A stretch of 64,000 bases of DNA from an uncultured bacterium (GCA_937943575.1 CALEAV010000038.1:1-64000), one strand, 5' to 3'; counted from the first letter of the stretch, positions 1-64,000 are shown. A program made the numbers and translations. Notes: generated from the letters alone by a model not told the origin.

Positions 1-2
1 TG

Positions 3-926
3 GTGAACGCCCTGAAGGAGGGCTCCGAGCAGGTGGCCGCGGCCGCGGCCCAGGTGGCGGGGGCCAGCCAGTCCCTGGCCCAGGGCGCCAGCGAGCAGGC
101 CGCCTCCCTGCAGGAGACCTCCGCCTCCCTGGAGGAGATGGCCTCCATGACCCGGCAGAACGCCGACAATGCCACCCAGGCCAACACCCTGATGGCGGAG
201 TCGGCCCGGGTGGTGGAGCAGGCCGGGCAGGCCATGCACGGGTTGATGCAGGCCATGCAGGAGGTGACCCGGGCCAGCGAGGAGACGGCCAAGATCATCA
301 AGACCATCGACGAGATCGCCTTTCAGACCAATCTTCTGGCCCTGAATGCCGCAGTGGAGGCGGCCCGGGCCGGGGAGGCGGGGGCCGGCTTTGCGGTGGT
401 GGCCGATGAGGTGCGGGCCCTGGCCATGCGGGCCGCAGAGGCGGCCAAAAACACCGCCGACCTCATCGAGGGCTCGGTGACCCGCATCCAGGAGAGCAGC
501 AGTCTGGTGCAGCAGACCGCCGGCGCCTTTGACCAGGTGGCGGCCGCCTCCGGCAAGATGAAGAATCTGGTGGCGGAGATCGCCGCCGCCTCCGGCGAAC
601 AGGCCCAGGGGGTGGAGCAGATCAACAAGGCGGTCACCGAGATGAACTCCGTCACCCAGCAGGTGGCCGCCAACGCCGAGGAGAGCGCCAGCGCCGCGGA
701 GGAGCTGAACGCCCAGTCCGAGCAGATGAAGGCAGTGGTGGCGGAGCTCACCCGCCTGGTGGGCGGCGGCAGAAACGGCCTCAAACCGGCGGCCCTGGAC
801 AGAGGGGGCTGGCTCAAACGCCCCGCCCTGAAGCGGCCGGCCCTGGCGGAGAAGCCCACCCTGCCCGCCAAACCGGTGAAGCCCGAGCATCTCATCCCCT
901 TTGAAGAGGAGTTTCAGGAATTCTAA
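3..926 (+). CDS. Methyl-accepting chemotaxis protein, C-terminal signalling domain (5' end outside window)
   Basis: Conserved MCP hairpin tip '[38 protein letters not shown]'; ORF open at the window start. Confidence 0.93.
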
Positions 927-989
927 CGAAACCGGCCGACTGCGCCGATAGATGAAGGGGGGGCGCCGGGCCCCCGGAAGGAGAGGCAT

Positions 990-1499
990 ATGGGAGAAGC
1001 GGCACGGTCCTTGGAAAAGAAGGGGCTGCGGGCCACGGAGGGCAAATACCTCACCTTCGTCCTGGCCGAGGAGGACTTCGGCCTGGAGATCCTGAAGGTG
1101 CGGGAAATCATCGGCATGCTGGACATCACCCCCATCCCCCAGACCCCGGCCTACGTCAAGGGGGTCATCAACCTCCGGGGGCGGGTGATTCCGGTCATTG
1201 ACCTGAGGCTGAAATTCGGCCTGCCCCCCATGGACTACGGCGAGCGCACCTGCATCATCGTGGTGGACGTGAAAACCCCCCAGGGGCCCATGCTGATGGG
1301 GGTGGTGGTGGACGCGGTCTCGGAGGTTCTCAACGTGGGGGCGGAGGACCTGGAACCCCCCCCCTCCTTCGGCCACGACCTGAACCAGTCGTACATCCTG
1401 GGCATTGCCAAGACCAAAGGCAGCATCAAGATCCTGCTGGACATTGACCGGGTGCTGTCCAGCGAGGAGCTCCTGGGCCTGGAGACCCTGGGGGGATGA
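990..1499 (+). CDS. cheW: Chemotaxis coupling protein CheW
   Basis: 'YLTFVLAEEDFGLEILKVREIIG...TPAYVKGVINLRGRVIPVIDLR' CheW signature. Confidence 0.95.
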   Translation: MGEAARSLEKKGLRATEGKYLTFVLAEEDFGLEILKVREIIGMLDITPIPQTPAYVKGVINLRGRVIPVIDLRLKFGLPPMDYGERTCIIVVDVKTPQGPMLMGVVVDAVSEVLNVGAEDLEPPPSFGHDLNQSYILGIAKTKGSIKILLDIDRVLSSEELLGLETLGG

Positions 1500-1722
1500 A
1501 GGGACCGGGGCTGGGGGAGGCCAAAAGCGGCGGGCGGTGACGGCGGTGGAGGATGCCCTCCCCCCACCGGGAGGGACCTGGGGAGCGGGCGGAGCTGAAA
1601 GCCTCTTTTCCTGAGCTTTCGCCCCCACCGAGAGAGACCTGGCGGAGGGGGACATTGCTGCGGTCGCCCAGGTCAACCTTCACCCCCGGAAGAGGGGACT
1701 GGCCCGGCAGGAGGCAGCAGCC

Positions 1723-2604
1723 ATGCAGCCGCAGATCCGGAAATCATCCCCGGCGGAGCGCCCGGGGACCGGGGCCCTGGCAACGGTGCCCCCGCTGTCC
1801 ACCCGGGAATTCGACCTCATCCGGGAGCTGGTGCAGCGCCGGGCCGGGATCCACCTCAGCGACCAGAAACGGGAGCTGGTGCAGGCCCGGCTGGGGAAGC
1901 TCCTCCGGGAGGCGGGTCTGGCCAGTTTTCAGGACTATTACCGGCGGGTGATCCATGACCGCAGCGGCGCCGAACTCACCCGGCTTTTGGACGCCATCTC
2001 CACCAACCAGACGGCCTTCTGGCGGGAGCCGGCCCACTTTGAGTTCCTCCTGCGGGAGCTTTTGCCGGCCTGGCGCCGGGAGGGCCGGACCCGGGAGGGC
2101 CTGCGGCTGTGGAGCGCCGGTTGCTCCAGCGGCGAGGAACCCTACACCCTGGCCATGGTGCTGTGGGAGGCCCTGCCGGAGGCCGAGGCCCGGCGGTGCA
2201 CGGTGTTGGCCTCGGACCTCAACACCCAGGTGCTGGCGGCGGCGAAGCGGGGCATCTATGCCGCCAGCCGCCTCACACCCCTGCCCCCGGAGTGGCGGCG
2301 GCGCCACTTCCTCAAGGGCGTGGGCCGCTGGGAGGGCTATGTGCAGGTGAAGCCCCGGCTCAGGGAACTGGTGCACTTTTTCCGCCACAACCTGACGGAG
2401 CCTCCGTCCTTCACCGGCACGGTGCAGGTCATCTTCTGCCGCAATGTCATGATTTATTTCGAGAGAGAGACCCAGGCAGAAGTGATCCGCACCTTTTACG
2501 AGTGCCTCACACCCGGGGGCTACCTGTTCATCGGACACTCGGAGAGCCTGTGCAATCTCAGCCATCGCTTCGCGTACATCCGCCCCACGATCTATCGGAA
2601 ATAG
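1723..2604 (+). CDS. cheR: Chemotaxis protein methyltransferase CheR
   Basis: 'LWSAGCSSGEEPYTLAM', 'ASDLNTQVLAAAKRGIY', 'VIFCRNVMIYF', 'GYLFIGHSESL'. Confidence 0.95.
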   Translation: MQPQIRKSSPAERPGTGALATVPPLSTREFDLIRELVQRRAGIHLSDQKRELVQARLGKLLREAGLASFQDYYRRVIHDRSGAELTRLLDAISTNQTAFWREPAHFEFLLRELLPAWRREGRTREGLRLWSAGCSSGEEPYTLAMVLWEALPEAEARRCTVLASDLNTQVLAAAKRGIYAASRLTPLPPEWRRRHFLKGVGRWEGYVQVKPRLRELVHFFRHNLTEPPSFTGTVQVIFCRNVMIYFERETQAEVIRTFYECLTPGGYLFIGHSESLCNLSHRFAYIRPTIYRK

Positions 2605-2615
2605 GCCCCGGTCGG

Positions 2616-3095
2616 GTGACCGTGGTGGTGGGGGTGGCGGATATGAAGGTGAGCAACCAGGCCAATCACCTGCTGGTGACCCACGCCCTGGGGTCCTGCA
2701 TCGGCGTGGCGGTCTATGACCCCCAGGCCCGGGTGGGGGGCCTGCTCCACTATATGCTGCCGGACTCGTCCCTGGATCCGGCCCGGGCGGCGGAGAACCC
2801 CTTCATGTTTGCGGATACCGGCATCCCCCGGCTGTTCCGGGAGTGCTACGCCCTGGGGGCCCAAAAGCATCGCCTGGCGGTGAAGGTGGCCGGCGGCGGC
2901 CAGGTCCTGGGGGGCGAAGAGCACTTTCAGATCGGCCGGCGCAATTACGCCGCCCTGCGCCGCATCTTTCTCCGCAACAATGTGCTGGTGGACAACGAAG
3001 AGGTGGGGGGCGCCAAGGCCCGGACCATGTTCCTGGACCTGGCCACCGGCCGGGTCTGGGTCAAGGTCATCGGGCAGAACCTCGTGGAATTATAG
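2616..3095 (+). CDS. cheD: Chemoreceptor glutamine deamidase CheD
   Basis: In-frame GTG at 2616 giving 'VTVVVGVADMKVSNQANHLLVTHALGSCIGVAVYD', typical CheD N-terminus and catalytic Cys context. Confidence 0.9.
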   Translation: MTVVVGVADMKVSNQANHLLVTHALGSCIGVAVYDPQARVGGLLHYMLPDSSLDPARAAENPFMFADTGIPRLFRECYALGAQKHRLAVKVAGGGQVLGGEEHFQIGRRNYAALRRIFLRNNVLVDNEEVGGAKARTMFLDLATGRVWVKVIGQNLVEL

Positions 3096-3106
3096 GTGAG
3101 CGGGCC

Positions 3107-3991
3107 ATGAGTCTCATTCCCCAGATCCTGCGGTCCCTGAAGCATCTCCCGCCCTTCCCGGTGGTGGCGCAGCGGGCCCTGAACCTGCTCAACCAGCCCG
3201 AGGTCAGCATCGAGGAACTGGTGGAGGTGGTGAAATTCGACCCGGGGATCACCGCCAATATCCTGCGCATCAGCAATTCCGCCTACTTCGGGTTGCGCCG
3301 GGAGATCCACTCCCTCCACCAGGCCCTGCTGCTTCTGGGGACTCAGGAACTGCTGAAGATCATCATTGCCAGCGGCGCCACCCGCCTCTTTGCCAACGCC
3401 ACCCCGGGCTACTTCCAGGAACATCACGGCCTTTGGCGTCATTCCATCAGCTGCGCCCTCATGGCGGACCTCCTGGCCCGGGAACTGGCGGCCACGGAGC
3501 GCACCACCGCCTTTACCGCCGGCTTGCTGCACGACATCGGCAAGATCGTCCTCAGCCTCTACGTTCAGCAGAAATTCTCCCAGATCATGGCGGTGGTGGA
3601 CAAACGAAAGATCCCCTTTCAGCAGGCGGAAAAGCTGGTGCTGGGGATCAGCCATGCCGAGGTGGGGGGCGAAATGGCCCGCATCTGGGATTTCCCGGAC
3701 CGGCTGCGGCTGGTGATCCACTACCACCACCTGGACCGGCCCGAGGCCTTTGCCGATGACATGGTGCTCCTGGTGTATCTGGCGGATCTTTTGGTGATGA
3801 TGTTCGGCCAGGACCTGGGCAACGAAGGCCTGGCCTACGACGGCTTTCCCCAGGTGCTGCGGCACTTCAATCTCCGGGAGCGGGACCTGGAGCGGCTGCT
3901 GATGCATTTCAGCAGCTCCTGGGGGGAGGCCAAAGTCTTTTTTGGATTGGTGGGGGACGGCCATGCCGTACAACGTGCTCATCGTGGATGA
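3107..3991 (+). CDS. HDOD-domain protein
   Basis: 'LKHLPPFPVVAQRALNLLNQPEVSIEELVEVVKFDPGITANILRISNSAYFG' HDOD signature; ATG at 3107. Confidence 0.88.
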   Translation: MSLIPQILRSLKHLPPFPVVAQRALNLLNQPEVSIEELVEVVKFDPGITANILRISNSAYFGLRREIHSLHQALLLLGTQELLKIIIASGATRLFANATPGYFQEHHGLWRHSISCALMADLLARELAATERTTAFTAGLLHDIGKIVLSLYVQQKFSQIMAVVDKRKIPFQQAEKLVLGISHAEVGGEMARIWDFPDRLRLVIHYHHLDRPEAFADDMVLLVYLADLLVMMFGQDLGNEGLAYDGFPQVLRHFNLRERDLERLLMHFSSSWGEAKVFFGLVGDGHAVQRAHRG

Positions 3992-4350
3992 CTCCGCCAC
4001 CATGCGGGCCCTGATCCGGAAGGTCCTGGCCATCTCCGGGTTCAAGCTGGGTCAGTGCTTTGAGGGCGCCAACGGCCGGGAGGGGCTGGCCATCCTGGAA
4101 CAGCACTGGGTGGATGTGGTCCTCTCCGACATCCACATGCCGGAGATGGACGGCACCGCCTTCATCACCGCCCTGAAAGAGCACCCGCTGTGGCAGACCA
4201 TTCCGGTGGTGGTGGTGAGCACCGAATCCCGGGAGGAGGTCCTGGCCCCCTTCCGCCGCCTGGGCGTGGCGGGCTACATCCGGAAACCCTTCCGGCCGGA
4301 AACCATCCGGCGACAGCTGAGCACCCTCTTGGGGGAGGCGGGCACACCCG

Positions 4351-6311
<1,961 letters not shown>

Positions 6312-6720
6312 GGCCGTTGCCTCTCCCTCCAACGCGGATTATTCTGAGGCCAAGGGAGGCGCCTGCAAAGGACCGGCCATGTCCTGGGCCTTCATGATCT
6401 AGTCCTGGTTCCCCTCTGGACCTGCTGGAAGGAAAAGGACCTGGAGCTGCCGTCGGTTGACAGGGGGACTGCGTGCCGCTAAGCTCATAGGGTCAGGGCG
6501 GCAGGGAGGCCGGGGAAACAGCCTTCCTTCTCCCCTCCGCCTTCCCCTGTTCATCACGGCGGCGGATGGGGCAGAGGGGCGGGGTGCTGCTTTCAGGCCT
6601 CCGGGGGGAGAGGGCCAAGGGGCGGCTGCCCCCGGCAGCCTCTGATAATTATTTCGGGGTCCCAAATGGATGCGGGGGCCGGGCAGAGAGTCGCCCCGGC
6701 CCCGCCGGCTGAGGTCTCTG

Positions 6721-7347
6721 GTGCTGAAACTGGTGGGCTTTGACTGCGACGGCGTCCTCTTTGATTCCCGGGACGCCAACATCGCCTTTTACAACCATAT
6801 CCTGGCCCGTTTCGGGCGGGAGCCCCTGGCGGCGGCGCAGGTGGAGTTCGTCCACAGCCACACCTCCCGGGAGTCGGTGGAGTATCTTTTCCAGGGGGAC
6901 CCCCGCCTGCCGGAGGTCCTGGAGTATTGCCGCACCCTGGATTACCGCCCCTTCATCCCCCTGATGGTGGAGATGCCGCACCTGAGGGAGTTTCTCCGGT
7001 TTCTCAGGCCCCGCTACCGCACCGCGGTGGCCACCAACCGCACCACCACCACCCACACGGTCCTCACCCACCATGGGCTCTGGGACTCCTTTGATCTGGT
7101 GGTCTCCGCCCTGGATGTGGCGCACCCCAAACCCCACCCCGAGGCCTTCCGGCGCATCCTGGAGCACTTCCGCCTGAGGCCGGAGGAGGCCCTGTACATC
7201 GGCGATTCCGCCGTGGACGAGGCCTTCGCCCGCAACGCCGGCGTGCGCCTGGTGGCCTACCGCAACCCCGCCCTGGCGGCGGATTATCACCTGGAGTCCT
7301 TCGCCGAGGCCCCGGCCCTCATCCAGCGGCTGGCCCGGGAGGGCTGA
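6721..7347 (+). CDS. HAD-superfamily hydrolase (phosphoglycolate phosphatase-like)
   Basis: 'GFDCDGVLFDS' motif I, 'ATNR', 'KPHPEAFRRI', 'YIGDSAVDE'. Confidence 0.88.
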   Translation: MLKLVGFDCDGVLFDSRDANIAFYNHILARFGREPLAAAQVEFVHSHTSRESVEYLFQGDPRLPEVLEYCRTLDYRPFIPLMVEMPHLREFLRFLRPRYRTAVATNRTTTTHTVLTHHGLWDSFDLVVSALDVAHPKPHPEAFRRILEHFRLRPEEALYIGDSAVDEAFARNAGVRLVAYRNPALAADYHLESFAEAPALIQRLAREG

Positions 7348-7625
7348 AGCGCCTGAGCTTCTAAAGGTCTCTTTCCGGGGGAGACTGGGCAGGAGAGTTT
7401 TGAGGCAGGCCAGGCGACCGGGGCATTCCCCTTCCACCTTCCCCGCATTTCCCGATAATTTGGGGACTGTGAGGCCAGGTGGCTGGGGCTGCCAGGAGAA
7501 AGTTTACGGGCCGGGGGTGGGGAAAAGGAGATTGGGGGCCACCTCCTCCCTGGCCCCCCTTTCCCCCACCTTCCCGACGCCGGCCTCAGATGGGCTGCAG
7601 GCAGGCGCCTTTCCGGCCAGGCCCT

Positions 7626-7910
7626 TTACAGCCCGGCCATGAGGCGGTCAAACTCCGCCACGGTCACCGCCGGTGCGGTGGAAAAGGCGATGCCGGTGAG
7701 CTTGCTCAAGGCCACGGAGGCCTGCATGGCGGCCCCGATATCCGGGAACTCCGTCACCAAGAGCAGGTCCTTGTCCCCCAGCAAGGCATACATGGCGCTG
7801 ACGCTTCCTCCGAATTTCCGGATGGTCTCCTCCGCCTGCTGGGTGCGCTGGGCGCTGATACCTTTGATGCCCTCCGCCGAATATTTGCCGAACATGAGAA
7901 ACAGGGCCAT
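7626..7910 (-). CDS. GYD-domain protein
   Basis: 'MFGKYSAEGIKGISAQRTQQAEETIRKFGG...YALLGDKDLLLVTEFPD' typical of the GYD family. Confidence 0.82.
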   Translation of the reverse strand: MALFLMFGKYSAEGIKGISAQRTQQAEETIRKFGGSVSAMYALLGDKDLLLVTEFPDIGAAMQASVALSKLTGIAFSTAPAVTVAEFDRLMAGL

Positions 7911-8144
7911 GGCGTCCCTCCCTTTGGGGCCTTCCGCCCCACGCTGATGTGGTTTTATTGTGCCAGAAGGCAGGGCGGCGGTCCAGGGGCGGAGGAGCAG
8001 GGGGCATTTTTTCTTTCCGGGAGGCGATTTTCCCCCGAGGTCCCCCGAAAGGGGTTGACTTGCCGGGGCAGGGGGGTAAATATATGGTGAATTTGGCCTT
8101 CCCGCAGCGGCCCGCAGGGCCGGGAGGCCGACAAGGAGAGCGGC

Positions 8145-8306
8145 ATGAAAAAATACCAGTGCGAAGTGTGCGGCTATATTTATGACCCGGCGGCGGGTGA
8201 CCCGGACGGCAATGTCCCCCCCAACACCCCCTTCGAGAATCTCCCGGCAGATTGGGTCTGCCCCATCTGCGGCGCCAGCAAGGACCAGTTCAGCCCGGTG
8301 GACTGA
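8145..8306 (+). CDS. Rubredoxin
   Basis: [53 protein letters not shown]: two CxxCG motifs; too short for the supplied ORF track. Confidence 0.95.
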
Positions 8307-8343
8307 CCTCTATCCCTCCCGTCCCTGGTGAGCGGCGACGGGA

Positions 8344-9102
8344 GTGCCCCAGCCCGAGAGCATGCCCGCCAGTCGTCCAAATGCGCCCTCCCCGGAGTCG
8401 CCCCCGGCCCGGAAGAAATCCCTGGCCCGGGAATATGGCGAGGCCCTGATCATCGCCGTCATCCTGGCCCTCATCATCCGGGCCCTGGTGGTGCAGGCCT
8501 TTTCCATTCCCTCGGGGTCCATGCTCCCCACCCTGCAGATCGGGGATTACCTGCTGGTGAACAAATTCATCTACGGCATCCGCAATCCCTTCACCAACCG
8601 GGTCCTCATCCCCATCAGCCGGCCTAAGCGGGGGGATGTGGTGGTCTTCATCTTCCCCCAGGACCCCTCCAAGGACTACATCAAACGGGTGGTGGGCCTG
8701 CCGGGAGACCGGGTGCAGATCAGCCACAAGAAACTGCTTATCAATGGCCAGCCGTTTGACACCCCCCAGGCGGTTTATTCCGATCCGGAGGTGCTGCCGC
8801 CCCCGGCCCGGCCCGGTGAGCCGAGCCGGGACCACTTCGGCCCGGTGGTGGTGCCCCCGGACTCCTATTTCGTCCTGGGGGACAACCGGGACCACAGCTA
8901 TGACAGCCGCTTCTGGGGCTTTGTGCACCTGGACGGCCTCCGGGGCAAGGCCTTCATCATCTACTTCTCCTGGAACGGGGATCATTCCCTGCCGGTGTAT
9001 TTGGCATTTTTCAAGGGGTTGCGCCATTTCGTCACCACCCTGTCCTGGGATACCGAGGCCTTTGAGGTGCGGTGGGCCCGCATCGGCTCTCTGATCCGTT
9101 GA
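8344..9102 (+). CDS. lepB: Signal peptidase I
   Basis: 'QAFSIPSGSMLPTLQIGDYLLVNKFIYG', 'RGDVVVF', 'YIKRVVGLPGD', 'VLGDNRDHSYDSRFWG'. Confidence 0.95.
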   Translation: MPQPESMPASRPNAPSPESPPARKKSLAREYGEALIIAVILALIIRALVVQAFSIPSGSMLPTLQIGDYLLVNKFIYGIRNPFTNRVLIPISRPKRGDVVVFIFPQDPSKDYIKRVVGLPGDRVQISHKKLLINGQPFDTPQAVYSDPEVLPPPARPGEPSRDHFGPVVVPPDSYFVLGDNRDHSYDSRFWGFVHLDGLRGKAFIIYFSWNGDHSLPVYLAFFKGLRHFVTTLSWDTEAFEVRWARIGSLIR

Positions 9103-10052
9103 GAAGGGGGAGGTGCCGTCCCTTGCCGCCTCGCCGGCGGGGCTGGCGGACTGTGGCCCTGGCGGCGGCCCTGGCGCTCCTCTCCGGCTGCGGCCGTCCC
9201 GCCTCCCAGGCCGTGGTGGTGGTGGGCGCTCCGGACTCCCCCCGCCTGCGCCAGGTGGCGAAAGGCCTGGAGGAAGGCCTGGCCCCCCTGCCGGTGGAGC
9301 TGGTCACCCTCCCCCCATACGGGGAGGAGGGCGCTCAGACCCTGCGGCGTCTGAGGGCGGCCAAACCGCCTCTGTTCATCGCTCTGGGGACCCCGGCGCT
9401 CATGATGCTGGCCCCCGTGGAGAAGCGCCTGCCGGTGGTCTTTGCCATGGTGGCCAACCCCTACTTCAGCCACGCCGCCTGGGACCCGAAACGGCCTGAA
9501 TTCCATCAGCTCAACGTCACCGGCCTGGCCTCCCCCCCGCCGGTGGCCCAGGCCCTGAAGCAGGCCATGGCCCTGGCGGGGGCGCGGCCCTGGGGGCTGC
9601 TCTATGACCCCCGGGACGGCGCCGCCCTGGAGGCGGCCCACATCTTCCAACGCCAGACCGGGGAGCTGGGACTCACCGGGCTTTTGGAGGAGACCTCCGG
9701 ACCGGAGGGGGACGCGGCGGCCCTGGAGCGTCTGCTGGCCCGGGGGGCGGCGGTGCTCTATGTGCCGCCCGCCGCCACGGCCAAGCGCTATGCCCCCCGG
9801 ATCCTGGCCTGGGGCCGGGAGCGCCGGGTGCTGGTGGTGAACGGCCATCCGGAAATCTCCGAGCCCGGGGCCATCCTGACGGTCACCCTGGACTACGAGG
9901 CCCTGGGGCGGGAGGCCGCCCTCCTGGCCGGGCGGGTCCTGGCCGGGGAAAGCCCGGCGGCCATCCCCATCCGGGAGACCCAGCCCCTGAGAATTGAGGT
10001 GGACGAATCCCTGGTGCGCCATTGGGCCGGCTATCCGGCGCCCCGACGCTGA
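9072..10052 (+). CDS. ABC transporter substrate-binding-like lipoprotein
   Basis: Lipobox 'ALLSGC' and a periplasmic-binding fold 'FIALGTPALMML..PVVFAMVANP...VNGHPEISEPGAILTVTLDYEALGREAALLAGRVL'; start uncertain. Confidence 0.7.
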   Translation: MGPHRLSDPLRRGRCRPLPPRRRGWRTVALAAALALLSGCGRPASQAVVVVGAPDSPRLRQVAKGLEEGLAPLPVELVTLPPYGEEGAQTLRRLRAAKPPLFIALGTPALMMLAPVEKRLPVVFAMVANPYFSHAAWDPKRPEFHQLNVTGLASPPPVAQALKQAMALAGARPWGLLYDPRDGAALEAAHIFQRQTGELGLTGLLEETSGPEGDAAALERLLARGAAVLYVPPAATAKRYAPRILAWGRERRVLVVNGHPEISEPGAILTVTLDYEALGREAALLAGRVLAGESPAAIPIRETQPLRIEVDESLVRHWAGYPAPRR

Positions 10053-10162
10053 AGCAGGCGGCGCCCCGAGGCTTGTGTCCGCTCCCTTTTCCCGCTGAGG
10101 GGGGAGCAGGGGGTCCGGATCCCCGGCCTTGCCTTTCACTTCCTGCAGAAGGAGACCCCGAC

Positions 10163-11488
10163 ATGTCCCAGGAGACCGCCCTGGATCCCCGGAAATGGAA
10201 CCCGGAAATCGCCATCGTGCCTTTCACCCTGGACAATGGCTTGCAGGTCCTGGTGCTCCCGGACCCCACCCTGCCGGTGGTGTCGGTGCAGGTGCATTAC
10301 GCCGTGGGGTCCCGCCACGAGGCGCCGGGGATCACCGGCATCTCCCACCTCTTTGAGCACCTGATGTTCCGGGGCACCGCCACCCTGGGGCCGGAGGAGT
10401 TCTCCCGGCGGCTGCAGGCCAAGGGGGGCGAAGTCAACGCCTTCACCACCCGGGACCACACCTCCTATTTCGAGAATCTCCCCGCCGAGCACCTGGAGCT
10501 GGCCCTCTCCCTGGAAGCGGACCGCCTCAAGCACCTGAAGCTGGATGAAGAGAATTTCGAGACCGAGCGCCAGGTGGTTTTGAGCGAACGCAAGCTGCGC
10601 TGCGTGGACAGCCCCTTCGGCCTGGTGGAGGAGCTCCTCTTTGCCACCGCCTACACCGAACACCCCTACCGCTGGCCCATCATCGGCTGGGACCAGGACC
10701 TGCGCCGGATGACCCTGGAGGATTGCCTCGCCTTTTTCCGGCGCCACTACCAGCCGGGAGAGATGCTCATCCTGGTGGCCGGGGAGGCGGAGCCGGAACG
10801 GGTGCGTGAGCTGGTGGAGCGTTATTTCGGCGACCTGCCCCCCGGCTCCCGGGAGGGGCAGCGGGTGGTGGAGCCGCCTCAGCGGGGGGAACGCCGGGCG
10901 GTGTTCAAGAAGGTCTCCCAGGTGGAGGCCCTCTTTGCCGGCTTCCACACCGTGGGTCTGGGGCATCCGGACATCTATCCCCTGATGGTGCTGGCCAGCA
11001 TTCTCTCCCAGGGCCGGGCCTGCCGCTTCTACCAGGAATTTGTACGGCCGGGCCGGGCGGTGGAGCTGGAGGCGGAGGTCTATCCCCCGCCCTGGACCGC
11101 GGCGGACCCGGATCTCTTCATCATCCGGGCGGTGGCGGCCCCGGGGGAGCCCCTCCCCCGCCTGGAGGCGGACCTCTGGAAGGCCCTGGAAACCCTGCAG
11201 CAGGAGGGGGTGACCGAGCTGGAGCTGGCCCGGGCCAAGAAGCTGCTGCGCTCCCAGACAGTGCAGGGGTTGGCCAGGACCTTCTACCGGGGCCTCATGG
11301 TGGCCCTCTTTCACCTCAAGGCCGGGGACGGCACCCTGGCCAACGGGCTGCTCATGGCCTACGACGCCGTCACCGCCGAGGACGTGCTCCGGGTGGCCCG
11401 CCGCTACCTCCGGGAAGACAACCGCACCGTGGTCACCCTCAAGCCCGTCAGCCCCGAAGAGAGCCAGGTGCTGGGGCCGCTCTGCTGA
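10163..11488 (+). CDS. M16 family zinc peptidase, HxxEH-containing
   Basis: 'GISHLFEHLMFRG' HxxEH zinc motif; 'YFENLPAEHLELALSLEADRL'. Confidence 0.92.
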   Translation: MSQETALDPRKWNPEIAIVPFTLDNGLQVLVLPDPTLPVVSVQVHYAVGSRHEAPGITGISHLFEHLMFRGTATLGPEEFSRRLQAKGGEVNAFTTRDHTSYFENLPAEHLELALSLEADRLKHLKLDEENFETERQVVLSERKLRCVDSPFGLVEELLFATAYTEHPYRWPIIGWDQDLRRMTLEDCLAFFRRHYQPGEMLILVAGEAEPERVRELVERYFGDLPPGSREGQRVVEPPQRGERRAVFKKVSQVEALFAGFHTVGLGHPDIYPLMVLASILSQGRACRFYQEFVRPGRAVELEAEVYPPPWTAADPDLFIIRAVAAPGEPLPRLEADLWKALETLQQEGVTELELARAKKLLRSQTVQGLARTFYRGLMVALFHLKAGDGTLANGLLMAYDAVTAEDVLRVARRYLREDNRTVVTLKPVSPEESQVLGPLC

Positions 11489-11530
11489 GCCCCCCGCACC
11501 GAGGGACGCCGTCAGCGGAAGGAGAAATGC

Positions 11531-12841
11531 ATGGCCGTGCTCGCCGCCATTCACGAGGCCATCCTGGACAATGGTTTGACCGTTCTGGGGGTGGAATACA
11601 CCCGGGTGCCCTGGGTCAGTCTGGCTTTCATGTGCAAACGGGGCGCGGAAACCGACCCGCCGGACAAGCCCGGGGTGGCGGATTGGACGGCGGAGCTCCT
11701 CACCCAGGGCACCAGCCGGCGCAGCCAGCTGGACCTGGCCCGGGACATCGAGGCCCTGGGCGCCGCTTTGGCCGCCCGAGGCGGGTGGGATGCCACCTAT
11801 GTGCACCTGGACGGGCTGGCCGAGGATATGGAGACGCTGGTGGCCACCCTGGCGGAGGTGGTGACCACCCCGGCCTTCCCGGAGGGCGAATTCGCCCTCC
11901 TCCGGGAGCGCCGCCGGGCGGAACTCGTGCAGACGGCGGACGAGCCCCGGGAGGTGGCCAACCGTGCCTTTGCCCGCCTGTTCTTCCAGGGCGCGCCCTA
12001 TGGGCATGCGGTGCGGGGGGAGCTGGCCCGTCTGGAGGCGCTGGGCCTGGACGACCTGAAGGCCTGGTATGCCCGGGAGTTCGTCCCCCAGGAAGGTGTG
12101 CTGGTCTGCGTCGGCATGGCGCCCTTCCCCCGGCTGGTGGCGGCAGCGGCAGAGCATTTTGGCGCCTGGCGGGGCGGGGGACCGGCCAGCCCGGCCTGGC
12201 GGGAGGCCCCGCAACGGCTGGCGGCCCCGGGCATCTACCTTCTGGACCGGCCGGAGCTCACCCAGAGTGAGATCCGCATGGGGCACCTGGGCCTGCCCCG
12301 GCGCCACCCGGATTATTTTCCGGTGCGGCTGCTCAACTACATCCTGGGGGAGGGGGGCTTCTCCTCCCGCCTCATGACCCGCATCCGCTCGGAGCTGGGC
12401 CTCACCTACGGCATCCGCAGCACCTTTGCCTGGCGCCGGGCTCCGGGCCCCTTTGTCATCTCCACCTTCACCCCGGCGGAGAACACCGCCCTGGCAGTGC
12501 GGGAGATCCGGCGGGTGGTGCAGGAGGTGCGGCAAGCCGGGGTGACCGCCCAGGAACTGGCGGAGGCCCAGAGCTACTACATCGGCCACTTCCCCCTGGG
12601 GCTGGAGACCCCCCGGGCCGTGGCCCGCCAGGTGCTGAACATCGGCCTGCACGCTCTGGGGCTGGATTATCTGGCCCGCTACCGGGAGCGGCTGGCGGCG
12701 GTGACCCTGGAGGAGGTCTGTCGGGCGGCACAGAAGCACCTGCACCCGGAGGACCTGGTGACCCTGGTGGTGGGGCCGGCGGTCAGGGTTAAGGAACCAT
12801 TGGCTGAAATCGGCCCGGTGACGGAAATTCAGGCGGAATGA
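11531..12841 (+). CDS. M16 family peptidase-like protein lacking HxxEH
   Basis: M16 fold ('LDNGLTVLGVE', 'LLNYILGEGGFSSRLMTRIRSELGLTYGI'); zinc motif replaced by 'WTAELLTQG'. Confidence 0.9.
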   Translation: MAVLAAIHEAILDNGLTVLGVEYTRVPWVSLAFMCKRGAETDPPDKPGVADWTAELLTQGTSRRSQLDLARDIEALGAALAARGGWDATYVHLDGLAEDMETLVATLAEVVTTPAFPEGEFALLRERRRAELVQTADEPREVANRAFARLFFQGAPYGHAVRGELARLEALGLDDLKAWYAREFVPQEGVLVCVGMAPFPRLVAAAAEHFGAWRGGGPASPAWREAPQRLAAPGIYLLDRPELTQSEIRMGHLGLPRRHPDYFPVRLLNYILGEGGFSSRLMTRIRSELGLTYGIRSTFAWRRAPGPFVISTFTPAENTALAVREIRRVVQEVRQAGVTAQELAEAQSYYIGHFPLGLETPRAVARQVLNIGLHALGLDYLARYRERLAAVTLEEVCRAAQKHLHPEDLVTLVVGPAVRVKEPLAEIGPVTEIQAE

Positions 12842-12855
12842 GGCGGATTTTTTTA

Positions 12856-12884
12856 GTTGACAAATTCTCTGTGATGGTATGTGA
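12856..12884 (+). promoter_or_regulatory. Probable sigma70 promoter for dsrAB
   Basis: TTGACA followed by an extended -10-like TGGTATGTGAT, within the dsrA upstream region. Confidence 0.5.
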
Positions 12885-12949
12885 TATGCCAGATAATTGT
12901 GAAAAAAAGGATAAGCCCTCCGGGGCCATCAAGTGAGGAGGATTGTTTC

Positions 12950-14206
12950 ATGCACAAAACCCCGCTGTTGGATCAATTGGAGAGCGGCCCGTGGCCCAGC
13001 TTCGTGACGGACCTGAAGCGGGTGGCCGCCCGGAAGCCGCAGACCGCGGACCTGTTGGGGGTTCTGGAGCGTTCCTACAAGGACAAGATCACCCATTGGA
13101 AGCATGGCGGCATCGTGGGCGTCCTGGGATACGGCTCCGGCATCATCGGCCGTTACACCGACCTGCCCGATGAATTTCCGGGCGTGGAACATTTCCACAC
13201 CATCCGGGTGAACCACCCCTCAGGGTGGGTCTACTCCACCAAAGCCCTGCGGGAGCTGATGGACATCTGGGATGAGCATGGCTCCTCCGTCTTGAACATG
13301 CATGGCTCCACCGGGGACATCATCTTTCTGGGCACCCGCACCGAGGAGCTGGAGCCCTGCTTTGCCAAGCTGACCTCCAAGGGCTGGGACCTGGGCGGCT
13401 CCGGGTCCGCCTTCCGGTCGCCCTCCTGCTGCATCGGCCCGGCCCGGTGCGAGTGGGCCATGTACGACACCATGGAGGCCTGCTACGAGCTCACCCAGGA
13501 GTTCCAGTTCGACCTGCACCGGCCCTCCTACCCCTATAAATACAAGCTGAAGCTCTCCGGCTGCCCCAATGACTGCGTGGCCGCGGTGGCCCGGGCCGAC
13601 TGCTCCGTCATCGGGGTGTGGAAGGACGACATCCGCATCGACCAGAGCGCGGTGCAGGCCTATGCCGGGGGCGAGCTCAAACCCCGGGGCGGCGCCACCA
13701 AGTGGGACAAACTGGACATCCAGAAGGACGTGGTGGAGCTCTGCCCCACCCAGTGCATGAGCTGGGACGGCAAGACCCTGAAGATCAACAACCGGGAATG
13801 CAACCACTGCATGCACTGCATCAACCTCATGCCCCAGGCGCTGCGGCCCGGCACCGAGCGGGGCGCCGCCTTCCTGCTGGGCTCCCATGCCCCCATCCTG
13901 GAGGGCGCCCAGATGAGCTGGGTCATCGTGCCCTTCATGGAGATGGAGAAGCCCTTCGACAACCTGAAGGAGCTCATGTCCAACATCGCCGAGTGGTGGT
14001 CTGAGCACGGCAAAAACCGGGAGCGGGTGGGCGAGCTCATCCTGCGGCTGGGCATGCGGTCGCTGCTGGAGGCCATCGGCGTGGAGCCGGCGCCCCAGCA
14101 GGTGCGCATCCCCCGGGCCAACCCCTTCTTCTTCTGGCATCAGTCGGACTTCGACGCCGAGGCCAAGGGCCGCCGTTACGACACCCGCCAGGGTTTCATC
14201 CGCTAA
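12950..14206 (+). CDS. dsrA: Dissimilatory sulfite reductase alpha subunit
   Basis: 'GSGSAFRSPSCCIGPARCEWAMYDT', 'LKLSGCPNDCVAAVARADCSVIG', ferredoxin-like 'NNRECNHCMHCINLMPQAL'. Confidence 0.98.
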   Translation: MHKTPLLDQLESGPWPSFVTDLKRVAARKPQTADLLGVLERSYKDKITHWKHGGIVGVLGYGSGIIGRYTDLPDEFPGVEHFHTIRVNHPSGWVYSTKALRELMDIWDEHGSSVLNMHGSTGDIIFLGTRTEELEPCFAKLTSKGWDLGGSGSAFRSPSCCIGPARCEWAMYDTMEACYELTQEFQFDLHRPSYPYKYKLKLSGCPNDCVAAVARADCSVIGVWKDDIRIDQSAVQAYAGGELKPRGGATKWDKLDIQKDVVELCPTQCMSWDGKTLKINNRECNHCMHCINLMPQALRPGTERGAAFLLGSHAPILEGAQMSWVIVPFMEMEKPFDNLKELMSNIAEWWSEHGKNRERVGELILRLGMRSLLEAIGVEPAPQQVRIPRANPFFFWHQSDFDAEAKGRRYDTRQGFIR

Positions 14207-14250
14207 GTTCCGGCCACCCAGGCCGTCAATTTTAAGGAGGACTGATTACC

Positions 14251-15330
14251 ATGACCGAACCCGAACGCAAAACCGATATCGGCCCGCCGCATTATGGGCA
14301 GTTTCTCCACCCGGTGATGAAGGCCAACTACGGCAAGTGGAAATACCATGAAATCCTGGAGCCCGGGGTCCTTATGCATGTCTCGGAGACCGGGGACAAG
14401 CTCTACTCCGTGCGGGTGGGCTCCGGCCGGCTGGTGAGCACCGACTTTGTCCGGGAGGCCTGCGACCTGGCGGACAAATACAGCGACGGCTACTTCCGCT
14501 TCACCAGCCGCCACAACATGGAATTCTTCCTCACCGATCTGTCCAAGCTGCCGGCCCTGAAGGCCGACCTGGCCGCCAAGGGCTGGCCCATCGGCGGCAC
14601 CGGGCATTCGGTGACCAGCATCGTCCACACCCAGGGCTGGGTGCACTGCCACACCCCGGCCATCGACGCCTCCGGCATCGTCAAGGCGGTGATGGACGAC
14701 CTCTTTGAGTATTTCGGCAAGCATGACCTGCCGGCCCAGGTGCGCATCGCCCTGGCCTGCTGCCTCAATATGTGCGGCGCGGTGCACTGCTCCGACATCG
14801 CCATCTGCGGCGTCCACCGCACCCCGCCCAAGGTGATGCATGACAAGCTGCGCCACCTGTGCGAAATCCCCACCACCATCGCCTCTTGCCCCACCGGCGC
14901 CATCCGGCCGCACCCGGACAAGAGCCTGAAGAGCGTCATCGTCAACGAAGAGCGCTGCATGTACTGCGGCAACTGCTACACCATGTGCCCGGCCATGCCC
15001 TGCTTCGACGCCGAAAAGGGCGGGGTGGCCATCCTGGTGGGCGGCAAGGTGTCCAACTCCAAGACCCCGCCGGCCTTCTCCCGGCTGGCCATCCCGTGGA
15101 TTCCCAACAATCCGCCCCGCTGGCCGGAAGTGGTGGCCGCCATCCGCAAGATCCTCACCAAATACGCCGAAGGCGCCAACAAGTGGGAGCGCGTCGGCGA
15201 GTGGATCGAGCGCATCGGCTGGGAGCGCTTCTTCGAGGTCTGCGACATCCCCTTCACCTTCCAGCATATTGACGACTATAAGTTCCAGGCGTATGATACT
15301 TATAGGACGTCGATGCATTTCAAATTCTGA
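14251..15330 (+). CDS. dsrB: Dissimilatory sulfite reductase beta subunit
   Basis: '[33 protein letters not shown]', '[18 protein letters not shown]', '[17 protein letters not shown]'. Confidence 0.98.
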
Positions 15331-15345
15331 GCAGGTGGCCCCAAA

Positions 15346-15588
15346 ATGGCGTTGCCCAAGGAAGAGCTTGTAGAATACATCTACAAGATGGTGGAAGCGG
15401 CCCAGGGCAAAAAGCAGCTCAAGGCCAAGGACATCGAAAAGGCGGTGCTCAAGGAGCATCCCGACCAGAACAAGAACGACATCAAGTTCGCCATCAAGGA
15501 GCTCATTGACGGCGGCCGCTGCGTCTACACCTACTTCGGCGGCAGCTTCATTGAGATTCCTCGGGTGGAAGGCGCGGCGAAGCACTGA
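15346..15588 (+). CDS. dsrD: DsrD
   Basis: 'KAKDIEKAVLKEHPDQNKNDIKFAIKELIDGGRCVYTYFGGSFIEIP' winged-helix DsrD directly after dsrB. Confidence 0.95.
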   Translation: MALPKEELVEYIYKMVEAAQGKKQLKAKDIEKAVLKEHPDQNKNDIKFAIKELIDGGRCVYTYFGGSFIEIPRVEGAAKH

Positions 15589-17072
15589 TGGACCGGCCCT
15601 GCCCCCGATTGCTCCTGGCAGCTCTCCGGGGTGGGGCCGGAAAGACCACCCTGACCTTGGGCCTGCTGGCGGCTTGGCACCGCCAGGGACGGGTCGTTGT
15701 GCCCTTCAAAAAGGGGCCCGACTACATCGACCCGGCGTGGCACGCCCTGGCCGCCGGCAGACCCAGCCATAACCTGGACCCCTTCCTGATGGAGGGGGCC
15801 CAGATGATGGCCGTGGTCAGGCGCCACGCCCGCACCGCCGATTGCCTCCTCATCGAAGGCAACCGGGGGCTCTACGACGGCCTGGATGCGGAGGGCACCT
15901 ACAGCACCGCCGAGCTGGCCAAGTTCCTGGCGGTGCCGGTGGTGCTGGTGGTGGACTGCACCATGGCCACCCGCACGGTGGCCGCCCTGGTGCTGGGCTG
16001 CCAGCACTTCGACCCGCAAGTGCCCCTGCGGGGCGTCATCCTCAACCAGATCGCCCGCCCCCGCCACGAAGCCATCCTGCGCCGCAGCATCGAGCGCTAT
16101 TGCGGCCTGCCGGTGCTGGGGGCCCTGCCCCGCCTCCAGTGTGCCGTCTTTCCGGAACGCCACATGGGGCTGGTCCCTCCCCAGGAACATGCCGCCGCCC
16201 GCCGGGCCGTCGCCACCGCCCGGGAGCTGGCGGAGAAGTATCTGGACCTGGAGGGGCTCTGGCAGGTGGCCGCCCAGGCCCCGCCCCTGCCCCCGGACCC
16301 CCTAATCGAGGCCCCGGCCGACAGGGAGGGTGAGCCGGTCACCATCGGCATCATCCGGGATTCCGCCTTTCAGTTCTACTACACCGAGAACCTGGAGGCC
16401 CTGGCGGCCGCCGGCGCCCGGCTGGTGGAGCTCAATGCCCTGGAGGCGGCCGCCCTGCCGCCGGAGCTGGACGCCCTCTACATCGGCGGCGGCTTCCCGG
16501 AGACCCACGCCCAGGCCCTGAGCGGCAATGTCCGCTTCCGGGAGGAGATCAGGCAGCGGGCGGAGGCCGGCCTCCCCATCTACGCCGAGTGCGGCGGCCT
16601 CATGTATCTGGGGGCCGCCATCCGCACCCTGGAGGGGGAGCGCTTCCCCATGGTGGGCATCTTCCCCTTCGACTTCGTCATGGGCCGCAAACCCCAGGGG
16701 CACGGCTACACCATCCTGGAGGTGGCCACGGACAACCCCTTCTTCCCCGTCGGCAGCCGTCTGAAGGGCCACGAATTTCACTACTCCCGCATCCACCCGG
16801 AACCCGGCCCCGGGGAGCGCCTGGCCTTCCGGGTGATCCGGGGGGCCGGCATGGGGGGCCAGCGGGATGGGCTGCTGTATAAAAACGTGCTGGCCACCTA
16901 CACCCACCTCCATGCCCTGGGAGCCCCCCAGTGGGCGCCGGCCCTGGTGGCCCGGGCCCTGGGCTACCGCCGGGCCCGCCTGGCCCGGCCGGACCAGGAC
17001 CTTGCTCTGCCCGAGGAGCCCGGCCTGAGGGCCAGCCACCGCCCCCTGGGGGAGGGCCCACTTTTTCATTGA
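15588..17072 (+). CDS. dsrN: Cobyrinic acid a,c-diamide synthase-like (CbiA/CobB family); DsrN (siroheme amidase) candidate by context
   Basis: P-loop 'ALRGGAGKTTLTLGLL' and 'YAECGGLMYLG' class I GATase; start overlaps the dsrD stop (TGATG). Confidence 0.88.
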   Translation: MDRPCPRLLLAALRGGAGKTTLTLGLLAAWHRQGRVVVPFKKGPDYIDPAWHALAAGRPSHNLDPFLMEGAQMMAVVRRHARTADCLLIEGNRGLYDGLDAEGTYSTAELAKFLAVPVVLVVDCTMATRTVAALVLGCQHFDPQVPLRGVILNQIARPRHEAILRRSIERYCGLPVLGALPRLQCAVFPERHMGLVPPQEHAAARRAVATARELAEKYLDLEGLWQVAAQAPPLPPDPLIEAPADREGEPVTIGIIRDSAFQFYYTENLEALAAAGARLVELNALEAAALPPELDALYIGGGFPETHAQALSGNVRFREEIRQRAEAGLPIYAECGGLMYLGAAIRTLEGERFPMVGIFPFDFVMGRKPQGHGYTILEVATDNPFFPVGSRLKGHEFHYSRIHPEPGPGERLAFRVIRGAGMGGQRDGLLYKNVLATYTHLHALGAPQWAPALVARALGYRRARLARPDQDLALPEEPGLRASHRPLGEGPLFH

Positions 17073-17097
17073 CTTCCTCCTGCCGATACGGTATCTG
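17069..17097 (+). promoter_or_regulatory. Probable promoter for ferredoxin
   Basis: TTGACT-N17-TATCTG with dyad GATACGGTATC at the -10 end. Confidence 0.5.
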
Positions 17098-17208
17098 TTT
17101 CGTGAAAATCGGCTCGAGCCCATGAAGGGCGGGCGCCACTTTTTCCCTGTGTTTCTGCCCCCGTGGGGGCTGCAATTTTTCTTCGGGGAAAATTATCAAG
17201 GAGGTTAG

Positions 17209-17400
<192 letters not shown>

Positions 17401-17420
17401 AACCGCACTCCCGAAAATCA

Positions 17421-17453
17421 AAACCCCGGCTTGCCTGGCAGGCCGGGGTTTTT
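17421..17453 (+). terminator. Intrinsic terminator after ferredoxin
   Basis: AACCCCGGC-loop-GCCGGGGTT followed by TTT, between convergent genes. Confidence 0.85.
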
Positions 17454-17469
17454 CCCTCATGTCCGCGCC

Positions 17470-17973
17470 TTATTCCGTCATCTCCTCCCGGCAGGCCTGA
17501 CATTCCTTTTTGTGCCTGAGCTCCTGGGGATCGGGGTCCCGGATCTCCAGCACCCGCACCTGGTAGTAGAGGTCCTGACCCGCCAGGGGATGGTTCAGGT
17601 CCAGGACCACCCGGTCCCCCCGCACCTCCTTGATGACCAGGGGGTATTCGGGCGGGAAGGGCAGCACCGCCGGCAGCACCTTCTGCCCGGGTTTGAGCTC
17701 CATGTCCGGGGGAAAGACCTTGGTGCTCCAGACCTGGACGTTGTCCGGTTCATACTCCCCGAAGGCCTCCTCCTTGGGGACCACAAACTCCACCTCCCCC
17801 ATCTCCGGAGAGAGGCCGTAGAGGCGGCGCTCCAGGCCGGGGAGGACCTCCCCCACCCCGGCCACGAATTCCATCTCGGCAGGCTCGGCGGCGCTGCCCC
17901 GCACATAGTCGCCGTTGGCCAACCTCAGCCGATAAGCCAGCCGGACATATTTGTCCGGAGTAATCACCTGCAT
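17470..17973 (-). CDS. SlyD-like FKBP-type peptidyl-prolyl isomerase
   Basis: 'LAYRLRLANGDYV...MEFVAGVGEVLPGLERRLYGL', 'VVLDLNHPLAGQDLYYQVRVLEI'. Confidence 0.88.
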   Translation of the reverse strand: MQVITPDKYVRLAYRLRLANGDYVRGSAAEPAEMEFVAGVGEVLPGLERRLYGLSPEMGEVEFVVPKEEAFGEYEPDNVQVWSTKVFPPDMELKPGQKVLPAVLPFPPEYPLVIKEVRGDRVVLDLNHPLAGQDLYYQVRVLEIRDPDPQELRHKKECQACREEMTE

Positions 17974-18267
17974 GGCTTCTCCTTATCCCCCGCCGAAGTC
18001 ACCCCCTGCGGCGGGTTTTTTGATATAATACAGATTGTGAATTTTGGGGGGAAGGGCCAGGGGCCTCAGGCCCTTCCCCTCACCCCATCCCTCCAGGGGA
18101 GGGGGTGCGGGAGAGCGGAGGAGCTTTCCCCTCAAGGTAATTCGCATAGCGCTCCAATCATCATAACATATTTGGAGGGCTGAGCTTCCTGCGCCTGTGC
18201 ACTTCTGCCGGAAAAAGGGGCCGGCGCACCATGCCCTGCCCTGGATGACAGGGCCCCACCCACCGCC

Positions 18268-18726
18268 ATGATCCGCAAAGCCCGAATCGAGGAGGTGCCG
18301 GAAATCCGCCGGATGCTGGCCGAGTTCTCCCGGGAGGGGGACGTGCTGCCCCGCACCCTGGCCAGCCTCTACAGCCACCTCAGGGACTACTACGTCTGGC
18401 GGGAGGATGCCGGCCCCATTGTGGGGATTGTGGCCCTGCACATCACCTGGGACGGGCTGGGGGAGATCCGCTCCCTGGTGGTGGTGCCGGAGCGCCAGCG
18501 CCAGGGGCTGGGCACCGCCCTGGTGGCCCGCTGCCTGGAGGAGGCCCGGGAACTGGGCCTGAGGCGGGTCTTCGCCCTCACCACCAACCCCAGGTTTTTC
18601 GGGCGCTTCGGCTTCAAGCCCATCGCCAAAGAGGCCCTGCCCCCCATCGTCTGGGCGGACTGCGTGGAGTGCGTCAAATTCCCGGACTGCGACGAACTGC
18701 CCGTGGTGTTGGATCTCGAGCCATAA
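18268..18726 (+). CDS. GNAT N-acetyltransferase (N-acetylglutamate synthase-like)
   Basis: 'IRKARIEEVPEIRRML', 'EIRSLVVVPERQRQGLGTALVARCLEEARELG', 'FFGRFGFKPI'. Confidence 0.85.
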   Translation: MIRKARIEEVPEIRRMLAEFSREGDVLPRTLASLYSHLRDYYVWREDAGPIVGIVALHITWDGLGEIRSLVVVPERQRQGLGTALVARCLEEARELGLRRVFALTTNPRFFGRFGFKPIAKEALPPIVWADCVECVKFPDCDELPVVLDLEP

Positions 18727-18867
18727 AGGAAAGGAGGCGAGGGCCGGGACATCCCGGCCTCACCGCTTCCCACCCCCCTTCCCCCCTCCTGATCCGGGGG
18801 GAGAAAGGGGGGAGGGGGAGGGCCCCCTGGCTCCTTCCCCTCAAGAGACAGGAGAATATCCACCGTT

Positions 18868-21366
<2,499 letters not shown>

Positions 21367-21425
21367 AACAAGCTGGGAGAGGGGGCAGGCTCCCAGACCC
21401 CTGCTCCCGCCCCCAGCCCTGACCC

Positions 21426-22631
21426 TCAATTCAGGCGGGAAAAATCGAAGTCCGGGCGTCCCAGGTCCGCTTTCATTTGTGAGACGTCTGTGCCGGCGCG
21501 GACGGCGGCCTGGATTTCGGCGCTGCCGCTGAGATCCCCCAGAAGGATGGCCCCCACCAGCCGGTTGTCCTGCAGGACCAGCTTGCGGTAGACGCCCTTC
21601 CCGGGGTCGCTCCGCACCACCGCCTCCAGCTTGCCCCCGGCGTCAATCTCCCCGGCAGAGAGCAGGTCGATGCCCGCCACCTTCAGAGTGTTGGCCGGCA
21701 CCGTGCCCCGGTAGACCTCCTGCCCGCCGGCCATGTTCATTCCGGCGATGCGCCCCTGCTCCTGGGCCGCGGGCCAGATGCCATAGAGCCGGCCCTGGTG
21801 CTCCGCCACATCCCCGGCGGCGTAGACGTCGGGGAGGCTGGTGCGCAGATAATCATCCACCACCACCCCCTTGTCGACGGCGGCCCCCAGGGCCCTGGCC
21901 AGGCCCACCTCGGGGCGCACCCCGGCGGAGATGAGGACCATGTCGGCGGGGAGACGCTCGCCATCCTTCAGCACCACGGCGAGGCCGCCGTCCGCCCCGA
22001 CGATCTCCTGGGTGGCGGCTCCCAGATAAAAGCGGAATCCCATGGCCTCCAGCCGGCCCTTGAGGATGGCTGCGGCCGCCTCATCCAGCTGGCGGGGCAG
22101 CAGCCGGGGGAAGAATTCCACCACCGTCACCGCCAGACCCGCCTGCCTCAGGCCGTTGCCCGCCTCCAGCCCCAGCAGGCCCCCGCCGATGAGCACCACC
22201 CTGCGGGAGCGGGCCGCCATCTCCCTGATGCGTTTGGCGTCCTCCAGGGTGCGCAGGGTCACCACCCCCGGGAGGTCGGCGCCGGGGATGGGCGGCACAA
22301 AGGAGGTGCTGCCGGTGGCCAAAAGCAGCCGGTCATAGGCGTAGCGCTTCCCCTGGCGGTCGGTGACGTAGCGGGCCTGGGCGTCCCCCCCCACCAGCTC
22401 CACTCCGGGGTGGAACTGGATGCCCTTGTCCTGGTACCAGGCCAGGGGATGGATGATGAGCCGGTTCAGGTCCTTGGTGCCGGCCAGAAACTCCGGCAGG
22501 GCCGGGGTGTAGTAAAAGGGGTGCGGTTCCCGGGAAAAGAGGTGGACGACGCCGTCAGGGTCCTGCCTGCGGATGGTTTCCGCGGCGGCGTTGCCGGCGA
22601 CGCCGTTGCCGACGATGACATAGGTGGTCAT
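21426..22631 (-). CDS. NAD(P)/FAD-dependent oxidoreductase
   Basis: 'TYVIVGNGVAGNAAAETIR', 'RVVLIGGGLLGLEAGNGLRQAGLAVTVVE', 'DVYAAGDVAEH'. Confidence 0.9.
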   Translation of the reverse strand: MTTYVIVGNGVAGNAAAETIRRQDPDGVVHLFSREPHPFYYTPALPEFLAGTKDLNRLIIHPLAWYQDKGIQFHPGVELVGGDAQARYVTDRQGKRYAYDRLLLATGSTSFVPPIPGADLPGVVTLRTLEDAKRIREMAARSRRVVLIGGGLLGLEAGNGLRQAGLAVTVVEFFPRLLPRQLDEAAAAILKGRLEAMGFRFYLGAATQEIVGADGGLAVVLKDGERLPADMVLISAGVRPEVGLARALGAAVDKGVVVDDYLRTSLPDVYAAGDVAEHQGRLYGIWPAAQEQGRIAGMNMAGGQEVYRGTVPANTLKVAGIDLLSAGEIDAGGKLEAVVRSDPGKGVYRKLVLQDNRLVGAILLGDLSGSAEIQAAVRAGTDVSQMKADLGRPDFDFSRLN

Positions 22632-22882
22632 GGGTGATCTCCTTTGCGAGCCTGGGTGGAAGTTGGTATAGTGGAACCGGCCGGAGGGACGGGATGACGG
22701 GCATAAGGACGGCAGTGCCCCCTCCATGAACATAAGCCCCCCACGGGTGGTGTCAACCCGGGTGGGCGCATTTCGGCCGGTGTCGGGCAGGCCCGGACGT
22801 CCCCCCTCGGGTGTTGGGGTCCTCAGGCCCCGGGTGGCCTTCGCTTGCCCATCGCCTGACCTTTATCAGGGAGGAAAAGTCC

Positions 22883-23614
22883 ATGTCAGACCTGAAAACC
22901 CTTTCCCAGGAGCTGGTGCAGGCCCTCAAACTCGCCTATGAGCCGGTGGGGGTCAACCTTTATCGGGAAGGGGATCTCCTGCCTCCGGACCTGCATCTCA
23001 CCGATCTGAGCCTGAAGAGCTTCTGCCAGGCCCTGACCCTGGCCGGTCAGGGGCGCACCCTGCTTCTGGCCCGGGAGAACATGGGCTGCAAACTGGGCAC
23101 CTCGGTCCTGGGCATGGAAGACCAGGACCTGGAGCGCTACCTGGATGACGGCGTCCTGGAGAAATACGGCGTGGGGCTCTTTGCCACCGAGGAGGCCTCC
23201 GCCGCCACCATCAGGGACGCCATCTATCTGGAAAGAGGGAAAACCAGGGCAGTATTGGTGGCCCCCGTCTCCGCCCTGTCCGACCTTCCCCAGGTGGTGG
23301 TCTTCACCGCCGACAGCGAGCAGGTCATGTGGCTGTTGTACGCAGTGAATTACGAAAAGGGCGGCCGCATCAACCTGCCCCAGTCCGGGGGGGCCTTGGG
23401 CGGCTGCGCCGACATCACCGCCCTGCCGCTGCTTCAGGGGGTGCCCAACATCACCTTCCTGGGTCTGGGCTGCCGCATCAAGGCCCAGGTGGGCCCCTGC
23501 CACCTGATGATGGGCCTGCCGGGGCGGGACCTCCCCCGGGTGGCGGCCAACCTCCGGGAGATGGCCAAGCCCATCGCCATGCTGCGCAGCGCCCTGGCCC
23601 CACCGGCGGCCTAG
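22883..23614 (+). CDS. DUF169 family protein
   Basis: 'KSFCQALTLAGQGRTLLLARENMGCKLGTSVLGM...GCADITALPLLQGVPNITFLGLGCRIK' family pattern. Confidence 0.78.
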   Translation: MSDLKTLSQELVQALKLAYEPVGVNLYREGDLLPPDLHLTDLSLKSFCQALTLAGQGRTLLLARENMGCKLGTSVLGMEDQDLERYLDDGVLEKYGVGLFATEEASAATIRDAIYLERGKTRAVLVAPVSALSDLPQVVVFTADSEQVMWLLYAVNYEKGGRINLPQSGGALGGCADITALPLLQGVPNITFLGLGCRIKAQVGPCHLMMGLPGRDLPRVAANLREMAKPIAMLRSALAPPAA

Positions 23615-23621
23615 AGGGTCC

Positions 23622-25901
23622 TCAGGGCGAGGGGGCTTTCGCCGCGGAGGCCTGTCCCGGGGCGGGCGGCGAGGCGGACCGGGGCCACCCCCGGTGAGGC
23701 CGGAGCCGGGCCGCCAGCTCCGCGGCCTCCGGGGAGCGGCGCATCTCCTCCAGATTGAAGGGAAACTTCTGGCGCCAGTTGGGGTGCTCATCCAGGGTGC
23801 CGGGGAGATTCTGCTGGGCCAGCAGCCCGAAGACCTCCTCCAGGCGCACCTCCAGCAGCGCCGCCCGGCTGCGGCCCAGATACTCCAGCACCCCCCAGCG
23901 CACCTCCGGCGGCAGCTCCGGACTGGCCGCCAGGCGGGGCAGGTCCTCTTCGGGGATGAGCCCCTCCGTGGCCAAGGCCTCCAGGAGCAGAGCCCGGTCC
24001 CGCTCCCGGGCCAGGGTGTCGGCGGCCGCCATCTGTGCCTGGGGGTAGAGGTGGAAGCGGGTCTTGAGGGCGATATCCTCCCCCTGCCAGTAGCCTGCCA
24101 GGGTGGGGAGATCATGGGTGGTGGTGGCGGCCAGGGACTGGGGGGGATAGGCCTCCGGCGGCCGGAAGCGGCCGTCCGCCTCCCGTTCGAAGATGAAGAC
24201 CTTGTAGGAAAAGATGCGCCGCCGTGCCAGCTCCCGCCGGATGGCCGGGGCCACGGTGCCCAGATCCTCCCCCACGATGAGGGTGCCGGCCCGATGGCTC
24301 TCGAGGGAGAGAATGGCCAGCAGATCCTGGGCCGGATAGCGCACATAAGCCCCGGGCACCTCAGGGGCCTCCGGAATCCAGAAAAGCCGGAAGAGCCCCA
24401 TGACATGGTCCAGCCGCAGCATCCCCCCCGGCGGCAGGTTGGCCCGCAGCGTGCGGATGAAGAGGTCGTAGCCCGATTCCCGCAGACGCTCCGGGATCAG
24501 GGGCGGCAGGCCCCAGTTCTGGCCCTTGGGGTTGAAGGCGTCCGGCGGCGCCCCGGTGGCTGCGCCTTGGGCAAAGAGGTGCGGGAAGGCCCAGGTCTCA
24601 AAGCCCCCCGGCGCCGCGCCCAGGGCCAGGTCCTGATAAAGGCTGAAGGGCAGGCCGGCAGCCCGGGCCTGCGCCCGCACCCGGGCCAGTTGCTGGCTCG
24701 CCAGCCATTGCACATACTGCCAGAATTCCACCGCCTGCCGCTTATGGCGGGCAAACTCCGCCACCGCCGGGGCCTGGCGGGAGCGGTATTCCTCTGGCCA
24801 GTGCCGCCAGTCGCTGGCACCGTGGAATTCCGCCAGGGCCACGTAGAGGGCGAAGTCGTGCAGGTATCGGTCCCGGTGCTGGCAAAACTCCCGGAATGCC
24901 CGGCCCCGGGCAGTCTTGGGGAACTCCCCGCCGTGCTCCTGGCGGAAGACCTCAAACAACCGCGCCAGGATATCCCGCTTGACGGCATAGACCTCGGGAT
25001 AGGGGAGGAGGGCGGCGGCCCGCAGGCGGCGCAGCAGGGATCGCCCCGCCGTCCCCCCCAGATAATCCCGGGCTTCCGGGCAGTGGGCCATCTCCGGCAC
25101 GGCCCGGAGGTCCAGATAGAGGAAGTTGGTGAACAGCCGGGTGGCGGGGGAATAAGGGCTGGGGTCGGAAAGCGCCCCGGGCAGGGCGGCGTGCAGGGGA
25201 TTGATGCCCACAAAAGCGGCCCCCAGTTCCCCGGCCCAGTCCATGGCCTCCGCCAGGTCGCTGAAGTCACCGATCCCCCAGTTATGCCGGCTCCGGAGGG
25301 CATACAGGGGCAGGTTGAGCCCGAAAAGCCGGGCCCCGCCGGCCAGGCAGGCGGGCAGGAAGGCCGCCGGGGGTGCCAGGATGAGGCGGCCGGACCCCGC
25401 TTCCCGCACTCCCGGGCCGCTCACCTCCACCTGCACCTCGTAATGGCCCGGGGGCACTTCCGGGGGGAGCCGCAGGGCCGCCTCCCCCCGCCAGCCGCTG
25501 GGGGTCTCGGTGAAGCGGGGGCGCCCCGGCCAGCTGAGCCGACCGCTCACCGGCAGACGGTTCCCGTCTTCTGCCACGAGCTCGCCGGCCACCCCCAGGC
25601 CGGGGGGCACCTCCGGGCCGGGCAGGCGCACCATCAGGGGCAAATGGGGGGCAGGGCTGAGCCACACCGTCACCACCGGGGGCAGGAGCCGGGTCTGCAG
25701 CGCTTCCCGCCGCTGGATCTCCTCCCGGAGCCGGGCCGGATTTTCCCACCCCACCCCCATGGCGCTGAGCAGGGCCTGCCGGGTGGCCTCCCCCGTCTGG
25801 TGGCGCCGGCCCTGATTGTCCCAATACCGGGAGGTGATGCCGCACAGCCGGGCCAACCGGGCGAGATCGGCTTTTTCAGCGGCCGTCGTCACGAAGCCCA
25901 T
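23622..25901 (-). CDS. malQ: 4-alpha-glucanotransferase (amylomaltase)
   Basis: 'NWGIGDFSDL', 'LRLDHVMGLFRLFWIP', 'IVGEDLGTVAPAIRREL', 'TTTHDLPTLAGYWQG'. Confidence 0.95.
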   Translation of the reverse strand: MGFVTTAAEKADLARLARLCGITSRYWDNQGRRHQTGEATRQALLSAMGVGWENPARLREEIQRREALQTRLLPPVVTVWLSPAPHLPLMVRLPGPEVPPGLGVAGELVAEDGNRLPVSGRLSWPGRPRFTETPSGWRGEAALRLPPEVPPGHYEVQVEVSGPGVREAGSGRLILAPPAAFLPACLAGGARLFGLNLPLYALRSRHNWGIGDFSDLAEAMDWAGELGAAFVGINPLHAALPGALSDPSPYSPATRLFTNFLYLDLRAVPEMAHCPEARDYLGGTAGRSLLRRLRAAALLPYPEVYAVKRDILARLFEVFRQEHGGEFPKTARGRAFREFCQHRDRYLHDFALYVALAEFHGASDWRHWPEEYRSRQAPAVAEFARHKRQAVEFWQYVQWLASQQLARVRAQARAAGLPFSLYQDLALGAAPGGFETWAFPHLFAQGAATGAPPDAFNPKGQNWGLPPLIPERLRESGYDLFIRTLRANLPPGGMLRLDHVMGLFRLFWIPEAPEVPGAYVRYPAQDLLAILSLESHRAGTLIVGEDLGTVAPAIRRELARRRIFSYKVFIFEREADGRFRPPEAYPPQSLAATTTHDLPTLAGYWQGEDIALKTRFHLYPQAQMAAADTLARERDRALLLEALATEGLIPEEDLPRLAASPELPPEVRWGVLEYLGRSRAALLEVRLEEVFGLLAQQNLPGTLDEHPNWRQKFPFNLEEMRRSPEAAELAARLRPHRGWPRSASPPAPGQASAAKAPSP

Positions 25902-28900
25902 GCCATCCTTCCGGACTCGAGATGGAGGCATCTCAGAGCAATCCCCTGAAATGCCGGCTCCCGGGCCACGTCCCGGAAAATCTGCCCCAACTCCGGCTGA
26001 TGGGAAAAGAAGAGCACCTGCTGCTTTCGGGCGCACTCCAGAATGACCCGGGCGGCCCCCTGACGCCGGCGGGGATCAAATTTCACCAGCACGTCGTCCA
26101 GGATCAGGGGCAGCGGCTCCCGGTGGCGGCCGAATTCCCGGGCCATCCCCAGGCGCACTGCCAGATACACCTGGTCGGCCAGCCCGGCGCTCCACTGCAC
26201 CTCCTCCTTGTGACGGTGCGCGGCATCCTCCAGGCGCACGCCCCCATCCCCCACCGGAGCAAAGAGGCGGTAGCGGTTATGGGTCATGAGCCTCAAAAAC
26301 CGGTCGGCCTCGGCAATGACCCGGGGCTGATGCTCCCGCTCATAGACCTCCCGGGCCGCCTCAATGAGGTGCCTGGTCAGGGCCACCGTGATATAGCGGC
26401 GGCTTAAGCGGGCCACCTGTTCGGTGAGATCGGCCTGCTCCTGAAGGAGTTCGCCCAGGCGGCGCCCGGTGGCCAGCCGCTCCAGCTCCTGGGTGAGCCG
26501 CCCCACCTCCCGCTCCTCCCGGGAGATGGTCTCCCTGAGCTCCCCCAGCTCCCGCGTCAGCTCCTCCTCCTCCCGGGACAGGGCCGCCGGGTCGGAGGCA
26601 GCCAACTCCCTCTCCAGCTCCTCCCGGAGGGGGTCGTTGCCGGCCAGGGTGGTGAGCTTAAGAAGACTGTGGTCATGCCTTTGCCGCCACTCCTGCCACT
26701 CCTGATAGAGGGCCGCCCGGCGCTCAAAGTCGGCCTCATTTGCGGCTCCGGCCTGCCGGAAGAGGTCGTCCAGCTCCTGGCGCAGTGCGGCTGCCTTCCT
26801 CTCCAGAAGGGAGAGGCGGCTCTGCACCTCCGCCAGACGGCGGCGCAGTTCCTCCTGGCGGGTGGCCTGCCTTTCGGTATCGTCCAGGTCCAGGCGCAAG
26901 AGGCGCAGGTCGGCGGGGACGGGCTCCCTCTCCTGGGGCTTCCGGCCCAGACGGGCCAAAACCTGGCCCAAGCGGGAGCGGATCTCCGTCAGGACCTCCC
27001 GGGTCCGGCGGTGCTGCTCCCGGGCGCGATCTCTCTGGGTGACCGCACTGCGGGCCGCCTCCACCATCTGCAGCACCACCTCCAGGTTCTCCGGGCGCAT
27101 GGCGGCCGGAAAGCCCCGCTCCTCCAGCCAGAGGGCCCACGCCCCCCGCACCTGCTCCAGGTCCGCCGCCGCCTTCTTCCTCTCCTCCCGGGCCTGCTGC
27201 CAGCGCTGGCGGTGGGCGGCCAGGCGATCCTGGGCGGTGAGACATTCCTGTTCCCGGGTCTGCCACAGGCGCCAGTCCTCCAGGCCTTTTTCCACCTCCG
27301 CCAGCGCCGCCTCCGCCTCCAGGGCCCCCGGAGGCAGCTCCTCCCCTGCCTCCCGGGCCAGGGCCGCGGCCTCCTCCCCCAGTCGGGCAGCCTCCTCCTC
27401 CAGGCGGGCCGTCTCTTCCAGCTCGCCCTGAAGGCGGTCCAGGAGCGCCTGCCGCTCTTCTTCCCGGCGGTACCCCGCCCGGGCTTCCCGGCGGCGGAGA
27501 TAATGGCGCCCTGCCCCCAAGGCGACGGTGGCCAGGCCCCCGAGAAGCAAAAACCCGAGCATCGGCAGCCAGAGCCAGGGCTCCCCGGAGAGGCGGTGGT
27601 ATCCCACCCCCAGTACCATCCCCCCCGCCCCCAAAGCGGACGCCACAACGGGCAGGGCCACCAGCCAGCAGGGGATGGCCCGGGAGAGCTCCTCTGGCGG
27701 CTCCTGCAAAGCCTCCAGGCGGGTCTGCAGGTCGGCGACACTCCGGCGGCGCTCCCCCAGCCGGACTGCCGTCAGATCCCGCCGGCCCACAAGCGAAATG
27801 AAGCGCCGCAGCAGAGCCCGGCGGCCCTGAAGCACCGCCGGGTCCTCCGCCGGCCGGGGAGTGGCCTCCCGCCGGGTCCGGGCGGCTTCCGCCTCCCGCT
27901 CCGCCGCCGCCACCGACTCCTCCAGGGCGCGCTCCCGGCTCAGAAGGTCTTCAACCCGGCGTTCCGCCGCGGCCAGCCGCCGTCCGAACTCCAGCACCTC
28001 ATGGCGCAGGGTGAGGGAGGTGTCCATGCGGGCAAGGCGGCTCTCATCCCACTCGGGGCCCAGCTCCCCAAGCCGCCGCCGGAGGTCCGCCTCGGCCTCA
28101 TTGAGGGCGCGGCGCTCATCGGGTTCCCGCTCCAGGAGCTCCTCGAAGCGCTTCTCCTCGGCCAGCAGGGCGTCAATTTCCTGCCGCTGCTCCAGCAGCC
28201 GGGCATCGGGGGCAAGCCTGGCCAGCTCCCGGGTCAACCTCTCTGCCTCGGCCTGCAAGTTCTCCCTTTCCTCCCGCAGCTCCCCGGCTTTTTGCCTCAG
28301 TTGGTCCCGTTCCGCCAGGCCCCCGGGGGGAAAGTCAGCCACCTCCTCAAGCTCCTTGAGGCGCTGTCGGGCCGTCACCAGAGTCACCCACGGCTCCCGG
28401 GCCTGGGCCAGCTGCTGCAACCGGGCCAGCCGGGCCTCCACCCGGTGCACCTCTCTTTTTCTCTCCCGGAGCCCCTCCTCCAGGGCCTCCCGGTCGGCCC
28501 TAAGCCCGGCAAACCGGGCGGCCTCACCCTCCAGCTCCCGCATCTCCCGGGAGATCCCCTGCAGGCGGGACAAAATTTCGTTGAGCCGCCCGCCGCTCTT
28601 GGGCTTGAGGAGGACCCCCAGCTCCTGCTCCAGGCGCTGCAGCACCCGGGGCACCGCGGCGGCGCCGGTGCCCCCTCCCGGGGCGAAGATCAGGCTGCGG
28701 ACCTGCTGATTATCCAATACCGTCAGACTCTGGAGAGCCTTCAGGTCCACGGCAAAGATGGCCCGAAAGGTCTCCCGGTCCACTCCCCCCAGGCGGGTGG
28801 CCAGGGTATCGGGCGGCAGGGAGCTGCCGTTTTCACTCACCATGAGCTTTTTTTCCCGGCGCTGGACCACCAGGCGGCGCCCCTCCCGGCCCACCAGGAC

Positions 28901-29119
28901 CAGCCGGCCACCCCGTTCCCGCCCCACCAGGGGCTGATAATCATTGCGGTCGGGTGAGCGGCGCTCGGGGCCGAAAAACATGAACCGGAAAAATTCCAGG
29001 AGGGTGGTCTTGCCGCTTTCATTCTCCCCGGTGAGCAGCAGCAGGCCCTCCGGGAGCCCATCCAGGCCCGTGTCGTGGTAAATCCCGAAGCCGTCGATAT
29101 GGAACGCCTCAATATGCAT
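25889..29119 (-). CDS. YhaN-type AAA ATPase (SbcC/Rad50-like)
   Basis: N-terminal 'MHIEAFHIDGFGIYHDTGLDGLPEGLLLLTGENESGKTTLLEFFRFMFFG', long coiled coils, C-terminal 'WSAGLADQVYLAVRLGMAREFG..LPLILDDVLVKFDPRR'. Confidence 0.9.
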   Translation of the reverse strand: MHIEAFHIDGFGIYHDTGLDGLPEGLLLLTGENESGKTTLLEFFRFMFFGPERRSPDRNDYQPLVGRERGGRLVLVGREGRRLVVQRREKKLMVSENGSSLPPDTLATRLGGVDRETFRAIFAVDLKALQSLTVLDNQQVRSLIFAPGGGTGAAAVPRVLQRLEQELGVLLKPKSGGRLNEILSRLQGISREMRELEGEAARFAGLRADREALEEGLRERKREVHRVEARLARLQQLAQAREPWVTLVTARQRLKELEEVADFPPGGLAERDQLRQKAGELREERENLQAEAERLTRELARLAPDARLLEQRQEIDALLAEEKRFEELLEREPDERRALNEAEADLRRRLGELGPEWDESRLARMDTSLTLRHEVLEFGRRLAAAERRVEDLLSRERALEESVAAAEREAEAARTRREATPRPAEDPAVLQGRRALLRRFISLVGRRDLTAVRLGERRRSVADLQTRLEALQEPPEELSRAIPCWLVALPVVASALGAGGMVLGVGYHRLSGEPWLWLPMLGFLLLGGLATVALGAGRHYLRRREARAGYRREEERQALLDRLQGELEETARLEEEAARLGEEAAALAREAGEELPPGALEAEAALAEVEKGLEDWRLWQTREQECLTAQDRLAAHRQRWQQAREERKKAAADLEQVRGAWALWLEERGFPAAMRPENLEVVLQMVEAARSAVTQRDRAREQHRRTREVLTEIRSRLGQVLARLGRKPQEREPVPADLRLLRLDLDDTERQATRQEELRRRLAEVQSRLSLLERKAAALRQELDDLFRQAGAANEADFERRAALYQEWQEWRQRHDHSLLKLTTLAGNDPLREELERELAASDPAALSREEEELTRELGELRETISREEREVGRLTQELERLATGRRLGELLQEQADLTEQVARLSRRYITVALTRHLIEAAREVYEREHQPRVIAEADRFLRLMTHNRYRLFAPVGDGGVRLEDAAHRHKEEVQWSAGLADQVYLAVRLGMAREFGRHREPLPLILDDVLVKFDPRRRQGAARVILECARKQQVLFFSHQPELGQIFRDVAREPAFQGIALRCLHLESGRMAWAS

Positions 29120-29144
29120 GACCGCCTTCCCGGCAGGGCACCGG

Positions 29145-30413
29145 CTAAGGCTCCTCTTCCCGGAGGAGGAGATCCACCGCCTGATACTCCGCAGCCGTGA
29201 GGACTGCCCGCCAGTCCTCTGAGGTCCACCCATGAACCAGGGCGGCCAGATGGGAAAATTCCTTCCGGCTCCGCAGCACCTCCACCAGCTCCCGGGTCAT
29301 CCCCTCCCCCCGGTATCGTTCCGCCACCCGCAGGACCTCCCCCAGGAAGTCGGGCAGCTGCCGGCGCGGTTCCAGGTCCAGAGGGCCGTGGGTGTCCAGG
29401 GCGATGGACTCCAGCCAGACGAAATCGGGGCGCTCTCCCTCCCCCTCCCGCATGGGCTCGGCCAGGTCCCGGTCCGGATCGAGCCGGCTCAGCGGTTCAT
29501 GCAGCTCCCCCCGGCCGGTGAGGTGCAGGCGCCAGACCACCCCCCGCCCCTCGGCCTGGCGGCGCAGCTCCTCCCGCCGGGCCTGCATTTCCTCCAGCAG
29601 GTCATCCAAGGTGGCCACCTCCCGGATATCCACAGTCTCGAGAGACCAGCGCACGGCATCGGTGGGCACAAACAGCGGCCGCGTCCGGCCTGAGTCCTCC
29701 ACCCGCACCACAAAGCAGCCCCGGGGGCCGGTCTCCCGGATGCTGCGGCCCTGGGTGGTGCCGGAGTAGACCACCCAGGGGGCCTCCTGACGCAGCAGCA
29801 GGGGCGCATGGACATGACCCAGGGCGAAATAATCCACCCCGCAGGCCTCCAGGTCCGCCAGGGTGCAGGGGGCATAATTGTCATGGGCCGGGTTGCCCCC
29901 CACATTGGCGTGCAAAACACCCACGGTGAAAGGGCCGGGCTCCCGGCGGGGGAAGCGGGCCGCCAGATTCTCCCGCACCTCCCGCACCGGGAAGCTGATG
30001 CCGCAGACCCGGGCCAGCTCGCTGCCGCGGCGCCGCACCGGGCGGCACTCCACCGCCTCGCCCCCGAAGCGGTGGACCCCTTCCGGCAGCCGCAGTCTCG
30101 CCTCCCAGGCGGACAGGGGGTCGTGATTGCCATGGGCCACAAAGACCTCTATCCCGGCCGCCGCCGCCCGGGTCAGGGCCTCCTTGAAGCGGATCTGGGC
30201 ATAGAGGCTGTGGTGGGCGCTGTCATAAACATCGCCCGCAATCACCAGGAAAGCGGCCTGCTCCGCCGCCGCCAGATCCACCACCCGCTCCAGGGCCTGA
30301 AAGGTGGCCTGCCGCAGGGCCTCCCGGATCAGGGGTGGGGCCGTCCCCGCCAGGCACTCAAAGGGGGCGTCCAGATGCAGGTCGGCACAGTGCACAAAGG
30401 TGAAGGCAGCCAT
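29145..30413 (-). CDS. YhaO/SbcD-like metallophosphoesterase (DNA exonuclease family)
   Basis: 'FVHCADLHLDAPFE', 'VIAGDVYDSAHHSL', 'VAHGNHDPLS', 'YFALGHVHAPLLL..WVVYSGTTQGRSI'. Confidence 0.92.
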   Translation of the reverse strand: MAAFTFVHCADLHLDAPFECLAGTAPPLIREALRQATFQALERVVDLAAAEQAAFLVIAGDVYDSAHHSLYAQIRFKEALTRAAAAGIEVFVAHGNHDPLSAWEARLRLPEGVHRFGGEAVECRPVRRRGSELARVCGISFPVREVRENLAARFPRREPGPFTVGVLHANVGGNPAHDNYAPCTLADLEACGVDYFALGHVHAPLLLRQEAPWVVYSGTTQGRSIRETGPRGCFVVRVEDSGRTRPLFVPTDAVRWSLETVDIREVATLDDLLEEMQARREELRRQAEGRGVVWRLHLTGRGELHEPLSRLDPDRDLAEPMREGEGERPDFVWLESIALDTHGPLDLEPRRQLPDFLGEVLRVAERYRGEGMTRELVEVLRSRKEFSHLAALVHGWTSEDWRAVLTAAEYQAVDLLLREEEP

Positions 30414-30492
30414 GGTTCCTGCCTCCTATATACCGTGAGCGGGCTCCCAAGTCCAGCCGGGGCAGGGGCCCGCCCGCCGGCGAAGGACGCCA

Positions 30493-30521
30493 TTGTTCCC
30501 CCCCGGCGCCTTTGGTATAAT
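30493..30521 (+). promoter_or_regulatory. sigma70-like promoter for the CPA2 antiporter
   Basis: TTGTTC-N17-TATAAT with extended -10 TGGTATAAT. Confidence 0.6.
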
Positions 30522-30573
30522 GGCACCGCTTGGCCGAGCCTGGCCGTCACTGTCCGGCCCGATTAAGGAGCCC

Positions 30574-32484
30574 ATGGTCCCCCATCCCCACCCCCGTGAC
30601 AACACCGGCGCCCCTTTTCCGACTCACTCGTTGGGGTGGCGCCGCGCCCTCTGGTGGCCGCTGCTGGTAGCGGTCCTGATCATCACCCCCAAGCCGGCCC
30701 TGGCGGCGGAGGCCGGGCACACGCTGCTGGCCAGCATCAGCATCAGCATCCTGGTGGCCACCCTGGTGGGCTGCCTGGCCGTCCTCCTCAAGCAGCCCCT
30801 GATCCTGGCCTACATCGTCGGCGGGGTGATCATCGGGCCGCAGATCGGCTTCGCCTGGGTCCGGAACCAAAGTGACATCGAGACCATCGCGGAAATCGGC
30901 CTCATCCTCCTCCTCTTCATGATCGGGCTGGAGCTGGACCTGAAAAAGATCCGGGAATCCGGCAGATCCCTCATCGTCACCGGGGTGCTGCAGTTTATCC
31001 TCTGCGTCTCTTTGGCCTTCGGCTTTCTTCTGCTTCTGGGCTTTTCCCTCACGGCTGCCGGGGCGGAGTATCGTATCCTGGGGGTGCCCTTACGCGGCGG
31101 CCCTTATGACCTCCTGTATCTGGCCGCCTGCCTGGGGCTGAGCAGCACCACCATCGTGGTGAAGCTCCTCTACGAAAAATTTGAGCTGGACACTCTGGCG
31201 GGCCGCCTCACCGTGGGGGTGCTCATCTTCCAGGACCTGTGGGCCATCGTGCTCCTCGGCCTGCAGCCCAATCTCTCCCAGCCCCAGGTGGGCATCATCC
31301 TGGTATCCTTCGCCAAGGGCGGCCTGCTGGTGGCCGTGAGCCTGCTCCTGAGCAAATACGGCCTGGGGTTCATCTTCCAGCGCATCGCCAAACTGCCGGA
31401 GCTGGTGCTGGTGGCCTCCCTGGGCTGGTGCTTCTTCATGGCGGGGCTGGCCAACTACCTGGGGCTCTCCATGGAAATGGGGGCGCTCATCGCCGGGGTG
31501 GCCATCTCCACCTTCCCCTACAACCTGGACATCATCGGCAAGATCATCAACATCCGGGACTTTTTCATCACCCTGTTTTTTGTGGCTCTGGGCATGGTGA
31601 TCCCCAACCCGCTGCACAAACCCGGCCTCTTTGCCCTGGCCCTGCTCCTGGCGGGGTTTCTCATGCTCACCCGCTTCCTCACCGTCTTCCCCCTGCTCTA
31701 CTGGCTGGGCAACGGCAACCGGGTGAGCCTCCTCACCTCCATCAACCTCTCCCAGCTCAGCGAGTTTTCCCTGGTCCTCGCGGTGATGGGGGCCAAGGCG
31801 GACTACGGCCATATCGGCTCCGACACCCTCACCCTCATCATCTTCATCTTTGTGGTGACCTCCATCGCCTCCACCTACATGATCAAGGGCAGTCACTCCC
31901 TGCAGGCGGTCTTAAGCCGGGGAGCGGAGAGGCTGGGCTTTCGCCCCCTGAGGGAGGAGCGGCGGGAGGAGGCGGCAGCCGAGCACAAGGACGTGGCGGT
32001 CCTGGGGTTTTTCCGGGTGGCCAGCGCCCTGGTGGCCCACCTGGAGCAGACCCGCCCCGAGCTCCTGCAGCATCTGGTGGTGGTGGACTTCAACCCCGAG
32101 GTCTACCGGGGCCTCCGGGCCCGGGGGGTGAAGGTGGTCTACGGGGATATCAGTAACCTCCAGACCCTGCACCATGCCGGCCTGGAGCACGTCCGCGTTG
32201 TGCTTTCCACCATCACCGATGATATCCTGGTGGGCACCGACAACCTGAAAATCATCAACGCGGTGCGGCCGCTGGCGCCCCAGGCCAGGATCATCGTCAG
32301 CGCCCACAGTGCCTTTCAGGCCCTGAAGCTCTACCAGGCCGGGGCGGACTACGTGCTCCTGCCCCATGAGGCGGCGGCGCTGAGGCTGGAGGCCGTCCTG
32401 GAGGTGCTCCTCAGGGGGGAGGGGGAGACCCTCAGGGAGGCGGAAATGGCCCGGCTGGCCCGGCTGACAGAAATTTTACGGTGA
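30574..32484 (+). CDS. CPA2-type monovalent cation:proton antiporter with TrkA-N domain
   Basis: 'LILAYIVGGVIIGPQIGFAW', 'ETIAEIGLILLLFMIGLELDL', 'SSTTIVVKLLYE', C-terminal NAD-binding domain. Confidence 0.92.
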   Translation: MVPHPHPRDNTGAPFPTHSLGWRRALWWPLLVAVLIITPKPALAAEAGHTLLASISISILVATLVGCLAVLLKQPLILAYIVGGVIIGPQIGFAWVRNQSDIETIAEIGLILLLFMIGLELDLKKIRESGRSLIVTGVLQFILCVSLAFGFLLLLGFSLTAAGAEYRILGVPLRGGPYDLLYLAACLGLSSTTIVVKLLYEKFELDTLAGRLTVGVLIFQDLWAIVLLGLQPNLSQPQVGIILVSFAKGGLLVAVSLLLSKYGLGFIFQRIAKLPELVLVASLGWCFFMAGLANYLGLSMEMGALIAGVAISTFPYNLDIIGKIINIRDFFITLFFVALGMVIPNPLHKPGLFALALLLAGFLMLTRFLTVFPLLYWLGNGNRVSLLTSINLSQLSEFSLVLAVMGAKADYGHIGSDTLTLIIFIFVVTSIASTYMIKGSHSLQAVLSRGAERLGFRPLREERREEAAAEHKDVAVLGFFRVASALVAHLEQTRPELLQHLVVVDFNPEVYRGLRARGVKVVYGDISNLQTLHHAGLEHVRVVLSTITDDILVGTDNLKIINAVRPLAPQARIIVSAHSAFQALKLYQAGADYVLLPHEAAALRLEAVLEVLLRGEGETLREAEMARLARLTEILR

Positions 32485-32670
32485 GGCGGACGGGTCTGCG
32501 GGGGGAGGGCCAAAGAAAAGGAGGATCCCCTCCTCGCACCCAAGAGAGGGTGTGGGGGAAGGGCGGCCGTCCCGCTCCACCCCTCCCGCCAGGGGCCCGG
32601 GTCTCAAGCAAACATGGGAAGATTGGCCCGGGGAGGCGCTCTCCCCGGGGCCCTGCGAGGTGAACGAGGC

Positions 32671-33420
32671 ATGTACAAACTGGTCCTGCTGCGCCACGGC
32701 GAGAGCATCTGGAACAAGGAGAACCGCTTCACCGGCTGGATCGACGTGGGCCTGTCGGAGAAAGGGGTGGAGGAGGCCCGGGAGGCCGGCCGGGTGCTGG
32801 CGAAAGAGGGCTTTGTCTTCGATGTGGCCTACACCAGCGTGCTGAAGCGGGCCATCAAGACCCTGTGGCTGGTCCTGGAGGAGATGGACCTCATGTGGAT
32901 CCCCATCCACCACAGCTGGCGGCTCAATGAGCGGCACTACGGGGCGCTTCAGGGGCTGAACAAGGTGGAGACGGTGGAGCGCCACGGGCTGGAGCAGGTG
33001 CAGCTCTGGCGGCGCAGCTACGACGTGCCCCCGCCGCCGTTGAGCCCCGATGACCCCCGCCATCCGGCCCGGGACCCCCGCTACCGGGGGGTGCCGGCGG
33101 CGGAGCTGCCCCTCACGGAGTGCCTCAAGGACGTGGTGGCCCGCTTCCTCCCCTACTGGCACGACACCCTGGCGCCGGCGGTGGCCTCCGGGGCCCGGGT
33201 GATCATCGCCGCCCATGGCAATTCCCTGCGGGCCCTGGTGAAATACCTGGATAACCTCTCCGACGAAGAGATTGTGGGCCTCAACATCCCCACGGGCATC
33301 CCCCTGGTCTATGAGCTGGACGCCGACCTCAGGCCCCTGAACCGCTACTATCTGGGAGACCCGGAAAAGGTGAAGGCGGCCATTCAGTCCGTGGCGGAGC
33401 AGTTGAAGAAGAAGGCTTAA
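32671..33420 (+). CDS. gpmA: 2,3-bisphosphoglycerate-dependent phosphoglycerate mutase
   Basis: '[29 protein letters not shown]', '[17 protein letters not shown]', '[16 protein letters not shown]'. Confidence 0.97.
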
Positions 33421-33611
33421 GGGGAACGCCGGCACGTTGCAGAAGACGGCGGGGGGCCGGCCGGGCCCAAATCCACCACCGGCGCCTGCACCCCCGGGGG
33501 GACGACGGTCCTTTCCAGAAGATGATGGGGGCCGGAGTCGGAAGAGGGGGCTGAAAAAGAAGGCGTGGGGGCACGCCGGGGCCGGGGGAGCGGCGGGGGA
33601 GGGTTTTTCAG

Positions 33612-33642
33612 TTGACAAATACCATACCATGGTATAGTATTT
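33612..33642 (+). promoter_or_regulatory. Promoter with overlapping 26-bp near-perfect dyad (candidate CsoR-family operator)
   Basis: TTGACA-N15-TATAGT / N17-TAGTAT; dyad AAATACCATACCATGGTATAGTATTT (33617-33642) has one mismatched pair. Confidence 0.8.
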
Positions 33643-33772
33643 GCTCAGGTGGGGCCGCTCCCGGCCCCTCTCCCGCCTCCACCTCCCGGGGGGAGGGGGC
33701 CAGGGCAGGCGGGGAGCCGGGCCCCCCGGCCCCGGACACCCCGGCGCCTCACCATCCTGAGGAGGACATCCC

Positions 33773-34063
33773 ATGGCTAAGCCCACCGGCCACCCGGACC
33801 GGCCCACCCAGGAGATCCTCGCCCGCCTGCGGCGCATCGAAGGCCAGGTGCGTGGCCTCCAAGACATGATCCGCAAGGGGCGGGAGTGCGAGGCCGTCCT
33901 CACCCAGGTGCGGGCGGTGCAGGCGGCGCTGGCCGCCGTGGCCCGCCGGGTGCTGGAGCACTATCTGGAGGAATGCCAGAGGGAGTGGGAAGCGGAGCCC
34001 GACCCCCGGCTCCTGACGGAGAAGCTGCGGCACACCGTGGGCCTCCTCAGCAAATTTCTGTAG
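33773..34063 (+). CDS. CsoR/FrmR-family (DUF156) transcriptional repressor
   Basis: 'EILARLRRIEGQVRGLQDMIRKGRECEAVLTQVRAVQAALAAVARRVLEHYLEEC'. Confidence 0.92.
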   Translation: MAKPTGHPDRPTQEILARLRRIEGQVRGLQDMIRKGRECEAVLTQVRAVQAALAAVARRVLEHYLEECQREWEAEPDPRLLTEKLRHTVGLLSKFL

Positions 34064-34092
34064 CGGCTCACCGCCGTAATATAGGAGGAACT

Positions 34093-34536
34093 ATGAGCAC
34101 TGCCAAAGAGAAGGCCTGTTTCATCTGTTCCCGGGACACCCTGGACGGGGCCTACCCTTCCCTCATCCTGGGCATCAACGCCGCCCGCCTGGGGATGGAG
34201 GCCAAGGTCTTTTACACCTTCATGGGGGTGAACCTGGTGAAGAAAGGCGGCATTGAGAAGGCCAAATTCATCCCCCCGGGCCCCATGGGCGCGGTCCCGG
34301 GCATGGCCACCCTGGCCACCGCCATGATGAAGAAGAAGGCGGAGAAGGCCCAGATCCCCTCCCTGCCGGACCTGATGGAGATGGCGCAGCTGGAGGGGGT
34401 GGAGCTCATCGCCTGCCGCATGACCATCGACATGATGGAGATCCGGGAGGAGGAGATGCTGGAGGGGGTCCCGATCTGGACAGCCGAGGAGTTCCTCAAA
34501 TACGCCAAGGATGCCAAGATCTGCCTCTTCACCTAA
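34093..34536 (+). CDS. DsrE/DsrF-like family protein
   Basis: 'KACFICSRDTLDGAYPSLILGINAARLGMEAKVFYTFMGVNLVKK...GVELIACRMTIDMM' DsrE2-like; RBS AGGAGG upstream of ATG 34093. Confidence 0.82.
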   Translation: MSTAKEKACFICSRDTLDGAYPSLILGINAARLGMEAKVFYTFMGVNLVKKGGIEKAKFIPPGPMGAVPGMATLATAMMKKKAEKAQIPSLPDLMEMAQLEGVELIACRMTIDMMEIREEEMLEGVPIWTAEEFLKYAKDAKICLFT

Positions 34537-34555
34537 GCCTTTTTCCCGCCGTGCG

Positions 34556-34582
34556 GGCCGCCCGTCGCCGGGGGGCGGCCCG
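34556..34582 (+). terminator. Hairpin after the DsrE-like gene, possible weak terminator
   Basis: GGGCCGCC-loop-GGCGGCCC followed by GGTTCAAATTCTTTT. Confidence 0.45.
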
Positions 34583-34649
34583 GTTCAAATTCTTTTCCGC
34601 CACCGTCCGGAATCCGACCCGGAAAAATTCGCCCTGCCTCTTTCTTGGC

Positions 34650-34678
34650 TTGACAGGGCTTCCGGAAGCCCCTTAAAT
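34650..34678 (+). promoter_or_regulatory. sigma70 promoter for the sigma54 activator with a perfect 16-bp palindrome in the spacer
   Basis: TTGACA-N17-TTAAAT; spacer contains GGGCTTCCGGAAGCCC (34656-34671). Confidence 0.72.
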
Positions 34679-34800
34679 GGAATTACGATCTGAACCATGA
34701 AGCCCGAAATCATCTTCCCCCCTCCCTGACCGACTTCCGGACCTGTCCTGATCCGAAGGTAGGCTGCACATCCCCTTGACCTCCCAAAGGAGCCCGGCGG

Positions 34801-37188
34801 ATGGCCCAGGAAGCGGAAAAAGGCACCCACATCCCCTTACCCCCCCCTGCACCTCCGCTCCCCGCCCTTGGCTTGGAGAGCCCGGTCCAGTGCATCTCCT
34901 CGGAACCCTTCCGGACCATGGTGGAGGTGGCCCGGGACGGGATCTGCCTGGTGGATGCCACCGGGACCATCGTCTTCGTCAACCGGGGGTTTGCCCGACT
35001 GCTGGGGTGGGAGGTCTCCCAGCTGACCGGCCGGTCCCTCTTCGAGGTGGTGGTTCCGGAGCACCATGACCTCCTCACCGCCAAGCTGGAGCGGCGGCGC
35101 CGGGGGCTCTCGGACCTCTACGAAATGAGCCTGCGGCATCAGGAGGGCCGGGTGGTGCCCACCATGGTCTCCGCCGCGCCCATCATGGCGGAGGGCCGCT
35201 TCCTCGGGTCGGTGGCCATCTTCACCGACATCTCCGAGCAGAAGCGGGTGGAGCGGGAACTGCGGGAGACGGGCGAGTTCCTGGAGACCATCATCAACAG
35301 CATCACGGACAACCTCCTGGCCATCGACCCCCGCAGCTGCCGCATCATCCTGGCCAACCACTCCTTCCTGAGTCACATCCACAAGGACCGGGAGAGCGTC
35401 TATCACCGGCCGTGCTACGAAGTGCTCCACCACCGGCAGGGGCCCTGCCAGGAAGCCGGGCTCCTGTGCCCGGTACAGGAGAGCGCCAAACAGAAGCGCC
35501 AGGTGCTGGTGGACAAGAATTTTGTCAACAGCCAGGGCCAGCTGCGCACCTATCAGATCGCCGCCTATCCCCATTTCGGCCAGGACGGCGAGGTGGATCT
35601 GGTCATCTGTCTGGAGCGGGATGTCACCGACCGGCGCAAGATGGAAGAGGCCTTGGCCTTCCGCTCCCGGGAGCTGCAAAAGACCCAGGTGCAGCTGGAA
35701 AAACTCTTCGACATCGCCCGGGAGCGCACCGCCAAACGCTCGGTGCCGGAGCTCCTGCACTTCCTGCACCATCTTATGCTGGAGGCCTTTCCGGGGGCGG
35801 AGCCCATCTTTCTGCTCCTGGAGGGGGAGCAGCGGCTGCTGTCCCTGGAGGAGTGCGCCACCGGCCTGCAGGACGCCCAGCGCCGGGTGGTGCGCCGCCT
35901 GGAACAGGCGGGGCTTCTGGGGGATTTCCTGCGCCGCCTCACCGCCCTGCTGACCCCCCAGGTCATCACCTTTGCCGACCCCGACCTGCCGCCCTACTTC
36001 CGGCTCTTTTCCAACATCTACCCGAGCTGGCTGGCCATGCCCATCCTGGCGCACCAGGAGTCCCTGGGCCTCTTTCTTCTGGGTTTCCATCATCACCAGA
36101 GCTTCACCCGGGAGGACCTGCACTTCTGTCATGCCTGCTTTGCCCAGGTGGGCTGTTACCTCCGCTATCTCCTCCGGCAAAAGGGGCGGGAGCTGTTCCC
36201 CGAGGCCGGGCTGCCGGAGGTCACCGGCTACGGGGAGATCATCGGCCAGAGCAAGAAGATGCAGGAGGTCTACCAGCTCATCAACCTGGTGAGCGGCACC
36301 GACGCCACGGTGCTCATCACCGGGGAGAACGGCACCGGCAAGGAGCTGGTGGCCCGCACCATCCACCGCCAGAGCAAGCGCAGCCGGGGGCCCTTCGTGG
36401 TGGCCAACTGCTCCGCCTACTCCCCCACTCTCCTGGAGAGCGAGCTCTTCGGGCACGAGAAGGGGGCCTTCACCGGGGCCATCCGCCGCAAGAAGGGCCG
36501 CTTCGAGCTGGCCCAGGGGGGCACCCTGTTTCTGGATGAGATCGGCGACATCCCCCCGGCCACCCAGGTGCTGCTCCTGCGTTTCCTGCAGGACCACTGC
36601 TTCGAGCGGGTGGGGGGGGAGGTGACCATAGAGGCGGATGTGCGGGTGCTGGCGGCCACCAACAAGGACCTCTACCGGGAGGCGCAGCAGGGGCGCTTCC
36701 GGGACGACCTCTACTACCGCCTCAACGTCATCACCATCCACCTGCCGCCGTTGCGGGAGCGCAAGGAGGACATCCCCCTTTTGTGCCAGCACTTCCTCAA
36801 CAAGTACAACCTGAAGGAAGGCAAAAAGATCAGCAAGTTCTCCCCGGACGCCATGCAGGCCCTGATGGACTTCGACTGGCCGGGCAATGTCCGCCAGCTG
36901 GAGAACGCCATCAGCCATGCGGTGATCCTGGCCCAGGGGGAGATCATCCGGCGCCGCCACCTGCCCCGCTTCCTCAAGGAGGAGGGGGAGGAGGCGGTCT
37001 CCACCTCCTTGGCGGAGACGGAGCGCCGGCTGATTCTGCGGGTGCTCAAGGAGTCCTCCTGGAACAAGCACGAGGCGGCCCGGCGCCTCAAGGTGAGCCG
37101 CAGCACCCTGTACAGCAAGATTCGGCGTTATGGTCTGTCCCAGGGTCCGGCGGAAGGGTCCGAATCTGGACAGAGGCTAACCACTTGA
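34801..37188 (+). CDS. sigma54-dependent transcriptional activator with PAS sensor domains
   Basis: Two PAS domains, AAA+ with '[16 protein letters not shown]', '[10 protein letters not shown]' sigma54 loop, 'FLDEIGDIPPATQ', C-terminal Fis HTH 'EAARRLKVSRSTLYSKIRRYG'. Confidence 0.95.
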   Translation: MAQEAEKGTHIPLPPPAPPLPALGLESPVQCISSEPFRTMVEVARDGICLVDATGTIVFVNRGFARLLGWEVSQLTGRSLFEVVVPEHHDLLTAKLERRRRGLSDLYEMSLRHQEGRVVPTMVSAAPIMAEGRFLGSVAIFTDISEQKRVERELRETGEFLETIINSITDNLLAIDPRSCRIILANHSFLSHIHKDRESVYHRPCYEVLHHRQGPCQEAGLLCPVQESAKQKRQVLVDKNFVNSQGQLRTYQIAAYPHFGQDGEVDLVICLERDVTDRRKMEEALAFRSRELQKTQVQLEKLFDIARERTAKRSVPELLHFLHHLMLEAFPGAEPIFLLLEGEQRLLSLEECATGLQDAQRRVVRRLEQAGLLGDFLRRLTALLTPQVITFADPDLPPYFRLFSNIYPSWLAMPILAHQESLGLFLLGFHHHQSFTREDLHFCHACFAQVGCYLRYLLRQKGRELFPEAGLPEVTGYGEIIGQSKKMQEVYQLINLVSGTDATVLITGENGTGKELVARTIHRQSKRSRGPFVVANCSAYSPTLLESELFGHEKGAFTGAIRRKKGRFELAQGGTLFLDEIGDIPPATQVLLLRFLQDHCFERVGGEVTIEADVRVLAATNKDLYREAQQGRFRDDLYYRLNVITIHLPPLRERKEDIPLLCQHFLNKYNLKEGKKISKFSPDAMQALMDFDWPGNVRQLENAISHAVILAQGEIIRRRHLPRFLKEEGEEAVSTSLAETERRLILRVLKESSWNKHEAARRLKVSRSTLYSKIRRYGLSQGPAEGSESGQRLTT

Positions 37189-37191
37189 TAT

Positions 37192-37209
37192 AAATGGCAA
37201 AAGCCATTT
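37192..37209. promoter_or_regulatory. Inverted repeat AAATGGC-AAAA-GCCATTT (candidate activator site or weak terminator)
   Basis: Perfect 7-bp arms immediately after the activator stop codon; no following T-tract. Confidence 0.4.
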
Positions 37210-37349
37210 GTGTCCTTGTGGCAGATGTTTTTTTGGACGGTGCCGGGGTCCACCACCGCCCCCGGGCTCAGGGGGCCAAAAAAAATATTTCGGCCAGGGT
37301 CCAGAAATTCTTGAGGAAAAGCCGCCCCGGACCAGGCACCTGAGACCCC

Positions 37350-37365
37350 TGGCAAAGATTTTGTA
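37350..37365 (+). promoter_or_regulatory. Weak candidate sigma54 -24/-12 promoter
   Basis: TGGCAAAGATTTTGTA vs TGGCACGnnnnTTGCW; GG-N10-GT instead of GG-N10-GC. Confidence 0.3.
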
Positions 37366-37636
37366 ACAGGATGAGGAGGGGAGGAAGGCCGATGGTGGGG
37401 CCTCGGGCTTCCCTCCCCTCCTTGTGCAACCCGACCATCCCCCATAACTCAGGCGAAAGGAGGTGAGGTCAGGCTTTCTGCCCCCGCTCCGGACGGCCGG
37501 AGACGGGACGCCGGCAGGCAACCTTCAACCGGGAAGGCTGTGGCGAGCCCTGTGGCCGCCAGCCCCCCATGCCGTAACGGTAGGCATCTCCTGCATCACT
37601 CCTGGACGAACCACTTGCTGAATGGGAGGCCGCAAC

Positions 37637-39133
37637 ATGGCGAAAGAAAGAAGGGAAATCGAAATCAACAGTCGGGCTGACACCCTGCCGTTGATGGGGC
37701 CGGACGTCCGTCCCTGGCCCGTCACCCCGCCGCCTTCCCCGGAAGAGTGCATGAAGGTTTATGAGAAACGGAAGGCGGGGGAATTCGGGAAATTCCTGGA
37801 AGACAACCTGCGCCTGGATTACGTTTTCGAAAAGCCGGAAGCCCTCCAGGGCCTCAGGGTGCTGTGCAACGGCATCTGGCACATCAGCCGCATGTTCGCC
37901 ACCAGCCTGCTGGCCGAACAGGGTGCCGAGGCCATCCACATCGAGCCCCCCACCGGCGACCCGCTGCGCCAGCTCACCCCCTTCGGCCGGGAAGAGTACA
38001 TGCTGAAGGACAACGTCACCGGCGAGCCCTGCGGCCTGGATTTTCTCCATGAGTTCCGCAACGCCTACTCCATCACCCTGAACCTGGAGACCCCGGAGGG
38101 CCGGGAGATCTATAAGAAGCTGGCCATGCTGGTGGATGTCATCATCGAGTCCTGGCCGCCCGGCTACATGGACTCCCTGGGCATCGGCTACCGCCAGCTC
38201 TCCAAGCTCAATCCCAAGCTGGTCTACTGCTGGGTGGGGGAGCGCGGCCAGTGGGGCCCCATGAAGGATGAGGTCTCCAAATTCGGGCAGTGGATGCTGG
38301 ATCCCTTCTCCGCCTGCGCCAACTCCTGGGTGCACAACACCGGCTTCCCGCCCGACCAGTGCCCCCGGGGCGGCAAGGGCGGCGACCCCATGCGCTCCGG
38401 CGCCTGGCTGCCCTCCTATGTCTGCGGCGAGCAGGCGGCGGCCAGCATCCTGGCGGCCCTCTACTGGCGGGACTTCAACGGCGGCGGCGAAGGCCAGTTC
38501 ATTGAGGTGACCGCCGCGGAGTCCCTGATGGACATCCTGGACTTCGACATCACCTGGTACGGCTTCAACGCCTCCATCAAGGCCAGAACCGGCGCCTGGG
38601 ACCCCAACCTCAACCAGTACGAGTGGAACCCCTGCAAGGACGGTTACATGATGATCGGTGGCCAGACCGACCGGCTCTGGTACCGCATCGGCATGTGCAT
38701 TGAGCGGGACCTGCCCCTGTTCGGCCGCCTCATCCACGAAGACCCGCTCCTCAAGGAGATGGCCGCCAGAAACGCCCTGCAGGCCCTGATCAAGACCTAC
38801 ACCGTCACCACCAAGTGGCTCAGGGACATCAACCGCATTGAGGCCGAGCAGAAGCTGATGGAATACGAGATCGCCGCCGGCCCGGTGCTCTACATCGACG
38901 AAGTGGCGGAGTTCCCGCACTTCAAGTATCGCCCCTGGGTGAACACCAAAGAGACTCAGTTCTACGGCACGGTGATGTACTCCGAGTCCTGCGGGGCCTT
39001 CCAGCACCGCACCCCGGCCCGGGTGAAGGATCTGGGACGGCCGCTGGGCTATGACAACGGCGAGGTCTACAAAAAATACCTGGGTTACGGCCCCATGAAG
39101 CTCCGGGAACTCAAGGCGAAGGGGGTAATCTAA
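37637..39133 (+). CDS. Class III (CaiB/BaiF) CoA-transferase, divergent subunit
   Basis: '[39 protein letters not shown]', '[41 protein letters not shown]' CoA-transferase III pattern. Confidence 0.88.
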
Positions 39134-40564
39134 ATGGATTGGGAAAAAGAAATCCAGAAGCTGAAGGTGTGCGACTTCGAGGAACTTCCGGGCCCCAAGA
39201 GCAAGGAAGAGCTCGAAGAGATGAAGATGCCCTTCGAGGACTACTGCAAGCGGGTCTTCGATCCGGGCAACGAGTTCGTCAAGCCCGAGGCCCTGAAGGG
39301 CATCCGCTGGATGTCCACCACCATGTACATCTTCACCCCCCATTCGGTGGCCAACCTGGCGGAGCTGGGGGCGGAGTGCATCAAGATCGAGATGCCCCGC
39401 ATGGGCGACCCCATGCGCCACACCTCCCCCTTCAACGAGGCCTACCTCTACCCGCTGCATGACACCCGGCCCATGACCGGGACGGGCTTGGGCTTCACCA
39501 ACGCCAACGTCAATGAATATTTTATCACCCTGGACTACCACGTGCCGGAGGCCAAACCCATCTTCTACAACCTGGTGAAGATGAGCGACGGCCTCACCGA
39601 GTGCTACCGCCACGGCACCTTCGACCGCTGGAAGCAGGGCTACCGCCACGTCATGGAGATCAACCCCCGCTTCATCTACGTCTGGGGCGGCGGCTTCGGC
39701 TACGGCCCCAAGATCTTCGGCGGCTCCTATGACATCCTGGGCCAGGCCCACGCCGGCTTGGCCAGCATCACCGGCTGCCATGAGGACATGGGAGGCCACG
39801 CCACCAAGGCCACCAACTGGGTCATCGACTGGTATTCCGGCACCCAGATCACCGTGGCCATCCTGGCGGCCCTCTACTGGCGGGGCAAGACCGGGCTGGG
39901 CACCATGATCGAGTTCTCCCAGGTGCAGGCCGCCACCCGCATGATGGGCTATGCCGCGCCGCTGTACGGCCGCTTCGGCATCGTCCGCCAGCGCTGGGGC
40001 AACTGGGACACCCAGCTCTGCGTCCACGGCATCATCATGACCGGCAAGGTGGACTTCCCGGACGCCCAGAATCCCCAGGACCGGTTCGAGTCCCGCTACG
40101 TCATGGTGAGCGCCTTCCAGGACGCCGATTTCCAGGAGCTGTGCAACGTCATCAAGAAGCCGGACCTCTACAGCCGCTACAAGACCCACAAGGAGCGGGT
40201 GGGCGCCCCGGCCCAGATCGAGATCTACAAGGCCATCGAGGACTGGGCGGCGGACAAGACCCGGTCCGAGGTGGTGCGCATCCTGAGGGAGGCGGGCATC
40301 CTGGCGGCGCCGGTGATGAATGACCGGGAAGTCTATGAGTGCGAGCATTACCGGCTGCGGGGCACGGTGCGCTGGAATGACGACCCGCTCTTCGGGGACA
40401 TTCTGATTCATAGCGGCTACAGCACCGGCCTGATGTCCAAGACCCCCCGGCGGCATCGCTGGCAGTGGCGGCCGGTGGGCGCGGACAACGTCAAGATCTA
40501 CCACGAACTCCTGGGCTACCCGATGAGCAAGATCCAGGAACTCTATGACAAGAACATCATCTAG
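39134..40564 (+). CDS. Class III (CaiB/BaiF) CoA-transferase, canonical active-site context
   Basis: '[29 protein letters not shown]', '[16 protein letters not shown]...[18 protein letters not shown]'; directly follows the first CoA-transferase. Confidence 0.9.
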
Positions 40565-40581
40565 GCAGGGGGGTGAGACGC

Positions 40582-41070
40582 ATGTGTGACATCATCTGGT
40601 GCAAAAAGGATCTGGGTGACGGGAAGGTCTGCGACACCGTCAACTACCTCGACCCCTACTGCTTCTGGAACTGGGAAGGCAAGGTGGCCTGTGCCCACTG
40701 CGGCACGGTCTACTACATCCACATGATCCAGGGCCACATGTATGCCGGTCCGGATGAGAAACCGGGCGAGAAGCCGGACATCTACCCCCTGTATGCGGAC
40801 CAGCCCAACAACGGCTACTTCAACTACCTCCCCGGGATTGAGGGCCGCACCCGGCCCTACACCTGCCTGCCGCGCCACATCTACCTGGGCAAGGCGGACA
40901 TGGTGAAGTTCAGCATCCGGGGGCGGCCGGTGCGGGGCTGGCGGCCGCAGCCGCCGTCCGCCGGCATCGCCGGCTCCCAGGGTTTCTTCTGGGACATCGA
41001 GAAGCTCTCTCCTGAGGTCTGGGAAGAATATCAGGAGAGGATCCGCAAAGGCGAAGTCAAGGACTGGTAA
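40582..41070 (+). CDS. Cys-rich protein of unknown function in the CoA-transferase operon
   Basis: 'MCDIIWCKKDLGDGKVCDTVNYLDPYCFWNWEGKVACAHCGTVYYIH'; RBS-like GGGGGGTGAG; codon use consistent with the operon. Confidence 0.75.
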   Translation: MCDIIWCKKDLGDGKVCDTVNYLDPYCFWNWEGKVACAHCGTVYYIHMIQGHMYAGPDEKPGEKPDIYPLYADQPNNGYFNYLPGIEGRTRPYTCLPRHIYLGKADMVKFSIRGRPVRGWRPQPPSAGIAGSQGFFWDIEKLSPEVWEEYQERIRKGEVKDW

Positions 41071-41085
41071 GGGGAGGAGCGACGC

Positions 41086-41325
41086 ATGAGTGGCCACACC
41101 CAAAAGATGACCCCGGTGGAATTTCTGGCGCACGTGCTGACGCCGGAAAAGAAGACCGACCATATCTGCTGGCAGTGCAAGTACCTGAAATGGGTGCTCA
41201 AGGGCTCCGGCTTCCCGCCCGCCGACATCATCGGCTGGTGCAAGAAGATCCACTGGCCCCATTACTGGTGCATCCACGAAAACGACATCATCAAGAAGTG
41301 CTATGCCTTTGAGCAGAAAGCCTGA
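41086..41325 (+). CDS. Small Cys/Trp-rich protein, putative HiPIP-like Fe-S or Zn subunit
   Basis: 'HICWQCKYLKWVLKGSGFPPADIIGWCKKIHWPHYWCIHENDIIKKCYAFE'; five Cys. Confidence 0.75.
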   Translation: MSGHTQKMTPVEFLAHVLTPEKKTDHICWQCKYLKWVLKGSGFPPADIIGWCKKIHWPHYWCIHENDIIKKCYAFEQKA

Positions 41326-41662
41326 TCTGGATCCGGAAATCCGCCGCCAGCACGGGGTGGAGGAGCTGGATCACCTGCGCCGCCGGGTGGGCCTCTGGCG
41401 GGAGGACTTCCTCCGCCAGGCGCCCCCCGGGGGCGGCCGGGAATGGCTCTTCCTGGTGCGGGAATTCCACGCCGAGATCGACGAGTGGCTCTACCCCTAC
41501 GTCCGCCGGCTGGTGGAAACCGAGCACATCACCGCCGTGGAGGGCGCCGATTTCATGGATTACTGCTACCGCCAGGTCCTGATGGTGGCACACCACCTCG
41601 GCATCATCGAGGATGTCCCGGAAGGGGCCGGATTTGACGCACTGCCTGTGATCTACCGCTAA
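41303..41662 (+). CDS. Small helical protein of unknown function
   Basis: Start overlaps the preceding ORF by 23 bp; ends 9 bp before the next ORF's in-frame start region; operon-like packing. Confidence 0.68.
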   Translation: MPLSRKPDLDPEIRRQHGVEELDHLRRRVGLWREDFLRQAPPGGGREWLFLVREFHAEIDEWLYPYVRRLVETEHITAVEGADFMDYCYRQVLMVAHHLGIIEDVPEGAGFDALPVIYR

Positions 41663-41676
41663 CAAGGAGGGTGAGC

Positions 41677-42111
41677 ATGCCCGAACTCGTTCGTGTCAGT
41701 GTGTGCGGCTTTGACCCCATGCTCGTCCGGGGTTATGTGAAGACCGGCTTTCGGGCCCTGTGGTTCTATCTCCCCGACGAGCTCTATGAAGACTACGACG
41801 TCCAGATCGGGGACAAGATCCAGGGGAAACTCCTGAAGGTCATCAACCCCAAAGAGGAAGTGACCTTCACCCCCAATGAGGCCTTTGAGTGGGATACCAG
41901 CAAGGAGACCGGCTATGCCGTGGTCATCCCGGGCGAGGCCATCACCAAGTACGAGCTCACCGAGTTCCACTTCATCGAGATGGAACTGACCCACATCGTC
42001 ACCAAGACGGGTGAGGTGAAAGAGATCTATCCCGGTGAGACCAAAAAGCGGAAATGGTGGCCGGACGGCAAGATGAAGCTGAGCTACTTCCTGCCCTACG
42101 CCGCGCCGTAA
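41677..42111 (+). CDS. Protein of unknown function (probable beta-rich) in the CoA-transferase operon
   Basis: RBS AAGGAGGGTGAGC then ATG; 'MPELVRVSVCGFDPMLVRGYVKTGFRALWFYLPDELYEDYDVQIGDKIQGKLLKVINPK'. Confidence 0.75.
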   Translation: MPELVRVSVCGFDPMLVRGYVKTGFRALWFYLPDELYEDYDVQIGDKIQGKLLKVINPKEEVTFTPNEAFEWDTSKETGYAVVIPGEAITKYELTEFHFIEMELTHIVTKTGEVKEIYPGETKKRKWWPDGKMKLSYFLPYAAP

Positions 42112-42130
42112 CGCCACCCATCTCTGCCGC

Positions 42131-42154
42131 GGCCCCCTCCCCCGGGAGGGGGCC
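42131..42154. repeat. Strong C/G palindrome GGCCCCCTCCC-CC-GGGAGGGGGCC
   Basis: Perfect 11-bp arms in the intergenic region; possible operon end or REP-like element. Confidence 0.6.
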
Positions 42155-42301
42155 GCCCTTCTCTCCGCCCGGGGTCTCCTCCCTCCTCCTGCCGCGCCGC
42201 CGCCACTCCGGGACCGGAGTCCTGCCACATCAGGGTTGACGGATGCCGGACCAAAACCCCGGCATTCAGAAGAGCCAAACCTATCACAGAGAGGTGAGGT
42301 C

Positions 42302-42616
42302 ATGCGGGACGTGGTCAAAAAGAAGGTGGATGACATTGTGGAGGCCTTAAACGCCGGCAAGAAACCCGAGGATTTCGCCCAGGCCGCGCACGAGGATCCG
42401 TATGTCTTCATCATGGAGGCCGATGGCAGGCTCCTGGTGCACCCCACCTTGCAGGGGGAGAGCCTCAAAGAGAAGGCCGGCCCGGTGTATGAGGAGGTGG
42501 CCAAGGGCACGGCGGAAGGCACCTTCGTGCGCTACCATTGGGCCGGGGCCAACAAGTGCACCTACGCCCGCCGCACCCAGGGAGGGCTCATCGTCGGCTG
42601 CGGCTTCAATGAATGA
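42302..42616 (+). CDS. Stand-alone Cache-like domain protein
   Basis: 'KKVDDIVEALNAGKKPEDFAQAAHEDPYVFIMEADGRLLVHPTLQGESLKEKAGPVYEEV' resembles single-Cache domains; no visible signal peptide or TM helix. Confidence 0.65.
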   Translation: MRDVVKKKVDDIVEALNAGKKPEDFAQAAHEDPYVFIMEADGRLLVHPTLQGESLKEKAGPVYEEVAKGTAEGTFVRYHWAGANKCTYARRTQGGLIVGCGFNE

Positions 42617-42730
42617 GGCCCAGGTGCTATACTGCCACCAGGCACCCGGCAGGTAATGCAAATCCCCTTCTCCTCCTCTCCGGCGGATGAAGGGGATTAT
42701 TTCGAGGTACCAAGGAGATCCTCACACCCC

Positions 42731-43909
42731 ATGACCGAGCCCACCGACTTTGAACTGCACACCCAGGAGGACTGGACCCCTTTAAGCGAGCTCACCGGCA
42801 TCCAGGAGCCCCTCTTTGAGGCCACCCTGTTTCTCTTCGGCTACGACTTTTCCAGCAATATCTACCTGCTGCAGGGTCCCGGGGGGCATGCCATCATCGA
42901 CCCGGGCAATGACTACCCCGCCTATATGCAGATGGTGGAGCGGGGCATCAAGCCCACCGAGATCAAAAAGATCGCCGTCACCCACGGCCATCACGACCAC
43001 GTCATGGGGGCCATCGAGCTCTTCCGGGGCCACCGGGGCTTCGGGACGCCGGAGCTGGAGATCATCCTCCATGAGGCGGGCCCGGTGGAATTCAAGGAGA
43101 TGATGCGGAACCTGGGCTGCCGCCTCACGGAGGTGAAAGGCGGGGAGACCATCGTCCTGGCGGGCTTTGAGCTGGAGGTCATCCACACCCCGGGGCACAC
43201 CATCGACGGCCTCTGTTTCTACCATGCCCCCAGCCGCACCCTGTTCAGCGGCGACACGGTGCTGCCCACCATCCTGGCGGAGCCCGATGAAAAGGCGGCG
43301 GGCGGCAGCCTGGCGCACTATTTTTACTCCTTAAGGGTGCTCCGCCAGCGGCAGATCGACCATGTCCTCCCGGGGCACGGCGGGGTGGCCCCCAACCTCG
43401 GCCGCTTTGTGGTGGATGAGACCTATGACGCCCTGATCAAGCGGGTGGTGGGCCTGGAGACCCCTTTCTTTGAGGGCGCCGCCAAGTTAGCACAGCAGGG
43501 GCTCCTGGAGGAGGCCCTCTTTTACCTGGACAAGGAATTGCGGCAGGAAAACCCCCATCCCCAGGCCCGGGAGATGAAGGGCTTTCTCCTCAATGATCTG
43601 GGCCGGGGCCAGGAAGCCCTGGAGATCTTGGACGAGCTGCTCCGTCAGGACCCCGACCATGCCCAAGCCCTCCTGGGGAAGGGGGTGGCCCTCCTGGGTC
43701 TGGGGCGGTATGCCGACAGCCTGGCCGCTCTGGAGCGGGTGGCGGCCCTGCGTCCGGATCTGAAGGAGGTCCAGGTCTATCAGGGGATGGCCCTCTACCT
43801 CTCCGGCCGGGAGGCGGAGGCCCTGGATCTCCCCGCCTTCGCCGAGGAGTTCACCCGGCGGCTCAAGGATGAGCTGTCCCGCCTGGCCCACAGCCGGCCT
43901 TCCTCCTGA
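42731..43909 (+). CDS. Metallo-beta-lactamase-fold hydrolase with C-terminal TPR repeats
   Basis: 'VTHGHHDHVMGAIELF' HxHxDH, 'HTPGHTIDGLCFY', 'LFSGDTVLP', 'VLPGHGG'; C-terminal TPR-like repeats. Confidence 0.9.
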   Translation: MTEPTDFELHTQEDWTPLSELTGIQEPLFEATLFLFGYDFSSNIYLLQGPGGHAIIDPGNDYPAYMQMVERGIKPTEIKKIAVTHGHHDHVMGAIELFRGHRGFGTPELEIILHEAGPVEFKEMMRNLGCRLTEVKGGETIVLAGFELEVIHTPGHTIDGLCFYHAPSRTLFSGDTVLPTILAEPDEKAAGGSLAHYFYSLRVLRQRQIDHVLPGHGGVAPNLGRFVVDETYDALIKRVVGLETPFFEGAAKLAQQGLLEEALFYLDKELRQENPHPQAREMKGFLLNDLGRGQEALEILDELLRQDPDHAQALLGKGVALLGLGRYADSLAALERVAALRPDLKEVQVYQGMALYLSGREAEALDLPAFAEEFTRRLKDELSRLAHSRPSS

Positions 43910-43914
43910 AATTG

Positions 43915-44154
43915 TGCAAATCAGGGAAAGCGGGTCGGGAATGCAACAAAGGAAAATAACCTAAAGAAGCCGGATAACGCCGTTCAGGTCTCATTTGGGT
44001 CCGATTTCGGACAACACCTGGGCCCCTGAGGCCAAAGAGGATGTGGCATTCCACATTGGCCCGGACTTTGCAAATTATTTGAAAGGAATTTTTCGTCCAT
44101 CATTGGAAGAGGAGAGCAAGGCCCCACGAATTGCTGCTGCGTGGGGCTTTTTCT
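43915..44154 (+). ncRNA. Candidate small RNA or structured leader ending in an intrinsic terminator
   Basis: AT-richer than surroundings, hairpins GTCCG-ATTT-CGGAC (43999-44012) and ATGTGG-CATT-CCACAT (44041-44056), then a terminator. Confidence 0.35.
44119..44154 (+). terminator. Intrinsic terminator
   Basis: AAGGCCCCACG-AATTGCTGCTG-CGTGGGGCTTTTTCTTT. Confidence 0.88.
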
Positions 44155-44206
44155 TTCCCCCGCCAGCACGGGCGGCATTGGGGTCTCGATTGATTCAGGG
44201 AATGAT

Positions 44207-44629
44207 GTGGTGGGACCGACAGACAAAGACATCCCCCTCTTCCTGCTGATCCTCCGGGAAGAAACCCGCCGGGCGGTGGTGGAAATTCTGGCCGAGCACT
44301 TCTATTCCCCTTTGATCATGTCGGACCCTGACGAGGTGGTCCAGGAGCTCAAAGGGCGGGAGCGGGCCACGGTCTTTATCGACTGCGAGGCCATCCTGCA
44401 TTACGGGGTGGGGCTCTACTCCCGCCTCAAGGTGGCCTCCCCCGGCTGCCGCCTGGTGCTTTTTTGCCACAAGGAGCACCGGCATCGCGACCTCATCCGG
44501 GAGGCCATGGAGATCGGGGTCTACGCCTGTCTGTTGGCCCCGGTGGAGGATTGGGAAGTGCTCACCATCCTCCGCCACCTCACCGCCCCCCGACCGGGCC
44601 GCCGCCTGCCCCGCCGGAAGCACTCCTGA
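44207..44629 (+). CDS. Receiver-like (pseudo-receiver) domain protein
   Basis: 'IPLFLLILREETRRAVVEIL...TVFIDCEAILHYGVGLYSRLKVASPGCRLVLFCHKEHRHRDLIREAMEIGVYACLLAPVEDWEVLTILRHL'; start uncertain. Confidence 0.55.
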   Translation: MVGPTDKDIPLFLLILREETRRAVVEILAEHFYSPLIMSDPDEVVQELKGRERATVFIDCEAILHYGVGLYSRLKVASPGCRLVLFCHKEHRHRDLIREAMEIGVYACLLAPVEDWEVLTILRHLTAPRPGRRLPRRKHS

Positions 44630-44646
44630 GGCCCCGCCTTCCAGCC

Positions 44647-45375
44647 TCAGCCGGACGCCTCCCCCCCCATGACCTCCTCCTGCCGCCAGGCGTGGCGCCC
44701 CCCGGGGGCGTAGCGGATGGGATCCGTGACCCCCGCGGCGGCAAAGCCCCGGAGGCGCAGCCGGCAGGAGGAGCAGCGCCCGCAGGCCAGAAGGTTCTCC
44801 CGGTAGCAGGACCAGGTGAGGTGCAGAGGCGCCCCCAGCTCCAGCCCCAGGCGGATGATGCCGGCCTTGTCCAGCTCAAGGAGGGGCGTGAGAATTTTCA
44901 GGTGGGTGTCGGGCCCGGTGCCTAACTCCATGACCCTCTCGAAGGCCTGGAAGAATTCCGGCCGGCAGTCGGGGTAGCCGGGGTTGTCCAGGATGTTGGC
45001 GCCGATGACCAGGGCGGCGGCGTGGAGCACCTCCGCCCAGGCCGTGGCCGCGGCCAGCAGCAGGGCATTGCGGAAGGGGACATAGGTGCTGGGCAGCCCC
45101 GGCCCTTCCTCGTCCGCCTCGGGCACCGGCAGGCGGGGATCGGTGAGGCTGGAGCCCCCCAGGCGCCCCAGGAAGCCCAGGTCCACCTCCAGGAGGCGGC
45201 GCACCTGAAAGTGGGCGGCCTGGGCCCGACAGGCGGCCCGCTCCCGGGTGAGGGTGCGCTGCCCGTAGTCGGCGTGAAAGAAGGCCAACTCGAAGTCCCG
45301 GGCGGCCCAGGCGGCGGCCACGCAACTGTCCAGCCCGCCGCTGGCCAGAATCACCGCAAGGGGTCGGGGGGTCAT
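44647..45375 (-). CDS. queC: 7-cyano-7-deazaguanine synthase
   Basis: 'VILASGGLDSCVAAAWA', 'STYVPFRNALLLAAATAWAEV', 'TWSCYRENLLACGRCSSCRLRLRGF'. Confidence 0.95.
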   Translation of the reverse strand: MTPRPLAVILASGGLDSCVAAAWAARDFELAFFHADYGQRTLTRERAACRAQAAHFQVRRLLEVDLGFLGRLGGSSLTDPRLPVPEADEEGPGLPSTYVPFRNALLLAAATAWAEVLHAAALVIGANILDNPGYPDCRPEFFQAFERVMELGTGPDTHLKILTPLLELDKAGIIRLGLELGAPLHLTWSCYRENLLACGRCSSCRLRLRGFAAAGVTDPIRYAPGGRHAWRQEEVMGGEASG

Positions 45376-46013
45376 ACGCCGCGCTGCTCCGGTCCCCAGA
45401 GGTATTTGTGCAGCTGCAGATTGAGGCGCAGCGGCAGGGGGCTTGCCGTCACCCAGGCGGCCACCTCCGCCACCGCTATCTCCCCGAAGACCGGCGAGAT
45501 GAGCAGGGTGGGACCGCCGATAAGGCCGTGCTCCCGGATGACCGCCTCGGCGTAGTCAAAATCCTCCCGGTTACTGATGACAAACTTCACCTCATCCTGG
45601 GGCGTGAGCTCCCGCAGATTGGGCCAATGCATGGCGTGGGCCATGCCGCTGCCCGGGCACTTCACGTCCATAATGCGCCGGACCCGGCGGTCCACCCCGC
45701 CGAGGGGCACCGAGCCGTTGGTCTCCAGGAGCACCTCCATGCCGGCGTCGCACAGCCGGGCGAGGAGGGTGATAGTCTCGGTCTGCAGGAGCGGCTCGCC
45801 GCCGGTGACCAGGACCCGGGGCAGGCCGGAGGCCCGCGCTGCCGCCACCAGGTCGTCACCCTCCCGGCTCTCCCCGCCGTCGTAGGCATAAGGGGTGTCG
45901 CACCAGCGGCAGCGCAGGTTGCAGCCCGTCAGCCGGATGAAAAAGGCGGGCAGGCCGGCCCGGGAGGATTCCCCCAGGATGCTGGTGAAGGTCTCACAGA
46001 CGACCAGGGCCAT
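45372..46013 (-). CDS. queE: 7-carboxy-7-deazaguanine synthase (radical SAM)
   Basis: 'TFTSILGESSRAGLPAFFIRLTGCNLRCRWCDTPYAYDGG', 'VLVTGGEPLLQ'; overlaps queC by 4 nt. Confidence 0.95.
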   Translation of the reverse strand: MALVVCETFTSILGESSRAGLPAFFIRLTGCNLRCRWCDTPYAYDGGESREGDDLVAAARASGLPRVLVTGGEPLLQTETITLLARLCDAGMEVLLETNGSVPLGGVDRRVRRIMDVKCPGSGMAHAMHWPNLRELTPQDEVKFVISNREDFDYAEAVIREHGLIGGPTLLISPVFGEIAVAEVAAWVTASPLPLRLNLQLHKYLWGPEQRGV

Positions 46014-46036
46014 GGCCGGAGGCTCCGGGGCGGCGG

Positions 46037-46420
46037 TCAGCTCCCCTCCTCGCCGGCCAGCACCACCTCAATGGCCCCCACCCCCCGGCCGCCGGTGAGG
46101 TGGGCCGCCTGCCCGCAGCGGGGGCAGTCCGCCAGGGGCAGGGGATCGTGGGAGTGCCAGTGGTCCACCAGGAAGGGCTCACTGTGACCGCAGGCCGGAC
46201 ATTTGAGGGTGGCAGGCAGAAGGGTGAGGGCCAGGGTGGCCTCCTCCAGGGGGGTCCCCCGGGTGAGCACCTGGAAGGCCTGGCGGGCGGCGGCTTCGGA
46301 GTGAATCTCAAAGATGCCCAGGGTGAGGCCCACCTTAAGGACCGGAACGGTGACCTTCTCAGCCGCCAGCTGCTCCTGGATGGCGTTGACAATGCCTTGC
46401 ATGAGGGCGTATTCGTGCAC
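46037..46420 (-). CDS. hypA: HypA-like hydrogenase nickel incorporation protein
   Basis: 'MHEYALMQGIVNAI' N-terminus and two Zn-type motifs 'CPACG...CPRCG'. Confidence 0.88.
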   Translation of the reverse strand: MHEYALMQGIVNAIQEQLAAEKVTVPVLKVGLTLGIFEIHSEAAARQAFQVLTRGTPLEEATLALTLLPATLKCPACGHSEPFLVDHWHSHDPLPLADCPRCGQAAHLTGGRGVGAIEVVLAGEEGS

Positions 46421-46740
46421 GCAGGTCTCCTACCCCCGGGGCCCGTCGATGACGAGGGACCACCGGCGGGAGATAAGCTTAAGGGATGTTTTGGGGACAC
46501 CGCCCTGAAGGCAGTTGATGGGCGCCCCGGCCCCCTTCCTCCCCCGGGGGGAGGGGCGGGCCGGCGACAGCACCCTAAGCCGCCCCCATCCGGGCGACGG
46601 CCCCCCGGCCCCCGGAGGAGAGGGATTATCTCCCCGGCTTCCCGGAACGGAAGGGGGCCTTGCCCGATTCCGGTTTTTTTTCACTATATCAGGAGGCCGC
46701 GCCGGCGCCAAGGGCGGCGGACCATGGTGACCAAAAGGGG

Positions 46741-46768
46741 TTGCGTCCGTCTTTTTCTCTGGTATAAT
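46741..46768 (+). promoter_or_regulatory. sigma70-like promoter upstream of the small ORF
   Basis: TTGCGT-N16-TATAAT with extended -10 TGGTATAAT. Confidence 0.6.
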
Positions 46769-46943
46769 TTCATCTTCGGAGCTGGCGGGGCTGTTCTTTC
46801 AGACGTTCTCATCTGCACCCTTTATAGACCCTGACATCATAACTGATCATTCACCCACCTGACCACGGCCAGGGCGGCATGGTGCGCTTTGGGCGCAGGG
46901 GCTGGCAGGTCCTCAGGCTCTTCACATCAGCAAGGGGGTGTTG

Positions 46944-47204
46944 ATGCTCTTTGAAAAGTGCGTCCGGGCGGAGCTGGGCCTCCGGTGCATTCCGGAGTGT
47001 GCGGGCTGGAAACGCGGCAAAGTGGAGGTGGACCAGTCCCTGGAATGCGTCATCTGGGCGGAAAACGGCCCGCGTTCCTGGGAGATTGTGCCGGAGGGCA
47101 AAGGGCAGACGATCGAAGAGGTCATGGAAAGGGAGATCGTGGAACCCCGGGAAGTGCCGTTCCAGGAAAAACTGGTGGAAGTGGTTCACCTGCGGATGGT
47201 GTAA
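46944..47204 (+). CDS. Small protein of unknown function
   Basis: 86-aa ORF with RBS-like AAGGGGG and upstream promoter-like sequence; no recognised family. Confidence 0.5.
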   Translation: MLFEKCVRAELGLRCIPECAGWKRGKVEVDQSLECVIWAENGPRSWEIVPEGKGQTIEEVMEREIVEPREVPFQEKLVEVVHLRMV

Positions 47205-47404
47205 GGGGATCCCCGGGCCGTGGACAAGAGTGGGTCTGTCAGGGAAGGGTTTGTGAGCCGGTAGTGACGTGAGTGCCGCAGCGGCGGCAGGAGCGGTCCC
47301 TGCCGCCGCCCTCTGAAGTCTGGTAACTGTGCATATTTTCACAAGAAATTTTGATTGCCATCCCGCCCGGCGTCCCGTAAGATAGAGATCCTATCGGAGG
47401 AGGC

Positions 47405-47953
47405 ATGAGCGAGCCCAGGCCGTCGGTGCCGGTGAAGCCGGTGGCGAGCCTCCTCACCGTGCGCCGGGAGCTGGCCCCCCGGGCCCTGGCCCTGCTGGCG
47501 GAGCATGTCGGCCCTCCGGATATGGTGAGCCCGTGGTGGCCATTTGGCCACAGCGATTACTATGTTCCGGAGATGGGCACCGGCCTGGAGCGCTGCCTGG
47601 CCTCTTTCCTCCACCTGGCGGACCCGGAATTCCTGCCCCGGTGGAAGCAGGTCAGCCTCCGCCTGGAGCAGGCCCTCAGCCTGGGGGGGCGGCGGCTGCT
47701 GAACCTGGACGTGGGCTACCTCACCGGGGAACGCCTGGTGCTGGCCACCGGCAAGAACTTCCGCCATCGTCTCTTCCTGTCCCAGGGGATTTACGGCGAG
47801 GTGACCTTGGTGGCGACCCGGGGAGGCTTTACCGGCCTGCCCTGGACCTACCCGGATTATGCCGGCGAGCCCCTGCTCTCCTGGCTGAACCGGGTGCGGC
47901 GCAAATATCTCTGGCAGTTGCGGCAATGGCGGCGGATGTCCTCCGGAGCATGA
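47405..47953 (+). CDS. DUF4416 family protein
   Basis: 'PVKPVASLLT', 'SPWWPFGHSDYYVPEMGTGLERCLASFLHLADPEFL', 'LNLDVGYLTGERLVLATGKNFRHRLFLSQGIYGEVTL'. Confidence 0.88.
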   Translation: MSEPRPSVPVKPVASLLTVRRELAPRALALLAEHVGPPDMVSPWWPFGHSDYYVPEMGTGLERCLASFLHLADPEFLPRWKQVSLRLEQALSLGGRRLLNLDVGYLTGERLVLATGKNFRHRLFLSQGIYGEVTLVATRGGFTGLPWTYPDYAGEPLLSWLNRVRRKYLWQLRQWRRMSSGA

Positions 47954-48822
47954 CCGGTTACGGCCGGGGCGAGGCCGAGGGGGCCACCCAGCGCTGGACG
48001 GTGGAGCTTAAGAGCCTCAACCACCGCTTCCTGGACCTGGCCCTCAATCTCCCCCGGCATCTGTGGGGCCTGGAGGACCGCTGCCGCCAGGCGCTGAAAG
48101 CCCGCCTCACCCGGGGCCGGGTGGAGATGCAGCTCTCCTTTGAAAGCAAACCCGGGGCCGGTGGGGGTTTTAAGCTGGACCCAGGGCTGGCGGCCCAGGC
48201 GGCGGCGGTGCTCACCGAGCTCAAGGCCGCGGCCGGGCTGGATGAACCCCTCAGGCTGGACCACCTGCTGCGCTTCGCCGACTGGCTCATCACCCGGGAA
48301 CGGGAGGCCCCGGATCTGGAGGAGACCTGGGCTGTCCTCTCCCAGGCCCTGGAGCAGGCCCTGGACGCCCTGGAGGAGATGCGCCGGGCCGAGGGCGAGG
48401 CCCTGCGGGCCGACTTGAGCCGCCACCTGGAGGAGCTGGCCGCCGCCGTGGGACGGATCCAGGTTCAGGCCGCCGTCAGTCCCGAGGCCTGGCGGCAGAA
48501 GATCCGCACCCGGCTGGAAGAGCTCCGGGGCGAGGTGGGGGAAGTGGAGGAGATCCGGCTGGCCCAGGAGCTGGCCTTCCTGGCGGAACGCCGGGATGTC
48601 TCGGAAGAGCTGGCCCGGCTGGAGAGTCACGTGGGACAATTCCGGGAACTGCTCAGCGCCGGGGGGCCGCTGGGCCGGCGGTTGGAATTCCTGGTGCAGG
48701 AGATGCTGCGAGAGGTGAACACCATCGGCGCCAAGGCCTCCGACCTCAGCATCACCCAGGAGGTGCTCACCGTCAAGGGACTCCTGGAGCGCCTCCGGGA
48801 ACAGATCCACAACCTCGAATAA
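47950..48822 (+). CDS. YicC family endoribonuclease-like protein
   Basis: 'MTGYGRGEAEGATQRWTVELKSLNHRFLDLALNLPR' and 'FLVQEMLREVNTIGAKASDLSITQEVLTVKGLLERLREQIHNLE'. Confidence 0.93.
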   Translation: MTGYGRGEAEGATQRWTVELKSLNHRFLDLALNLPRHLWGLEDRCRQALKARLTRGRVEMQLSFESKPGAGGGFKLDPGLAAQAAAVLTELKAAAGLDEPLRLDHLLRFADWLITREREAPDLEETWAVLSQALEQALDALEEMRRAEGEALRADLSRHLEELAAAVGRIQVQAAVSPEAWRQKIRTRLEELRGEVGEVEEIRLAQELAFLAERRDVSEELARLESHVGQFRELLSAGGPLGRRLEFLVQEMLREVNTIGAKASDLSITQEVLTVKGLLERLREQIHNLE

Positions 48823-48837
48823 GTGGGAGGGGGAGTC

Positions 48838-49119
48838 ATGGACGAGCGGCTGGTCAACATCGGCTTCGGCAACATGGTGGCCGTCCACCGGGTGGTGGCG
48901 GTGCTGATGCCCAATTCGGCTCCCGGCAAGCGCCTGAGGGAGGAAGCCCGGAAAAACCATCTCCTCCTGGATGCCACCCACGGCCGCAAGACCCGGGCCA
49001 TCATCGTCACCGACAGCAACCATGTCATCCTGTCGGCGGTGCAGGTGGAGACCCTGTCCCAGCGCTTCAGCGGCCACTCCGGGGCCGCCCGGCCGGCCCT
49101 CCTGGTGAAAGAGGCCTGA
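48838..49119 (+). CDS. RemA/DUF370 family regulatory protein
   Basis: '[65 protein letters not shown]'. Confidence 0.92.
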
Positions 49120-49722
49120 GTGGACGGCAGCATCCTGGTGATCAGCGCCCCCTCCGGGGCCGGCAAAAGCACCCTCATCCAGCGCCTCCTGGCCGCCGAT
49201 TCCCGGCTGAAGTTCTCCGTCTCCTACACCACCCGCCCCCCCCGCCCCGGGGAGGTCCAGGGGGTGGATTATCATTTCATCCGCCATGAGGATTTCCTGC
49301 GCCTCAAGGAGAGCGGCGGCCTGGTGGAATGGGTGGAGCAGTTCGGCCATTTCTACGGCACCGGGGTGGACTGGGTGCGGCGCACCGTCGCCGCCGGAGC
49401 CGACGCCCTCCTGGACCTGGAGCCCCGGGGGGCCCGGGCCATCAAGGATCTCTTCCCCGAGGCAGTGCTCATCTTCATCCTCCCCCCTTCCCTGGAGGAG
49501 CTGGAACGGCGGCTGCGCATCCGGGGGGGCCTCTCCCCCCGGGAACTGGCCCAGCGCCTGGCCCAGGGGCGGGAGGAGCTGCGCCAGGCTTCCTGGTACG
49601 ACTACCTGGTGGTCAACGACGACCTGGCCCAGGCCGAAGCGGCCTTAAGAGCCATCATCACCGCCGCCCGGCTGCGCAGCCGGCTTGTGTGGCCCCACCT
49701 GGCGCCCCGTTTTCAGGTATAA
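49120..49722 (+). CDS. gmk: Guanylate kinase
   Basis: 'ILVISAPSGAGKSTLIQRLL', 'FSVSYTTRPPRPGEVQGVDYHFI', 'ALLDLEPRGARAIK'. Confidence 0.95.
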   Translation: MDGSILVISAPSGAGKSTLIQRLLAADSRLKFSVSYTTRPPRPGEVQGVDYHFIRHEDFLRLKESGGLVEWVEQFGHFYGTGVDWVRRTVAAGADALLDLEPRGARAIKDLFPEAVLIFILPPSLEELERRLRIRGGLSPRELAQRLAQGREELRQASWYDYLVVNDDLAQAEAALRAIITAARLRSRLVWPHLAPRFQV

Positions 49723-49877
49723 TGGAGAAAGGAGGGCCGGGGACCGGCGGCCCGGTCCCGTGACCTCACCGCCGCCGCCAGAGGCGGACGGAAGGCGGCG
49801 GGAGGGGAGGTGGGCCCGTGCTCCCTGATCGTCTTTTCCCCAGACCAGTTTCCGGACTCTGAGCTGCTGGTGTTTCC

Positions 49878-52349
49878 ATGGCCATGACCTCCGACGACCG
49901 CCCTCCCCTGCCCCGCCGGCCTGTCGGCCGGGGGCTGCGGGATTACTGTCCCGAGCTCAGCCTCTTCAACGAGATCGCCACCATCTCCTCGTATACCCAT
50001 GACCTTCAGGAGATTGTGGACCTGATTCTGGATGCCCTGCTGGATTTCTTTCAGATCGAGGCCGGCATCCTGCTCTTATGGGACGGCCGCCGGCGGCGGT
50101 TGAGCAACCTGGCGGCCCGGGGCTTCCCCCAGACTTATCTGGAGGAGCTCACCGGTGGGGGCCTGGAGGAGATCATCACCCCCTACCTCGCCCGGGCGGC
50201 GGCTCCTCTCCTCGTCCGGGATCTGGCCTCCGACCCCCGGGTGGCCCTCTCCACTTTTTCCCGCTCCATCCAGCACTACCGCCATTACCAGAGCCTGGTG
50301 AGCATTCCCCTGAAGTTCCGGGAGCAGGTCACGGGCTTCCTCAACCTGGCCTCCCCCCAGCCGGACACCTTCTCGGGCATCGCCCCGGAGTTTTACGCCA
50401 TTTTGGGCAACCAGATCGGCCTGGCCATCGCCAACGCCTGCCTCTACCGGGACCTGAAGCGCTCCGAGCGGCGTTACCGGCGGATCTTTGAAGGCTGCAT
50501 GGACCTCATCTTTGTCACCGACCGGGACGGCCTGCTGCTGGACATCAACCCCGCCGGCCTGAAGCTCCTGGGGGTTCCTGCCAAGGAGCAGGTGCTGGGG
50601 ACCAGCTTCCGGCGCTTCCTGGCGGAGCCAAGGGATTGGGAGCGCTTCACCGGTTTGGTGGAGCAGGACGGCTTTGCCCGGGATCTGGGACTCTCCCTCA
50701 AAAACACCGCCGGAGAAACCGTTCCCGCCCTCCTCACCGGCATCGGCCGGCGCACTGCCGAGGGCCTGATCACCGGCTACGAGGGCTTCATCAAGGACAT
50801 CACCCTCCTGAAGCAGAGCCAGGAGGACCTTGTCCGGGAGAAGACCGCCACCCAGTGGATCCTGGACGGGCTGCCCATCCCCACCTTTGTCATTGACCGC
50901 AGCCACCGCATCATCGCCTGGAACCGGGCCTGCGAGGAGCTCACCGGCCGCTCCCGGGAGGAGATGCTGGGGACCTACAGCTACTGGCTGCCCTTCTACT
51001 CCCATGAAGGCCCCAGCATGGCCTCCCTGGTGGTGGAGCACAACTTCAAGGCCCTGGAGCGCTTCTTCGGCAACAAGGAGCTGAAGCGCTCCCCGTATCT
51101 GCCGGTGGCCTTCGAGGCCTATGAGTATTTTCCCGATTTCCATGGCCGGGAGCGCTCCTTTTACAGCACCTCCTCCCCCATTTACGGTCCCGAGGGGCAG
51201 GTGGTGGGCGCGGTGCAGTCCATCGTGGACATCACCGAGCGGGAGCAATTGGCCCGGCAGCTCAAGGAATCGGAGGAGAAATACCGCCTTTTGGCGGAGG
51301 CCTCCCTGGACGGCATCCTCCTCCATCGGGAGGGGCGGATCCTCTATGCGAATCCCGCCGCCCTGGAGATGTTCGGCTGCGAGGCCCCGGAAGAGATGCT
51401 GGGGCGGGAATTCACCGCCTTCCTCAGCCTGCCGGGGGCGGAGCGGGCCCGGCAGCAGGTGCTGACGCTGCTCAAGGGCCACTTTAAACCCCGCATCTTT
51501 GAGCTCAAGGGTCAAAGGAAGGACGGAAGCTGCATCAACCTGGAGGCCATCTCCTTCCCCACCACCTACGGCGGGGCGCCGGCCAGCCAGACGCATCTCC
51601 GGGACATCACCAAGAAGAAGCAGCTGGAGGAGCACCTGGCCCACACCGAGAAGCTGGCGGCCCTGGGGCAGCTGGCCGCCGGGGTGGCCCATGAAATGAA
51701 CAACCCCCTGGGGAGCATCCTGGTCCTGAGCTATCTGCTCCTGGAGGACCTGGAGCCGGAGAGCCCCGAATGGCGGCAGGTGGAGAAGATCGTCCGGGAG
51801 GCCACCCGCTGCAAGGAGATTGTCAAGGGGCTGCTGGAGTTCTCCCGCTACACCCCGGCCCGCATGGTGCCGGTGGATCTCAATGAGATCCTGGAGGACG
51901 TCCTGGGGCTGGTGGGCGATCACCTCCTCTTTCAGTCCGTGGAGGTGGTGCGCCACTTCCAGCCGCACCTGCCGCCGGTCATGGGGGATCGCAGCCGCTT
52001 GGAGCAGGTGTTCATCAATCTGCTGCTGAACGGCGCCGAGGCCATGGAGGGCAAAGGCCGGCTCACGGTCTCCACCGAGGTGGCCCAGGGGGGCGAGCTG
52101 GTGCGGGTAAGCTTCACCGACACCGGCCCCGGCATCCCCGAAAGCCACCTGAGCCGCCTCTTCGACCCCTTCTTCACCACCAAGGAGGTGGGCCGGGGCG
52201 TGGGCCTGGGGCTCTCCATCAGCTACGGCATCATTGAGAAGCACCAGGGGCGCATCGCCGTGGCGGACACCGGGCCGCAGGGCACCACCTTCGTGGTGGA
52301 GCTGCCCGCAGCCAGGGCGAGGGCCGAATCACCCGAGGAGGGACCCTGA
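49878..52349 (+). CDS. GAF/PAS multi-sensor histidine kinase
   Basis: GAF-like N-terminus, multiple PAS domains, 'LGQLAAGVAHEMNNPLGSILV' H-box, 'DTGPGIPESHLSRLFDPFFTTKEVGRGVGLGLSISYGII'. Confidence 0.93.
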   Translation: MAMTSDDRPPLPRRPVGRGLRDYCPELSLFNEIATISSYTHDLQEIVDLILDALLDFFQIEAGILLLWDGRRRRLSNLAARGFPQTYLEELTGGGLEEIITPYLARAAAPLLVRDLASDPRVALSTFSRSIQHYRHYQSLVSIPLKFREQVTGFLNLASPQPDTFSGIAPEFYAILGNQIGLAIANACLYRDLKRSERRYRRIFEGCMDLIFVTDRDGLLLDINPAGLKLLGVPAKEQVLGTSFRRFLAEPRDWERFTGLVEQDGFARDLGLSLKNTAGETVPALLTGIGRRTAEGLITGYEGFIKDITLLKQSQEDLVREKTATQWILDGLPIPTFVIDRSHRIIAWNRACEELTGRSREEMLGTYSYWLPFYSHEGPSMASLVVEHNFKALERFFGNKELKRSPYLPVAFEAYEYFPDFHGRERSFYSTSSPIYGPEGQVVGAVQSIVDITEREQLARQLKESEEKYRLLAEASLDGILLHREGRILYANPAALEMFGCEAPEEMLGREFTAFLSLPGAERARQQVLTLLKGHFKPRIFELKGQRKDGSCINLEAISFPTTYGGAPASQTHLRDITKKKQLEEHLAHTEKLAALGQLAAGVAHEMNNPLGSILVLSYLLLEDLEPESPEWRQVEKIVREATRCKEIVKGLLEFSRYTPARMVPVDLNEILEDVLGLVGDHLLFQSVEVVRHFQPHLPPVMGDRSRLEQVFINLLLNGAEAMEGKGRLTVSTEVAQGGELVRVSFTDTGPGIPESHLSRLFDPFFTTKEVGRGVGLGLSISYGIIEKHQGRIAVADTGPQGTTFVVELPAARARAESPEEGP

Positions 52350-52542
52350 CCGCCCGCCGCAGGGGGGAGAAACCGGCCGGAGCCCCGCTCCCTTGATCCG
52401 GGAGGGCCTCTCAAGGGGGGTCGGGGGGGGACCCCCAAAGTCCGCAGGCCCCGCCTCCTCCTTTTCCCCCCCGTACAGCCCTGGGAGATCGTGGTCCGGG
52501 TTGTCAGAAATCGGCGCACGAAAACTTTGCGGGTGGGCGGCA

Positions 52543-52562
52543 GGGGCCCGGAACCGGGCCCC
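52543..52562. repeat. Intergenic hairpin GGGGCCCGG-AA-CCGGGCCCC
   Basis: Perfect 9-bp arms. Confidence 0.6.
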
Positions 52563-52648
52563 CCGGCCCTCTCTCCGAAGCTATCTCCCTGATTATCCGT
52601 CACTATTCGTCCGGTCGGTTTTTTGGCCGGCCCTCCCGGAAAAAAAGT

Positions 52649-52680
52649 TTGACTTGGGGTGAGGCCTGTGATAGACAGGC
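52649..52680 (+). promoter_or_regulatory. Probable atp operon promoter with inverted repeat over the -10
   Basis: TTGACT-N17-TAGACA; GCCTGT-GATAG-ACAGGC overlaps the -10. Confidence 0.5.
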
Positions 52681-52737
52681 TCATGTGAAAAGAGGCATAA
52701 AGTCCGGCCTCTCCCCAGGCAGAAAGCGAAGAAGCCC

Positions 52738-52959
52738 GTGAAAGAAGAAACCAAGCAGTTCCTGAAGGAGTTGCTCCAAGGGGGCTACCGGGCCTCGTCC
52801 ATCGGGTTGTCGGTGGTTCTGGCCATCGCCATCGGCGGGCTGTTGGGCTACTGGCTGTGGGGCGTCTTCGACAGCGTCATCTTTTTTTATCTCGGCCTGC
52901 TGGCGGGCATTATTGCGGGCTTCCGCAATCTCTATCTCATGGGCAAGCGCTACAAGTGA
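52738..52959 (+). CDS. AtpZ/AtpI-like F-ATPase assembly-associated membrane protein
   Basis: 'GLSVVLAIAIGGLLGYWLWGVFDSVIFFYLGLLAGIIAGFRNLYLM', upstream of ATPase genes. Confidence 0.8.
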   Translation: MKEETKQFLKELLQGGYRASSIGLSVVLAIAIGGLLGYWLWGVFDSVIFFYLGLLAGIIAGFRNLYLMGKRYK

Positions 52960-52964
52960 ACGCC

Positions 52965-53396
52965 ATGGATTTCCTTTCCCCCCGCACCCTGAAAATCACC
53001 AACTGGGTGATTCTGGCCTGCTTGGCGGCGGTGAGCCGGCTGCTGCTGGGAGGAGACTTTGCCGTCGGGGTGGTGGTGGGGGGCTTGCTTGCCGTGCTCA
53101 ACTTTCACGCCCTGCACCGGGCGGTGCAGGGTTTGGCGGTCCGGGCCCAGGCGGGCCCCCCGGAGCAGGGGGGCCGGGCCAAGGCCTATTTCGCCGTCCG
53201 CCAGGCGCTGCGCTATGTGGTGGTGCTGGTGCTGATCTTTTACCTGGTCGGCTCCGGCCGGGTGCACGTCCTCGGGCTCATTGTGGGTCTGTCCACGGTG
53301 GTGTTGACCCTGATGCTGGCGGCCATCACCGAAACCGTCAAGTTAAAGAGGAAGGAGGCACACCCGTCTCATGGAACACCCCATTCTGTTTCTTGA
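52965..53396 (+). CDS. ATP synthase subunit I-like membrane protein
   Basis: Four hydrophobic segments, 'VVVGGLLAVLNFHALHRAV', located before atpB. Confidence 0.72.
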   Translation: MDFLSPRTLKITNWVILACLAAVSRLLLGGDFAVGVVVGGLLAVLNFHALHRAVQGLAVRAQAGPPEQGGRAKAYFAVRQALRYVVVLVLIFYLVGSGRVHVLGLIVGLSTVVLTLMLAAITETVKLKRKEAHPSHGTPHSVS

Positions 53397-54048
53397 CCTG
53401 CTGTTGGGAAAATTCGGACTTCACATTCCGCCGCATGTCACCTATGCCTGGCTGATCATGGGCCTTCTGGTGCTGTTGGGGGTGATGGCCAGCAAGCAGG
53501 TGGCGCTGGTGCCGGCCGGGGCCCAGAATGTCATGGAGCTCTTTGTGGGCGGCCTGGAAGAGTTCATGGTGGAGATCACCGGCGAGGAAGGCCGGGCCTT
53601 CTTCCCTTACATCGGCACCGCCTTCATCTTCATCCTGGTGTGCAACCTCATCGGCCTGATCCCGGGATTCTTCTCCCCCACGGCCAATATCAACACCACC
53701 CTGGCCTTTGCCCTGTGCACCTTCGTCTACACGCATTACCTGGGCATCAAGTTCCATGGGGCGAAATACATCAAGCATTTTCTGGGGCCCATCCCGTGGC
53801 TGGCGCCCCTGTTCTTCCCCATCGAGATCATCGGCCACCTGGCCCGGGTCCTCTCCCTGACCTTGCGTCTCTTCGGCAATATCATGGGTGAGGATACGGT
53901 GCTCATCATTCTCATCTTCCTGGCCGGGAAGTTTTTGGCGCCGCTTCCCATGATGTTCCTGGCGATCTTCACCAGCCTGGTGCAGGCCTTTGTCTTCACC
54001 CTGCTGTCCATGATGTATTTCGCCGGGGCCATGGAGCACGCCCACTGA
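53371..54048 (+). CDS. atpB: F-type ATP synthase subunit a
   Basis: 'LTLRLFGNIMGEDTVLIILIFLAG', 'ILVCNLIGLIPGF', C-terminal 'FVFTLLSMMYFAGAMEHAH'. Confidence 0.96.
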   Translation: MEHPILFLDLLLGKFGLHIPPHVTYAWLIMGLLVLLGVMASKQVALVPAGAQNVMELFVGGLEEFMVEITGEEGRAFFPYIGTAFIFILVCNLIGLIPGFFSPTANINTTLAFALCTFVYTHYLGIKFHGAKYIKHFLGPIPWLAPLFFPIEIIGHLARVLSLTLRLFGNIMGEDTVLIILIFLAGKFLAPLPMMFLAIFTSLVQAFVFTLLSMMYFAGAMEHAH

Positions 54049-54093
54049 GTGCGGAAGAAGGCCAACTTTACATACTACGGGAGGTTTTTCTCT

Positions 54094-54465
54094 ATGTCTC
54101 TGCGTCTTGCTTTGGGTGCGCTGGTGTCCCTGCTGTTGGCGTCTGCGGCTTTCGCGGCTGAGCCCGCGGCCGCCGGCAGCGCCGCCGGTCTGGGGAGCTT
54201 CTTCAGCTATGCGGTGATGGCCGCCGGCTTCGGCATGGGGATCGCCGCTTTCGGGACCGGCATCGGTCAGGGTCTGGCCATCCAGAAGTCGGTGGAAGGC
54301 ATTGCCCGCAACCCCGAAGCTTCCGGTAAGATCACCGTGACCATGCTCATCGGTCTGGCCATGATCGAGTCTCTGGCCATTTACGCCCTGGTCGTGGCCC
54401 TCATCATCCTCTTCGCCTACCCCATGGCCAAGCCCATCGGCGCCGCCCTGGGCCTGAAGCTGTAA
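54094..54465 (+). CDS. atpE: F-type ATP synthase subunit c with N-terminal signal-like extension
   Basis: '[62 protein letters not shown]'. Confidence 0.96.
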
Positions 54466-54558
54466 CCTGAAGGACGGGGGAGGCCGCCGGGCCTCCCCTT
54501 TTTCCCGCCCCAATATGTGCCATTTCGTACGAGGCTTTTCCCCCCGGGTAGGATAAGG

Positions 54559-55206
54559 ATGCGTTCCCCCACGAAATTTTCCAAAATTCCCGCGGCCAGC
54601 ATCACCCGCTTGTCCATTTATTCCCGTTATCTGGAGGCCCTGGCCCAGGAGGGGGTGAAGATCATCGCCTCGGACAAGCTGGCCCAGAAGTGCGGCATCA
54701 ATCCCGCCCAGATCCGCAAGGACCTGGCCTACTTCGGTGAATTCGGCATCCGGGGGGTGGGCTACTTCGTCAAGGAGCTCCTTTTTGAGATCAAGCGCAT
54801 CCTGGGCCTGAACAAGGTCTGGAAGATGGCTCTGGTGGGGGTGGGGAACCTGGGCTCCGCCCTCCTGTCGCACCAGAACTTTGCCCGGCAGGGCTATGAA
54901 TTCGCCGCGGTCTTCGATGTGGACCCCGCCAAGGTGGGGCGGCGGCTGCCCAACGGTCTCATCATCCATCACCTGGACGAGCTGGAGCGGGTAGTCAAGG
55001 AGACCGGAGTGGAGATCGGGGTCATCGCCACCCCCGCCCCCCAGGCCCAGGAAGTGGCGCAGCGCCTCATTCAGGCCGGCATCCGGGCCATCCTCAATTT
55101 TGCCCCCATCCAACTGCAGTTGCCCGAGGGACTGGCGGTGGAGAACGTGGATTTCACCGTCAAGCTGGACAATCTGGCCTATCACCTCACCATGGGCAAC
55201 GCCTAA
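54559..55206 (+). CDS. rex: Redox-sensing transcriptional repressor Rex
   Basis: 'LSIYSRYLEALAQEGVKIIASDKLAQKCGINPAQIRKDLAYFGEFGIRGVGY', 'VGVGNLGSALL'. Confidence 0.96.
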   Translation: MRSPTKFSKIPAASITRLSIYSRYLEALAQEGVKIIASDKLAQKCGINPAQIRKDLAYFGEFGIRGVGYFVKELLFEIKRILGLNKVWKMALVGVGNLGSALLSHQNFARQGYEFAAVFDVDPAKVGRRLPNGLIIHHLDELERVVKETGVEIGVIATPAPQAQEVAQRLIQAGIRAILNFAPIQLQLPEGLAVENVDFTVKLDNLAYHLTMGNA

Positions 55207-55359
55207 CGTCCCCGCGGCCCGGGGATCCCCGCCCGGGTGTCCGAACCCGCCCTTTTATAAGATTTTACCGCGGACTGTCTGCCTCCGCCTCCGTGGCCCC
55301 GGCCCTGTTTCGCCTGCTGAGCGGGGGGAGGAACCGGAGAGGGCGCCCGTGACGCCGCC

Positions 55360-58200
<2,841 letters not shown>

Positions 58201-58225
58201 GGGCGGCGGCGTCAGGTCAGCAGGA

Positions 58226-58492
58226 TCAGACCGGCCGGGATGGGCTGTCAGAGGCCTTCTCCCGGCCGTTGGCGGGCTTTCTGTCGTTCTTGGGCTTGCG
58301 GCCCCGTTTCTTTTTCTTCTCGCAGGGGACAAATTTCACCCCCTGGGCCCGGCCGGCCCCTCCGGGCCACAGGAGCGGCCCTTCCCCCATGAGGCGGGCG
58401 ATCTCCACCAGGGGCAGGTGCAGGTATTGGGGCGGGATGACCCGGATCTCCAGTTTCTGCCCCCGGTGGTTTTTCTCTTTCTCTTTGGCCAT
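58226..58492 (-). CDS. Small basic hypothetical protein
   Basis: '[41 protein letters not shown]...[18 protein letters not shown]', just downstream of uvrA on the opposite reading order. Confidence 0.45.
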
Positions 58493-59101
58493 CCGTCTCT
58501 TCCTCAAGGCTCGCGGCCAAGGGTCTGGTCCGTCTCCGGCTTCATCGGCGGCACGTGCCCCGTCTGCGCCAGAGAAGGCGCCAAGCCGCCCCCGGCGCCT
58601 TCCTCAATCAATACCCTGATGTCGATGACCGGACTTGCCCAGGATCGGCGGCTTCCCCGTGTCTGTCCTCCCCCCCCGGATCCGGAGCAGGGAGCGCACC
58701 GCAGGGAAGACCTGGCAGACGGGGGAGAAACCCGGTCCTCTGGCTTCTCGTGCCTCTGCTCTTTACTATATCCTGCCGGGGAAAATTTTGCCAGTTATGG
58801 GCGGGGGGGAAGGATCCTGCACGGAGCTGACACTCCGGCGGCGGCCTCTCTTTTGGCGACACCCCTGTGAGAGGCCGAAGCCGGAGGCCCTGCACCCGCC
58901 GATTCTATGGAGGACTTGGTGCAAACCGCTGCGGGGGAAGGATCAACCGGGGCCCCTGGCTCCTCTCCTCCCGCCCATCTCCCGGGGGCTTCGGGTATGC
59001 GTTTCGGAAGGGACAAGAGGACGACAAAGGGCCGGGAGAGAAGCCGCCACCTCCCGGCTTCTCCCTTGCGCCCTGCTCGTCAGTAATTCCTCCTCCGTCC
59101 C

Positions 59102-59893
59102 TCAGAAAGCCAAAGGCAGCGGCCGGGGCCGGACGGCGGGCTCCGGCGGCGGCTCCCCCTCCCGGAAGCGCCGGGCCAGGGTGTAGCGGACCCGATTGGC
59201 TTTTTCCCCATTGTGCTCCAGGATGCCCTCCTGGAGGAGCAGGTTGAGGTAGGCCCAGGCGGTCTTTTTGTTGACCTGGAAGTGGGTCTCGAAGTCCAAA
59301 AGTTTGAACCAGCCGCCCTGGCTGCCCTCCAAAAACGCCAGGAGGCTTTCCTGGGTGAACTTGCGGCGGCCCGTGGATTGCAGGGGGAGGCGGGCCAGGG
59401 CCTCCTGCAATTCCCGGGTCCGGAGGCGGTTTTTGGGCCCCACCGGAGGGGACTCCGGGGCCTCGGCGCTGTCTGGCCTCAGCCAGCCTGCCCGCAGGTC
59501 CTCAAAGTAATGGCGCACGTGGGCGTCGATGAGCTCCAGGAGCCGGAAGAAGCGGGACAGGGGCACCTCCCCGGCCAGGCGGGTGATGAGGTAGTTTTTG
59601 GCCTGGCGGCGCACATAGGCGGCCCGCTCCTGGGGGTGGGCGGGGAGACTCTCCGCTTCCATGAGCACCTGGAAGAACATGCCCGCCACCAGGGTGAGGT
59701 CCAGGCCCTGCTCCCGGGAGCGGAAAAAGGCCAGCCGCTCCTCCGCCTGGGGGAGCCCGGCGGTCTGGGCGAAACGGGCAAAGCGGCCGTCAAAATGAAT
59801 GGATTCCTCCGGGGGAGCCAGTTCTTTCAGCACCATCCGGGTAAGAGCCTTCACCACCGCCAGTCGTGTCTCCCGGTCCATCCTGGAACCCAC
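59102..59893 (-). CDS. Hypothetical protein with C-terminal winged-helix-like region
   Basis: 'FKLLDFETHFQVNKKTAWAYLNLLLQEGILEHNGEKANRVRYTLA' looks like wHTH; the rest is unassigned. Confidence 0.65.
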   Translation of the reverse strand: MGSRMDRETRLAVVKALTRMVLKELAPPEESIHFDGRFARFAQTAGLPQAEERLAFFRSREQGLDLTLVAGMFFQVLMEAESLPAHPQERAAYVRRQAKNYLITRLAGEVPLSRFFRLLELIDAHVRHYFEDLRAGWLRPDSAEAPESPPVGPKNRLRTRELQEALARLPLQSTGRRKFTQESLLAFLEGSQGGWFKLLDFETHFQVNKKTAWAYLNLLLQEGILEHNGEKANRVRYTLARRFREGEPPPEPAVRPRPLPLAF

Positions 59894-60090
59894 CTCCTCG
59901 GACGCGAGGTGACCACCCTCCCTCAGGTTATTCCTGAAGTCATTATCCGGGAATTTCTGTCATTATAGTAAAAAACCAAATTTTGGGCCAGTATTTCTGT
60001 CTCATTTTTTTCAGATAAATCCTGAGACGGGGGCAGGGTGGAGGAAAGCCTCGGCAGGGCAAGGCGAAGAGGCCAAGGAAGGCGGGCGGC

Positions 60091-61452
60091 TCAGGCTTCC
60101 AGGCCCAGGGCCCGGAGCTTGCGGTGCAGGTGGGAGCGCTCCAGGCCGATGGCCTCGGCGGTGGCGCTGACGTTGCCGCCGTGCTCCGCCAGCTTGCGCC
60201 GGAGAAACTCCCGCTCAAAGCGGGCCCGGGCCTCCCGGAAGGAGTTCTCCTGGAAGAGGGCCGCCTCGAGGGAGGTCTCCCCTTCTTTGGGGGCCTGGGG
60301 CTGGGCCAGGGTGAGGTCCCGGGCCTCAATGACCTCCCCGGGCACCAGGATGGCCAGGCGCCAGAGAAAGTTTCTCAGCTCCCGGACGTTGCCGGGCCAG
60401 GAGAGCTGCTTGAGGACCTGCAGGGCCTGAGGGGAGAGCCGTTTGGGGCGGGTATGGTTTTCCACCGCCGCTTCCCTCAGGAAATGCTCCGCCAGGAGAG
60501 GAATGTCCTCGGTGCGCTCCCTGAGCGGCGGCACGTGGAGGGGGATGACATTGATGCGGTGGTAGAGGTCCTCCCGGAAATTCCCCCTGGCGATCTCCTC
60601 TTCCAGATTCTTGTTGGTGGCCGCGATGATGCGCACGTCCACCTGAATGGAGCGGCTGCCCCCCACCCGTTCGAAGCGCTGCTCCTCCAGGATGCGCAGG
60701 ATCTTGGCCTGGGTCTTGAGGGACATGTCGCCGATCTCATCCAGGAACAGGGTGCCGCCGTGGGCCTGGTCGAACTTGCCCGGCCGCCGGGAGACCGCCC
60801 CGGTGAAGGCCCCCTTCTCGTGTCCGAAGAGCTCGCTTTCGATGAGGTCCTCGGGGATGGCGGCGCAGTTCACCTCCACAAAGGGCTGGTGGGCCCGTCT
60901 GCTCAGCTGATGCAGGGCCCGGGCCACCAGCTCCTTGCCGGTGCCGTTTTCGCCGGTGATCAGCACGCTGGCATTGGTGGGGGCCACCAGGCGCAGCTTC
61001 TCCCTCAGGGCCTGGATGGCGGGGCTTTTGCCGATGATCTCCCGGGCTGGGGCGGCCTGCGCCCGCAGGCGGCGGTTTTCCTCCGCCAGGCGGGCCAGCT
61101 CCAGGGCGTTTCTGACGCTGAGGAGAATCTTGTCGGCGTGGGGCGGCTTCTCGATGAAGTCATAGGCGCCCAGACGGGTGGCCTTGACGGCGTTTTCCAC
61201 CGAGCCGTAGGCGGAGATCATGATCACCGGCAGGAGGGGGTCGTGTCTTTTCACTTCGCTTAAAATCTCCAGACCGTCCCTGTCCGGGAGAGAGATGTCC
61301 AGGAGCACCAGATCCGGAGTCTCCTCCCGCACCGTCTTCAGGGCGCGGTCGCCGTCGGCGGCGGTGAGGACCTCAAAGCCCTCGTCCGTCAGGATCCCCC
61401 CCACGGTCGTGAGGATCTGGGGTTCGTCATCCACGATGAGAATGGTGGCCAT
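60091..61452 (-). CDS. NtrX-like sigma54-dependent response regulator
   Basis: REC '[18 protein letters not shown]', AAA+ '[20 protein letters not shown]', '[10 protein letters not shown]', Fis HTH. Confidence 0.96.
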
Positions 61453-63661
61453 GGTTCGGAGAGGTCAGAGGCAGATCAAAGATAAACCGGGCGCCCCGGG
61501 GCACATTGTCCTCCACCCGGATGCGGCCGCCGTGATCCGCAATGATGGACTGCACGATGGCCAGGCCCAGTCCGGTGCCGCCCTTCTTGGTGGAAAAGTA
61601 GGGCTCGAAGATGCGGGTCTTGTCCCGGTCCGGGATGCCGGGGCCGGAGTCCGCCACCTCCACCTCCACCCGCTGCTGCTCCGGCAGCAGCCGGGCCGCC
61701 AGGCGGATCTCCCCGCCGTCGCTTAGGGAGGCCAGGGCGTTGTCCAGAAGGTTGAGGAGCACCCGCTGCATCTGCTCCCGGTCCAGAGGGAGCGGTGGCA
61801 GCTCCGGGGCCGGGGTGAAGCTCAGGCGCAGGTTGGGGCGCCCCCCCTGGTAGAGCTTGATGGTTTCCCGGATCAGCTCATTCATATCGGTGGGGGCCAG
61901 GTGCAGGTGCGGCAGGCGGGCAAAGCGGGAGAACTCGTTCACCAGGTCCCGGATATGGTCCACCTGATCGCTGATGATGCGGGTGCACTCCTCAAAGACC
62001 TGGCCGTCGTCGGGCAGCTTGCCGGCATAGCGCCGCGCCAGTCGCTGGGCCGCCAGCTTGATGGGGGTCAGCGGGTTTTTCATTTCGTGGGCGATGCGCC
62101 GGGCCACCTCCCGCCAGGCCGCCTGGCGCTGGGCCCGTTCCAGCTCGGTGAGATCCTCAAAGACGATGACCACCCCCAGATCCCGGCCGTTTTCGTCCTT
62201 GAGGACGGTGGGCCTGAGGAGCAGGGACAAGGTGCGGTCCGGCAGGCTTAAGGTAAAGGGGCGCTCCACCGTGCCCTTGGGGTGGCGCCGGGCTTCGGCC
62301 ACCACCTCGGCCAGCCGCTCGGCCTGCTCCGGGGAGACGAAGTCCCGGGCCGGCCGGCCCAGTACCTCCTCCCGATTGAGCCCCAGCATCCGGGCGGCGG
62401 ACTCGTTGATGATGGTGATGTGCCCTTGGGCGTCCACCGCCACCACCCCGGCGGCCACATTTTCCAGGAGGATTTCCATGTGGCGTTTGCGGGCCGCCAG
62501 TTCGGCGTGGGAGGCCCGGAGCTGCTCGTAGGCCTGGGCCAGCTGGGCCCGGCTCTGCTGCAGCTCCTGGGTCATGCGGTTGAAGGACTGCACCAGAAAA
62601 CCGATCTCGTCGCTGCCCTCCAGATCAATGTGAAAGCTGAAATCGCCCCCGGCGATCTTGTGGGTGCCCTCGGCCAGCTGCTGGATGGGGGTGGTGATCT
62701 CCCGGGCCAGATAGAAGGCCACCCAGATGGCGGCCATGAGGGTGAGCAGGGTGACGATGATGAGGGCCAGATAGTGGCTGATGCGCACCGGCCGGATGAG
62801 GAGCTCCATGGCCTGCAGGTCCCGGAGGCTGGCCTCGGTGCCGGCTAGCCGGGCCCAGAAAAGCCGGGGATAGTAGTCCCGCACCACCAGATAGGCCACG
62901 GGGGGACCCTCCGGGGGCAAAGGGCTGAGGAGGCTCACCAGCCCGCCACCGGGCACCGTCTGGGTCAGGGTGAGCTCCTCGCCCCGAAAGGCGGCGGTGG
63001 GCGGCAGGGCCACCGGGGGCGCGGCCGCCGCCGCCGGGTCCCGGGATTCGGCCAGCAGCTCCCCGCCGGGCTGAAACAGGGACACGGCCCACAGGCCATG
63101 GGCGGCCCGCCACTGGGAGAGGAGCGGTCCCAGCTCCTCCGGCCGCGGCCGCAGACGCCCCTCAGGGGTGAGGAACTCCCGGGCAAAGAGGCGGCCAAGC
63201 GCCTTGAGCTTCTCCCCGGCTTCCTGGGTAAAGGCCTGGGAGAGCACCAGGTTCTGGTCCAGGACCTCCCCCAGACGGCCGCCCCAGTGCAGGTCCACCC
63301 GGCTGGAGATGAGCTGCCAGGCAATGAAAAACATGAACAGGGTGGGCAGCAGGGCCAGAGTGATGAAGGTCAGCACCAGCCGCACCCGCAGCCTTGAGCC
63401 GAAGACCCGCTGCCGCCGTTCCAAAAAGAGCCGGGTGAGGTGGCGGAAGACGAGGAAGGTGAGGAGGAGAAAGAGGATGGCGTTGAGGTTGAGGAGGCCG
63501 AAGGCCAGGAGGCTGCCGAAGAGGGGGTGGCCCCGCTGGCGCACCAGGTAGATCTCCACCCCGGTGAGGGTCACCACCAGAAGCAGGGTGAGGGCGATGA
63601 GGAACCGCTCCCGGCGGCGCTTGCGCTGCTCCGGGCCCAGACCGCCGGCCTCATCAGGCAT
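61427..63661 (-). CDS. NtrY-like membrane histidine kinase (HAMP, PAS, HisKA, HATPase)
   Basis: TM segments, HAMP 'AREITTPIQQLAEGTHKIAGGDFSF', PAS, 'RIAHEMKNPLTPIKLAAQRLARRY', 'IFEPYFSTKKGGTGLGLAIVQSII'. Confidence 0.95.
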   Translation of the reverse strand: MPDEAGGLGPEQRKRRRERFLIALTLLLVVTLTGVEIYLVRQRGHPLFGSLLAFGLLNLNAILFLLLTFLVFRHLTRLFLERRQRVFGSRLRVRLVLTFITLALLPTLFMFFIAWQLISSRVDLHWGGRLGEVLDQNLVLSQAFTQEAGEKLKALGRLFAREFLTPEGRLRPRPEELGPLLSQWRAAHGLWAVSLFQPGGELLAESRDPAAAAAPPVALPPTAAFRGEELTLTQTVPGGGLVSLLSPLPPEGPPVAYLVVRDYYPRLFWARLAGTEASLRDLQAMELLIRPVRISHYLALIIVTLLTLMAAIWVAFYLAREITTPIQQLAEGTHKIAGGDFSFHIDLEGSDEIGFLVQSFNRMTQELQQSRAQLAQAYEQLRASHAELAARKRHMEILLENVAAGVVAVDAQGHITIINESAARMLGLNREEVLGRPARDFVSPEQAERLAEVVAEARRHPKGTVERPFTLSLPDRTLSLLLRPTVLKDENGRDLGVVIVFEDLTELERAQRQAAWREVARRIAHEMKNPLTPIKLAAQRLARRYAGKLPDDGQVFEECTRIISDQVDHIRDLVNEFSRFARLPHLHLAPTDMNELIRETIKLYQGGRPNLRLSFTPAPELPPLPLDREQMQRVLLNLLDNALASLSDGGEIRLAARLLPEQQRVEVEVADSGPGIPDRDKTRIFEPYFSTKKGGTGLGLAIVQSIIADHGGRIRVEDNVPRGARFIFDLPLTSPNHGHHSHRG

Positions 63662-64000
63662 CGTCGTCCCAGGGACCTTTTCCGGCCGCTGCGGCTGCCT
63701 CACCTGTCCCCTCCCGCATCACCCCCCCCTGCTCTTTGGGGAGCTTCACCACGAAGGTGGAGCCCTGACCGGGGGTGCTGTCCACCAGGAGGCTGCCGTG
63801 GTGATCCGTGACGATCTTGTGAATCACCGCCAACCCCAGGCCGGTGCCCTTGGCCTTGGTGGTGAAGAAGGGATTGAAGATCCTGCCCAGAACCTCCGGG
63901 GTCATGCCCACCCCGGTGTCGGTCACGGAAAACCAGACGTGCCCTTCTTCGGCGCCGCTTTTCAGCACCAGCCGGCCGCCGCCGTCCATGGCCTCCAGGG
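63654..64000 (-). CDS. Histidine kinase C-terminal ATPase domain (continues beyond window)
   Basis: 'VTDTGVGMTPEVLGRIFNPFFTTKAKGTGLGLAVIHKIVTDHHGSLLVDSTPGQGSTFVVKLP'. Confidence 0.9.
   Translation of the reverse strand, partial: LEAMDGGGRLVLKSGAEEGHVWFSVTDTGVGMTPEVLGRIFNPFFTTKAKGTGLGLAVIHKIVTDHHGSLLVDSTPGQGSTFVVKLPKEQGGVMREGTGEAAAAAGKGPWDDDA

Follow-up and report, generated by a model that had tools for sequence, protein, structure and literature searches.

A conserved six-gene block with a predicted class III CoA-transferase pair and four small protein families is co-inherited with an acyl-CoA ligase

In a 64,000-nucleotide stretch of DNA from an uncultured bacterium (GCA_937943575.1 CALEAV010000038.1:1-64000; the window hereafter), two genes for CoA-transferase-like proteins are followed closely by four small genes that fit no recognised family, which raises the question whether the six form a unit and, if so, what reaction that unit serves. 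A literature search did not return a description of this operon. The sequence-only reading had proposed a multi-subunit module for CoA activation or dehydrogenation of a carboxylic acid. The CoA-transferase part of that proposal is upheld by the conservation of the block described below, whereas the dehydrogenation role is not supported, as the operon holds no dehydrogenase. The reading that we favour, with a probability of about 0.55, is that the products of all six genes form a single multi-subunit acyl-CoA:carboxylate CoA-transferase of class III, in which metal-binding proteins serve as accessory subunits and which works in conjunction with an acyl-CoA ligase.

All six contiguous plus-strand open reading frames were recovered where they had been placed (Table 1). 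Lengths of 79 and 119 aa for P4 and P5 hold, while the 163 and 145 aa given for P3 and P6 become 162 and 144 aa, because the spans count the stop codon. The genes are separated by 0 bp (genes 1-2), 17 bp (2-3), 15 bp (3-4) and 14 bp (5-6), and genes 4 and 5 overlap by 23 bp. An alternative start of the first gene is possible at 37622, giving 503 aa. The sigma-54 activator that had been seen ahead of the operon is confirmed by its Pfam matches (Sigma54_activat with E 4e-70, PAS, GAF and HTH_8), with 448 bp between its stop codon and gene 1. The hairpin that follows P6 lacks a U tract and is a possible end of the operon.

Table 1. Coordinates of the six-gene block and of its neighbouring features, counted from the first nucleotide of the window
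Feature	Coordinates	Strand	Description
Sigma-54-dependent activator	34801..37188	+	PAS-PAS-GAF-AAA+-Fis HTH; likely operon regulator
Putative sigma-54 -24/-12 promoter CTGGCAAAGATTTTGTA	37349..37365	+	Pattern match, conserved position
GGAGGTGA element, presumed 5' leader	37459..37466	+	Exact octamer recurring upstream of relatives
CoT1	37637..39133	+	Class III CoA-transferase-fold subunit, 498 aa, N-terminal extension of ~68 aa
CoT2	39134..40564	+	Class III CoA-transferase, 476 aa, catalytic-type Asp200
P3	40582..41070	+	Zinc-ribbon-like, 162 aa
P4	41086..41325	+	79 aa, four invariant Cys; tentative HiPIP-like Fe-S subunit
P5	41303..41662	+	Small, fast-evolving, 119 aa, without known family
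P6	41677..42111	+	144 aa, predicted cradle-loop (RIFT/AbrB-like) beta barrel
GC-rich 12-bp hairpin 3' of P6	42129..42156	+	Fold z -1.72
MBL-fold hydrolase with TPR repeats	42656..43909	+	Pfam Lactamase_B E 3e-22 plus TPR

The six-gene block is a conserved unit and more than a chance cluster. Among 46 distinct loci with enough flank to cover the block, 43 contain all six genes in the same order, so the small genes do stay with the CoA-transferase genes in other genomes. The three exceptions are L110, which is partly masked, L033, where only the C-terminal part of CoT1 was recovered, and L083, in which P5 was not detected. The recurrent order in relatives is activator, CoT1, CoT2, P3, P4, P5, P6 and the MBL protein. 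Where the flank sufficed, 24 of 42 loci had an activator homologue (38% identity or more) ahead of the block in the same orientation, and in 47 of 52 loci the MBL protein follows the block, again on its strand. Hosts of six-gene loci within the Desulfobacterota include Desulfobacca, Desulfoferrobacter and Eth-SRB2; beyond this phylum, six-gene loci are found in MAGs and SAGs labelled Methylomirabilota, Acidobacteria and Nitrospinae. In named genomes a scan yielded 67 loci, including Desulfoferrobacter suflitae and Eth-SRB2 (two loci), and searching the phylum's 395 genomes with a P3 profile gave 39 positives. In Methylomirabilota P4 was found in 2 of 95 genomes, both already known, and the module is therefore sporadic there; this distribution leads us to infer horizontal transfer. 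A strict tie to sulfate reduction was also considered. NIR_SIR (dsrAB-type) is present in 14 of 16 operon-bearing genomes and absent from the two f28 genomes, so the tie is not strict.

Second, diverged versions of the operon also exist. Desulfobaccales carry a diverged second cassette CoT1'-CoT2'-P3', and genomes of f28 and Methylomirabilota carry a second operon with the order CoT1'-CoT2'-P3'-[P4']-124 aa-ligase, where the bracketed gene is a P4 homologue; such homologues were found in the gaps of the f28 and Desulfobaccales second versions. Residues common to all P4 versions are C28, C31, G50, C52, P58 and C72. The second operon version has neither P5 nor P6. Since P4 homologues are present in the diverged versions, the conserved core consists of four genes, CoT1-CoT2-P3-P4. 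In the window genome the CoT2 profile matches only the pair in the window. Neither these second versions, nor the spread beyond Desulfobacterota, nor the ligase partner discussed below formed part of the sequence-only reading.

By their profile matches, CoT1 and CoT2 belong to the class III (CaiB/BaiF) fold family, as had been supposed. PF02515 is matched with E 5.7e-61 (207 bits) by CoT1 and 7.3e-67 (226 bits) by CoT2, against a curated cut-off of 23.3 bits; the two proteins are ~30% identical to each other, and their relatives in the PDB are distant. In CoT2, Asp200 sits in the motif GSYDILGQA and aligns with the Asp of the formyl-CoA transferase 10uh. This residue is invariant in alignment A6, paralogues included, and is found in 57 of 57 main-clade CoT2 members. 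Aligned with CoT2, CoT1 lacks the canonical catalytic Asp motif. In most CoT1 members a D or E does stand close to the catalytic column, and CoT1 is therefore perhaps not inactive.

A parallel had been drawn with BbsEF, the succinyl-CoA:(R)-benzylsuccinate CoA-transferase (PDB 9fn0), and it stands as regards architecture, both systems being heteromeric class III pairs encoded by two different adjacent genes. Chain B of 9fn0 also lacks the Asp in our alignment, so that one BbsEF chain is degenerate, in likeness to CoT1. The sequences, however, are distant: CoT1 and CoT2 have better relatives than the 9fn0 chains, whose scores do not indicate close BbsE/BbsF orthology. The N-terminal extension seen here is a further difference from BbsEF. 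To our knowledge BbsEF has no zinc-ribbon, Fe-S or barrel subunits. As had been observed earlier, the operon and its immediate flanks contain none of the other bbs or bss pathway genes. The BssB profile PF18512 gave no match in 148 genomes, a search in which the controls were silent too.

The class III fold could instead serve a different CoA-ester reaction here, namely that of an isomerase, a racemase or an intramolecular CoA transfer, for which 2-methylfumaryl-CoA isomerase, alpha-methylacyl-CoA racemase and ThnP of naphthalene degradation are parallels. Racemases and isomerases share this fold and appear among the weak profile matches, and there is precedent in a published intramolecular class III CoA-transferase (PMC11659651). 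We regard such a reaction as unlikely, given that the Asp of CoT2 lies in a transferase motif and that CoT2 matches transferases better than racemases.

The lack of family assignments for P3-P6 was borne out, with zero matches over curated cut-offs in Pfam and NCBIfam, and P3, P4 and P6 found no significant match by sequence in the PDB. P3 carries four conserved cysteines of zinc-ribbon type, of which C17, C37 and C40 are invariant and C7 shifts to a CxxC pair in paralogues; the zinc-ribbon matches in Pfam are weak. P4 of every main-clade relative shares 53-99% identity with that of the window, and C28, C31, C52 and C72 are invariant in an alignment of 63 sequences as well as in the second-operon homologues. 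The P4 model has a pLDDT of 69, and a fold search against the PDB gave a sole match, benzylsuccinate synthase gamma (9pzj_C), which is weak (E 1.4, probability 0.23). Ahead of that search, the Cys pattern had already raised the suspicion of a likeness of P4 to the benzylsuccinate synthase small subunits. PF18524 (HPIP_like) was touched weakly by 2 of 8 P4 homologues (best E 0.024), and had no match among the 63 main-clade P4 members. The beta and gamma subunits of benzylsuccinate synthase and the small subunits of 4-hydroxyphenylacetate decarboxylase are four-Cys, [4Fe-4S] HiPIP-like proteins of 7-10 kDa (PMC12590467), and P4 is likewise a four-Cys candidate for an accessory of a larger enzyme. 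Those subunits serve glycyl radical enzymes, whereas P4 accompanies CoA-transferases and bears no significant sequence match to them. We tentatively consider P4 a HiPIP-like iron-sulfur subunit on three weak hints, with zinc equally possible. The zinc or iron-sulfur cofactor proposed at the outset is thus plausible for P3 and P4 from the Cys patterns, with the qualification that the profile and fold matches of P4 are weak.

P5 varies from 30 to 94% identity within the order and matches Pfam at chance level only. P6 is predicted to be a cradle-loop (RIFT/AbrB-like) barrel: its AlphaFold2 model, built with 58 sequences, has a mean pLDDT of 91, and the best PDB fold match is PHS018 (2glw; probability 0.99, E 0.06, TM 0.61 by target). 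The likeness of P6 to PHS018 and the AbrB-type barrels is one of predicted fold, with no sequence match and no evidence of DNA binding. Because the AbrB-like cradle-loop barrels include DNA-binding proteins, because P5 evolves fast and because the second operon version lacks both P5 and P6, the small proteins might not be subunits of the pair but enzymes, chaperones or regulators in their own right that belong to the same regulon. We give this a minor share of the probability, as P3 and P4 accompany the pair in all versions, the most diverged included.

An AMP-forming acyl-CoA ligase is co-inherited with the operon. Counting the ligase at E <= 1e-140 and the operon by its P3 profile, the ligase occurs in 38 of the 395 phylum genomes, the operon in 39 and both in 34 (hypergeometric p 3e-39, a value that ignores kinship), and, grouped by family, both sets of genomes fall into the same nine families. 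One f28 genome (G177) has the ligase within its locus, yet is unlisted at this threshold. Three genomes of the family Syntrophobacteraceae (G313, G384 and G402) carry the ligase with P3 absent, and ligase and operon are therefore not strictly dependent. The named scan supplied 12 more genomes with the operon, and the ligase is present in 11 of them. It is located near the six-gene operon in several loci (for example L093, L105, L108, L082, L029 and L031), and is the final gene of the second operon in f28 and Methylomirabilota; elsewhere its neighbours are genes for an MBL protein, LivK/LivH-type transport and a CBS protein. In the window genome the ligase gene is on a separate contig (C4). The acid probably is imported by a Liv-type ABC transporter.

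The ligase resembles anthranilate- and benzoate-CoA ligases, scoring 296 bits against the benzoate-CoA ligase family, under its cut-off of 375. Known heteromeric class III CoA-transferase pairs act on aromatic acids. Both points would suit anaerobic aromatic degradation via benzoyl-CoA, with an aromatic acid-CoA ligase and a BbsEF-like pair. This pathway is partly refuted and, in our estimation, quite improbable: of 16 genomes with the operon, a single one, not the window genome, had a match over the cut-off to the ring-opening 6-oxocyclohex-1-ene-1-carbonyl-CoA hydrolase (TIGR03200). An enzyme of an oxalate/formyl-CoA cycle is largely refuted and scarcely credible, as formyl-CoA transferases, although they rank with the closest relatives in the PDB and NCBIfam, match far under cut-off, and oxalyl-CoA decarboxylase (TIGR03254) was over cut-off in 0 of the 16.

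Upstream of the block, the pattern GGCA-N6-TTG[CTA][AT] occurs in 17 of 48 upstream regions, compared with 0.6 expected from shuffling. The -24/-12-like element stands 288 bp before gene 1, at a position conserved within the order. In the window, CTGGCAAAGATTTTGTA has GT in its -12 element as opposed to the consensus GC and taken alone is not significant (p 0.095). Together with the adjacent activator, these patterns make it likely that the operon is under sigma-54 control. The exact octamer GGAGGTGA is found in 30 of the 48 upstream regions against 0.5 expected. An Rfam search of the leader gave nothing beyond chance, no shared RNA fold was found for the GGAGGTGA element, and inspection revealed no consistent leader ORF.

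Taken as a ligase-coupled multi-subunit CoA-transferase, the system would operate as follows. CoT2 would be the catalytic chain, with Asp200 as covalent acyl carrier, and CoT1, which lacks the canonical Asp, its partner. P3, as a zinc ribbon, and P4, as a four-Cys and possibly [4Fe-4S] HiPIP-like protein, would belong to the core as accessory subunits holding or gating the pair, with P5 and P6 as additional accessory proteins of the six-gene version. The complex would exchange CoA between acids in a pathway shared with the co-inherited ligase, the acid of which probably enters by the Liv-type transporter, and sigma-54 with the adjacent activator would switch the operon on. A comparable set is found in the ORM2a 'Magic' cluster from a methanogenic benzene-degrading culture (PMC13101534), which has an AMP-binding protein, a type III CoA-transferase pair and small unassigned proteins. 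That cluster additionally contains FAD oxidoreductases, an Fe-S protein and MaoC proteins, and the likeness described here is one of gene content.

A bolder proposal goes further: the transferase may need its zinc and iron-sulfur subunits, so that a redox- or metal-sensitive complex underlies or gates CoA transfer, and the pathway, sporadic and probably spread by horizontal transfer, would serve a carboxylic acid so far unrecognised. This we put forward as a doubtful though possible extension. We know of no class III CoA-transferase with zinc and iron-sulfur subunits.

The catalytic fold is a known one, yet it is accompanied across phyla by four small families that have no confident match. If the small proteins are subunits, they would represent a new CoA-transferase architecture. 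If the proposal is true, the module would point to a route, so far undescribed, for some organic acid in sulfate reducers and in partners of ethane-oxidising archaea, and the ligase and the ABC transporter offer a concrete handle on the identity of the substrate.

Upstream of CoT1, the first gene of the six-gene CoA-transferase operon, GGAGGTGA constitutes a perfect anti-Shine-Dalgarno complement and recurs 80-350 nt before the gene at 30 of 48 loci, where chance would give 0.5. Searches of the CoT1 upstream regions found neither a leader ORF nor a shared fold. Of the two ORFs preceding the sigma-54-dependent activator gene, both conserved across the genus, the small helical one appears CsoR-like by eye.

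Features located in the window
Feature	Position	Remark
GGAGGTGA element	37459-37466	upstream of CoT1
Small helical regulator-like ORF and DsrE-like ORF	33773-34536	upstream of activator
Two adjacent NIR_SIR-domain genes	13400-15255	dsrAB-like

In the second operon, a diverged version (CoT1'-CoT2'-P3'), L124-L126, L134 and L168-L170 have a 124-aa protein with no Pfam match placed between P4' and an AMP-forming acyl-CoA ligase; at L168, in a Methylomirabilota genome, two IclR-type regulators flank this operon. At L036, L037 and L040 (Desulfobaccales), the genes that come after the second cassette encode a 105-aa protein, a DeoC/LacD-type aldolase and a zinc alcohol dehydrogenase.

Because the window carries the dsrAB-like pair, its host is probably a sulfate reducer.
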